43,862 bases of DNA from Gammaproteobacteria bacterium (GTDB lineage: Bacteria; Pseudomonadota; Gammaproteobacteria; Nevskiales; Nevskiaceae), in assembly GCA_026398815.1 (NCBI GenBank), contig JAPLSA010000027.1:1-43862 (forward strand), written 5' to 3'. The notes under the pieces are model-generated. The model worked only from the letters and a program-made list of their open reading frames with translations, was not told the origin of the DNA and made no database searches. This document shows, in pieces, positions 1 through 43,862 of the stretch. Numbering within the stretch: the first letter of the stretch is position 1; every line of letters starts with the position of its first letter. Both the position numbers and the translations under genes were made by a program.

Positions 1-7
1 GAGGCGA

Positions 8-35
8 ATTATAGGGCCTTTTTCTGCCCTGTCAA
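8..35 (-). promoter_or_regulatory. rrn-type promoter, proximal copy, reading out of the window
   Basis: On the minus strand there is a perfect TTGACA (30-35) and a perfect TATAAT (8-13) separated by 16 bases, with A/T tracts just upstream. Transcription would start within the last few bases of the window and leave it leftward. Such a strong promoter downstream of tyrS fits the Pseudomonas arrangement, where a 16S rRNA gene follows tyrS in the same direction. The hexamers are seen directly; the rRNA target is inferred because it lies outside the window. Confidence 0.8.
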
Positions 36-112
36 CACTTTTCGAAAACTTCCGAAAACCGCTGACTCCCGCTTCCCGCTCCCAAAGCCGGTAGCCGACT
101 CAAGGGACGCGG

Positions 113-140
113 AGTATAGAGCCCTTTCTTTCTTCGTCAA
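113..140 (-). promoter_or_regulatory. rrn-type promoter, distal tandem copy
   Basis: A second minus-strand promoter has TTGACG at 135-140 and TATACT at 113-118, again with a 16-base spacer, about 105 bases upstream of the first. The bases before its -35 (141-160) are two T-runs on the plus strand, that is A-tracts resembling an UP element. Two tandem promoters with the same direction and spacing are the usual design upstream of ribosomal RNA operons. Confidence 0.7.
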
Positions 141-361
141 CGATTTTTTTGATTTTTCTCGGAATCGTTCTGTGGAGTTACGGTCCGACTCCCCCGAGCC
201 GTAACTTGAATCATCCTCAGCGCGGGCCGATGGGGCATTGATTGACGCAACTAGAGCCGGCGTCCACCGTTCAAAAAGGATCGGCCGCTGAAACCCCTGC
301 CTGCCGATCACGTTGCCAGTCTTTGCGGCCCAATACAGCCAGGGCTTGATCTGCCGGTCCG
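141..361. other. Spacer between tyrS and the presumed rRNA operon
   Basis: Apart from the A/T-rich upstream element at 141-160 I see no gene here. The open frame on the minus strand across 9-311 lies over the promoters and has no recognisable domain. There is no clear hairpin plus T-tract terminator after tyrS, so read-through from tyrS toward the rRNA operon is possible. Confidence 0.5.
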
Positions 362-1570
362 TCAGCCCTTTGCCGCGTTGATGGTCGCGCGCGCATAGCG
401 CCGGGAGCCCACTTGCAGCAGGTAGGTCGCACCAGGACGAAGCGCGAGGGCGCGATCCTCGACGCGCTGCTGATCGACCCGTACCGCCTTCTGATCGATC
501 ATCCGATTGCCTTCGCCATTGCTGCCGACGAGCCCCGCCTCCTTGAGAAGTGCGGCAAGCGACAGGCCGGCCTCCGGGACCGTGATCACGACTTCCGGGA
601 TGTTCTCCGGCAACTGCCCTTGAGCGAACTGCGCGATAAACGCGGCCCGGGCCGCCGGCCCGGCAGCAGTCCCGTGGAATCTCGCCACGATTTCCTCACC
701 CAAAGTGAGCTTGATGTCCCGCGGGTTGGCGCCTTCGGCAACGGCACGGCGCAACTCGGCGATTTCCTGCAGCGGCCGGAAACTCAGCAGATCGTAGTAA
801 CGCCACATCAACGTGTCGGAAATCGACATGATCTTGCCGAGCATGTCGGCCGGAGAATCGTTCAGCGACACGTAGTTGCCGAGCGATTTCGACATCTTCT
901 GCACGCCATCCAGTCCCTCGAGAATCGGCACCGTCATGATGCATTGCGGTCGTTGACCGTAACTCTGCTGCAACTGCCGGCCGACAAGCAGATTGAACTT
1001 CTGGTCGGTTCCGCCAAGTTCCACGTCCGCCTTCAAGGCAACCGAGTCGTAACCTTGCAGCAGCGGGTACAAAAACTCGTGAATCGCGATCGGCTGGTTG
1101 TCGCGGAAGCGCCTCGAGAAATCGTCGCGCTCCATCATCCGCGCAACCGTGTGCTGGGCCGCGAGCTTCAAGATGCCCTCCGTCCCGAGCGTGTCGAGCC
1201 AGCGGCTGTTGAACTCGATCGTGGTACGCGCAGGGTCAAGAATCTTGAAAACCTGTTCCTTGTACGTCAGCGCATTCTCTTCGACCTGCTCACGGGTCAG
1301 CGGCTTGCGCGTTTCGTTCTTGCCGGTCGGATCGCCGATCATCCCGGTGAAGTCGCCAATCAGGAAGATTGCTTCGTGGCCAGCTTCCTGGAACGCGCGC
1401 AGCCGGTTCAGCAGCAGCGTATGGCCGAGATGCAAGTCCTTGGCGGTAGGATCAAAACCGGCCTTGATGCGGAGCCGCTGGCCGCTGCTGGCCGCTTTTT
1501 CAAGCCGCGCGCGCAGCTCAGCTTGCGGGATGATCTCCTCGGTGCCGCGTTCGATCTCTTCGATATTCAC
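362..1570 (-). CDS. tyrS: Tyrosine--tRNA ligase
   Basis: A cytoplasmic class I aminoacyl-tRNA synthetase that charges tRNA-Tyr with tyrosine using ATP. The 402-residue product has the HIGH-type signature as HLGH (residues 47-50) and a perfect KMSKS loop (225-229). The Rossmann catalytic domain fills roughly 30-330, and the C-terminal part (about 335-400) looks like the S4-type RNA-binding tail. Length and motif spacing fit the TyrZ-like subtype found in Pseudomonas. The gene diverges from the M23 peptidase gene. Its 3' end faces the tandem rrn-type promoters, the same order as in Pseudomonas. The ATG start gives a normal N-terminus. Confidence 0.97.
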
Positions 1571-1776
1571 TGCTGTCTCACTGCACCGACGTCATCACGG
1601 CGCGAAATTTGCGGATACGGACCACGAAAATGAATTCGCATGGTCAGGATCACGTGAAAAATTGCCAACGGTCAGTTTTTATGTTTTGTTACGGCCATCC
1701 GGATCCGCAAACCAACGAAAACAGGAAGCGATCCTCTGCCAGCGCGTACCGCACGCGCCTCAATTCGTGGGTTTTT

Positions 1777-3156
1777 ATGTCAGGCAATTATAGCTCCGCA
1801 GCAGGAGCCCGGAATTCCTCGCTGCGCAGGATCGGCGTCCTCGCCGCGTTCCTTGGTGTCGCTGCAGCAGCCGTCGTCGCATTCGCGCCGTTTTCGTCAT
1901 CGCAGGAGCAGATGGACCTGTCGGCCATCAGCGCCGCCGTCGGCAGCACACCCGCCGAGTCCGCGCAAACCGGGAATGGCAGCGGCGCCGCGCCGAATCC
2001 GATGTTTGAAGACATCATTCAGAACGCAGTCTCCGACGCGCTTGCAGTACCGGAACCAGCCGCGTGGACGCGGGTCCGCATTGAACGCGGCCACAGTCTC
2101 TCGAACATCTTCGAGCAAGCCGGCCTGCCGCCGCAGGACTGGATGCTGATGACCCGCCTCGGTGGCGACAGCGCACTTCTGAAGAAGCTCAAGGTGGGCG
2201 ATGTCCTGAACCTGCGCATCGTGTCCGGTCGCCTCGAAGAGCTGACCTATGCGATCGACGAAACGCGCACGCTGAGCGTGCGCCGTCACGGTGTCGGCTA
2301 CGAGTCAACGACGCTCACTGCAGAACTCGAGCACCGGCAGACAGAAAGCGTCGGGCAGATCCGCAGCTCGCTGTTCGCCGATGGCCGCAAGGCCGGCCTG
2401 TCGAACCGCATGATTCTCGAATTCGCCGACATCTTCGGCTATGACATCGACTTCGCGCAGGATCTCCAGGAAGGCGATCGTTTCGTCGTGGTGTACGACA
2501 ACATCCTGAAAGACGGCCGCAAGCTTCGCGAAGGCGACATCCTCGCTGCCGAATTCACCAATCAGGGCAAGACCTACCGCGCCGTTCGCTATGTGGACGC
2601 CGAAGGTCGCGCTGGCTACTACACGCCGGCGGGCGAATCGCTGCGCAAGGCCTTCATCCGCACGCCCGTCGATTTCGTGCGCATCAGCTCCGGGTTCAAC
2701 CTGCAGCGGCGCCATCCGATCCTCAACATCATCCGCGCCCACAAGGGTGTCGATTACGCTGCTGCCACCGGCACACCGGTGCACGCCACTGGCGACGGCA
2801 AGATCGAGTTCCTTGGCCAGAAAGGCGGCTACGGCAACGTGATCGTGGTTCGTCACAGCGGCAACAACCAGACGCTGTACGCCCACCTGTCGCGCTTCAA
2901 GCCGGGAATCAAGGCCGGAGCCCGGGTTCGTCAGGGCCAGATCATCGGCTTCGTCGGTTCCAGCGGCCTGGCCACCGCGCCACATCTGCATTACGAGTTC
3001 CTCGTCAACGGCCTGCACAAGAACCCGATGACCGTCACGCTGCCACGCGCCGTGCCGCTGACCTCGCAGACCCTGGTGCAATTCCGCGCGATGACGGCGC
3101 CGCTGGTGGCCCGGATCAACGCACTGACCGATCGCAACGTCGCGCTGTCCCGCTAA
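1777..3156 (+). CDS. M23-family (LytM) murein endopeptidase, membrane-anchored
   Basis: Probable cell-wall DD-endopeptidase acting in the periplasm, of the MepM/YebA type. From the ATG at 1777 the product is 459 residues with one N-terminal membrane anchor (about 19-38) after a basic stretch. An OapA/LysM-like segment (about 95-150) follows, then a C-terminal M23 domain. The zinc ligands are visible: H322 and D326 in HKGVD, and H403/H405 in PHLHYEF. The frame stays open upstream to 1609, but that extension has no features and would put the anchor about 75 residues in, so I prefer 1777. The Shine-Dalgarno sequence is weak. It lies directly before anmK, as in Pseudomonas, which suggests a cell-wall turnover unit. 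Confidence 0.93.
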   Translation: MSGNYSSAAGARNSSLRRIGVLAAFLGVAAAAVVAFAPFSSSQEQMDLSAISAAVGSTPAESAQTGNGSGAAPNPMFEDIIQNAVSDALAVPEPAAWTRVRIERGHSLSNIFEQAGLPPQDWMLMTRLGGDSALLKKLKVGDVLNLRIVSGRLEELTYAIDETRTLSVRRHGVGYESTTLTAELEHRQTESVGQIRSSLFADGRKAGLSNRMILEFADIFGYDIDFAQDLQEGDRFVVVYDNILKDGRKLREGDILAAEFTNQGKTYRAVRYVDAEGRAGYYTPAGESLRKAFIRTPVDFVRISSGFNLQRRHPILNIIRAHKGVDYAAATGTPVHATGDGKIEFLGQKGGYGNVIVVRHSGNNQTLYAHLSRFKPGIKAGARVRQGQIIGFVGSSGLATAPHLHYEFLVNGLHKNPMTVTLPRAVPLTSQTLVQFRAMTAPLVARINALTDRNVALSR

Positions 3157-3171
3157 CCGCGTTTGGGCCTG

Positions 3172-4296
3172 ATGCCGGAGACTGCCGCCGAGCGGTACGT
3201 CGGTCTGATGTCGGGCACCAGCCTCGACGGCATCGATGGCGTCATCGTCGAGTTCGACGGCGATCGCCTCACGGCACTGGTCGGCCAGCTTCACCATCCC
3301 TACCCGGCGGCCCTGCGTCGACGGCTGCTCGAGATCTCGATCGACCAGCCAGCCATCACGCTTCGCGAGTTCACGGCACTCGACGTGGCGATCGGCGAGG
3401 CCTTCGCCGATGCCGCAGTCGCGCTGCTGAATCACTGCCACGCCGATCCATCGACGATCAAGGCCATCGGCAGCCATGGCCAGACGATGTTCCATGACGG
3501 TGCCGCCGGCCAGACACTGCAGATGGGCGACGCCAGCCAGATCGTCGCCGCCACCGGCATTGCCACGGTTGCCGATTTCCGCCGCCTGGATGTCGCCCTT
3601 GGCGGCCAGGGTGCGCCGCTGGTGCCGGCCTTCCATCACGCGCTGTTTTCGCATGCCACGGAAGCGCGCTGCGCGTTGAACCTCGGTGGCATCGCGAACA
3701 TCACCGTCCTGCCGGCCGGCGGCAATGGAGCGGTGATCGGCTTCGACACCGGGCCCGCCAACGGCTTGATGGACGAGTGGACCCAGCGCTGCACCGGCCA
3801 GCCTTACGACGAAGGCGGTGCTTTCGCGGCGCGGGGCATTCCGGATGAAGCGCTGCTCGCGGCTCTGCTGGCCGATCCCTACTTCGCGCTACCCGCGCCG
3901 AAGAGCACCGGCCGCGACTACTTCCGGCTCGGCTGGGCTCTGCAACGCTACCCGGCCCTGCTGCAACTGAAGCCCGAGGATGTGCAAGCCAGCCTGGCGC
4001 AGCTCACCGTGCGCAGCATCGTGAGCGCCGTTCGCGCGGCGCAGACCGAGACTGCACGGCTGATCGTCTGCGGCGGGGGCGCGTGGAATGCCCACTTGCT
4101 GGCACAGCTGGCCGAAGCCTTGCCGGAGGTCGCGGTGGACACCAGCGCCGCCTGCGGGCTGGCGCCCGACCTGATCGAGGCCGCCGCATTTGCATGGCTG
4201 GCGATGCGCCGCCTGCGCGGCCTGCCCGGCAACCTGCCCAGTGTCACCGGCGCCCGGCGTGAAGCCGCGCTCGGTTCGGTACTGCTGGGAGGCTGA
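3172..4296 (+). CDS. anmK: Anhydro-N-acetylmuramic acid kinase
   Basis: AnmK cleaves the 1,6-anhydro ring of anhMurNAc and phosphorylates it to MurNAc-6-phosphate, feeding recycled wall sugar back to metabolism in the cytoplasm. The N-terminal phosphate-binding motif GLMSGTSLDGID is at residues 11-22. Later glycine-rich kinase segments (NLGGIANITV, FDTGPANGLMD and a C-terminal CGGGAWN) match the family. The length of 374 residues is normal. The start is ATG 3172, 15 bases after the peptidase stop; a TTG nine bases earlier is less likely. Together with the upstream endopeptidase it forms a peptidoglycan breakdown and recycling pair. Confidence 0.95.
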   Translation: MPETAAERYVGLMSGTSLDGIDGVIVEFDGDRLTALVGQLHHPYPAALRRRLLEISIDQPAITLREFTALDVAIGEAFADAAVALLNHCHADPSTIKAIGSHGQTMFHDGAAGQTLQMGDASQIVAATGIATVADFRRLDVALGGQGAPLVPAFHHALFSHATEARCALNLGGIANITVLPAGGNGAVIGFDTGPANGLMDEWTQRCTGQPYDEGGAFAARGIPDEALLAALLADPYFALPAPKSTGRDYFRLGWALQRYPALLQLKPEDVQASLAQLTVRSIVSAVRAAQTETARLIVCGGGAWNAHLLAQLAEALPEVAVDTSAACGLAPDLIEAAAFAWLAMRRLRGLPGNLPSVTGARREAALGSVLLGG

Positions 4297-4353
4297 CGAG
4301 CCGGGCCGATGCCGCCTTGCATCGCGGCACCAGCCTCAAGGGTCTGAAATCGA

Positions 4354-4713
4354 TCAGACCGAGAACGACGAGCCGCAGCCGCAGGTCGTCGTGGCGTTCG
4401 GATTGCGGATCACGAACTGGGCGCCGTCGACGTCGTCCTTGTAGTCGATCTCGGCGCCGCTCAGGTACTGCAGGCTCATCGGATCGACCAGCAGCGTCAC
4501 GCCGCCATTCTCGACCGACAGATCGCCGTCTTCCAGGTTCTCGTCGAACGTGAAACCGTACTTGAAGCCCGAGCAGCCGCCGCCGGTGACAAACACGCGC
4601 AGCTTCAGCGCCGGATTGTTCTCATCCTCCAGCAACTCGCGCACCTTGTTGGCGGCCGCCGTGGTGAACACCACTTCGGATTCAGCAGTTGCCAGCACAT
4701 CGTTGCCGTCCAT
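4354..4713 (-). CDS. erpA: A-type iron-sulfur carrier protein ErpA
   Basis: ErpA carries nascent Fe-S clusters to target apoproteins. The 119-residue product has the three invariant cysteines: C47 in the TGGGCSGF motif, and C111 and C113 in the C-terminal CGCG. The start at 4713 is supported by a GGAG ribosome-binding site a few bases upstream and by the normal family length. It is last in the leftward argC-DUF6776-bactofilin-erpA run, 20 bases after the bactofilin stop. It converges on anmK. Confidence 0.96.
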
Positions 4714-4733
4714 CGTCAATCTCCAGTGAGACT

Positions 4734-5186
4734 TCAGCCCAGCTTGCCGCGGCGCGCATCCTGTATGTCGAGTACCGCCGACTCGGACCGCGTTGACGCA
4801 GCGGATGCACCCGTATCGTGCACCAATTGCCCGTTGATGGTGGCACCCGCCTCCATCTGCAAGGCCTTGTAATGAACATCGCCGTTGACCCGGGCCTTGG
4901 CGTTCAGCACCAGCTTGCTGCTGGCGTGGACGTTGCCGATCACCGTGCCATTGAGAATCACGTTCGGCACCCGGATATCTCCTTCGACCGCGCCAGCCTC
5001 GCTGACTGAAAAGGTGTTCGATGCTTCGCCGCCGGATGCGGTCACGGCACCCTTGATCCGGCCATCCAGATGCAGGCCACCGGAGAAACGCACGTCGCCG
5101 AGGATTTCTGTGTGGCGGCCGATCAGTGAATCGACGGTGGCGTTCTTGCCGCCACCCTCGGTGTCGCCGCGCAGGAATTTCCTCAT
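4734..5186 (-). CDS. Bactofilin (polymer-forming cytoskeletal protein)
   Basis: Bactofilins polymerise without nucleotide into filaments that position wall enzymes or other envelope proteins. The 150-residue product has a short charged N-terminus, then about 100 residues of repeating beta-helix pattern (alternating hydrophobics with regular glycines: [29 protein letters not shown] and so on, about 31-125). A flexible polar tail follows. The start ATG 5186 overlaps the stop of the upstream DUF6776 gene in an ATGA arrangement, so the two are translationally coupled. The co-transcribed membrane coiled-coil protein is a candidate partner; that is inference from position only. Confidence 0.9.
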
Positions 5187-5947
5187 GGCTCGTCGGTCTC
5201 CTGAAGGATCTTGGCCCACTCGTATTCGTCTTCGAGGCCCGGCTTGCCATCGCCGCCGGGCTGCAGACTGACGAGGATTCTCAGCGGCCGGAAATCAGCG
5301 GGCAATCGCAGCTCGCCGCTGAACTCTTCGAAATACTTGAATGAAAATAACAGATTTCCGTCACCGTTCATGGCCACGTCGGACAGCTTCAGCCGCTGCT
5401 TCTGGCGGTTCCTGAGCCCTTCGATGACCACCTGCGCCTGCCCGCCGACACGCTTTTCGCTGCGCACCGGCTGGATCAGCACCAGGTCGTAGCGATAGGC
5501 ATTGCGCGCCGTCTTCAGCGCGGTGATCCGGAATTCGTAGACCCGCACGCCGGCCTGCGATTCCTGCGGCGACACGATGCCGCGATAGAACGCCAGCTGT
5601 TCGCGCAGATCAGCCGATTCCGCCTGCAAGCGGCTCAGCGATTGCTTGACCGCGACGCAGGCGTTGTCATCGATCTGCTGCGAGCGGCTCAGGTAGGCCA
5701 CCTGATTGCGCAGACTGTCGGCTTCCGCCTTCGCGACGCGCAGTTCGCGCGTCAGCTGGCGGCGTTCATCGATCAGGCGATCGCGCTCGCCGGTGGCGGC
5801 CTCGAAATCCGACACCGCCGACGCCCGCGAGTACCGGTACAGCCCGAACGCGCCGAGCAGCGACAGCGCGACGACGGCCGCGTAGAACGCCCGCCGCCGC
5901 GCCGGACGGTCAGTGGTGACGACAACCCGATGCTGCGGATCCGCCAT
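5183..5947 (-). CDS. DUF6776-like membrane coiled-coil protein
   Basis: A conserved gammaproteobacterial protein of unknown function, 254 residues. Residues 21-38 form one transmembrane helix after a basic N-terminus. About 45-120 is a strongly predicted coiled coil (heptad-like, rich in E/R/L/Q). The C-terminal half (about 130-254) is a compact beta-rich domain, probably periplasmic. The start ATG 5947 shares one base with the argC stop (TGATG), and the end overlaps the bactofilin start. This tight packing suggests it works with the bactofilin in envelope architecture. The family label is from recollection of the sequence pattern and should be confirmed. Confidence 0.7.
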
Positions 5948-6978
5948 CAGGGCGACAGCGGCATGCCGTCGAGCGCCGTGCGCTCGTCGAATCCGAACAT
6001 CAGATTGAAGCACTGCACGGCCTGGCCGGCCGCACCCTTGACCAGATTGTCGATCGCCGACAGCACCACCACCGTGTCGCCGCCCTGCGGACGATGGACT
6101 GCGATCCGGCACAGGTTGGAGCCGCGCACCGAACGGGTTTCCGGATGCGCGCCGGCCGGCAGCACATCGACGAACGGCTCGTCGCGGTAGCGCGACTCGA
6201 ACAGCGCCTGCAGATCGATATCCCGGTTCAGCAGCCGGCCATACAGCGTGGCGTGGATGCCGCGGATCATTGGCGTCAGGTGCGGCACGAACGTCAGCCG
6301 CACCGGGCCGGTCGAAGCCCGCGTCAGGCCCTGCTCGATTTCCGGCAGGTGGCGATGACCGGCCACGCCGTAGGCCATCATCGTGTCGGCGCATTCGGCG
6401 AACAGCGAGCCGACCTTGGCTTCGCGACCGGCGCCGCTGACGCCGGACTTGCAGTCGGCGATCAGGGTCTGGGTGTCGATCAGGCCGCTTTCGATCAGCG
6501 GCAGGAAGCCGAGCTGGGTCGCGGTTGGATAGCAGCCAGCCGCAGCGACCAGGCGGGCGCCACGAATCGCTTCGCGATTGACCTCCGGCAGACCGTAGAC
6601 CGCCTCTTCCAGCAGTTCCGGGCTGGCGTGGTCATGCGCGTACCAGCGCTTGAACACGGCGGCATCGCGGATGCGGAAATCGGCCGACAGGTCGACCACC
6701 CGGACACCGCGCGCGATCAGCGCCGGCGCCAGCTTCATCGAGGTGGCGTGCGGGGTGGCGAAGAACACCGCCTGGCAGGCGGCCAGCGCATCGTCATCCG
6801 GCGCGGTGAAGCTCAAGTCGACCCGTCCCCGCAGCTGCGGAAACCAGGCATCGGCGCGCTTGCCGGCCTCGGCGCGGGAGGTCAGCACCTTCAGGCGCAC
6901 GCCCGGATGCACGGCCAGCAGCCGCAGCAATTCGGCGCCCGTATACCCGGTGCCGCCGACGATTCCGACTTCGATCAC
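5947..6978 (-). CDS. argC: N-acetyl-gamma-glutamyl-phosphate reductase
   Basis: ArgC performs the NADPH-dependent reduction of N-acetyl-glutamyl phosphate to the semialdehyde in arginine biosynthesis. The product has the N-terminal dinucleotide-binding motif [10 protein letters not shown] (residues 8-17) and the catalytic cysteine C149 in AAGCYPTA. I chose GTG 6978, giving 343 residues (normal for the family), because an AGGAG sits about eight bases upstream and the protein then begins directly with the Rossmann strand. An ATG at 6996 would add six residues. It heads the leftward operon with DUF6776, bactofilin and erpA, and diverges from hemJ. Confidence 0.95.
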
Positions 6979-7055
6979 GTCCCACGCTCCTGACATCCCG
7001 CCATGCGGGCCGCGATGATACCGTGCGTCCCCGCCTTCAATTCCGGCCGTCGACA

Positions 7056-7475
7056 ATGCTCTGGCTCAAGTCCTTCCACGTGATTTTCGTGGTGTCGTGG
7101 TTCGCCGCGCTGTTCTACCTGCCGCGGCTGTTCGTCTATCACTGCGAGGTCACCGCCGAAGCCGAGCACGCCCGCTTCTGCGTGATGGAGCGGAAGCTGT
7201 ACGGCATCGGCCTGATCGCGATGATCGGCACCTGGGTGTTCGCGATCGCGCTGCTGGTTGCCAACCCTGGCTATTTCCAGAGCGGCGGCTGGCTGCATCT
7301 GAAGATCCTGCTGGCGGTGATCCTGTCCGGCTACTACGGCTGGCTGAAGGGGCTGATGCGCAAGTTCGCCGCACGGCAGAACACCAAGAGCCACAAGTTC
7401 TACCGGCTGATCAACGAGGTTCCGGCGCTGCTGCTGGTGGCGATGGTCATCCTGGTGATCGTCAAGCCGTTCTGA
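7056..7475 (+). CDS. hemJ: Protoporphyrinogen IX oxidase HemJ
   Basis: HemJ is the small membrane protein that oxidises protoporphyrinogen IX to protoporphyrin IX in heme synthesis. The 139-residue product has four hydrophobic helices and the family N-terminal pattern [21 protein letters not shown] with conserved H8, plus the later WLHLKI and [13 protein letters not shown] segments. The start ATG 7056 gives the usual N-terminus; an in-frame GTG at 7023 is possible but adds a non-hydrophobic leader. It is monocistronic: divergent from argC and closed by a strong terminator. It complements hemB later in the window. Confidence 0.93.
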
Positions 7476-7490
7476 GCGGGGGCTGCAACG

Positions 7491-7520
7491 AAAAAGCCCG
7501 CACTGAATGCGGGCTTTTTT
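7491..7520. terminator. Bidirectional rho-independent terminator between hemJ and bfr
   Basis: Perfect stem GCCCGCA (7496-7502) with TGCGGGC (7508-7514), loop CTGAA, flanked by five A on the left and six T on the right. It can therefore terminate the convergent hemJ (plus) and bfr (minus) transcripts. Confidence 0.93.
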
Positions 7521-7537
7521 ATTGCCAATCAGCAGCT

Positions 7538-8020
7538 TCAGCTTTCGCCGATCTCGCCCATCGCCGACTGCATGTAGTTCTGGATGCCGATCTTCTCGAT
7601 CAGGCCCAGCTGCTCCTCGATCCAGTCGATGTGGTGTTCCTCGCTTTCCTGGATCGCCACCAGCAGTTCACGGGTCACGTAATCCTTCACCACTTCGCAG
7701 TGGGCGATCGCGTCGCGGTACAGCGGGTGCGCCTCGTATTCCAGCTTCAGGTCGCACTCGAGGATTTCCTTGACGTCCTCGCCGATGTACAGCTTGCCGA
7801 GATCCTGCAGGTTCGGCAGCCCGTTCAGGAACAGGATGCGCTTGATCAGCTTGTCGGCGTGCTTCATCTCGTCGATTGACTCGCCGTACTCGTACTTCTC
7901 CAGCTTCTTCAGACCCCAGTTGCCGAAAATTCGCGCATGGAGGAAGTACTGGTTGACGGCCGTCAGCTCGTTCTTCAGCGCGAGATTCAGGAATTCGAGG
8001 ACTTTGGCGTCGCCGCGCAT
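7538..8020 (-). CDS. bfr: Bacterioferritin
   Basis: A 24-mer iron-storage protein with heme at subunit interfaces. The 160-residue product keeps the whole ferroxidase centre at the E. coli positions: E18, E51, H54, E94, E127 and H130. It also has the axial heme ligand M52, so it is a true heme-binding bacterioferritin and not a degenerate subunit. The start is ATG 8020. It lies downstream of bfd on the same strand with a 155-base gap, so it may have its own promoter in the A/T-rich stretch around 8075-8115. It ends at the shared terminator with hemJ. Confidence 0.97.
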   Translation of the reverse strand: MRGDAKVLEFLNLALKNELTAVNQYFLHARIFGNWGLKKLEKYEYGESIDEMKHADKLIKRILFLNGLPNLQDLGKLYIGEDVKEILECDLKLEYEAHPLYRDAIAHCEVVKDYVTRELLVAIQESEEHHIDWIEEQLGLIEKIGIQNYMQSAMGEIGES

Positions 8021-8175
8021 GGTCGTGGGTCCGGTTGGGAGGGCGGCGGAAGTATAGGCAGCCCGAACCAGATGAACAAGATTAACTTGTTGTTTTTGCT
8101 GTTCTTTTGAACGATTTTGCGTGTGATTCCCAATTACCGCCGGGGTGCCGGCGCCAGCGCCGGCAACGCGCGGAA

Positions 8176-8409
8176 TCAGCAGGCCAGCTGCGCGCCGCTC
8201 GGCAGGCCGAGCTCGGCGTGGATCGGCGACGCCACCGGCAGCGCGGACAGCGCCTGAGCCAGCGTCGACCGCGCCGCCGGCACGCACTTGCCGCAGCAAG
8301 TGCCGAGTCCGGTCTCGCGGCTCAGGTCGCGCAGCGAGATGACATCGCCCTGCTCGACCGAGCGGCGGATGGTCTTGTCGGAAACAGCCTTGCAGACGCA
8401 GATGATCAT
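8176..8409 (-). CDS. bfd: Bacterioferritin-associated ferredoxin
   Basis: Bfd is a small [2Fe-2S] protein that docks on bacterioferritin and passes electrons to release stored iron. The 77-residue product has the four ligand cysteines in the family pattern: C4 and C6 near the N-terminus, then C39 and C42 in a CGKC motif (C38 is an extra adjacent cysteine). It carries about ten more C-terminal residues than E. coli Bfd. It lies next to bfr and begins only about 20 bases from a Fur box, fitting expression under iron starvation. No clear Shine-Dalgarno precedes the ATG. Confidence 0.93.
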   Translation of the reverse strand: MIICVCKAVSDKTIRRSVEQGDVISLRDLSRETGLGTCCGKCVPAARSTLAQALSALPVASPIHAELGLPSGAQLAC

Positions 8410-8430
8410 GTGGCGAAACTTAAAGCTTAA

Positions 8431-8445
8431 TGAGAATGATTGTCA
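8431..8445. promoter_or_regulatory. Fur box between bfd and the TonB receptor gene
   Basis: TGAGAAT-g-ATTGTCA is a 7-1-7 inverted repeat matching the core Fur consensus, with both half sites fully usable. It lies between two divergent iron genes. On the plus strand TTGTCA (8440-8445) plus a 17-base spacer and TAACGT (8463-8468) is a possible receptor promoter. On the minus strand a TTGACA (8441-8446) overlaps the same site. Iron-loaded Fur bound here would block both directions. Confidence 0.85.
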
Positions 8446-8613
8446 ATCGATATCGCATCGGATAACGTCTCGCATGCGCTCGACGGCGCGGCCACTCCGC
8501 CCTCGTCGATCGCCACGACAAGCGCGCCCCGCCCGGCATCGGCGGCGGGCGCATCCGGGGACATCACTCGCGGCGCCCCTCTGGTGCCCGACACATCTGA
8601 AGAGAGAGAAGAC

Positions 8614-10794
8614 ATGCAGAACGCTGGCTGGCTGGGACTGGTCCTCGCCGTGTCATCGACCGCGCTCGCCGAGCCGGCCACCGAGACCAACAAGGAAGGC
8701 ACGACAGCAGCGACTGCAACTGCCACGACGACCGAAAAAACCGAGACGCCGGTGGTGCTGAAAGCCGTGACCATCGTCGGCGAGCCGGACGACCTGGCCA
8801 GGACCGCCGGCTCGGCGCAGGTGCTCGATGCCGACACCTTGCGCGCCAGCCGCGTGTTCACCACCAACGAGGCGCTGCGCAAGCTGCCCGGTGTCAGCGT
8901 TCGCGACGAGGAAGGCTTCGGCCTGCGGCCGAACATCGGCATCCGCGGCCTGAACCCGACGCGTTCGACCAAGGTGCTGCTGCTCGAGGATGGCATCCCG
9001 CTCACCTACGGCGTCTATGGCGACAACGCCAGCTACTACCACCCGCCGATCGAACGCTTCGACCGTGTCGAAGTGCTGAAAGGCGCGACCGTCAACCTCT
9101 ACGGCCCGCAGACCATCGGCGGCGTCATCAACTACATCACGCCGATCCCGAGCAAGACGCTGACCGGCGGCCTGTCACTGGCCGGCGGCAACCGCGACTA
9201 CTTCGCCGGCCACGGCACCGTCAGCCTCGACGGCCACCGCTTCGACTACGTCCGCAAGCAGTCGAACGGCGCCCGTGACAACACCGACCTGGCGATCGAC
9301 GACGTCAACTACAAGGGCGTCATCGCGGTCACCGGGGATCACACGCTGATCGCCCGTGCCAACTACTACCGCGAGAACTCGCAGGTCAGCTATTCCGGCC
9401 TGACCGACGCCGAGTACCGCAACTTCGGCGCGCGCTACAACCCGTTCGAGAACGATTACTTCGACGCCTACCGCTGGGGCGCTTCGCTGACCGACGACTG
9501 GACCATCGGCCGCGCGCGCCTGACCACCAACGCCTACTTCGCGAACTTCGCGCGCAACTGGTGGCGGCAAAGCTCGACGACCACCGACACCCAGTGTGGC
9601 AACGCCTTCCGCGATGCCCGCCTGGCCGGCAACGCGGTCGACTCGACAACCTGCAACTCGGTGCAGGGCCGCCTGCGCGACTACTACAACGCCGGCATCG
9701 AACCACGCCTGACCCTGCCCTACACCGCGTTCGGTGTTGATCACGAACTGCAGACCGGCGTCCGCTACCACTTCGAGCGGCAGGACCGCCTGCAGGTCAA
9801 CGGCGGTTCGCCGACGGCGCGCAGCGGCACCATCGTCGAGAACAACCAGCGCGATACCGATGCGATCAGCGGCTATGCGCAGAACGAGGTGAAGATCGGC
9901 GCGTTCACGTTCGCGCCCGGCATCCGCGTCGAGCACGTCAACTACGAGCGCACCAACATCGTCACCGGCGCCGACGGCAAGGCCGACCTGACCCGCGTGC
10001 TCTACTCGTTCAGCAGCTCCTACGCCGTCAACGAGCGGACCACGCTCTACACCGGCATCCACAAGGGCTTCGCCCCGCCGCGCACCGAGGACATCGTCGA
10101 CAACTCCGGCGTCGCGGTCGACGTCAACGCCGAATCGAGCATCAACTTCGAGGCCGGCGTCCGGGCCCGGCCGGTCAACGGCCTGCGCATCGAAGGCACC
10201 TACTTCCGCAACGATTTCAAGAACCAGATCGCGGTCGGCAACATTGCTGGCGGCAGCGTGCCGCTGGCGCAGGGCGAAACGCTGTACGAAGGCTTCGAAC
10301 TGAGCGGCCGCGCCGATATCGGCAGCTGGCTGCCGGGTGCCCACAATCCGTTCGTCGAACTGGCCTGGACGGCGCTGCCGACCGCCGACCAGGAAACCGC
10401 GCTGACCCAGGTCAGCAACGGCGCCACCATTGCCGGCTCCGCTCCCGGCCGCCGACTGCCCTACGCCGCGCGCCACACGCTGACCTCGACGCTCGGCTAC
10501 AGCCACAACGCCGGCTTCGAGGGACGACTGGAAGCGGTCTACATCGGCCAGCAGTTCAGCGATTTCGCCAACACCGAAACGTCGGCCGCCAACGGCAACG
10601 GGCAGGTCGGCAAGATCTCCGGCACCACGGTCTGGAATCTGGCGCTGAACTACTCCGCGCCGAACACCGGCTTCGGCGTGTTCTTCACGGTGAAGAACCT
10701 GTTCGACCAGGTGTACATCGTCGATCGCACTCGCGGCATCGTGCCCGGCGCCCCGAGGCTGGTGCAGGGCGGCGTCGAGTACCGCTACTACTGA
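8614..10794 (+). CDS. TonB-dependent outer-membrane receptor, FecA-like (ferric siderophore/citrate class)
   Basis: A 726-residue outer-membrane receptor that would import an iron chelate using TonB energy. It has a signal-like N-terminus with probable cleavage after A19, a TonB-box-like AVTIVGEP (51-58), a plug domain (about 58-165) with the [19 protein letters not shown] segment typical of FecA-type receptors, and a 22-strand-type barrel ending in YRYY. There is no N-terminal signalling domain, so it should not signal to a FecR/FecI pair; none is nearby. The start ATG 8614 follows a purine-rich GAGAGAGAA. The signal peptide lacks basic residues, which is unusual, and the frame stays open upstream to 8440. 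The ligand is not determined by sequence. Confidence 0.9.
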
Positions 10795-11321
10795 GCCCGG
10801 AAACCCCGGTCAGCCGGCGTGACGCGCCCCGTCACCGCCGGCTGCACCGGCGCGCCGATCAGCGGCGCCAGTTCGCGCAGCGCGCCGAGATAGACCTCAC
10901 GCTTGAACGACACCACTTCGCTCAGCGGGTGCCAGTAGTCCACCCAGCGCCAGTGATCGAACTCGGGCCGGTCGCAGCGGGTGAAGCAGACCTTCGATTC
11001 GCAGCCGGTCAGCCGCAGCAGGAACCACTTCTGCTTCTGGCCGATGCACACCGGCCGCCGGCCCCGGCGAATCAGCCGTGACGGCAGGCGATAGCTGAGC
11101 CAGCCGGAGGTGACGCCGAGGCACTGCACATGCTGGTGGTTGAGGCCCAGTTCCTCTTCCAGCTCGCGGTACAGCGCCTGCTCCGGCGTTTCGCCGAACT
11201 TGATGCCGCCCTGCGGAAACTGCCAGGCATCCTGACCGATCCGCTTGGCCCACAACACGCGGCCATCGGGGTGCGTCAGGATGATCCCGACGTTCGGACG
11301 AAATCCATCGGCGTCAATCAC
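10788..11321 (-). CDS. rppH: RNA pyrophosphohydrolase
   Basis: RppH removes pyrophosphate from the 5' end of mRNA and starts RNase E-dependent decay. The 177-residue product starts with the family-typical (M)[14 protein letters not shown] from GTG 11321. A complete Nudix box lies at 38-60 with catalytic glutamates in RELEEE. An upstream GTG at 11366 would add 15 residues not seen in the family. The 3' end overlaps the TonB receptor stop by seven bases on the opposite strand. It is divergent from the HAD phosphatase gene, the neighbour found in Pseudomonas too. Confidence 0.93.
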
Positions 11322-11446
11322 TTGGAAGCACTTTTCAAGCGGATGTTCAGGCCCGGATTCTTTCACAGCGTTCGCGCCTGCGGCAAACTCGCCGCGCCCT
11401 CGCCCACCGGTTGCCGGGCACGCCCCTCCGCTTCGCCCGATCGCCC

Positions 11447-12100
11447 ATGAATCTTGCCGTCTTCGACCTCGACCACACCCTGCTCAACGGCGACAGCGAC
11501 TACCTCTGGGGCCAGTACCTGGTCGACCACGCGCTGGTCGACCGCGACTACTACAGCCGCGAGAACCAGCGTTTCTACGACCAGTACGCCGCCGGCACGC
11601 TGGACATCCACGAGTTCGCGGCGTTCTCGCTGAAGCCGCTGACCCTGCACCCGCTGGCGACGATGGAAGCGCTGCGCCAGCGCTTCGTCGCCGAATGCAT
11701 CGCGCCGATCGTGTCGCGCGACGCGCCGGCGCTGCTGGCTCGGCACCGCGAACAGGGCGACGAGCTGCTGATCACGACGGCGACCAACCGCTTCATCGTC
11801 GAGCCGATCGCCGCCCATCTCGGCGTGCGCCACCTGCTGGCCACCGAGCCGGAGCGCGACGGCGCGCGCTTCACCGGCCGCATCCGCCTGTCGAACTTCC
11901 GCGACGACAAGGTCACCAACCTCAAGGCCTGGCTGGCCGCGCACCCGGTCCGCTTCGAGCGCCTGTACGGCTACAGCGACTCGCGCAACGACCTGCCGCT
12001 GCTGGAATTCACCGACCTGCCGCACGCCGTCGACGCCGATCCGGTGCTGCGCGCCGAGGCCGAACGGCGCGGCTGGCCGGTGATCAGCCTGCGCGGCTGA
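11447..12100 (+). CDS. HAD-superfamily IB phosphatase (SerB/HisN-like)
   Basis: A cytoplasmic phosphatase of 217 residues with the HAD nucleophile motif FDLDHTLL (D7 and D9), a helical cap (about 20-75), motif II TTATN and motif [11 protein letters not shown]. The relation to phosphoserine-phosphatase-like HAD-IB enzymes is clear, but the substrate is not. From memory, the Pseudomonas homologue next to rppH (PA0335) has been linked to histidinol-phosphate dephosphorylation, so a role in histidine synthesis is a reasonable hypothesis. The ATG at 11447 places the catalytic motif at the very N-terminus, as usual. It converges on the pirin gene with a five-base gap. Confidence 0.85.
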
Positions 12101-12105
12101 GGTCC

Positions 12106-12807
12106 TCAGGCCGCAAGATCGAACAGCAGCAGCTCGGCGTCGGCCGTCGCGGTCAGCACCAGCCGGCTTTCCTGGGTCAGCAGCGCGGCATCGCCGGCAT
12201 TCAGCGGCTGATCGCCGAGCAGCACGGCGCCGCGGGCGACATGCAGGTAGTGCTGCCGCTCGGCCCGCAGCGCGGTGTCGATCTGCTGCCCGGCCGACGG
12301 CCAGGCGATCGACAACCGGGCGTCCTGCAGCAGCCGGAACGGCGCGGCCTCGCCTTCCGGCGCCGCCACCAGGCTGAAACCGGCCTTCAGCGCCGGAATG
12401 TCGAGCGCCTGCTGCTGGTAGCCGGGCGCGGCGCCGCGCACCGAAGGCTCGATCCAGATCTGCAGGAAGTGCACCGGCTTCACGCCATCGGCATTCATCT
12501 CGCTGTGGGCGATGCCGCGGCCGGCGGTCATCACCTGCAGTTCGCCGGGCTTCAAATCCGAGCTGCCGCCGGTGGAATCCTTGTGCCGCAGCGCGCCGCC
12601 GAGCACGTAGGTGATGATTTCCATGTCGCGATGCGAATGCGGCGGAAAGCCGGCACCGCCAACCACGCGATCGTCATTCAGCACCCGCAGCGCGCCGATG
12701 CCCATGTACGCCGGATCGTGCCAGCTGCCGAACGAGAAGCTGTGATGGCTGTCGAGCCAGCCGTGCTCGGCGAAACCACGGGTGTCGGCGGGGCGGAAGC
12801 TGATCAT
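12106..12807 (-). CDS. Pirin family protein (YhhW-like bicupin)
   Basis: A metal-binding bicupin of 233 residues. The N-terminal cupin keeps the four ligands H57, H59, H101 and E103 (in PPHSHRDME and GIAHSEMN), and the HHSFSFGSWHDP entry motif is intact. Family members include quercetin 2,3-dioxygenases and redox-sensing transcription cofactors, so the physiological reaction cannot be told from sequence. It stands alone between convergent and divergent neighbours, with 134 bases to the chorismatase gene. Confidence 0.92.
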   Translation of the reverse strand: MISFRPADTRGFAEHGWLDSHHSFSFGSWHDPAYMGIGALRVLNDDRVVGGAGFPPHSHRDMEIITYVLGGALRHKDSTGGSSDLKPGELQVMTAGRGIAHSEMNADGVKPVHFLQIWIEPSVRGAAPGYQQQALDIPALKAGFSLVAAPEGEAAPFRLLQDARLSIAWPSAGQQIDTALRAERQHYLHVARGAVLLGDQPLNAGDAALLTQESRLVLTATADAELLLFDLAA

Positions 12808-12941
12808 GAGGTCGGGCCTGATCCGGAGGTTCCGGGACTATAGAGGCCGGCGGCGGTCGGTCAATGGGCCGCGCCGGCCTGCCGTGCTTGCACCCCGGTC
12901 GGCCCGTAAACTAGCGCCACTCAACGCCCCTGCCGAAGCCC

Positions 12942-13922
12942 TTGCCCAGCCAGCCCCTGCGCGCCGTCGACGCGCCACCGCCGATCCGCATCCGCTACTC
13001 GACCGCTCCGGGCATCGCGCATCCGCAACGGCTGGCGCATTTCGCCTGCCGCGCCGCTGGCGCTGAGGCGGCCGACGCAGCGCTGCCGCTGGCACTGCCG
13101 GCCCTCGGCGCCGGCACGGTCTGGGAACACTGGGACGCGGCCCGGCCGGTGCGGCGCAGCAACGCCTGCGGCGCGACGATCGCCGAAGACGGCGAGCTGC
13201 TGTACGCCGAATGGGTGCTCGACGAAGCCGCGCACGGCGGCATCGAGGCGGCAGCCACGGCGGTCTACCGGCAGATCGCCGCGCTGCTGGCCAGCAGCGG
13301 CTATCCGCATCCGGTGAAGATCTGGCACTACCTGGGCGCGATCAACGACGGCGCCGGCGACGACGAACGCTACCGCCGCTTCTGCGTCGGCCGCGCCGCC
13401 GCGCTGGACCCCGGCCAGCCGCTGCCGGCGGCCACCGCCATCGGTCTGCAGACGGCGCCCGGGCAGCTCACCGTGTTCCTGCTCGCGGCCAAGGTCGCCG
13501 GCACGCGGATCGAGAACCCGCGCCAGGTACCGGCCTACGAGTATCCGCGCGCCTACGGCCCGGTCAGCCCGAGCTTTTCCCGCGCCATGCTGATGCCCTG
13601 GGGCCAGCTGTTCGTGTCCGGCACGGCAGCGGTCGTCGGCCACGAGACCAAGCACCCCGAGAACACCGGCGCGCAGCTGCGCGAACTGGCGCTGAACCTC
13701 GATGCCCTGATCGCCCGCGCCGAAGGCATCGGCGGGCAGCGCCTGCAGGCGGCGGCGCTGAAGATCTACGTGCGCCGCGCCGGCGATCTGGCCGAAGTCG
13801 AAGCGCTGGCCGGCCGCCTGTTCCCGGCCGAATGCCCGCGCCTGACGGTGCTGGCCGACATCTCCCGCCGCGACCTGCTGGTCGAGGTCGAAGCGCTCTA
13901 CGACCCGGTGACCCGCGCATGA
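12942..13922 (+). CDS. XanB2-like chorismatase (RidA-like fold; hydroxybenzoate synthase)
   Basis: Probably hydrolyses chorismate. XanB2 of Xanthomonas makes 3- and 4-hydroxybenzoate, precursors for aryl-polyene pigment and ubiquinone; FkbO/Hyg5 relatives are also chorismatases. Family-like segments in the 326 residues are KIWHYLGAIN, YRRFCVGRA, TAIGLQT, ENPRQVPAYEYPRAYGP and FVSGTAAVVGHE. The start is inferred as TTG 12942, because an in-frame TAG lies at 12912 and no ATG or GTG precedes the first conserved block. The stop overlaps the fmt start (ATGA), so it is coupled to translation-initiation and rRNA-modification genes. No ubiC is in the window, and this enzyme may replace it. Product ratio (3-HBA versus 4-HBA) cannot be read from the sequence. 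Confidence 0.82.
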   Translation: MPSQPLRAVDAPPPIRIRYSTAPGIAHPQRLAHFACRAAGAEAADAALPLALPALGAGTVWEHWDAARPVRRSNACGATIAEDGELLYAEWVLDEAAHGGIEAAATAVYRQIAALLASSGYPHPVKIWHYLGAINDGAGDDERYRRFCVGRAAALDPGQPLPAATAIGLQTAPGQLTVFLLAAKVAGTRIENPRQVPAYEYPRAYGPVSPSFSRAMLMPWGQLFVSGTAAVVGHETKHPENTGAQLRELALNLDALIARAEGIGGQRLQAAALKIYVRRAGDLAEVEALAGRLFPAECPRLTVLADISRRDLLVEVEALYDPVTRA

Positions 13923-14854
13923 AACTGATCTTTGCCGGCACTCCGGCGTTCGCGGTGCCGGCGCTCGATGCGCTGCACGCCGCCGGCCACAGCATCCTGG
14001 CGGTGCTGAGCCAGCCGGATCGTCCGGCCGGCCGCGGCCAGAAGCTGACCGCCTCCCCGGTCGCGCAGCGCGCCGAGGCGCTGGGCCTGCCGGTCCACAA
14101 GTTCTTGAAGCTCGATGCCGACGCGCGGGCGGTGCTGGCGGCGCTCGAACCCGACCTCATGGTCGTGGTCGCCTACGGCCTGATCCTGCCGCAGGCCGCA
14201 CTCGACATCCCGAAGCACGGCTGTCTGAATATCCACGCGAGCCTTCTGCCGCGCTGGCGCGGCGCGGCGCCGATCGCCCGCGCGGTGGAAGCCGGCGACA
14301 CGGAAACCGGCATCACCATCATGCAGATGGAAGCCGGGCTCGACACCGGGCCGATGCGGCTGATCGAGCGGGTGGCGATCGACAGCGGCACCACCGCTGC
14401 CAGCCTGCACGATGCGCTCTGCGCACTCGGCGGCCGGATGATCGTCGACGCGCTGGCGCGGCTGGACGCCGGCACCTTGCCGGCCACGGTGCAGCCGGAA
14501 GCCGGCGTCACCTACGCGAAAAAGCTCAGCAAGGACGAGGCGCGCATCGACTGGACGCAGCCGGCCGACGTGATCGCCCGGCGCATCCGCGCGTTCAACC
14601 CGGCGCCGGTCGCCTGGAGCGAGCTGCCCTCGCCCGCCGGCAGCGACCGCGTGCGCTTCTGGAACGCCCGCGCGCTGCCGCTGCCGGCGAACGCCGAGGC
14701 CGGCACGGTGATCGAGGCCGACAGCCAGGGCCTGCACATCGCCACCGGCGACGGCCGGCTGCTGGTCACCGAGCTGCAGCGCCCCGGCGGCAAGGCGCTG
14801 CCGGCGGCGCAGGTCTGCCGGGACTGGAAGCTCGCCGGGCAGCGTTTCTCGTGA
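13919..14854 (+). CDS. fmt: Methionyl-tRNA formyltransferase
   Basis: Fmt formylates initiator Met-tRNA with 10-formyl-tetrahydrofolate. The 311-residue product has the catalytic set N104, H106 (NIHASLLPRWRGAAPI) and D142 (GLDTGP), plus a C-terminal OB-like tRNA-binding domain (about 205-311). The start ATG 13919 overlaps the chorismatase stop, and its TGA overlaps the GTG start of rsmB. The usual def gene is not in front; the chorismatase takes that place. Confidence 0.97.
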   Translation: MKLIFAGTPAFAVPALDALHAAGHSILAVLSQPDRPAGRGQKLTASPVAQRAEALGLPVHKFLKLDADARAVLAALEPDLMVVVAYGLILPQAALDIPKHGCLNIHASLLPRWRGAAPIARAVEAGDTETGITIMQMEAGLDTGPMRLIERVAIDSGTTAASLHDALCALGGRMIVDALARLDAGTLPATVQPEAGVTYAKKLSKDEARIDWTQPADVIARRIRAFNPAPVAWSELPSPAGSDRVRFWNARALPLPANAEAGTVIEADSQGLHIATGDGRLLVTELQRPGGKALPAAQVCRDWKLAGQRFS

Positions 14855-16176
14855 CCGCCGCCAAGCCGGCACCGATCACCAATGTCCGCGCCGCTGCCGC
14901 GAAGGCGGTGGCGGCCGTGATGGGCGGACGCAACCTGGACGACGCGCTGGCCGCCGTCAGCGCACCGCTGTCGGCGGCCGACCTGTCGCTGCTGAAAGCG
15001 ATGGCCTACGGCGTGGTCCGCGAGTACGCGGCGCTCGACTGGCGCATCAACCAGCTGATGGACAAGCCGCTGCGCAACGAGCCGCTGGTCGCAGCACTGC
15101 TGGCCTGCGGCCTGTATCAGCTGCGCTCGATGCGGGTGCCGCCGCACGCGGCGGTTGGCGAGACGGTGGCCGCCACCGAGGTGCTCGGCAAGCCCTGGGC
15201 GAAAGGGCTCGCCAACGCACTGCTGCGCCGCTACCAGCGCGAGGCCGAGGCCATCGACGCGCGGCTGCCGCCGGACCCTGAACTGCGCCAGTCGTATCCC
15301 GAGTGGCTGGTCCGGCAGCTGAAGCGCGACTGGCCAGCCAGCTGGCGCAGCGTGCTGGCCGCCGGCAACACCCAGGCGCCGATGACCTTGCGCGTCAACC
15401 GCCGGCGCGGCGATCGCGATGCCTATTTGAAGGAACTCGACGCCGCCGGCATCGGCTATACCGTGCCGCGCGCCGCGGCCGATGCCGTGGTCCTCGCCGA
15501 GCCGCTGCCGGTCGAGCAGATTCCCGGCTTCGCCGAAGGCCGGGTGTCGGTGCAGGACCTGAGCGCCCAGCTGGCCGCCGACCTCCTCGAAGCCGAACCC
15601 GGCATGCGCGTGCTCGACGCCTGCGCCGCGCCCGGCGGCAAGACCGCGCACCTGATCGAGCGCACGGAAGGCCTGGATGTCATCGCCATCGAATCGGAAG
15701 CCGCGCGGCTCGGCCGCATCCGCGACACGCTGGGCCGGCTGCAGCTCGACGCGATGCTGATCCACCACGATGCCGCCGACACCGCTGGCTGGTGGAAGGG
15801 CAAGAAGTTCGACCGCATCCTGATCGACGCGCCGTGCTCCGGCACCGGCGTGATCCGCCGCCATCCGGACATCAAGTGGCTGCGCCGCGAGACCGACATC
15901 GCTGCGCTCGCCGCCCAGCAGCTGCGCCTGCTGCATGCGCTGTGGCCGCTGCTGAAGCCGGAAGGCGCGCTGCTCTACGCGACCTGCTCGATCCTCAAGG
16001 CCGAAGGCGAGGACATCGGCCGGGCGTTCATGGAAGCGCAGCGCGAAGCCGTGGAGGAAGTCATCGAGCCCTCGCCATACGGCCCCTGGGGCGAGGACTG
16101 CGGGCTCGGCCGGCGCATCGAGCCGGGCGACCAGTTCGACGGCTTCTATTACCTGAAGCTGATCAAGGTGCCCTAG
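14851..16176 (+). CDS. rsmB: 16S rRNA (cytosine-967-C5)-methyltransferase
   Basis: RsmB makes m5C967 in 16S rRNA. The 441-residue product has an N-terminal NusB-like RNA-binding domain (about 8-140) and a C-terminal SAM-dependent methyltransferase. In the latter the SAM motif DACAAPGGKT, catalytic C329 (DAPCSGTG) and release cysteine C379 (YATCSI) are all present. It starts at GTG 14851, overlapping the fmt stop in GTGA, so the two are coupled as in many proteobacteria. It converges on the FAH gene with a 13-base gap. Confidence 0.96.
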   Translation: MTAAKPAPITNVRAAAAKAVAAVMGGRNLDDALAAVSAPLSAADLSLLKAMAYGVVREYAALDWRINQLMDKPLRNEPLVAALLACGLYQLRSMRVPPHAAVGETVAATEVLGKPWAKGLANALLRRYQREAEAIDARLPPDPELRQSYPEWLVRQLKRDWPASWRSVLAAGNTQAPMTLRVNRRRGDRDAYLKELDAAGIGYTVPRAAADAVVLAEPLPVEQIPGFAEGRVSVQDLSAQLAADLLEAEPGMRVLDACAAPGGKTAHLIERTEGLDVIAIESEAARLGRIRDTLGRLQLDAMLIHHDAADTAGWWKGKKFDRILIDAPCSGTGVIRRHPDIKWLRRETDIAALAAQQLRLLHALWPLLKPEGALLYATCSILKAEGEDIGRAFMEAQREAVEEVIEPSPYGPWGEDCGLGRRIEPGDQFDGFYYLKLIKVP

Positions 16177-16189
16177 GCCCTGGCGCCGG

Positions 16190-17203
16190 CTACGGGAACG
16201 GCTGCACGACCTGTTCGATGGCGCCGAAGATCGACGCGCCGTCGTCATCGATCATCTCGATCCGCACCGTGTCGCCATGCTTCAGGTACGGCGTCAACGG
16301 CTGGCCGTCGCGCAGCGCTTCGAGGGTGCGCAGTTCCAGCAGGCAGGAATAGCCGACGCCGCCGTCGGCGATCGTCGCGCCGAAGCCGCCATCGGCGCCG
16401 CGGTTCGACACCGTGCCGCTGCCGACAATGCTGCCGGCCACCAGCGCGCGGGTCTTCGCCGCATGGGCGATCAGCTGCGGGAAGCTGAATACCATGTCGA
16501 CGCCGGCCAGCGGCTGGCCGATGCGCTGGCCGTTCAGGCTCGACAGCAGCGGCCGATGCACGCGCTGGCCGTCCCAGGCCGCGCCGAGCTCGTCCGGCGT
16601 GATCGCCACCGGGCTGAATGCGCTCGACGGCTTGGAATGGAAGAAGCCGAAGCCGCGCAGCAGCTCCGCCGGCATCAGCTCCCGCAGGGACACGTCGTTG
16701 GCCAGCATCAGCAGGCGGATCGTTTCGCCGGCCGCCTCGGCGGCAATGCCCATCGGCACGTCGCCGGTGATCACCGCCAGCTCGGCTTCGAAATCGATGC
16801 CATGCGCCTCGCTGGCAGCGGGAATCGGATCGCAGGGGGCCAGGAAGCTGTCGGAGCCGCCCTGGTAGATCAGCGGTTCGGTCCAGAAATCCGGCGGCAG
16901 CTCGGCGCCCCGGGCGCGGCGCACCAGTTCGACGTGGTTGACGTAGGCCGAGCCGTCGGCCCACTGGTAGGCGCGCGGCAACGGCGACAGGCAGTCGGCC
17001 GGGTTGAAGGCCAGCGTGCCGGCGATGCGGCCCTCGTTAAGCTGGGCCGACAGCAGCGCCAGATCGGGCGCCACGGCGTCCCAGTCGTCGAGCGCTTCCT
17101 GCAGCGTCTTGATCTGCGGCACCGGGGCGGCGTGGGCCAGGTCGCGGCTGACCACGATCAGCCGGCCGTCGCGGCTACCATCACGCAAGGTCGCGAGTTT
17201 CAT
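16190..17203 (-). CDS. Fumarylacetoacetate hydrolase (FAH) family protein
   Basis: A metal-dependent hydrolase of 337 residues related to fumarylacetoacetase. It has an N-terminal SH3-like part (about 1-85) and a C-terminal FAH fold. Acidic metal ligands sit around HGIDFEAELAVI, and a GSGTVSNRG segment lies near the active site. Whether it cleaves fumarylacetoacetate in tyrosine breakdown or another acylpyruvate-like compound is open: no hmgA, hpd or maiA is nearby. It is monocistronic, converging with rsmB and separated from the sensor kinase (same strand, downstream end at 17247) by 43 bases on its upstream side. Confidence 0.88.
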   Translation of the reverse strand: MKLATLRDGSRDGRLIVVSRDLAHAAPVPQIKTLQEALDDWDAVAPDLALLSAQLNEGRIAGTLAFNPADCLSPLPRAYQWADGSAYVNHVELVRRARGAELPPDFWTEPLIYQGGSDSFLAPCDPIPAASEAHGIDFEAELAVITGDVPMGIAAEAAGETIRLLMLANDVSLRELMPAELLRGFGFFHSKPSSAFSPVAITPDELGAAWDGQRVHRPLLSSLNGQRIGQPLAGVDMVFSFPQLIAHAAKTRALVAGSIVGSGTVSNRGADGGFGATIADGGVGYSCLLELRTLEALRDGQPLTPYLKHGDTVRIEMIDDDGASIFGAIEQVVQPFP

Positions 17204-17246
17204 GATGTTTTTGCCTGTTCGGCGATTCCCGGAATGGGCGGTCTGG

Positions 17247-18614
17247 CTATTCTAGACCTGCCGTTGACAAGCCCGGGACGCGAACGGTGACGCGCAGCCC
17301 GCCGCCTTCGGCGTTGGCCACGACCAGCACGCCGCGATGGGCGCGGACGATGCGGTCGACGATCGCCAGCCCCAGTCCGTGGCCGTCGGCGCGGCTGGCA
17401 TTGGCGCCCCGGAAGAACGGCCGGCCGAGGTTGGCAAGATCGGCCTCCGGCACGCCGGGGCCGTGATCGCGGATCACCAGGTCGATGGCGCCGGCCGCAT
17501 CGCCACTGGCCGGTTCGATCGCCACGTCGACCTGCCCGCCATCACCGCTGAACTTGATGGCGTTCGACAGCAGGTTGTCGACCGCGCGTTCGATCAGGCT
17601 GCGGCTGCCGCTGAGCAGCGGCTGGACGGCCGCCGTCACGGCAAGGCCGATGCGCCGGGAATCGGCCTCGACCTGAAACGCCGCGACTCGCGCCTGCACC
17701 AGCGGCGCCAGCGCGATCGGCTCCATCGTCATGCCCGGCAGCTCGGCTTCCATCCGCGACAGCGCCAGCGCCTCGCCGATGATCCGGTCGAGCCGGGTGA
17801 TCTCGGCCTCGGCCCGCTCGAAGTGGGCGGCCGCAGCCGCGCCCGGCGTGCGCCGCGCGAGGTCAAGCAGCAGGTGCAGCCGAGCCAGCGGCGAGCGCAG
17901 TTCGTGCGAGACGTCCTGCAGCACGCCGCGCTCGTGGGCGATCAGCGCCTCGATGCGTGCCGCCATGCGATCGAAATCGGCCGCCAGCCGGCCCAGTTCG
18001 TCGTCGCGGCTGGCCCACGGTGCGCCGACCCGCGCCGCCAGGTCGCCGGCCGTCATCCGCCGGGTGGCCTCGCCGATCGCGGCCACCGGACGGGCGATCG
18101 AGCGGGCCAGCCACCAGCCGAGCGCGCCGATCACCAGCGCCGACAGGACGATCTGCACCAGCAGCAGGTGTTCGATGCGCGCATGCGGCGGACGCGGTCC
18201 CCGGAAGGCGATCAGGTGGCGCTGGACGCCGTCGCTGCCGGTCACCGCTTCGGCGGCCACGACGGTGCCGGGGCGCGGCCTCAGCACCACCGAGTCGTCG
18301 CCCGGCAGCCGTTCGAGCACGCGCCGCGCGAACGGCGGCGGCAGCCGCTGCAGCAGGTTGTTGCCGCCCTGGTAGAGCGTGGCGTCGATGCCGTCGCGCA
18401 TCTGCCGTTCGTGCCAGTCATCAAGCGCGACAGCGCCGCCCTCGAGCCAGGCGCGGCTGGCGCCGGCGGCCAGTTCGGCCCAGTCCGGCTCGCCGCGATA
18501 GGCGTGGCGGGCGAAGCGCTCGGTGACCAGCACGCTGACCAGCAGGGTGATGATGTTGGCGGCGACGAACCAGACCAGCAGGCGGGCGTAGAAGCCGAGC
18601 GTCGGGCGTTTCAT
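17247..18614 (-). CDS. Sensor histidine kinase, CpxA-like
   Basis: An inner-membrane two-component sensor of 455 residues. It has a first transmembrane helix (about 12-32), a periplasmic sensor loop (about 33-147), a second helix (about 148-170), HAMP (about 171-225), a dimerisation/phosphoacceptor domain with H237 in DVSHELRSPLARL, and an ATPase domain with the N box in DNLLSNAIKFS and the G box in HGLGLAIV. HELRSPL and the divergent Spy/CpxP-like gene point to CpxA-type envelope-stress sensing. Its ATG overlaps the response-regulator stop (ATGA). Identity as a functional CpxA orthologue is inference. Confidence 0.92.
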   Translation of the reverse strand: MKRPTLGFYARLLVWFVAANIITLLVSVLVTERFARHAYRGEPDWAELAAGASRAWLEGGAVALDDWHERQMRDGIDATLYQGGNNLLQRLPPPFARRVLERLPGDDSVVLRPRPGTVVAAEAVTGSDGVQRHLIAFRGPRPPHARIEHLLLVQIVLSALVIGALGWWLARSIARPVAAIGEATRRMTAGDLAARVGAPWASRDDELGRLAADFDRMAARIEALIAHERGVLQDVSHELRSPLARLHLLLDLARRTPGAAAAAHFERAEAEITRLDRIIGEALALSRMEAELPGMTMEPIALAPLVQARVAAFQVEADSRRIGLAVTAAVQPLLSGSRSLIERAVDNLLSNAIKFSGDGGQVDVAIEPASGDAAGAIDLVIRDHGPGVPEADLANLGRPFFRGANASRADGHGLGLAIVDRIVRAHRGVLVVANAEGGGLRVTVRVPGLSTAGLE

Positions 18615-19309
18615 CCGGGCAGCGCCACGATCAGCTGGTAGCCGGAACCGCGCACGGCATCGATGCCGGGCGCGTTCGGCGAGGCCTCGGCCAGCTTGCG
18701 GCGCAGCCGGCTGATGTGGACATCGACGGCGCGGTCGAAGCGTTCGATCTCCCGCCCCAGGCCTTCGCGGGTCAGCACCGCCTTGTCGACCACCTGGCCC
18801 AGCCGCGTGCCGAGGGCCAGCAGCAGCGAGAACTCGGCGCCGGTCAGTTCCAGCTCGCGGCCGTCGAGACTGGCACGGCGGGTCAGCAGATCCAGGTGCA
18901 GGCCGCCGATGCTGATCGGCTCCGGGCTGCCGGCGGCGGCCGGCGTACGCAGCCGGGCACGCACGCGGGCCAGCAGTTCGCGCGGCAGGCAGGGCTTGGC
19001 GAGGTAGTCGTCGGCGCCCAGTTCCAGACCAATCACCCGGTCCACCGGCTCGCCGCGCGCCGACAGCATGATCACCGGCAGGCCGTGCCGCTGGCGCAGC
19101 TCCTTGAGCGTTTCAAGGCCATCGCGCCCCGGCATCATGACGTCGAGGATCAGCAGGTCCGGGCGCGGCAGCGTCGCCGAGGCCAGTCGTTCGAGCGCGC
19201 TGGCGCCGTCGTGCACGGTTTCCACCGTGTAGGACTCGTGGCGCAGGTAGTCGGCCAGCAGATCGGCGAGGTCGCGATCGTCGTCGGCAATCAGGATGCG
19301 GCTGCTCAT
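18611..19309 (-). CDS. OmpR/PhoB-family response regulator, CpxR-like
   Basis: A DNA-binding partner of the adjacent kinase, 232 residues. The receiver domain shows the acidic pocket D9/D10, phosphoacceptor D56 (LILDVMMPG) and K105. The C-terminal winged helix (about 130-230) ends in the typical VDVHISRLRRKL and GSGYQL segments. The start is ATG 19309; an upstream TTG adds five residues. A CpxR-like site lies 51 bases before the start, so it probably regulates both itself and the divergent Spy-like gene. Confidence 0.93.
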   Translation of the reverse strand: MSSRILIADDDRDLADLLADYLRHESYTVETVHDGASALERLASATLPRPDLLILDVMMPGRDGLETLKELRQRHGLPVIMLSARGEPVDRVIGLELGADDYLAKPCLPRELLARVRARLRTPAAAGSPEPISIGGLHLDLLTRRASLDGRELELTGAEFSLLLALGTRLGQVVDKAVLTREGLGREIERFDRAVDVHISRLRRKLAEASPNAPGIDAVRGSGYQLIVALPG

Positions 19310-19359
19310 GGCGCTACTGTCCAAGCCGGCCGAAGGCAGCGCAAGCCGGCCGCTGCGGC

Positions 19360-19374
19360 TTTACCGAACTTAAC
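19360..19374 (-). promoter_or_regulatory. CpxR-like operator
   Basis: On the minus strand GTTAA-N5-GTAAA matches nine of ten positions of the E. coli CpxR box GTAAA-N5-GTAAA, with the correct five-base gap. It is between the regulator gene and the divergent Spy/CpxP-like gene, the same place as the cpxP-cpxRA box in enterobacteria. Confidence 0.6.
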
Positions 19375-19495
19375 GACAGCGCAACGCAACGTGACCGGCG
19401 GCGGGCGCTCAATGCTCGGGCAGGACGCGGCGATCGCCTTCCCACCATCGGCGACCGCCGCCACCGATCCCGAGATTCCACCGGAGACAGATGCC

Positions 19496-20035
19496 ATGAA
19501 GCTTGAAACCCGATCCACGTTGGCGGCGGCGCTGGCCGCCGGCTTTCTCATCGCCGTGCCGCATTTCGCGGCAGCGGAGGCCGCTGCGCCGCCGCCGCCG
19601 GAGCAGCGCGGCGAACCCGGCGAACGGCCGCTTCGCGACGGCCCTGGCCATGGCCCTCACGGCCCGCATGCCGGCGGCCCGTTCCTGCAGGCGCTGCGTT
19701 CGCTGGATCTCAGCGAAGCCCAGCGCAGCAGCGTCCGCACGGCGATCCAGGCGAGCGTCGATGCCGAACGCAGCCAGCACGAAGCGACCCGCGAGCTGCG
19801 GCACAAGGTGCTGATCGCGACCCCGGACAGCGCCGGCTACGGCGCCCTGGTCAACCAGCTGGCCGAAGCCGAGGCCAATGCCGCGCGCGACCGGGTGCAG
19901 AAGGCGGCAGCCCTGAAGGGCGAGCTGTACGCGATGCTGACCGCGCCCCAGAAAACCAAGCTGGCCGAGACGCTGAAGAATCTGCCGCCACCGCTGGCCC
20001 CGGGCGAACGCCCGGACGGCAAGCCGTCGCGCTGA
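19496..20035 (+). CDS. Spy/CpxP-like periplasmic protein
   Basis: A 179-residue periplasmic protein with a signal peptide (cleavage near 27-29). A Gly/His/Pro-rich stretch follows (about 50-61, HGPHGPH), which could bind metal. Two LTxxQ-like motifs (LDLSEAQR at about 70-77 and LTAPQKTKL near 151-159) sit in an all-helical domain. Spy and CpxP are envelope chaperone or feedback proteins induced by the Cpx pathway. The ATG at 19496 has GGAG upstream. Divergent orientation from the CpxR/CpxA-like pair, with a CpxR-like box between, supports a CpxP-type feedback role. Confidence 0.85.
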   Translation: MKLETRSTLAAALAAGFLIAVPHFAAAEAAAPPPPEQRGEPGERPLRDGPGHGPHGPHAGGPFLQALRSLDLSEAQRSSVRTAIQASVDAERSQHEATRELRHKVLIATPDSAGYGALVNQLAEAEANAARDRVQKAAALKGELYAMLTAPQKTKLAETLKNLPPPLAPGERPDGKPSR

Positions 20036-20057
20036 AGACGCGGGCGAGCGGTCGCAG

Positions 20058-20097
20058 CCTGCGGCCGGGTCCGGCAATCCGCCGGTCCCGCCGCAGG
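20058..20097. terminator. GC-rich hairpin between convergent spy-like and pip genes
   Basis: An extended inverted repeat (CCTGCGGC at 20058-20065 pairs with the GCCGCAGG ending at 20097, continuing inward through GGG/CCC and CCGGC/GCCGG blocks with a one-base bulge). It lies in the 79-base gap between two converging genes. It has no T-run, so it may be a weak terminator or only a transcript end structure. Confidence 0.4.
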
Positions 20098-20114
20098 GGC
20101 TTCCCGCAGGGGCT

Positions 20115-21059
20115 TCACATCCGCGCGAAGCGGTCGGCAGCGTCGATCAGCCGCGACAGCGTGCCGTTCTCGCTGGCGGCATGGCCGGCATCGGAGACCA
20201 CCTGCAGATCGGCTTCCGGCCAGGCGCGGTGCAGATCCCAGGCCGATTTCATCGGGCAGACCACGTCGTAGCGGCCCTGCACGATCACGCCGGGGATCTG
20301 CTTCAGGCGGTGGGCGTCCTCGAGCAGCTGGTTCGGCCGCAGGAAGCCGTGGTTGACGAAGTAGTGGCATTCGATCCGCGCGAAGGCTTCGGCGAAATCG
20401 TCGCCACCGTAGCGGGCGATCATGTCGGTCGACGGGATCAGCTTGGAGGTCGCGCCTTCCCAGATGCTCCAGCTCTTGGCCGCCTCGCGCCGTACCTCGG
20501 CGCGGTCGCTGGTCAGGCGGCGGTAGTAGGCTGCCACCAGATCGCCGCGTTCGGCGACCGGAATCGGCGCGATGTAGTGCTCCCAGGCATCCGGATAGAT
20601 CCAGTTGCAGCCCTCCTGGTAGAACCAGCGGATCTCTTCGTCGCGGACCAGGAAGATGCCGCGCAGGATCAGGCCGAGAGTGTGCTGCGGATGGGTTTCA
20701 GCATAGGCCAGCGCCAAGGTCGAACCCCAGGAGCCGCCGAACACCACCCAGGCATCGATGCCGAGGGTCGTGCGGATCAGTTCCATGTCGGCCACCAGAT
20801 CCCAGGTGCTGTTCTCGCGCAGCTCGGCGTATGGCGTGGAACGGCCGCAGCCGCGCTGGTCGAACAGCACGATGCGGTAGCGCTTCGGGTCGAAGAACTG
20901 CCGGTGCCAGGCCTCGCAGCCGCCGCCGGGACCGCCGTGCACGAACACCACCGGCTTGCCCTGAGGATTGCCGCTTTCCTCGACATAGATCTCGTGCAGG
21001 GCAGACACCTTCAGGCGTTGCGTGCGGTAGGGCTCGATCGGCGGGTATGGCTGGGCCAT
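20115..21059 (-). CDS. pip: Prolyl iminopeptidase (S33 alpha/beta hydrolase)
   Basis: A cytoplasmic exopeptidase that removes N-terminal proline. The 314-residue product has the oxyanion motif VHGGPGGG, the nucleophile in GGSWGSTLALAY, a cap domain beginning after about residue 140, then the acid in GRYDVVCP and the histidine in SDAGHAASE. Family order and length are normal. I prefer ATG 21059, which gives the usual MxQxYPPIEPY N-terminus, over ATG 21092. It follows the small membrane protein gene on the same strand after 77 bases. Confidence 0.94.
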   Translation of the reverse strand: MAQPYPPIEPYRTQRLKVSALHEIYVEESGNPQGKPVVFVHGGPGGGCEAWHRQFFDPKRYRIVLFDQRGCGRSTPYAELRENSTWDLVADMELIRTTLGIDAWVVFGGSWGSTLALAYAETHPQHTLGLILRGIFLVRDEEIRWFYQEGCNWIYPDAWEHYIAPIPVAERGDLVAAYYRRLTSDRAEVRREAAKSWSIWEGATSKLIPSTDMIARYGGDDFAEAFARIECHYFVNHGFLRPNQLLEDAHRLKQIPGVIVQGRYDVVCPMKSAWDLHRAWPEADLQVVSDAGHAASENGTLSRLIDAADRFARM

Positions 21060-21136
21060 GAGGTCTCGTGGTTGGGTGCGAGTGAAGTGCATTTAGCTTA
21101 ACCGAGTGGTTTCGCCGGCCCGGGATAGGGCAGACG

Positions 21137-21577
21137 TCAGGCGAGCGACTTCAGGAATCCCCAGAGCAGGATCGCGAAGCCACCGATTTCGCCAATGGCC
21201 AGCGCCCACATGAAGCCGTGAATGGCCAGCGCGGGCAGCGTACGGTTGCCTAGGCGATGCGGGCTGCGCAGCTGGTTGTCGGTGTCACGCAGCATCCCGT
21301 GCAGCACATAGCTGGCGATCGCCAGCGCGAAGAACAGCAGCGGCACGCCGACTGCCCAGCGGGTGCCGGCGGCATCGAGCGGCGAGTACGGCACGAACTC
21401 GCGCAGCAGCAGCGCGGAAAACGCGTACATCAGCGCCGTGCGGTGGGCGATGTCGACATAGACCGGCGCGGTGGCGGTATCGCTGCCGGCAATGCAGCGG
21501 TACTTCCACCAGCCGGTCAGCAGGGCAGTCATGAAGAACAGGCCGGCGGCCAGCAGACACAGGGTTTCGGCAGTCAT
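21137..21577 (-). CDS. Small four-helix membrane protein, function unknown
   Basis: I do not recognise this family. The 146-residue product has four probable transmembrane helices (about 5-25, 43-62, 73-95, 120-142). Short loops between them contain conserved-looking polar patches (GWWKYRC, DIAHRTALMY, LREFVPYSP and SPHRLGNRT). The start ATG 21577 follows a GGAA-type site. It is divergent from the mltD-like gene and upstream of pip on the same strand, but neither neighbour suggests a job. Confidence 0.75.
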   Translation of the reverse strand: MTAETLCLLAAGLFFMTALLTGWWKYRCIAGSDTATAPVYVDIAHRTALMYAFSALLLREFVPYSPLDAAGTRWAVGVPLLFFALAIASYVLHGMLRDTDNQLRSPHRLGNRTLPALAIHGFMWALAIGEIGGFAILLWGFLKSLA

Positions 21578-21728
21578 GAAAGGTTCCGGGCAGCAGCGGA
21601 AAGGGGAACAGCGGGAACGGCACTGGAACGATACTTGCGCGCGCCGATTGTCGTTCATTGTCGCTCGCGCGAGCGCTGCGCTAGCATCCGCCCGATCTGG
21701 CAACCCGCACGCCCCGAGCACCGTCCGC

Positions 21729-23402
21729 ATGACCAAGAAGCCCCTGATCCTCATCCTGCTGGCCGCGTTCTCGGGAGCGCCGTCGGCCGATGAGCTGGCC
21801 AGGGAATTGCCCGGCGCTGCTGCGGCCGCCGTCGTCGCCCCGCAGATCGAGACGGCCAACGACGACACCGCATTCCCGACCCCAGTCGAGCTCAGGCCGC
21901 GCGTGGCGTTCTGGAAGAAGGTGTTCGCCGAATGGTCCGAACACAACAGCGTGCTGCACCCGAAAGGCGACCTGACCAAGGTGTTCCGGGTGCTCGACTT
22001 CCGCGCCGACGCGGCCGTGCTGGCGCCGAACGCGCTGGCCGCCAAGAAGAAGCGCGAGGAAAGCGAGGCGCGCAGCGAGGTCGAAGCTGCACTGCGTTCG
22101 CTGCAGGCGCGGGTCGACAGCGGCCTGCCGATCAACCCGGACCTGCTGCCGCCCGACGAGGCGAAGATCTACGCCGCCTACAGCGACAATCACGACCCGC
22201 AGCGCTTCGCCCGGGCGGCCGATGACCTTCGCTACCAGCGCGGCCTGCGCGAACGCACCGGCAACGCGCTGGCGGTGTCCGGCCGCTACCTGCCGGAGAT
22301 GGAGCGCATCTTCGCCAGCTACGGCCTGCCGACCCGGCTGACCCGGCTGCCGCTGGTGGAATCGAGCTTCAATGTCGAGGCCTACTCGAAGGCAGCCGCC
22401 GCCGGCCTGTGGCAGTTCATCCCGTCGTCGGCGCGCATCTACATGCGGCTGAACAACGTCGTCGACGACCGTCGCGATCCCTGGGCCTCCACCGACGCCG
22501 CCGCCCGCCATCTGCGCGACGACTACAACGCGCTGGGCAGCTGGCCACTGGCGCTGACTGCCTACAACCACGGCCGCGCCGGCATCGCCAAGGGTCTGAA
22601 GGCGGTCGGCGGCACGACGCTGGTCGATCTGATCGATCGCTATGACGCCAAGTCGTTCGGCTTCGCGTCGTCGAACTTCTATTCCGAATTCATCGCCGCC
22701 AGCGAGATCGAGCGCGACTACCGCCAGCACTACGGCGAGCTGCAGCGCGAACCGCAGCTGCACTTCGACACCGTGCAGGTCCCGGACTACGTGCCGTACG
22801 ACACGCTGCGCAAGCTTGCCGGGGCCGACGACGAGGAGTTCCGCCGCCTGAATCCGGCCTATCGGCCGACGGTGGTCGACGGCAAGCTGCGGGTCCCGGC
22901 CGGTGACTGGATCCGCGTGCCGGCCGGTGCGCGCCAGCGCTTCGAACAGGCCTACGCGACGCTGACACCGGGCCAGCGCTACAGCGCGCAGGCGGTGACC
23001 ACCGACATCCACGTGGTGAAGCGCGGTGATTCGCTGGCCCGCATCGCCAAGCGCTATGGCGTGTCGCAACGCGAACTGCTGGCGGCCAACGATCTGGCCA
23101 GCGGCGCCAAGCTGAAGGCCGGCACCCGGCTGCAGGTGCCGATCCGCGAACGCGGCCCGGCGAGCGACGAGGTGCTGGTGGCTTCGGTCCGTGCCAGCGA
23201 AGCGCGGCCGGTGCGCACGGCTGTGGCCGTGGCCACCACCAGCGCGGCCGAGCACCGTACCCACCGCGTGCGCTCCGGGCAGACGCTCGGCGCGATCGCG
23301 ATGCGCTACAGCACGTCGATCAAGAAGATCCGCGAACTGAACGGCCTCGGCGAAACCGACGTGCTGCGCGCCGGTGCCACGATCAAGGTGCCGCGCAGCT
23401 GA
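21729..23402 (+). CDS. mltD: MltD-like membrane-bound lytic murein transglycosylase with two LysM domains
   Basis: Cleaves the glycan MurNAc-GlcNAc bond with 1,6-anhydro ring formation in the periplasm. Of 557 residues, 1-20 look like a signal peptide. A charged helical linker (about 60-170) precedes the SLT domain with catalytic E211 in LVESSFN. Two LysM repeats at the C-terminus (about 428-473 and 508-554) bind wall. No lipobox cysteine is present, so this copy is probably soluble or wall-bound, unlike the E. coli lipoprotein. Anhydro-muropeptides it releases are the substrate source for AnmK at the other end of the window. It converges on acvB. Confidence 0.93.
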   Translation: MTKKPLILILLAAFSGAPSADELARELPGAAAAAVVAPQIETANDDTAFPTPVELRPRVAFWKKVFAEWSEHNSVLHPKGDLTKVFRVLDFRADAAVLAPNALAAKKKREESEARSEVEAALRSLQARVDSGLPINPDLLPPDEAKIYAAYSDNHDPQRFARAADDLRYQRGLRERTGNALAVSGRYLPEMERIFASYGLPTRLTRLPLVESSFNVEAYSKAAAAGLWQFIPSSARIYMRLNNVVDDRRDPWASTDAAARHLRDDYNALGSWPLALTAYNHGRAGIAKGLKAVGGTTLVDLIDRYDAKSFGFASSNFYSEFIAASEIERDYRQHYGELQREPQLHFDTVQVPDYVPYDTLRKLAGADDEEFRRLNPAYRPTVVDGKLRVPAGDWIRVPAGARQRFEQAYATLTPGQRYSAQAVTTDIHVVKRGDSLARIAKRYGVSQRELLAANDLASGAKLKAGTRLQVPIRERGPASDEVLVASVRASEARPVRTAVAVATTSAAEHRTHRVRSGQTLGAIAMRYSTSIKKIRELNGLGETDVLRAGATIKVPRS

Positions 23403-23423
23403 CCGACCGCCACAGGTACGGCG

Positions 23424-23437
23424 GCGCTAGCTAGCGC
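23424..23437. repeat. 14-base perfect palindrome at the acvB stop codon
   Basis: GCGCTAGCTAGCGC reads the same on both strands and includes the TAG stop of acvB. It occupies the 28-base gap between the converging mltD and acvB genes. It may be chance or a transcript-end structure; no T-tract follows. Confidence 0.5.
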
Positions 23438-24951
23438 TTGACCACCCGCGCCGTCGGGATCGCCGCCAGCAGCTTGCGGGCCAGCCCTTCGTAGTCGCCA
23501 TCGAAATGGTGGCCGCCGGGCATCTTCAGCGTGGTCAACTTCGGCCCGCTCAAGCTGCCGCAGATGGCGTCCTCGTCTTCCTCGCCCCAGACGCACAGCA
23601 GCGGCGGGTTCGACGGCACCGCCTGCAGCCGCGCCACTTCCGGGCGCGTCGGCAGTCCGCCACCGGTGCTGCCGACCCAGCTGGTCAGGTGGAATTCGAA
23701 CTGCGCGCGTTCGGCAAGCCCGAGCAGGGCGACCAGCGCCAGGTCGTTGCGGGTGGCGGCCGGCAGCCGGTTCAGCGCGAACGGCAGCACGTCCGCACCC
23801 TGCGAGTAGCCGATCAGCAGCACGCGCGTCCGTTCGAGCTTTTGGCGGTAGTGGCGGATGATCCGCTCCAGATCGGCCGCGAAGCTTTCCGGCGTGCGCT
23901 CGGTCCAGAAGTAGCGCAGCGAATCGATACCGACCACCGGCATGCCGGCGCCGGCCAGATGGGCCGCCAGTTCCTTGTCGATGCCGGCCCAGCCGCCGTC
24001 GCCGGAGACCAGCACGGCGAAGGTATCGGCCGGAGCGCCGGCAGCGCTGGCCGCCTCGACCTCAATCACCGGCAGGTCGTTCAGCGCACCGGGTGGTGGC
24101 GGCAGGCTGTCGTGGCTCTGGGTGGTCTCCAGGCCGGCCACCGCATCGCGGTAGGCGTTGCGCCAGTCGGCGACGGTGGAAAACCCGTGGCCGACCTTCG
24201 GCACCGTCACCAGCCGGGCGTTGGGCATGCCCTTGATGAACGGGCCGACGGTGGAGAGCGGGCAGACCTGGTCGATCTCGCCATGCAGGTTGACCCACGG
24301 CGCGACCAAGGTGCGGGTGGGCAGGAACTGGATGCCGCCGCTGTCCTTGTCCAGCGGCGCCTGCGCCGCGCCGTTGCCGGCGCAGAACGGCTTGGCGAGA
24401 TTCAGATCCGGGCAGAACGCAGTGGTCATGGCGCCAGTGAAGCTGCCCTTCTCCGCCTGCGCCAGCACGCCGTAGGCGAGCGTGGCGCCGGCGGCATGGC
24501 CGGCGAGGATCGGCGTGAGATAGGTCGGCAGGTGCGCCCAGGCCTGGACGAAATGGCTGAGGTTCTCGAAATCGCCGACCGTGTAAACGCAGTCGCCGCC
24601 ATCGGCCTCGAAGGCACTGAGCAGGCGCGGCGTGTCGATCGCCGCCACCATCGCGCCGTCGGCCACCAGCGCGTCGACCATCGCCTGCGCGCCGCCGCGC
24701 TCGCGCGCGGTCCAGCCGCCATCGCCCGACAGGAACAGCACGAAGGCCTTCGGCGTGCCGATCGGCCGGTGGACGCGGATGCCTTCGAACTTGCCGTGGC
24801 TGAGCGTTTCCACGGCTGGCAACGTCGCCGTCGTCGTGGCTGCGGCTGTCGCCGCAGCCGGCGGCACCGGCGCTGCTGCCGGCGCCGGCGTGGCCGCCAT
24901 CGAGGGCAGGGAGTAGACCGCGAGCGCTGCTGCGAGAACCAGTGATTTCAT
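23431..24951 (-). CDS. acvB: AcvB/VirJ-like periplasmic aminoacyl-phosphatidylglycerol hydrolase
   Basis: AcvB of Agrobacterium and PA0919 of Pseudomonas remove the amino acid from lysyl- or alanyl-PG in the periplasm. This 506-residue product has a signal peptide (cleavage near residue 19) and a long Ala/Pro/Thr linker. Two VirJ-type alpha/beta hydrolase halves follow, each opening with an LSGDGGW or VSGDGGW motif. In the second the nucleophile S383 is intact (GYSQGAD) with acid and histidine later (GEEDEDA, GGHHFDG). In the first the equivalent motif is GHAAG (151-155), lacking serine. Its ATG overlaps the stop of the upstream synthase (ATGA), the classic synthase-hydrolase pairing. Confidence 0.9.
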   Translation of the reverse strand: MKSLVLAAALAVYSLPSMAATPAPAAAPVPPAAATAAATTTATLPAVETLSHGKFEGIRVHRPIGTPKAFVLFLSGDGGWTARERGGAQAMVDALVADGAMVAAIDTPRLLSAFEADGGDCVYTVGDFENLSHFVQAWAHLPTYLTPILAGHAAGATLAYGVLAQAEKGSFTGAMTTAFCPDLNLAKPFCAGNGAAQAPLDKDSGGIQFLPTRTLVAPWVNLHGEIDQVCPLSTVGPFIKGMPNARLVTVPKVGHGFSTVADWRNAYRDAVAGLETTQSHDSLPPPPGALNDLPVIEVEAASAAGAPADTFAVLVSGDGGWAGIDKELAAHLAGAGMPVVGIDSLRYFWTERTPESFAADLERIIRHYRQKLERTRVLLIGYSQGADVLPFALNRLPAATRNDLALVALLGLAERAQFEFHLTSWVGSTGGGLPTRPEVARLQAVPSNPPLLCVWGEEDEDAICGSLSGPKLTTLKMPGGHHFDGDYEGLARKLLAAIPTARVVKR

Positions 24952-26828
24952 GACTTCCAGATGACTTCCTTGATGCCGCCGGCAATCAGCGCAGCGGTAT
25001 CGACCATGACGCGAGGCAGCACCAGGCCGCCGGGTGATGCGAGATAACGCGGCCGCCACTCGGGCGAGAACTTGTCCTTGTACTGGCGCAGGCCGTCGAA
25101 GTTGTAGAACGGCTCGCCGTAGCGATGCACGATCCGGCCCACCTTGTGCCAGAACGGGGCCAGCGGGTGGCGCTCCAGCCCGGCCAGCGGCGCCATTCCC
25201 AGGTTGAACCAGCGGTAGCCCTGGTCACGGCCCCAGAACATCAGCTCGATGAACAGGAAATCCATCACGCCCTTCGGGGCCTCGGCGCCGTAGCGCATCA
25301 GGTCGATGGCGAATTCCTCTTTCGCCGCACCGCCCAGCCAGAGGTTGGCGAAGGCGACGATGCGCCCCTCGCGCAGCACGCAGGCGCAGTGGAAACGGCT
25401 GAGGTACTCGGGGTCGAAGCGGCCGACCGAGAAGCCCTTTTCGGCGACCGACTTGCCGGTCAGCCAATCATCGGAGATCGCCCGCAGCTCGGGCAGCCGC
25501 GCACCGACCTCGTCCGGCCGCAGCATCGCGAAGCTGGCGCCTTCGCGCGTCGCGCGGTGGTGCTTGTTGCGCTGCTTGGCGTTGCGGGTGCCGTCGAGGC
25601 TGAACTTCGGCAGGAACACGCGGGCTTCCTCGCCGAGCTTGGCCAGCGACAGGCCGAGGTCGAGATACAGCGGCAGCTGGTCCGGCGACACCTGGTAGAA
25701 CACCGGCCAGCAGGCGTTGCGGTCGCACAGCTCGCGGTAGGACCAAGCCAACGATTCGAACTTGGCCGGGTTGCCGGCCGGATCGCCAAGCGCGATCAGG
25801 CTGCGGCCGGAGCGCTGGTACATGATGAAAGCGTCGCCGTCGGCGTGGAACAGCAGCTGCTTGTCGCCGAGCAGCGCCAGATTCGCCAGCGTGCCGCCGC
25901 CATGCCGGGTGATGATGTCGGCAGCCCGCTGCAGCGCGGCGGCATCGGGCGGCTCCGGCTCGGAGCGGGTCGGGCTGAGCAGCTGCCAGAGCATGTAGCC
26001 GGCCATCATCAGCGCCGTCAGCAGGCCGGCGCGCATCAGGCGCGGCGTCTGGTCGTCGAAGGCGAAGCGCCACCACACTTCCTCGCTGAAGCTGAGGTCG
26101 TGGTAGGACAGCATCGACAGCCACACCGCCAGCGCCACCACCGCCAGCGTCGCCGACAGCCACAGCCGGGAGTCGCGCACTTCCAGCAGCGAGGCGCGCC
26201 GGTAGAAGCGCTCGTGGGAGCTGAGCAGCACCAGCAGGATCGCCGACAGCAGCAGCGCTTCCTCGTAATCGAGCCCCTTCAGCATCGACGCCACCGCACC
26301 GGCGGCGAGCAGCACCAGGGTCATCCACCAGGCGCCGTCGAGCCGCCGGTACAGGCCGCGGGCGAGGATCAGCAGCCCCAGGCCGACGGCGCTGCCGACC
26401 ATGTGGGAAAACTCCAGCAAGCTCAGCGGAATCCATTCGGCAAGCCCGGCCAGACGGCTGTCGATCGCCGGTGTCGCGCCGGAAATCAGCAGCACCGCGC
26501 CGGCCAGGAACACCGTGGTGGCCAGCGCTGCGGGGGCCAGCACCTCGATGGCGTCCTGGACCCGGCCGCCGAGCAGCAGCAGGCGCTCGCGGTGCAGGTC
26601 GAGATGGCCGCGCGCGCGCCAGATCAGCAGACCGGCGGCCAGACTGCCCAGCAAGGTGGCGGCGGTGATCAGCAGCGATTGCGCCGCCAGCGCCTTGAAG
26701 AAAGCCACCAGATTCTTGCCGATGGCCCAGCTGGCGAGCGCGAGCACGCAAAGCGCTGGAATCGCGACGGCAAGGCGTCGGCGATCGGCGAACAGCGGGG
26801 CAAGCAGAGCGGTGACGCGAAGCGACAT
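24948..26828 (-). CDS. MprF/LpiA-like aminoacyl-phosphatidylglycerol synthase, short form without flippase half
   Basis: Transfers lysine or alanine from aminoacyl-tRNA to phosphatidylglycerol in the inner membrane, lowering surface charge. The 626-residue product has about seven or eight transmembrane helices (1-320), then a soluble DUF2156 synthase domain (about 335-626) with GDPAGN, VFYQVSP, FSVGRFDP and FNLGMAPLAG blocks. Full-length MprF is usually about 840-880 residues. Here the membrane part matches only the second half (LLEFSHMVGSAVGLGLLILARG, LKGLDYEEALLL), so the N-terminal flippase module seems absent. Start ATG 26828. Coupled to acvB. Lys versus Ala specificity is not decidable here. 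Confidence 0.88.
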   Translation of the reverse strand: MSLRVTALLAPLFADRRRLAVAIPALCVLALASWAIGKNLVAFFKALAAQSLLITAATLLGSLAAGLLIWRARGHLDLHRERLLLLGGRVQDAIEVLAPAALATTVFLAGAVLLISGATPAIDSRLAGLAEWIPLSLLEFSHMVGSAVGLGLLILARGLYRRLDGAWWMTLVLLAAGAVASMLKGLDYEEALLLSAILLVLLSSHERFYRRASLLEVRDSRLWLSATLAVVALAVWLSMLSYHDLSFSEEVWWRFAFDDQTPRLMRAGLLTALMMAGYMLWQLLSPTRSEPEPPDAAALQRAADIITRHGGGTLANLALLGDKQLLFHADGDAFIMYQRSGRSLIALGDPAGNPAKFESLAWSYRELCDRNACWPVFYQVSPDQLPLYLDLGLSLAKLGEEARVFLPKFSLDGTRNAKQRNKHHRATREGASFAMLRPDEVGARLPELRAISDDWLTGKSVAEKGFSVGRFDPEYLSRFHCACVLREGRIVAFANLWLGGAAKEEFAIDLMRYGAEAPKGVMDFLFIELMFWGRDQGYRWFNLGMAPLAGLERHPLAPFWHKVGRIVHRYGEPFYNFDGLRQYKDKFSPEWRPRYLASPGGLVLPRVMVDTAALIAGGIKEVIWKS

Positions 26829-27009
26829 GGAATTCCGGCGGCGGCGCGGCGAATTGTAATCCTGACGCCATCGGCGACAGTTTGCTGGCAGCACAAAATC
26901 TCGACAGCCGATGGACGGCGCAGGTGGTCGCCCGCATCGGTGCCGCCCGTCCCGATTGCTGCACTGCGCAATGGCATACTCCGGCCCTTCCGAAAAGTCG
27001 CGATCGCGC

Positions 27010-28530
27010 ATGTCCAAGAAGCTGATTGCCGCCTACCAGCGGGACCTCGAACAGGCCACGAGCTATGCCGAATGGCGGGAAATCGCCACCGCGCTCGATC
27101 GCCTGGAAGGGGCGGACGCCTGGAAGCAGGACGAGATGAGCGATGACTACGACTACCTGCTGATCAAGGAACGGCTCAACACGCTGCGCGAACTGCGCAA
27201 GTCCGGCGAAGTGCGGCAGCTGGTGTTCCAGCTCGCCGAGGGGCTGCACGGCAACCTCGGCAACGTGGCCGACCCCGTGCTGTACGCCTACGCGCGGGTC
27301 GGCACCAAGAAGCTGGTCGAGGAATACATCGAGGAATCGGCACGCTGCCTGGACTACGTCTGCGTCGGCGATTTCCCGGATTTCTCCAACGACGAGAAGA
27401 TCCTGTTCTTCAAGCGCACCGGCACCAGCTTCGGCCGTTCGGCGCTGCTGCTGTCCGGCGGCGCGACGCTCGGCATGTTCCACCTCGGCGTCATCAAGGC
27501 ACTGTCGGAGGCCAACGTGCTGCCGCGCGTGATCTCGGGCTCCTCGGCCGGCGCCATCATCGCCGGCATGGTCGGCAGCCGCACCGATGACGAACTGCCG
27601 GGCATGTTCGATCCGGAGTCCCTGAGCCTGCAGGCATTCCAGACCGTGAGCCTGCGCCAGGTGCTGGCCGGCAGTGCGCTGATGGACCCGCGCCAGTTGC
27701 TCAACTGCCTCGAACGCAACATCTCGCCGGGCAGCTTCATCCAGGCTTTCGAACGCACCCGGCGCATCCTCGGCGTCACCGTCTCGCCGGCCGAGGCCCA
27801 CCAGTCGGCCCGCCTGCTGAACTATCTGACGGCGCCGAACGTCACCGTGCAGTCGGCCGTGCTGGCCTCCTGCGCGGTGCCGGGCGTGTTCCCGCCGGTG
27901 ATGCTCGACGCGCTGGACTTCGACGGCGTCAAGCACCCGTACATGCGCTCCAAGCGCTGGGTCGACGGCTCGATCGCCAACGATCTGCCGATGTTGCGCC
28001 TGGCCCGCCTGCACAACGTCAACCACTACATCGTCAGCCAGACCAATCCGCACGTGGTGCCGTTCATGCGCGAGCAGAACCCGCGCCGCCGCTCGGTCGC
28101 CGATGTCGTGCAGCACGTCGCCACCACCGCGACCCGCGATGTCCTGAAGCTGACCCGCAACTACGTCGGCGCAGCGGTGCCGGGCCGCATCGTCGACATG
28201 CTCAACGACGTGCTGCAGCAGCGTTACAGCGGCGACATCAGCTTGTTCCCGAAGCAGTCGCCGACCCAGCTGATGCGGATGTTCTCGAACCCCTCGCAGG
28301 CGGCGATCGCCAGCTTCATCCGCGACGGCGAACGCGCCACCTGGCCGAAGCTGGAGCGCATCCGGCTGCAGACGCGCATTTCCCGGGCCTTCGAGGACTG
28401 CCTGTTCTGGCTCAAGGAACAGGGCCTGCGCCGGCACGGCGAAGTGCGCCGGGGACCCGCCCCGCGCAGCGCCGGCGAGCGGCTGAAACTGGCGGCGGTC
28501 GACGGTCGGCGCACCGGCGACAACGGCTGA
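27010..28530 (+). CDS. Patatin-like phospholipase with N-terminal DUF3336
   Basis: A probable lipid acyl hydrolase of 506 residues. An N-terminal DUF3336-type helical region (about 1-140), as in yeast TGL3/4/5 lipases and bacterial relatives, precedes the patatin core. The core has the oxyanion loop GGATLG (150-155), nucleophile S179 in GSSAG (177-181) and the catalytic aspartate in WVDGSIAND. There is no signal peptide, so it is cytoplasmic or membrane-associated. It diverges from the aminoacyl-PG synthase/hydrolase operon across 181 bases, making a local phospholipid-modification cluster. Substrate (phospholipid or triacylglycerol) unknown. Confidence 0.92.
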   Translation: MSKKLIAAYQRDLEQATSYAEWREIATALDRLEGADAWKQDEMSDDYDYLLIKERLNTLRELRKSGEVRQLVFQLAEGLHGNLGNVADPVLYAYARVGTKKLVEEYIEESARCLDYVCVGDFPDFSNDEKILFFKRTGTSFGRSALLLSGGATLGMFHLGVIKALSEANVLPRVISGSSAGAIIAGMVGSRTDDELPGMFDPESLSLQAFQTVSLRQVLAGSALMDPRQLLNCLERNISPGSFIQAFERTRRILGVTVSPAEAHQSARLLNYLTAPNVTVQSAVLASCAVPGVFPPVMLDALDFDGVKHPYMRSKRWVDGSIANDLPMLRLARLHNVNHYIVSQTNPHVVPFMREQNPRRRSVADVVQHVATTATRDVLKLTRNYVGAAVPGRIVDMLNDVLQQRYSGDISLFPKQSPTQLMRMFSNPSQAAIASFIRDGERATWPKLERIRLQTRISRAFEDCLFWLKEQGLRRHGEVRRGPAPRSAGERLKLAAVDGRRTGDNG

Positions 28531-28703
28531 CCGGCACGAAAACGGCTTGCCGGAAGCGACGGCTGGGCCGCCTCTGTGGGCGCCGCCGCCGCACACTGCG
28601 ATCCAGCTGTGAACCGCCGCATGTTTTCATCGCCCGTTCACGGCGAGCGCCGGCTTCGTAGCGTATTCTGACCACTACCGCTCCGAAAAAGAGTGCATTT
28701 CCC

Positions 28704-29303
28704 GTGACCATCAACAAGGAACTCACCCCCGTCACTGCCAGGGGCGAAGCCACCCGTCGCAAGCTGCTGGCCGCTGCGGAAATCGAAATCGGCGAAAAAG
28801 GTTTCCACGTCGCCTCGGTCAGCTCGATCACCACCCGCGCCGATGTCGGCCAGGGCACGTTCTATCTGTACTTCCATTCCAAGGACGAGATTTTCCTGAC
28901 CCTGGTCCGGGACATCGGCTCGCGGCTGCGCAAGCACATGGCGCTGGCCATCGAAGGCATCCGCGACCGGGTCGCCGCCGAGCGCCGCGGCCTGGAAGCG
29001 TTCTTCGAGTTCGCCCATGCCCATCCCGGCCTCTACCGGATCGTCCAGGAGTCCCAGTTCGTCGACGAGGCGGTGTTCCGCGAGTACTACGAGCGGCTGG
29101 CCGAAAGCTATGCCGAAGACCTCGCCGAGGCGACCGGTCGCGGCGAACTGGCGCCGGGCAATGCCGTGGCCCGGGCCTGGTCGATCATGGGCATTGGCCA
29201 CTTCATCGGCATGCGCTGGTGCCTGTGGCAGCAGCAGGTGCCGGGGCCGGACGTGGTCGACGGCGTGATGGACCTGATCGCGCGCGGCATCGCGCCGCGC
29301 TGA
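28704..29303 (+). CDS. TetR/AcrR-family transcriptional regulator
   Basis: A 199-residue repressor-type protein with an N-terminal helix-turn-helix (about 37-57, including VGQGTFYLYFHSKDE, the classic TetR recognition-helix region). The all-helical ligand-binding domain (about 65-199) contains a glycine-containing helix IMGIGHFIGMRWCLW. It starts at GTG 28704, preceded by a poor Shine-Dalgarno. It heads the acyl-CoA ligase, barrel, barrel, lipase run with a 102-base gap. The likely ligand is therefore an acyl-CoA or fatty-acid-like compound, as for FadR/PsrA-type TetR proteins; that is inference from context. Confidence 0.9.
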   Translation: MTINKELTPVTARGEATRRKLLAAAEIEIGEKGFHVASVSSITTRADVGQGTFYLYFHSKDEIFLTLVRDIGSRLRKHMALAIEGIRDRVAAERRGLEAFFEFAHAHPGLYRIVQESQFVDEAVFREYYERLAESYAEDLAEATGRGELAPGNAVARAWSIMGIGHFIGMRWCLWQQQVPGPDVVDGVMDLIARGIAPR

Positions 29304-29362
29304 TCGCCGCGGGCGGCCGGGGAGCCGACAGCGCGTTCAAGTCGCTGGCCGGCGGGGGCATC

Positions 29363-29377
29363 CGTATCATCGGTACG
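29363..29377. promoter_or_regulatory. Candidate operator for the TetR regulator
   Basis: CGTA-N7-TACG is a small inverted repeat in the gap between tetR and the acyl-CoA ligase gene. It overlaps a TATCAT (29365-29370) that could be a -10 box. No good -35 is visible and the arms are only four bases, so this is a weak candidate. Confidence 0.3.
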
Positions 29378-29405
29378 TTTGTTTCCCTTTTCGTCGATCC
29401 GCCCC

Positions 29406-30914
29406 ATGTCACGACCCGATGTCATCGGCTTCGCGCGCCTTGCCCTGCCCGGGCACGCGGCGATTCGTGCCGGTGACCAGGTCTGGACGTACCGGGATCT
29501 GGCGTTCCGCGCCCGCCGGCTGGCCTGGCGCCTGCACGCACGCGGCATCGGCGGCGGCGACCGGGTGGCGATCCTCAGCCAGAACCACATCGCCCACTTC
29601 GACCTGCTGATCGCCGCGCCGATGGCGCAGGTCATCGCCGTACCGCTGAACATCCGTCTCGGCCCGGCGGAACTGGCCGCCCAGGTCGCGCAGGTGACGC
29701 CAAAGCTGCTGCTGGTCGACGCCGGCTCAGAAGCCGTTGCCGCCACGCTGGGCCTGCCGACCTTGCGCCTGGCCGACTACGAGCGCTGGCTCGCCGACGT
29801 TCCGGCCGCCGCCCAGCCGCCGGCCGGCGACGCGCCGGGGCTCGACGGCATCCACATGATCCTGTTCACCGGCGGCTCCACCGGCGCGCCGAAGGGCGCC
29901 TGCCTGCCGTACCGGCAGACGCTCGGCAACGCCGACGACAGCGCCGAAGCCTGGGCGCTGCGGCCGGGCGATGTCGTGATCCAGGCCACGCCGTGTTTCC
30001 ACGCGGCCGCCAATGTGCTGAGCCTGCCGCTGCTGCGGGTCGGCGGCACCGTGGTGCTGGCGCCGCGCTTCGATCCGGCCGACTACCTGCGGCAGGCGGT
30101 TGCCCACCGGGCGACGATCCTGTTCATGGTGCCGACCATGTTCGCGGCGCTGGCCGATGACCCGGGGTTCGCCGGCGCCGACCTGTCCTCGGTGCGCATG
30201 GCGCTGTCCGGCGGCGCGCCGTGTCCGCAGACACTCTGCGACCGCTACCTGCGCCGCGGCATCCGCTTCCGCTGCGGCTTCGGCATGACCGAGGCCGGCG
30301 TCAACTGCTTCCTCGGCGGCGATCCGGCGGTCGACAACCCGCAGGCGGTCGGCCTGCCGATGCCGCGCGTGCGGGTCGACGTCCGGCGCGGCGACGGCAG
30401 CCGCACCGACGACGGCGAAGTCGGCGAGCTGTGCCTGTCCGGCCCGCAGATCTGCGCCGGCTACTGGGGCCCGCATGACGCCGCCGCCGCGTTCCGCGAC
30501 GGCTGGCTGCACACCGGCGACCTCGCCCGCCGCGACGCCGCCGGGCGCATCACCATCCGTGGCCGGCTCAAGGACCTCTACATCTCCGGCGGCGAGAACA
30601 TCTATCCGTCGGAAATCGAGGCCGCCGTGCTGGAATCGCCGGAGATCGCCGAGGCCTGCGTGTTCGGCTGGCCCGACGCCCGCTGGGGCGAGGTCGGCAT
30701 CGCCTTCGTGGTGCGCCACCCCGGGCTGCCCTACGACGAGGCCCAGCTGCGCGCGGCGCTGCGCCAGCGGCTGGCCGGCTACAAGATTCCGGCCGCGTTC
30801 GTCGTGGTGCCGTCGCTGCCGCGCAGCGCGGTCGGCAAGGTGCTGAAGACCGAAGCCCGCGAGCAGTACCGCGCGATGCTGCAGGACACCGGCCGATTCG
30901 GAAACGTGGCCTGA
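29406..30914 (+). CDS. Acyl-CoA synthetase (AMP-binding, class I adenylate-forming enzyme)
   Basis: Activates a carboxylic acid, probably fatty or aromatic, to its CoA thioester through an acyl-AMP. The 502-residue product has an N-domain P-loop at 154-164 with sequence FTGGSTGAPKG; the usual first residues are TSGTTG or TSGSTG, so the second Ser is Gly here. Then come FGMTEAG (A5), GWLHTGDL (A7), RLKDLYISGGENIYPSEIE (A8) and catalytic lysine in VGKVLKTEAR (A10). The start ATG 29406 is preferred over an upstream ATG (29379) because the protein then starts with the usual short lead. Its stop shares a base with the next gene's start (TGATG). Confidence 0.9.
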   Translation: MSRPDVIGFARLALPGHAAIRAGDQVWTYRDLAFRARRLAWRLHARGIGGGDRVAILSQNHIAHFDLLIAAPMAQVIAVPLNIRLGPAELAAQVAQVTPKLLLVDAGSEAVAATLGLPTLRLADYERWLADVPAAAQPPAGDAPGLDGIHMILFTGGSTGAPKGACLPYRQTLGNADDSAEAWALRPGDVVIQATPCFHAAANVLSLPLLRVGGTVVLAPRFDPADYLRQAVAHRATILFMVPTMFAALADDPGFAGADLSSVRMALSGGAPCPQTLCDRYLRRGIRFRCGFGMTEAGVNCFLGGDPAVDNPQAVGLPMPRVRVDVRRGDGSRTDDGEVGELCLSGPQICAGYWGPHDAAAAFRDGWLHTGDLARRDAAGRITIRGRLKDLYISGGENIYPSEIEAAVLESPEIAEACVFGWPDARWGEVGIAFVVRHPGLPYDEAQLRAALRQRLAGYKIPAAFVVVPSLPRSAVGKVLKTEAREQYRAMLQDTGRFGNVA

Positions 30915-32095
30915 TGCCGGCGCCGGTCCGGGCCCGCGCCGCGCTGGCGGCCCTCGGCATGCTGGTCGCCGGACCGCTGGCCGCCCATCCCGACCTGCTG
31001 CTCGACAGCGGCCGCTACCTGGCTCGCCACCCCGGTCTGACCGTCGGCCTGAGCCTGCTGCACGACCCGCGCGACCGCAGCTTCGGTGCCGACGGCCAGC
31101 GCCAGCCGGGCGTGGCGCCCGCCTACGGACCCGGCAGCGAGTTTCCGCTGACCCAGGTCACGGTCGACCTCGAAAACCATTTCCCGCTATTCGAAGCCGA
31201 AGCCCTGCCATTCGTCTCGTCACGGCTGTGGACCGCCCGCGCGGTGTTCGGCTATGCCGAAACCGCGACCCGCGGACCGCTCGGCGCCGCTGCGGTGGCC
31301 GACGGTGCACCGGCATCGAAGTCCGGCATCCACGACCTCGACCTCGCCTTCGGCCCGGTGCTGTTCGGCTCGCAGGACTGGCGCAGCCGAAGCGCCACGC
31401 CGCTGTCGCTGATCCTGCTCGGCGAGCTGCGGGTGCCGATCGGCGCGCAGGACCCGGCTGCGCCGAACAATGTCGGCGGCGGCGTGTTCGCCTGGGGCGC
31501 CCGGCTGGGCGGCCACTGGCAGGCACAGAACCCCCAGCTGCGCGGCCTGCGGCTGGATGCCGGCCTGCGGCTGCGCTGGTACGAGGCCGACCAGGAACCG
31601 GCCTTCAACGCCCAGACGCCGACCCAGGCCGGCCGCGATCTCGAATTCGACGCCACGCTGGCCCAGCGGCTGTGGCGGAACGTCCACGCCCAGGTGTCGT
31701 ACTACCGCCGCGACGGCAGCGCCAACGAATACCGCCGGCTTCGCAGCAGCGCACAGCCACCCGAGGCCGGCCCGCTGCAGGACAGCTTCCCCGACCCCGC
31801 ACCGCTGCGCGACGCCGGCAGCCGCGAGCAGCGCCTGCAGCTCGGCCTCGGCGCCTTCCTGACGCCGCAGCTGTGGCTGTCGGTGGCCTGGACCCGGCCG
31901 TTGTCCGGCGACAGCGGCCGCATCACCGTGCCGTACCTGCAGCAGCCGGCCGGCTGCGAGGGGCTCGGCAGCTGCCGGCCGACCGCGAACGGCAGCGACG
32001 TCGTCGATGGCCTCGGCAACGCCCGGAGCTATGCGTCGGACAGCGTGCTGCTGCGTCTGCGCTGGCAGCCGCGCGCCAGCCGGGAGCAGCCATGA
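30914..32095 (+). CDS. Outer-membrane beta-barrel protein 1 (MetA/phenol-transporter-like)
   Basis: A 393-residue exported protein with a signal peptide (cleavage near residue 24, LAA-H). The rest is made of alternating amphipathic strands with aromatic girdles and Gly/Asn/Asp turns, ending in SVLLRLRWQP. The pattern resembles the PF13557 'MetA pathway of phenol degradation' porin-like family, but I cannot assign a substrate. It is translationally coupled on both sides (TGATG with the ligase, ATGA with the next barrel), so it must belong to the same pathway. Confidence 0.75.
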   Translation: MPAPVRARAALAALGMLVAGPLAAHPDLLLDSGRYLARHPGLTVGLSLLHDPRDRSFGADGQRQPGVAPAYGPGSEFPLTQVTVDLENHFPLFEAEALPFVSSRLWTARAVFGYAETATRGPLGAAAVADGAPASKSGIHDLDLAFGPVLFGSQDWRSRSATPLSLILLGELRVPIGAQDPAAPNNVGGGVFAWGARLGGHWQAQNPQLRGLRLDAGLRLRWYEADQEPAFNAQTPTQAGRDLEFDATLAQRLWRNVHAQVSYYRRDGSANEYRRLRSSAQPPEAGPLQDSFPDPAPLRDAGSREQRLQLGLGAFLTPQLWLSVAWTRPLSGDSGRITVPYLQQPAGCEGLGSCRPTANGSDVVDGLGNARSYASDSVLLRLRWQPRASREQP

Positions 32096-33279
32096 TCCGG
32101 CGGCTGGCGGTTGCCGGCCTGCTGCTGGCCGCACCGGCGCAGGCCGCGATCGTGTTCACCCCGCATGTCTCGGAATACGCCGTGCTGCCGCGCGGCACCT
32201 ACCTCGACACCACGGCGGTGCACAGCTCGATCGACCGGATCTGGGACGCCGACGGCCACAAGGTGCCACTCGGCAACACGGCGATCGCGCCGGGCGAGTC
32301 GATCAGCGCCACGCTGCTGCTGGGACGCTACCTGTGGATCGGCAATCTGTTCGAGGACAGCGGCCTGCCGTTCTTCGACGATCGCAACCAGGTGCTGCGG
32401 GTGATCGCCACCGCCGGCCGGCAGTCGGCCAGCGGCGCGATCAACGAGCTGTCGCGCGAGTTCGGCCAGACCTCGCGCGGCAGCGGCTTCGGCGACCTGT
32501 TCCTGCTCGCCGGCGTCTACGGCCGGCAATACCACCACGGCCCGCTGCACGGCAACGGCCTGTACACGCTGACGGTCAAAGCCCCGGTCGGCAGCTTCCA
32601 GCGCGATTCGCTGCTCAACCCGGGCACCCGCTACTGGAGCGTGATGCCGCAGCTGTCGCACCACCAGGACTGGTTCGGCCGGCTGTCGATCGACGCCACC
32701 GCCGCGCTGCAGATCAACAGCGCCGCCTCGGAAACCGCGTACGGCGGGCTGACGCCGTCGAAGCCGGCCAGCGTGGTCAACCTGGAAGCGACGTTCGCGT
32801 GGAAGTTCAGCCCGCAGTGGTTTGCCGAGGCCGGTCTGAGCCACTACCGCAGCCTCGGCAGCAACCGCTACGACGAGGTCAGCCTGAACATCGCCAACCA
32901 GCCGGTCCCGCCGAGCACCGCCTGCAACACGCTGCTGGTGCCGGCGGCGCAGTGCAACCTGGCCCGCCTGTTCTATCTGGCGCCAGTGGCCGGCGAGTAC
33001 CGCGATCGCGGCATCCGCAACAGCATCGCCACCGCCGGCTTCAGCTATGTCTATCGCAGCGCCGCCGTGGCCAGCGTCCGCGCCGCACTGCCGGTGGCCG
33101 GTCGCGGCTCGCAGTTCACGCTGCCCTACCACGTCTGCCTCAGCGCGCCCTGCACGGCCGACAACGAACTGCCGGGGCTGCGCCAGACCGCCCGGCTCAG
33201 CGGCGTGCAGGAAGCGGCGGCGATCAGCGCCTCGCCGTATTTCGAGCTGCGCCTCGTGCTGCTGTTGTTCGCACCTTGA
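32092..33279 (+). CDS. Outer-membrane beta-barrel protein 2
   Basis: A second, clearly different barrel-like protein of 395 residues with a signal peptide (cleavage after A18, AQA-A). Features are long amphipathic strands, LNPGTRYWSVMPQLSHHQDW and AWKFSPQWFAEAGLSHYRS segments, and an aromatic or hydrophobic end FELRLVLLLFAP. Two cysteine pairs (ACNTLLVPAAQC and VCLSAPC) suggest disulfide-closed surface loops. It has the same broad PF13557-like look as the first barrel but little direct similarity. The start overlaps the previous stop (ATGA), and its own stop overlaps the TTG start of the lipase. Confidence 0.75.
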   Translation: MIRRLAVAGLLLAAPAQAAIVFTPHVSEYAVLPRGTYLDTTAVHSSIDRIWDADGHKVPLGNTAIAPGESISATLLLGRYLWIGNLFEDSGLPFFDDRNQVLRVIATAGRQSASGAINELSREFGQTSRGSGFGDLFLLAGVYGRQYHHGPLHGNGLYTLTVKAPVGSFQRDSLLNPGTRYWSVMPQLSHHQDWFGRLSIDATAALQINSAASETAYGGLTPSKPASVVNLEATFAWKFSPQWFAEAGLSHYRSLGSNRYDEVSLNIANQPVPPSTACNTLLVPAAQCNLARLFYLAPVAGEYRDRGIRNSIATAGFSYVYRSAAVASVRAALPVAGRGSQFTLPYHVCLSAPCTADNELPGLRQTARLSGVQEAAAISASPYFELRLVLLLFAP

Positions 33280-34718
33280 AGCGCGCCGTGCCGCTGCTGG
33301 TGCTGGCGCTGGCCGCCTGCGCGACCGGCGGCGAGCCGCCGCCCCGCCCGCATGAACGCGCCTTTCCCGATGGCTTCCGGCCGCCGCTGAGCCAGGCCAC
33401 CGGCCGGCCGGTCTACGGCTGGGGCGGCGCCCGCCGGCAACCGGAGGCCGCCGAGAACGCCAGCCCAAGCCGCACGCCGGTGCTGTTCATCCACGGCAAC
33501 ACCGAGGACGCCACCTTCTGGGATGCCGCGCGGCGCAGCTTCCGCGAAGCCGGCTGGAATGACGACGAACTCTGGGCGCCGAGCTACGGCTGGGCCTCGA
33601 CCGCCCGCTTCGATGCCAACGACGCCACCGCCGTGACGCTCGACGCCTTCGTCGACGAGGTACAGCGCTATCTCGGCGGGAAGAGCGGCCGGCCGATCCG
33701 CCAGTTCGACATCGTGGCGCATTCGCTCGGCGTCACCGCCGTGCGCCAGTGGCTGACCCAGAGCAACCGCTGGCACCAGGTGCGCAGCTTCGTCGCCGTG
33801 GCCGGCGCCAACCACGGCGTCTGGACGGCCAGGCCGGACGCGCGCGGCCCCAGCCGCACGTCGAGCTTCGAGCTGTATCGCGGCAGCCCGTGGCTGGCCC
33901 AGCTGAACGCCGGCGGCGAAACCGTCGGCGCGATGCGGACGATGACGCTCTACGACGGCACCGGCCGCTACGACACGCTGTTTCCGGCAGAGGACGCCGA
34001 CAGCCCGGCGCTGGCCGGCGCGGTCAACATCGCCTTCAACCGCGAGGCGCGCGGCTGGGCTGGTGGCCATGACCATCGGGAACTGGCGAGCGCGCCGGCG
34101 ACCCTGGCAGTGATCGCCGATTTCCTGCGCGCCGGCCCCGAGCCGCTGCCGAACGCCGCGCCGCCGACCATCGTCCGCGACGGCGACCAGCTGCACGCCG
34201 CGCCCGCCGAAGCCCGGCTGCACTGCGCCGGCGATGGCCGCGATCCCGATCGCCAGACGCCGCCGCAGGCCACGGTGACGCTGCCGCCGGGCCAGTGGCT
34301 GAGCTGCTACGCGCACAGCCCGGCCAGCGGCCTGTCGAGTCCGCTCGCCCGCCATGCCGCCGCGGCCGGGCGTGGTAGTAATGCCGCGCTGCAGCTGAAC
34401 GCCGATCCCGCCGGCGGGCCGTTTCCGCAGCCGGTGACGGTGACGCTGCGCGCCAGCGATCCGGCGGCGCTGATCGTCTACTCGATCACCGGCCGGCAGC
34501 CGGACAGCGGCAGCGCCCGCTATCGCGGCCCGCTCTACCTGCCGAGCCCGGTGGCGCTGACCGCCGTCGCCATCACTCCGGACGGCCGGCGCTCGGCACC
34601 GCTGCGGCTGCGCTACGACATCGGCCTCGAGGTCGACGAGGCGCTGCACAGCCTGCAACGCCAGCTTGACCCGACTGCCGCGGCTGACGACCGGGGCGAC
34701 CGGCCCGACGGCGACTGA
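33276..34718 (+). CDS. Lipoprotein alpha/beta hydrolase (lipase/esterase) with C-terminal chitobiase-like beta domain
   Basis: A surface or periplasmic ester hydrolase of 480 residues. The TTG start at 33276 overlaps the previous stop (TTGA) and gives a perfect lipoprotein signal: MKRAVPLLVLALAAC with Cys15, followed by Ala, so outer-membrane sorting is expected. The hydrolase domain has the oxyanion segment LFIHGNTEDATFW, nucleophile S150 in VAHSLG and histidines in GGHDHREL (265 and 267). After a linker, about 385-465 resembles a CHB_HEX_C-type immunoglobulin-like domain (PVTVTLRASDPAALIVYSI, then ALTAVAITPDGRRS). The nearest families are class-2 lipases and extracellular polyester depolymerases; the substrate is unknown. 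Confidence 0.8.
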   Translation: MKRAVPLLVLALAACATGGEPPPRPHERAFPDGFRPPLSQATGRPVYGWGGARRQPEAAENASPSRTPVLFIHGNTEDATFWDAARRSFREAGWNDDELWAPSYGWASTARFDANDATAVTLDAFVDEVQRYLGGKSGRPIRQFDIVAHSLGVTAVRQWLTQSNRWHQVRSFVAVAGANHGVWTARPDARGPSRTSSFELYRGSPWLAQLNAGGETVGAMRTMTLYDGTGRYDTLFPAEDADSPALAGAVNIAFNREARGWAGGHDHRELASAPATLAVIADFLRAGPEPLPNAAPPTIVRDGDQLHAAPAEARLHCAGDGRDPDRQTPPQATVTLPPGQWLSCYAHSPASGLSSPLARHAAAAGRGSNAALQLNADPAGGPFPQPVTVTLRASDPAALIVYSITGRQPDSGSARYRGPLYLPSPVALTAVAITPDGRRSAPLRLRYDIGLEVDEALHSLQRQLDPTAAADDRGDRPDGD

Positions 34719-34781
34719 GCCGTGCTGCGCTGCGGGAACGGGCACAATTCGCGCCGGTCCTGTCGCTGTCCACGCACTCCC

Positions 34782-35549
34782 ATGGAATCGAAAATCGTCT
34801 TCGTCACCGGCGCCAGCGCCGGCTTCGGCGCCGCTATTGCCCGCCGCTTCGTCGCCGAAGGCCATCGGGTCATCGCCGCCGCCCGCCGCACCGACCGCCT
34901 CGACGCGCTGCGCGCCGAACTGGGCGCCGCCGTGCTGCCGGTGGCGCTCGATGTCACCGAGCGCGCCGCGATCGAAGCCGTGATCGCCGGCCTTCCGGCC
35001 GACTGGGCGGCGATCGACGTGCTGGTCAACAACGCAGGGCTGGCGCTCGGCCTCGAACCGGCGCAGCGCGCCAGCCTCGAGGACTGGGAGCGGATGGTCG
35101 ACACCAACATCAAGGGCCTGATGACCATGACCCGCACCGTGCTGCCGGGCATGGTCGCGCGCGGCCGCGGCCACGTGATCAACATCGGCTCCACGGCCGG
35201 CGAATGGCCGTATCCGGGCGGCAATACCTACGGCGCGACCAAGGCCTTCGTCCGCCAGTTCACCTTGAACCTCAGAGCCGATCTGGTCGGCACCGGGGTG
35301 CGCGCCACCGACATCGAGCCGGGCCTGTGCGGCGGCACCGAGTTCTCGGCGGTGCGCTTCCATGGCGATCAGGCCAAGGCCGATGCCGTCTACGCCGGCA
35401 CCGTGCCGCTGTCGGCCGACGACGTCGCCGACGCCGTGCACTGGGTGGCCTCGCGCCCGGCCCACGTCAACATCAACCATCTGCAGCTGATGCCGGAATG
35501 CCAGGCGATCGGGCCGCTGGCGGTGAAGCGGCACGAGGCGGCGAACTGA
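34782..35549 (+). CDS. Short-chain dehydrogenase, YdfG-like 3-hydroxy acid dehydrogenase
   Basis: An NAD(P)-dependent oxidoreductase of 255 residues. The cofactor motif TGASAGFG is at 9-16, NNAG at 83-86 and the catalytic S137, Y150, K154. The ARR after strand 2 (A34-R36) favours NADP. The family (YdfG) oxidises L-allo-threonine, serine and 3-hydroxypropionate, and reduces malonic semialdehyde. It begins 63 bases after the lipase gene on the same strand, so it could be co-transcribed with the acyl-activation operon. Its coupling is with the following 103-residue gene (TGATG). Confidence 0.9.
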   Translation: MESKIVFVTGASAGFGAAIARRFVAEGHRVIAAARRTDRLDALRAELGAAVLPVALDVTERAAIEAVIAGLPADWAAIDVLVNNAGLALGLEPAQRASLEDWERMVDTNIKGLMTMTRTVLPGMVARGRGHVINIGSTAGEWPYPGGNTYGATKAFVRQFTLNLRADLVGTGVRATDIEPGLCGGTEFSAVRFHGDQAKADAVYAGTVPLSADDVADAVHWVASRPAHVNINHLQLMPECQAIGPLAVKRHEAAN

Positions 35550-35860
35550 TGGCCGCGTTCAAGGACCACGGCGTCATCGTCATCGACGACGACGAGTTCC
35601 ACTGGAAGGTCCGCCACTGGGTGGGCGGGCCGGTTGGCGGTGGCGGCTGCGGCGGGCTGTCGGTGACGGTGTCGACCGATCCCGGCAAGCGCCGCGAGCT
35701 GATCGTCGAATTCCCGTATGTCGAGTTCGGCCAGGGCAAGCCGAAGTCGGAGATCGGTTTTGCGAACCGGCTTCAGGGCTGCATCGAGGCCGCCATTGCC
35801 GATGGTTATCGCCCGAATTCACGCGGCCGGCCGTGGATCTGGGAAGCCGAGCCGGTCTGA
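35549..35860 (+). CDS. Conserved-looking 103-residue protein, function unknown
   Basis: I do not recognise a named family. The protein is small, soluble, has no signal or membrane segment, and is rich in W, G and charged residues. It contains a glycine loop (VGGPVGGGGCGGLSV) and a C-terminal part NRLQGCIEAAIADGYRPNSRG that looks like a helix followed by a basic turn. It is translationally coupled to the SDR (TGATG), which suggests a related or accessory role. Codon use is like its neighbours. The REP-like pair follows 36 bases after its stop. Confidence 0.7.
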   Translation: MAAFKDHGVIVIDDDEFHWKVRHWVGGPVGGGGCGGLSVTVSTDPGKRRELIVEFPYVEFGQGKPKSEIGFANRLQGCIEAAIADGYRPNSRGRPWIWEAEPV

Positions 35861-35896
35861 TCGGCGACGGACCCGTCTGCTGACCAGACCCGCGTG

Positions 35897-35968
35897 TACT
35901 GGATGCCGGCTTTCGCCGGCATGACGCGTGTTTTTGACGGTCATTCCTGCGAAGGCAGGAATCCAGTA
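35897..35968. repeat. REP-like palindrome pair (inverted), locus 1
   Basis: Two 29-base imperfect palindromic units, 35897-35925 and 35940-35968, face each other with a 14-base gap. The first reads TACTGGATGCCGGC-TTTC-GCCGGCATGAC. The reverse complement of the second shares the TACTGGAT start, the GGAATGAC-type end and the central TTCG. Outer bases also pair (CGTGTACTGGA with TCCAGTACGCG). This has the architecture of REP/BIME elements between genes. Confidence 0.75.
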
Positions 35969-36069
35969 CGCGCAACCCACCCAAGGCGCCGGCCCCCGTG
36001 ACCGAGCCGCACCACGCGCGCCCTTACAATGCGCGCCACCCCTGAAGCTCGCCGCCTGAACGCGTCCCG

Positions 36070-37749
36070 ATGAAATCTCAATTGCAGGACCTGCTGCGCG
36101 CCGCCGTCGCCACCGTGATCGAGGGCAGCGCAGTACCCATGCCGCGCGACATCCTGGTCGAGCCGGCCAAGGACAAGAAGAACGGCGACTTCGCGACCAA
36201 TGTCGCGATGATGCTGGCCAAGCCGCTGGGCAAGCCGCCGCGCGCGGTCGCCGAGGCGATCGTCGCCGCGCTGCCCAAGGGCGGCGTTATCGACAAGGTC
36301 GAGATCGCCGGCCCCGGCTTCATCAATTTCTTCCTCGCTGCCGGCGCGCTGCAGCAGGTGGTGGTGGCGATCCTGAACGCTGGCGATGCCTTCGGCATCG
36401 ACCGTTCCGGATCGAAGGGCAAGGCGATGGTCGAGTTCGTGTCGGCCAACCCGACCGGCCCGCTGCACGTCGGCCACGGGCGTGGTGCGGCGGTCGGCGA
36501 CTGCATGGCGCGGGTGCTGGCGGCCGCCGGCTGGCAGGTGTCGAAGGAGTTCTACTACAACGACGCCGGCAACCAGATCGCCAATCTCGGCGTGTCGGTG
36601 CAGGCCCGCGCGCGCGGCATCAAGCCCGGCGATGCCGGCTGGCCGGAAGACGGCTATCGCGGCGACTACATCGACGATGTCGCCCAGTCCTACCTCGCCG
36701 GCGACACGGTGACCGCCGACGACCGCGCAGTGACCGCCAAGGGCGATGCCGAGGATCTCGACGCGATCCGCGACTTCGCGGTCGCCTACCTGCGCCGCGA
36801 GCAGGATCTCGATCTGAAGGCGTTCGGCGTGGCCTTCGACGTCTACTACCTCGAAAGCTCGCTGTACACCGAAGGCAAGGTCGACAGCACGGTGGCCGCG
36901 CTGCAGGCCAGCGGCCATACCTACGAGCAGGACGATGCGCTGTGGCTGCGCACCACCGGCTTCGGCGACGACAAGGACCGCGTGATGCGCAAGCGCGAAG
37001 GCGGCTACACCTACTTCGTGCCCGATGTCGCCTACCACGTCACCAAGTGGCAGCGCGGCTTCGTGCGGGTGATCAATGAACAGGGTGCCGACCATCACGG
37101 CACCATCGCCCGGGTGCGCGCCGGCCTGCAGGCGCTGGACATCGGCATCCCCAAGGGCTGGCCGGAATACGTGCTGCACCAGATGGTCACGGTGATGCGT
37201 GGCGGCGAGGAAGTGAAGCTGTCGAAGCGGGCCGGTTCCTATGTGACCCTGCGCGACCTGATCGACGAAGCTGGACGCGACGCGACGCGCTATTTCCTGG
37301 TCGCCCGCAAGAGCGATTCGCAGCTGACCTTCGACATCGACCTGGCCCGCGCGCAGACCAACGACAACCCGGTCTACTACATCCAGTACGCCCACGCCCG
37401 CGTCTGTGCAGTGCTGCGCCAGCTCGGCGAACGCGGCCTGCAGTACGACCAGGCGCAGGGCTTCACGGCGCTGGCGCAACTCGCCGAGCCGGAAGCGGTG
37501 GCGCTGGTGGCGCTGCTCGGCCGCTTCCCGGAAACCGTGCAGGGCTCGGCCGCCAATCTGGAGCCGCACGTCATCGCCCAGTACCTGCGCGATGTCGCCG
37601 CCGCCTTCCACGGCTACTACCACGCGCTGCCGTTCCTGATCGACGACGCCGCGCTGCGCAATGCCCGGCTGGCGCTGGCACAGGCCACCGGCCAGGTGCT
37701 GCGCAACGGGCTGGCGCTGCTCGGCGTGTCGGCCCCGGAGAAGATGTAG
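36070..37749 (+). CDS. argS: Arginine--tRNA ligase
   Basis: A class I synthetase that charges tRNA-Arg; it needs the tRNA for amino-acid activation. The 559-residue product has the N-terminal ArgRS-specific domain (about 1-110), HIGH motif as HVGH (133-136, in PLHVGHGRG) and the degenerate KMSKS as KLSKRAGS. The C-terminal DALR anticodon-binding helices (about 435-559) follow. The start ATG 36070 is close to the REP locus. ftsN follows after three bases, a linkage also found in Pseudomonas. Confidence 0.97.
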
Positions 37750-37752
37750 GCC

Positions 37753-38523
37753 ATGGCGCGCGACTACGCCAAGCCGCGCAACCCGAACGCCGGGCGCCAC
37801 CAGGGACGCGGCGGCAATGGCCCCGGTCCGCACCGGGGCGGCAACGGTGGGGGTGGCGGGGGTGGAGCACTGCCCGGCTGGGTCTGGCTGATCGTCGGCC
37901 TGGCGATCGGGCTGGTGGTGGCCGCCTTCGTCTACATCGACCGGCCGCAGCACAAGACCCGGCTCGGCGAGGCCGCGCAGGACGAGGCCAGCCTGAAGCC
38001 ACTGCTGGACGGCAACGACAGCAAGTCCGCCAAGCCGGCTACCGGCAACGATGCCGGCGCGGCGAGCGCCACCGGCAAGAACGGCGGCAAGCCGGCCAGC
38101 GTGCCGGTGCCCGCGCCGGACAAGGTGCCGCCGCGCTACACCTTCTACAACGAGCTGCCGAAGATCGAGGTGGCGATCCCGCGCGAGTACGCGCGTCCGG
38201 CCGCCGCGCCGGCACCGGGCAAGCCGGCCCCTGCCCCGGCGCAGCCGCCGCCGGCCGAGGTCAAGCAGGCATTGGCCGATCCGGGTGGCGCGTATCTGGT
38301 GCAGGTCGGCGCCTACAAGTCGCGCGAGGAAGCCGACCGCCAGCGCGCCAAGCTGGCGCTGATCGGCTACGAGTCGCGAATCGAGCAGGTGACCCTGGCC
38401 GAACGCGACATCCGCTTCCGGGTGCGCGTCGGCCCGCAGCCGAACCTGGCCGCCGCGCAGGACGTGCTGGCGCGGCTGGAAAGCAATTCGATCAACGGCT
38501 TTCTGGTCAAGATCAAGGACTGA
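37753..38523 (+). CDS. ftsN: Cell division protein FtsN (SPOR domain)
   Basis: An essential late divisome protein that triggers septal peptidoglycan synthesis. It has the signature N-terminus MARDYAK, a Gly/Asn/Arg-rich cytoplasmic segment with a long glycine run, and a transmembrane helix (42-62). The periplasmic Ala/Pro-rich linker contains a family-like block RYTFYNELPKIEV (129-141), and the C-terminal SPOR domain (about 179-255, YLVQVGAYKSREEAD) binds denuded glycan. It lies directly after argS. In Pseudomonas hslVU follows; here a tiny acidic ORF and REP repeats follow instead. Confidence 0.93.
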   Translation: MARDYAKPRNPNAGRHQGRGGNGPGPHRGGNGGGGGGGALPGWVWLIVGLAIGLVVAAFVYIDRPQHKTRLGEAAQDEASLKPLLDGNDSKSAKPATGNDAGAASATGKNGGKPASVPVPAPDKVPPRYTFYNELPKIEVAIPREYARPAAAPAPGKPAPAPAQPPPAEVKQALADPGGAYLVQVGAYKSREEADRQRAKLALIGYESRIEQVTLAERDIRFRVRVGPQPNLAAAQDVLARLESNSINGFLVKIKD

Positions 38524-38528
38524 ACGCG

Positions 38529-38702
38529 ATGGCCGGCCCCGGCTCCACGCAGCCCGACGACGCCGACTTCGGCAGCGCCGAGGAACGGCTGGCATTCGCC
38601 GAAATCGCGCTGGCTGGGGCGCCCGTCAATACGGCGCGGCCGGACGATCCGGCCGCATCTCAAGCGCTGCCGGATGATCCGCTGGCAGCGTTTCCGGACT
38701 GA
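38529..38702 (+). CDS. Small acidic ORF of 57 codons after ftsN
   Basis: ATG 38529 lies five bases after the ftsN stop, and the frame runs to TGA at 38700-38702. The product is acidic and Ala/Pro/Asp-rich, with an amphipathic helix-like middle (SAEERLAFAEIALAG, 16-30). A duplicated tail follows, RPDDPAAS and LPDDPLAA. No domain is recognised. Close spacing and G+C-rich third positions typical of the region support a real gene, but a chance frame cannot be excluded. Confidence 0.5.
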   Translation: MAGPGSTQPDDADFGSAEERLAFAEIALAGAPVNTARPDDPAASQALPDDPLAAFPD

Positions 38703-38770
38703 GCCGTTACGCGCGTTTCGTGACGGCTGATTACGCCTGCGGGTTCAGCATCGTTGCCTGAGGTTGCGCG

Positions 38771-38885
38771 TACTGGATTCCGGCTTGCGCCGGAATGACG
38801 GTGGGGAATGGCGCCGTAGACGGGCGCGAAGGCGCGAAACGATCCTTTTATCTCCTGTCATTCCGGCGCAAGCCGGAATCCAGAG
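38771..38885. repeat. REP-like palindrome pair (inverted), locus 2
   Basis: Two units of the same family as at 35897: 38771-38799 on the plus strand (TACTGGATTCCGGC, TTGC, GCCGGAATGAC) and its near-perfect inverse at 38857-38885. They are separated by 57 bases, in the 237-base gap between the 57-codon ORF and aroE. Both cores are identical (CTGGATTCCGGCTTGCGCCG in the plus sense), so the two units could pair into a large hairpin at the ends of convergent transcripts. Confidence 0.8.
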
Positions 38886-38939
38886 CCCGCCACGCCGCCG
38901 CCCGATCAGCTCCGCAAACCCGCCGCGCGGCAGCGTCGA

Positions 38940-39758
38940 TCAGCCTCGCAGGCCGGCCAGCACGGCGGCCGTTTCCGGCCGTACCCCGCGCCAGCGCTGG
39001 AACGCCTCGGCGGCCTGCTCGACCAGCATGCCGAGGCCGTCCGCCACCCGGGCCGCGCCCTCGCCTTTCGCCCAGACCAGGAACGGCACGGCGGCCTGGC
39101 CGTAGTTCAGGTCGTAGGCGACACCGCCGTCGGCGAACAACTTAGGCGGGAGGCGCGGAATCGCTCCGCTGTGGCCGGCGCTGGTGGCGTTCAGGATCAG
39201 GTCGTAGCGATCGCCCTTCAGCGACAGATGAGTGCGCGGCACGATGTTGCCGAGCGGCTTCAGCGCGGCGGCGATCTCTTCCGGCTTCCACGGATTGCGG
39301 TTGGAGATCGCCAGCTCCGCCGGGCCTTCGGCGAGCAGCGGCGCGAGGATGCCGCGCGCAGCGCCGCCGGCGCCGAGCACCAGCACCCGCTTGCCCTTGA
39401 TCGTCACGCCGAGATTGACGAGCAGATCGCGCAGCAGCCCGGCGCCGTCGGTGTTGTCGCCGTGCCAGCCGGTCGCGGTGCGGATCAGCGTGTTGACGGC
39501 ACCGGCCTGCTCTGCGGCTTCCGAGCGCGATTCACACAGGGCCGCACCCGCCTGCTTGTGCGGCACGGTCAGGTTGAAGCCGGCCCAGCCTTCGGCGTGG
39601 AAAGCCGACAGGCGTTCGGCGAACGCATCGGGGGCGACTTCGATCGCCTCGTAGCGCAGCGTCTGCTGGGTGGCGGCGGCGAACGCGGCGTGGATGCGCG
39701 GCGATTTCGAGTGGCCGACCGGCTGGCCGAGCACCGCGTAGCGATCGAGGTCGGCCAT
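38940..39758 (-). CDS. aroE: Shikimate dehydrogenase (NADP+)
   Basis: Reduces 3-dehydroshikimate to shikimate in the chorismate pathway, which supplies the chorismatase elsewhere in the window. The 272-residue product has the shikimate-binding SKSP (17-20), catalytic K68 in TVPHKQ, GDNTDG and the NADP loop GAGGAARGI. The start ATG 39758 shares one base with the hemB stop (TGATG), so it is coupled to hemB. Transcripts end toward the REP-like locus. Confidence 0.95.
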   Translation of the reverse strand: MADLDRYAVLGQPVGHSKSPRIHAAFAAATQQTLRYEAIEVAPDAFAERLSAFHAEGWAGFNLTVPHKQAGAALCESRSEAAEQAGAVNTLIRTATGWHGDNTDGAGLLRDLLVNLGVTIKGKRVLVLGAGGAARGILAPLLAEGPAELAISNRNPWKPEEIAAALKPLGNIVPRTHLSLKGDRYDLILNATSAGHSGAIPRLPPKLFADGGVAYDLNYGQAAVPFLVWAKGEGAARVADGLGMLVEQAAEAFQRWRGVRPETAAVLAGLRG

Positions 39759-40753
39759 CAGGCGTCCTTCAGCCACTGCGCGACCTGCCGGGAGAAGTAG
39801 CTCAGGATCATGTCGGCGCCGGCGCGGCGGAAGCACAGCAGCGATTCCAGCACCACCTTCTTCTCGTCGAGCCAGCCGTTCTGCGCGGCGGCCTTGAGCA
39901 TCGCGTACTCGCCGGACACCTGGTAGGCGGCAACCGGCACGCGGAATTCATCCTTCACGCGGCGGATGATGTCGAGGTACGGCATGCCCGGCTTGACCAT
40001 GACGATGTCCGCGCCTTCGGCGATGTCCATGCCGACTTCGCGCAGCGCCTCGTCGGTGTTGGCCGGGTCCATCTGGTAGGTGCGCTTGTCGCCCTTCAGC
40101 GCCGTCGCCGAGCCCACCGCGTCGCGGAACGGGCCGTAGAAGCCGCTGGCGTACTTGGCGGCGTAGCTCAGGATCATCGTGTTGTGGCGGTTGTCGCGCT
40201 CCAGCACCGAGCGGATCTGGCCGACGCGGCCGTCCATCATGTCGCTCGGCGCCAGCACGTCGGCACCGGCGCGGGCCAGCACCACGGCCTGCTTGCGCAG
40301 CGCTTCGACGGTGATGTCGTTGGCGACATAGCCGGCCTCGTCGAGGATGCCGTCATGGCCGTGGCTGGTGTACGGATCGAGCGCGATGTCGACGATCACG
40401 CCCAGTTCCGGGCAGGCGTCTTTAACCCGCTTGATGGCGCGCGGAATCAGGCCGTCCGGGTTCAGCGACTCGCTGCCGGTGTCGTTCTTCAGCTCCGCCG
40501 GAAGGACCGGGAACATCGCCACCGCCGACACGCCGAGCGCGGCCAGCGCGCGGCATTCGGCGACCAGCTGGTCGAGATCGAGGCGCGCCTGCCCGGGCAT
40601 CGAGGCCACCGGGCCGCACAGCGGACCTTCGGCGATGAACAGCGGCTGGATCAGCTGGCCGGCGGCGAGGCGCGTCTCGCGGCTCAGTTCGCGGGAAAAG
40701 GCGGCCGAGCGCAGGCGGCGCGGGCGAGTGGCGGGATAGGCGGTTGGGACCAC
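39758..40753 (-). CDS. hemB: Delta-aminolevulinic acid dehydratase (porphobilinogen synthase), Mg-type
   Basis: Condenses two 5-aminolevulinates to porphobilinogen, an early heme step. The 331-residue product has both active-site lysines, K200 (SYAAKYAS) and the Schiff-base K254 (VMVKPGMPY). The metal segment at 122-134 reads DIALDPYTSHGHD, with aspartates in place of the cysteines of zinc enzymes, as in the Pseudomonas magnesium-dependent type. It starts at GTG 40753, divergent from the ECF sigma gene across 143 bases, and is followed by coupled aroE. Confidence 0.96.
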   Translation of the reverse strand: MVPTAYPATRPRRLRSAAFSRELSRETRLAAGQLIQPLFIAEGPLCGPVASMPGQARLDLDQLVAECRALAALGVSAVAMFPVLPAELKNDTGSESLNPDGLIPRAIKRVKDACPELGVIVDIALDPYTSHGHDGILDEAGYVANDITVEALRKQAVVLARAGADVLAPSDMMDGRVGQIRSVLERDNRHNTMILSYAAKYASGFYGPFRDAVGSATALKGDKRTYQMDPANTDEALREVGMDIAEGADIVMVKPGMPYLDIIRRVKDEFRVPVAAYQVSGEYAMLKAAAQNGWLDEKKVVLESLLCFRRAGADMILSYFSRQVAQWLKDA

Positions 40754-40896
40754 GACGGGCTCGAGGGGCGTGCAGGTTTTCGGAAGCCGCGATTATAGGA
40801 CGCGATGCCCGCGACACCGGCATTTGCAGTGTCACTCAAAGTTGACGATCCGCCTTGATATGCTGCGCGCACGACATCTGCAGGTTCGACCGTCTG

Positions 40897-41463
40897 ATGA
40901 GCTACAGCACCGCCGAAAACGAGCGTCTTGTTCGCCTGCTGGCCGATACCGGCCTCGGTGACCAACGGGCGTTCGCGCAGTTGTACGAAGCCTGCAGTTC
41001 GCATCTGTACGCGCTGCTGCTGCGTATCCTCAAGCGTCGGGATTGGGCCGATGAAGCCCTGCAGGACTGCTTCTTGCGAGTCTGGCAAAAGGCCGACACC
41101 TATGCACCGGACAAGGGCACGCCGCTGACCTGGCTGCTGACCGTCGCCCGGTACCGCGCGCTGGACCTGCTGCGCATGAAGCGGCCGGAAGTGGAAATGC
41201 CCGAAGAGGGCGAGGAAGCGCCGATGACCTTTGCCGATGTCAGCGAAAGCCCGGAAGACCGGGCCGTGGAGCGCGAAGGCCTCGGCATGCTGCGCGATTG
41301 CATGCAGGATCTGCAGGACGAACAGAAGCGCAGCGTGCTGCTGGCGTACTACGAGGGCTATACGCACCAAGAGCTGGCGGTGGTGATGAAGGCACCGCTG
41401 GGCACGGTGAAGAGCTGGGTGCGGCGCGGGCTGGCCCGCCTGCGCGATTGTCTGGAACGGTAA
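40897..41463 (+). CDS. ECF sigma factor (SigK/RpoE-like, RskA-linked)
   Basis: An alternative sigma factor of 188 residues with region 2 (about 27-95, including DWADEALQDCFLRVWQKA and TWLLTVARYRALDLLR). A short acidic linker (100-120) follows, then region 4 (about 130-185, YTHQELAVVMKAPLGTVKSWVRRGLARLR). The start ATG 40897 gives the normal N-terminus. It is followed after 19 bases by the RskA-like anti-sigma gene, the normal partner order. No clear ECF promoter is visible upstream; the TTGACG at 40842 has no matching -10. Confidence 0.93.
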   Translation: MSYSTAENERLVRLLADTGLGDQRAFAQLYEACSSHLYALLLRILKRRDWADEALQDCFLRVWQKADTYAPDKGTPLTWLLTVARYRALDLLRMKRPEVEMPEEGEEAPMTFADVSESPEDRAVEREGLGMLRDCMQDLQDEQKRSVLLAYYEGYTHQELAVVMKAPLGTVKSWVRRGLARLRDCLER

Positions 41464-41482
41464 CGGCGGCGCGAGCACATCG

Positions 41483-42277
41483 ATGAAGTACGACAACCCC
41501 AAGCTGCACCAGATCCTGGCCGCCGAGTACGTGCTGGGCACGCTGCGCGGCCGGGCACGCCACCGCTTCGAGCGGCTGGCACGCAGCGAAACCGCCGTGC
41601 GCAGCGAGATCCGCTTCTGGGAATCGCGGCTGGCCGGCCTGGCAGCGGATCTGGAGCCGAAATCGCCGCCGCCGTCGGTCTGGTTCGCGCTGCAGCACAA
41701 GATCGACAGCGCACGCGCCGTGGTCACGCCGATCCGCCGGCCGCTGCCGCCGCCGGTGCAGACCAAGGACGTGCCTCCGCCCACCTCGCCGTGGCGCATC
41801 CTCGCCGGCCTGGCGACGGCCGCCGGCGTGGTGCTGGCGGTGCTGATCGGCACCCGGGTGCCGTTGCCGGGCGAGCCGGCCAGCGGCCCGGTCGCGATCA
41901 CCACGCCTCCGCCGGCAGTCAGCCCGGTACCGGCTCCGGTTCCGGCGCCGATCTACGTGTCCCTGCTGCGGCTGCCGGAATCCGACATGCAGTGGACGCT
42001 GGCCGTGCGGCCGGCGGCCGACGAAGTGCTGGCGGTGGCCAGCGGGGCCTATCCGAAGCTCGGCGCGCACAGCCTGGAGCTGTGGCTGATCACCGAGGCC
42101 GGGCCGGTGTCGCTGGGCCTGCTGCCGACCGCCGGCGAAGGCCGCCTGAAACTGCCGGCCGGCGTCAGCGGCGCCCAGCTGACCCTGGCGATTTCGATGG
42201 AACCGGTCGGCGGCTCGCCCACCGGCCAGCCGACCGGCCCGGTGCTGACCTCGGGCCCGGCGCTCAAGGCAGCCTGA
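41483..42277 (+). CDS. RskA-like membrane anti-sigma factor
   Basis: A 264-residue single-pass membrane protein. The N-terminal cytoplasmic helical part (about 1-75, [24 protein letters not shown]) would hold the sigma factor. A Pro-rich linker, one transmembrane helix (104-124), a second Pro/Val-rich linker and a periplasmic RskA domain (about 160-250) with [17 protein letters not shown] follow. Release probably needs regulated proteolysis of the membrane segment. No zinc HxxxCxxC motif is present, so it is not a ZAS-type anti-sigma factor. A terminator follows. Confidence 0.9.
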
Positions 42278-42298
42278 CCCGCAGCCAGCGGCAAGCAG

Positions 42299-42327
42299 AA
42301 ACCGGCGACCTGCTCGCCGGTTTTTTG
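42299..42327 (+). terminator. Rho-independent terminator after the anti-sigma gene
   Basis: Perfect eight-base stem ACCGGCGA (42301-42308) with TCGCCGGT (42314-42321), loop CCTGC, followed by a T-run. It separates the sigma/anti-sigma operon from glpK. Confidence 0.92.
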
Positions 42328-42395
42328 TTTCTGCCGGCGCAGATCGCTACCGTGCGCCCGGCAGCATTCGACAGGCACAGCGCACCGGAGCATCC

Positions 42396-43862
42396 ATGAG
42401 TACAGCGACACGCGGTTCGGCCTTGCTGGCGATCGACCAGGGCACCACCAGCACCCGCGCCATCGTCTTCGACCGGCTCGGCAACAAGCTCGGCGTGGCG
42501 CAGCGCGAGCTGCCGCAGTCGTTCCCGGAACCGGGCTGGGTCGAGCACGACGCGATGCGCATCTGGGACGACACCCTGGCCTGCGCCCGTGGCGCGCTGG
42601 CCGATGCGCAGCTGCCGGCCGACGCGCTGGCCGCGATCGGCATCACCAACCAGCGCGAAACCACCGTGATCTGGGATCGCGCCAGCGGCCAGCCGATCCA
42701 TCCGGCCATCGTCTGGCAGGACCGCCGCACCGCCGATTACTGCGCCGAGCGCAGCGAAGCCTTCCTCGGCCGGCACCTGAACGTGCGCACCGGCCTGCTG
42801 CTCGATCCCTATTTCTCGGGCACCAAGATCGAATGGATCCTGAAGCATGTTGCCGGTGCACGGGCCGCGGCCGAGAAGGGCGCGCTCGCCGCGGGGACCA
42901 TCGAGTGCTTCCTGTTGTGGCGCCTAACTGGCGGCAAGGTTCATGCAAGCGATGCCACCAATGCCAGCCGCACGCTTCTGCTCGATATCCGCACCGGGAC
43001 CTGGGATCCCGAGCTGATGAAGCTGCTGGGCGTGTCGGCGTCGCTGCTGCCGCGCGTCGTCGATTGCTCGGGCGAGCTTGGTGTCACGACGGCCGATTTC
43101 CTCGGTGCGCCGGTTCCGGTGCTGGGCATGGCGGGCGACCAGCAGGCCGCCACCGTGGGGCAGGCCTGCATCAAGCCCGGCATGGTCAAGACGACCTATG
43201 GCACCGGCTGTTTCGCCTTGCTCAACACCGGCAGCATCGCCGTCCATTCGCGTCATCGCCTCCTCACTACCATCGCCTATCAGCTCGAAGGACGGCGCAC
43301 CTATGCGCTGGAAGGCAGCATCTTCGTCGCCGGCGCCGCCGTGCAATGGCTGCGCGATGGCCTCGGCCTGATCGGGAAGTCGGGCGATATCGAGGCTCTG
43401 GCCGCGCGCGCCCGCGAAAGCCATGGCGTCTATCTGGTGCCGGCATTCGTCGGCCTGGGTGCGCCGCATTGGGATCCCGATGCTCGCGGCGCACTTTTGG
43501 GTCTCACGCGCGATTCCGGACCGGCCGAGATCGCCGCGGCGACGCTCGATTCAGTCTGCTACCAGACTCGCGACCTCGTCGACGCGATGCGGGGCGACGG
43601 CGCCCAGATCGACGAGCTCAGGGTCGATGGTGGCATGGTGGTGAACGACCTCCTGATGCAGCGTCTGGCCGATACCGTCGGGACGCCTGTGGAACGCCCC
43701 AAGGTGACGGAAACCACGGCCCTGGGCGCCGCCTTCCTGGCCGGGCTGCAGGCCGGGCTTTGGCCGTCGCTCGAGGCGCTGTCCAAGACCTGGGCGCTCG
43801 ACCGGGCTTTTCGGCCGGCCGAAGGCGCGGCATCACGCGATCGGCGCTATGCCGGTTGGCAG
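42396..43862 (+). CDS. glpK: Glycerol kinase, 3' end cut by the window; mosaic composition
   Basis: Phosphorylates glycerol to glycerol-3-phosphate. ATG 42396 has GGAG six bases upstream. The open frame runs 489 codons to the last base with no stop, so perhaps ten residues are missing. FGGY-kinase motifs are all present: [15 protein letters not shown] (12-26), [54 protein letters not shown] and DGGMVVND. The reading frame is intact, but codon choice changes around 42800-42880. Before that it matches the window; after it, tat for Tyr (5 of 6), gat, ggt, ctt, ttg and cta appear often. This looks like a different genomic background joined inside a conserved block. Confidence 0.9.

Follow-up and report, generated by a model that had tools for sequence, protein, structure and literature searches.

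Four consecutive genes on a gammaproteobacterial contig encode a ligase, two outer-membrane barrels and a lipase-like protein, which raises the question of whether they form one system and, if so, what substrate that system handles and in which direction. The window, that is, the whole stretch of DNA analysed here, comprises 43,862 nucleotides from an aquatic member of the Nevskiaceae (contig JAPLSA010000027.1), in which these four genes and an adjacent TetR gene lie on the + strand.

Gene content and predicted protein functions

The four genes encode LIG, an AMP-forming acyl-CoA ligase (29406..30914; Pfam AMP-binding 241.7 bits, AMP-binding_C 69.4 bits; a TTG at 29379 could serve as the start instead), the outer-membrane barrels B1 (30914..32095) and B2 (32092..33279), both of the COG4313/Phenol_MetA_deg type, and LIP, a lipoprotein serine hydrolase (33276..34718; start codon TTG). 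They overlap by 1-4 bases, and the TGATG, ATGA and TTGA junctions were all found as the initial annotation had claimed. A TetR-family regulator gene (28704..29303; Pfam TetR_N 47.4 bits) lies 102 bases before LIG, outside the overlap chain. A promoter scan found none, and terminator predictions were no more frequent than expected by chance.

LIP combines a lipobox (Cys15), an alpha/beta-hydrolase domain scoring as a class 2 lipase (Lipase_2, PF01674; 43.6 bits against a gathering score of 20.3) and a C-terminal chitobiase/hexosaminidase-like beta domain (CHB_HEX_C_1 36.9 bits). Residues C15, S150, D227, D233 and H267 are invariant in 12/12 sequences, and provide a Ser-His-Asp triad from S150 (in AHSLG), H267 and either of the two candidate aspartates. 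An Asp at position +2 after the lipobox cysteine counts against an outer-membrane lipoprotein, and the window sequence, LALAAC-A, has none there. The lipoprotein assignment of the initial annotation is borne out by an invariant cysteine, and we infer a position at the cell surface. By sequence, the nearest solved relative of LIP is PhaZ7 (E 1.2e-10 in a single-sequence search, 3e-15 with a profile). Membership of the PhaZ7 family was rejected: the NF050060 model gives 56.8 bits over residues 60-184 only, against a cut-off of 450 over the whole protein. Foldseek placed the Archaeoglobus fulgidus lipase first, its first matches carry bound fatty acid fragments, and Bacillus subtilis LipA, on its own length, superposes with LIP better than PhaZ7 does on its own. 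LIP is a hydrolase of the LipA/PhaZ7/A. fulgidus-lipase type plus an extra C-terminal domain.

Both barrels exceed the 22-bit cut-off of PF13557 (Phenol_MetA_deg), B1 with 27.2 bits and B2 with 51.4 bits. They share 24% identity (E 3e-5), which makes them distant paralogues rather than the 'two dissimilar barrels' originally described. The structural model of B2 (pLDDT 77) has 12 strands of at least 10 residues; a fold comparison ranks the COG4313 channel 4rl8 first (E 1.6e-13; TM 0.85 by target length) and the export barrel FapF second (E 4.8e-8). B2 therefore models as a 12-stranded COG4313-type barrel like 4rl8, the fold evidence applying to B2 and the family score to both proteins. Passages of PMC4493636 implicate the COG4313 family in uptake of hydrophobic molecules, with SphA serving for sphingosine, and an excerpt of PMC12314914 reports that deletion of a Phenol_MetA_deg barrel gene in Pseudomonas sp. 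NGC7 slowed the onset of growth on syringate. The match of B1 and B2 to a hydrophobic-uptake channel family is in keeping with the import role first proposed for them.

LIG is less specific. Its best NCBIfam model, PRK06187 (long-chain-fatty-acid--CoA ligase), scores below cut-off, and its best solved relatives, 8weu/8wev, are named fatty-acyl-CoA synthase and feruloyl-CoA synthetase. The breadth of this family makes LIG a weak guide to a 3-hydroxyalkanoate substrate and counts against that assignment; a literature search for a 3-hydroxybutyryl-CoA synthetase found nothing.

Distribution and chromosomal neighbourhood of the cassette

LIP and B2 occur in the identical 10/58 family genomes and are neighbours in 10/10, and B1 occurs in nine of the 58, every one a LIP carrier (raw counts, kinship ignored). 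Given this co-occurrence, the linkage looks to be beyond chance. LIG adjoins LIP/B2 in seven carriers and is found on a separate contig in three. The gene order is also kept at two loci outside those ten genomes (L050 and L051), and the cassette is held together, whole or in part, in eleven relatives, so that the ligase-barrel-barrel-lipase order, for which the initial annotation had proposed a genome search, is syntenic elsewhere. Neighbouring genes were called with a home-made gene finder, with which some starts come out too short. Carriers include Fontimonas thermophila DSM 23609 and Stagnimonas aquatica THS-13, both recorded as strains rather than MAGs. All three related genomes fetched for the comparison have an empty site, patatin-TetR-SDR-103-residue gene-argS, from which precisely the four genes are absent. 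The best explanation is that LIG-B1-B2-LIP is one sporadically distributed cassette. The set was initially put forward as not known to be a named system, and a literature search found no description of it. LIP matched in 1/369 of a class-wide sample, the match being the window itself. A phage home was rejected after a pattern-limited viral-contig scan gave no relative, as was a plasmid home, plasmid matches spanning at most 42% of LIP; PHROGs gave no match for the three proteins tried.

The flanking genes have a wider distribution. TetR orthologues are present in 35/58 family genomes against 10/58 for the cassette, and TetR adjoins the short-chain dehydrogenase/reductase gene (SDR) in the three fetched cassette-less sites. 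TetR as a regulator found only with the operon was thus rejected, and the control by a TetR repressor that the initial annotation assumed is unproven for the window cassette because the gene exists in cassette-less genomes. TetR also travels with the cassette in relatives, so it may be the original partner. A shared operator was considered as well. The palindrome AAACATGAC-N6-GTCATGTTT precedes TetR in L050, recurs in L043 with a perfect 7-base core and in L051 with 2 mismatches of 14, and has no match at ≤3 mismatches in the window or in L045, which has the gene order of L043. A shared operator was rejected; the L046 sequence begins at TetR and so offers no region before it, and the upstream regions of Stagnimonas and Nevskia have different inverted repeats or none. 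The SDR and the 103-residue gene, suggested initially as an extension of the system, lie beside argS in the three cassette-less genomes and about 100 kb away from the cassette in genome G016. Since the empty sites keep both, they are an old chromosomal neighbourhood outside the system.

Substrate and direction of the proposed pathway

The hydrolyse-import-activate path first read from the window stays the best reading. We give a probability of roughly 45% to the proposal that the cassette scavenges a hydrophobic ester through LIP hydrolysis, COG4313 uptake and LIG activation, with an (R)-3-hydroxyalkanoate polyester or oligoester as the best-fit substrate. LIP, as an outer-membrane lipoprotein, would act at the surface and cut an ester polymer or oligomer. 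The resulting hydrophobic pieces, acids or oligoesters, would enter or cross the outer membrane through B1 and B2, and LIG would couple the acid to CoA. PHB or PHB oligomers are plausible examples of the substrate, with lipids or aromatic esters possible, and the direction is probably catabolic import.

The PHB-like substrate is favoured because of genes that relatives add to their cassettes: a KASIII-like enzyme (KAS), an acetoacetyl-CoA-reductase-type SDR (SDR2) and either an MFS transporter (L043, L044, L045, L048 and L049) or a sodium:solute symporter (L050 and L051). The initial annotation, limited to the window, had missed this KAS, reductase and inner-membrane transporter. SDR2 exceeds the cut-off of the acetoacetyl-CoA reductase model TIGR01829 in two of three tested relatives (330.0 and 315.7; the third scores 299.5 against 302.1), and falls well below that of the 3-hydroxybutyrate dehydrogenase model TIGR01963 in three (177.0, 181.6 and 149.7 against 307.05). 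KAS is over the PRK06840 cut-off in 3/3 tested relatives, and the model matched 0/398 in a phylum sample. In relatives the same operon would thus carry the pathway further: besides the inner-membrane transporter, SDR2 could run as a 3-hydroxyacyl-CoA dehydrogenase, and KAS may catalyse thiolytic cleavage, a chemistry made uncertain by a His at the position of FabH's Asn. Other settings of KAS also count in favour: the KAS-LIG-SDR2 core of genome G035 is accompanied by genes for a TonB-receptor-type protein and a carboxylesterase and by a second lipase-like gene, and one haloarchaeal plasmid has a KAS homologue beside an AMP-binding protein, an alpha/beta hydrolase and an ABC transporter.

The four window-type genomes lack KAS and MFS, and their cassettes contain no SDR2, so that the case for the substrate comes from the relatives. 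The window genome has a PHB locus of its own, with thiolase, two reductases and PhaZ- and PhaC-type genes together, and its thiolase and reductases could supply the last two steps. PhaB-like genes are present in cassette-less Nevskia too, and completion of the route by the host is weak in the cassette carrier G017 (91% complete), which has no close PhaB-like gene (best match 36%). A TesB-type thioesterase gene, scoring slightly below its cut-off, comes after the cassette in L045 and counts against the PHB reading.

If LIP were a true lipase, B1 and B2 FadL-like fatty acid channels and LIG a fatty-acyl-CoA ligase feeding beta-oxidation, the cassette would scavenge long-chain lipids, as the fatty acid fragments bound in LIP's first fold matches, the PRK06187 similarity of LIG, the sphingosine channel SphA (in passages of PMC4493636) and the acyl-CoA thioesterase II (TesB)-type gene of L045 would suggest. 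An acetoacetyl-CoA-type reductase and a KASIII-like enzyme are unneeded for fatty acids, however, the Pfam/NCBIfam-searched neighbours (part of the flanks) include no acyl-CoA dehydrogenase or enoyl-CoA hydratase, and the models that the MFS resembles most, at scores under their cut-offs, are acid/H+ symporters; we regard lipid scavenging as unlikely. The MFS comes closest to the aromatic acid/H+ symporter model, although its 108.1 bits fall well short of the 418.55-bit cut-off. Together with the feruloyl-CoA synthetase among LIG's relatives and the syringate phenotype in the excerpt of PMC12314914, this similarity would fit a feruloyl- or aromatic esterase role for LIP, with the aromatic acid admitted by COG4313 channels, converted to a CoA ester by LIG and trimmed in its side chain by SDR and KAS. 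Against this, Pfam/NCBIfam searches gave LIP no feruloyl-esterase family match, and no gene for ring cleavage, a demethylase or an enoyl-CoA hydratase turned up among the family-searched neighbours (part of the flanks), making aromatic-ester use quite improbable.

The direction could also be reversed, with LIG, KAS and SDR making a surface lipid and LIP acting as an acyltransferase. KAS belongs to the condensing-enzyme superfamily, with His for FabH's Asn, LIP has a weak LCAT match (12.1 bits, E 0.11), and FapF, second among the B2 fold matches, is an export barrel. Sodium:solute symporters are importers, however, and their presence at two loci, with MFS at five, counts toward import; the uptake-type 4rl8 is a far better match to B2 than FapF, and the Ser, His and Asp candidates of a PhaZ7/LipA-type triad are intact in LIP. 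Biosynthesis is accordingly very improbable, and catabolic import of a hydrophobic ester is the reading carried forward here.

Comparison with known systems

LIP shares with PhaZ7, the extracellular native-PHB depolymerase of Paucimonas lemoignei, the region of the nucleophile and an alpha/beta hydrolase core of the lipase type, but is a lipoprotein with an additional C-terminal beta domain and is far under the family cut-off. Among its top Foldseek matches, the A. fulgidus lipase (2zyh and others), which like LIP consists of an alpha/beta hydrolase plus a C-terminal domain, has a low overall TM (0.27-0.29 by query length), and LipA spans only the hydrolase core; we know of no comparable operon around either enzyme. 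B1 and B2 resemble the COG4313 channels Pput2725 (4rl8), SphA and TcpY in family and, for B2, in fold, but their precursors have 393-395 residues against 270-320 for the mature proteins in passages of PMC4493636. They also differ in forming a tandem pair with a lipoprotein lipase.

PHB degradation, with PhaZ, Bdh, AacS or SCOT, and thiolase, has the same overall logic as the cassette pathway. The depolymerase, activation, oxidation and thiolysis steps of PHB/3-hydroxybutyrate degradation are given in part in an excerpt of PMC7830162. In contrast to that route, the cassette would activate the acid to its CoA ester ahead of oxidation, the relatives' KASIII-like enzyme would stand in for thiolase, and outer-membrane channels are included; term searches of two PHA-degradation reviews for outer membrane, transporter and lipoprotein returned zero occurrences. 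A bolder and rather doubtful view is that of a polyester utilisation locus, a counterpart of polysaccharide utilisation loci, in which LIP would be the depolymerase, the paired COG4313 channels would import 3-hydroxyalkanoate oligoesters into a private activate-oxidise-cleave pathway, and the LIG-B1-B2-LIP half would have been gained or lost at one Nevskia site. Activation would come first, followed by the reductase working backwards and a KASIII-like thiolase with His for Asn. Passage of the breakdown products of water-insoluble polyesters and lipids through the outer membrane of Gram-negatives seems little described, and a conserved operon in which a lipoprotein hydrolase is coupled with a pair of channels from a hydrophobic-uptake family provides a testable case. 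It also suggests what tandem COG4313 channels, and the KASIII-like enzymes of the PRK06840 family, may do.

Gene content and distribution of the four-gene cassette

The cassette is encoded on the forward strand and consists of an AMP-forming acyl-CoA ligase (LIG, 29406-30914), two outer-membrane barrels (B1, 30914-32095; B2, 32092-33279) and a lipoprotein serine hydrolase (LIP, 33276-34718), with a TetR-type regulator gene (28704-29303, +) just 5' of LIG. The end-to-end overlaps described in the initial annotation are present in the sequence (junctions TGATG, ATGA and TTGA), and its gene identities were matched by Pfam: LIG as an AMP-forming acyl-CoA ligase, both barrels as Phenol_MetA_deg proteins of the COG4313 type, over the cut-off, and LIP as Lipase_2 with a C-terminal CHB_HEX_C_1 domain. 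LIP carries a lipobox (LALAAC), the Cys of which is invariant in 12/12 aligned sequences, and its candidate catalytic Ser, His and Asp are conserved.

LIP is present in 10 of 58 family genomes and B2 in exactly those ten, adjacent in every one; B1 is present in nine, each with LIP, leaving G015 as a LIP carrier without B1. Relatives of LIG (E 1e-110 or better) were detected in 12/58 genomes, namely the ten LIP carriers, G028 and G035. LIG adjoins the barrels in seven of the ten carriers; in G051, G052 and G055 it lies on a separate contig together with TetR and a KASIII-like enzyme (KAS). Scanning 84,980 species genomes with two short peptide patterns only gave 13 loci, 11 (L041-L051) with all or most of LIP and two with a partial relative only. 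The remaining nine family carriers account for nine of these 11; outside those nine, L050 (labelled Ectothiorhodospiraceae) and L051 have the gene order TetR-KAS-LIG-B1-B2-LIP, and thus also keep the ligase-barrel-barrel-lipase order. In a class-wide sample, LIP was found in 1/369 genomes, the window's own, and a pattern-limited scan of viral contigs yielded no relative. Second, shorter LIP relatives (34-36% identical) occur off the cassette contigs at L039 (G053:C23) and L040 (G055:C102).

Cassette boundaries and the resident regulator

Directly 3' of LIP are genes for a short-chain dehydrogenase (SDR, 34782-35549, +; 398.2 bits versus a cut-off of 411 for YdfG-type 3-hydroxy acid dehydrogenase) and a 103-residue protein (35549-35860, +; zero matches in Pfam and NCBIfam). 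The latter gene is found in 8/18 genus genomes, four of which lack the cassette, and wherever gene order was mapped it adjoins both SDR and argS, with one small predicted gene before argS in L041. The three mapped genomes among the four without the cassette (G011, G022 and G018) share the order virJ-type, lysyltransferase-type, patatin, TetR, SDR, 103-residue gene, argS, with the four cassette genes absent and nothing substituted (in L087, TetR is preceded by one additional small gene). The SDR-103-argS block of G016 lies ~100 kb from the cassette, which is flanked there by TetR and a different, larger SDR. SDR and the 103-residue gene, suggested earlier as an extension of the system, are therefore part of the argS neighbourhood. 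TetR, proposed as the repressor of the system, adjoins the cassette but is not confined to it, with orthologues in 35/58 family genomes, including the three empty sites. Together, these observations define the cassette as four genes, LIG-B1-B2-LIP, next to a resident regulator.

One reading of the empty sites is insertion of the cassette beside this resident TetR. The other is that a full operon formerly stood here and was lost partly or wholly, so that TetR would be its old regulator, remaining at empty sites. In Stagnimonas, this neighbourhood has the order virJ-type, lysyltransferase-type, patatin, TetR, KAS, LIG. The pair encoding a VirJ-domain protein and a phosphatidylglycerol lysyltransferase-type protein (23431-24918 and 24948-26747, both -) is kept in Stagnimonas and the three empty-site genomes. 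A DUF3336-patatin lipase gene (27010-28530, +) lies 5' of TetR, and has this position relative to the TetR orthologue in window-type Nevskia (two genes separate them in L042), at the three empty sites and in Stagnimonas (L062-L064), so that TetR may serve patatin. A AAACATGAC-N6-GTCATGTTT-type palindrome lies 5' of TetR in L043, L050 and L051, and was missing from both the window and L045 when looked for there.

Fuller operons in relatives

The order TetR-KAS-LIG-B1-B2-LIP-SDR2-MFS is found in L043, from Fontimonas thermophila, and in L045, from a Nevskiaceae MAG; in this set, SDR2 is an acetoacetyl-CoA-reductase-type SDR and MFS an inner-membrane transporter. In L050 and L051, SDR2 is divergent from TetR-KAS-LIG-B1-B2-LIP, after which a small-protein gene precedes one for a sodium:solute symporter, and Stagnimonas has two separate loci, B1-B2-LIP-SDR2-MFS and patatin-TetR-KAS-LIG. 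KAS (L043:4920-5936; L050:4753-5763) exceeds the PRK06840 cut-off of 315 in 3/3 tested (434.3, 446.6 and 395.4), and SDR2 exceeds the acetoacetyl-CoA reductase cut-off of 302.1 in two of three (330.0 and 315.7; third, 299.5). With the roles of FabH Cys, His and Asn as reference, the aligned Cys of KAS never varies, nor does a His placed at most one residue from the FabH His in the alignment, and His replaces Asn in 8/8 aligned sequences.

KAS is present in 7/58 family genomes (six of the ten LIP carriers and G035), and neither KAS nor MFS was found in the four window-type genomes (G000, the window genome; G013; G016; G017). The G035 cluster (L095, contig C94) comprises TetR, TonB-receptor-type, carboxylesterase, lipase-like, KAS, LIG, SDR2 and SDR genes, with no match to B1 or B2 in the genome. 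One haloarchaeal plasmid encodes an alpha/beta hydrolase, an AMP-binding protein, an ABC transporter and a KAS homologue within the stretch examined; for two others, an incomplete gene table lists KAS with the ABC transporter only. In Stagnimonas, TetR-KAS-LIG is followed by two proteins whose N-termini resemble those of lipoproteins (L063:2702-5109, -); one of them contains NHL repeats. In F. thermophila, a DUF1329 protein (431.6 bits; L043:13468-14484, -), which may have an outer-membrane or lipid link, converges on the cassette.

Predicted route and comparison with known systems

In the proposed scheme, LIP would act at the surface, cleaving a hydrophobic ester whose products B1 and B2 would pass and LIG would activate. 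The 3-hydroxyacyl-level reductase and thiolase-superfamily enzyme of relatives point to a 3-hydroxy acid and their sodium symporter points to import, making (R)-3-hydroxyalkanoate esters the most likely substrate. Family searches on neighbour proteins from part of the flanks detected no acyl-CoA dehydrogenase or enoyl-CoA hydratase; in L045, a TesB-type thioesterase, just below cut-off, follows the cassette.

The window genome could complete this route with its own PHB locus (L104, G000:C18:35000-50000), which encodes an acetoacetyl-CoA reductase, a thiolase, a PhaZ-type depolymerase, a second acetoacetyl-CoA reductase and a PHA synthase-type protein (506.4 versus a cut-off of 622.65), beside a neighbour whose likeness to PhaR is visual only, with no match at E 1e-60. 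Because the reductase is likewise present in relatives without the cassette and the cassette carrier G017 lacks a close one, this locus is permissive, not specific, evidence.

The families are known, and no description of the LIG-B1-B2-LIP arrangement was found among the literature matches listed, as judged from the listings. The B2 model (pLDDT 77) has as its top fold match the COG4313 channel 4rl8 (TM 0.85 by target), a predicted likeness in barrel fold to a family implicated in hydrophobic-molecule uptake (PMC4493636). The LIP model (pLDDT 75) matches the A. fulgidus lipase, a Streptomyces lipase, PhaZ7 and LipA, and sequence profiles rank PhaZ7 first (3e-15) and LipA second; solved relatives spanning lipases and PhaZ7 thus do not decide between lipase and depolymerase. 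Membership of the PhaZ7 family was rejected (56.8 bits, far below the cut-off of 450). PhaZ7-like lipases are discussed elsewhere as candidate PHA depolymerases (PMC7830162), so that a PhaZ7-like label alone is weak.
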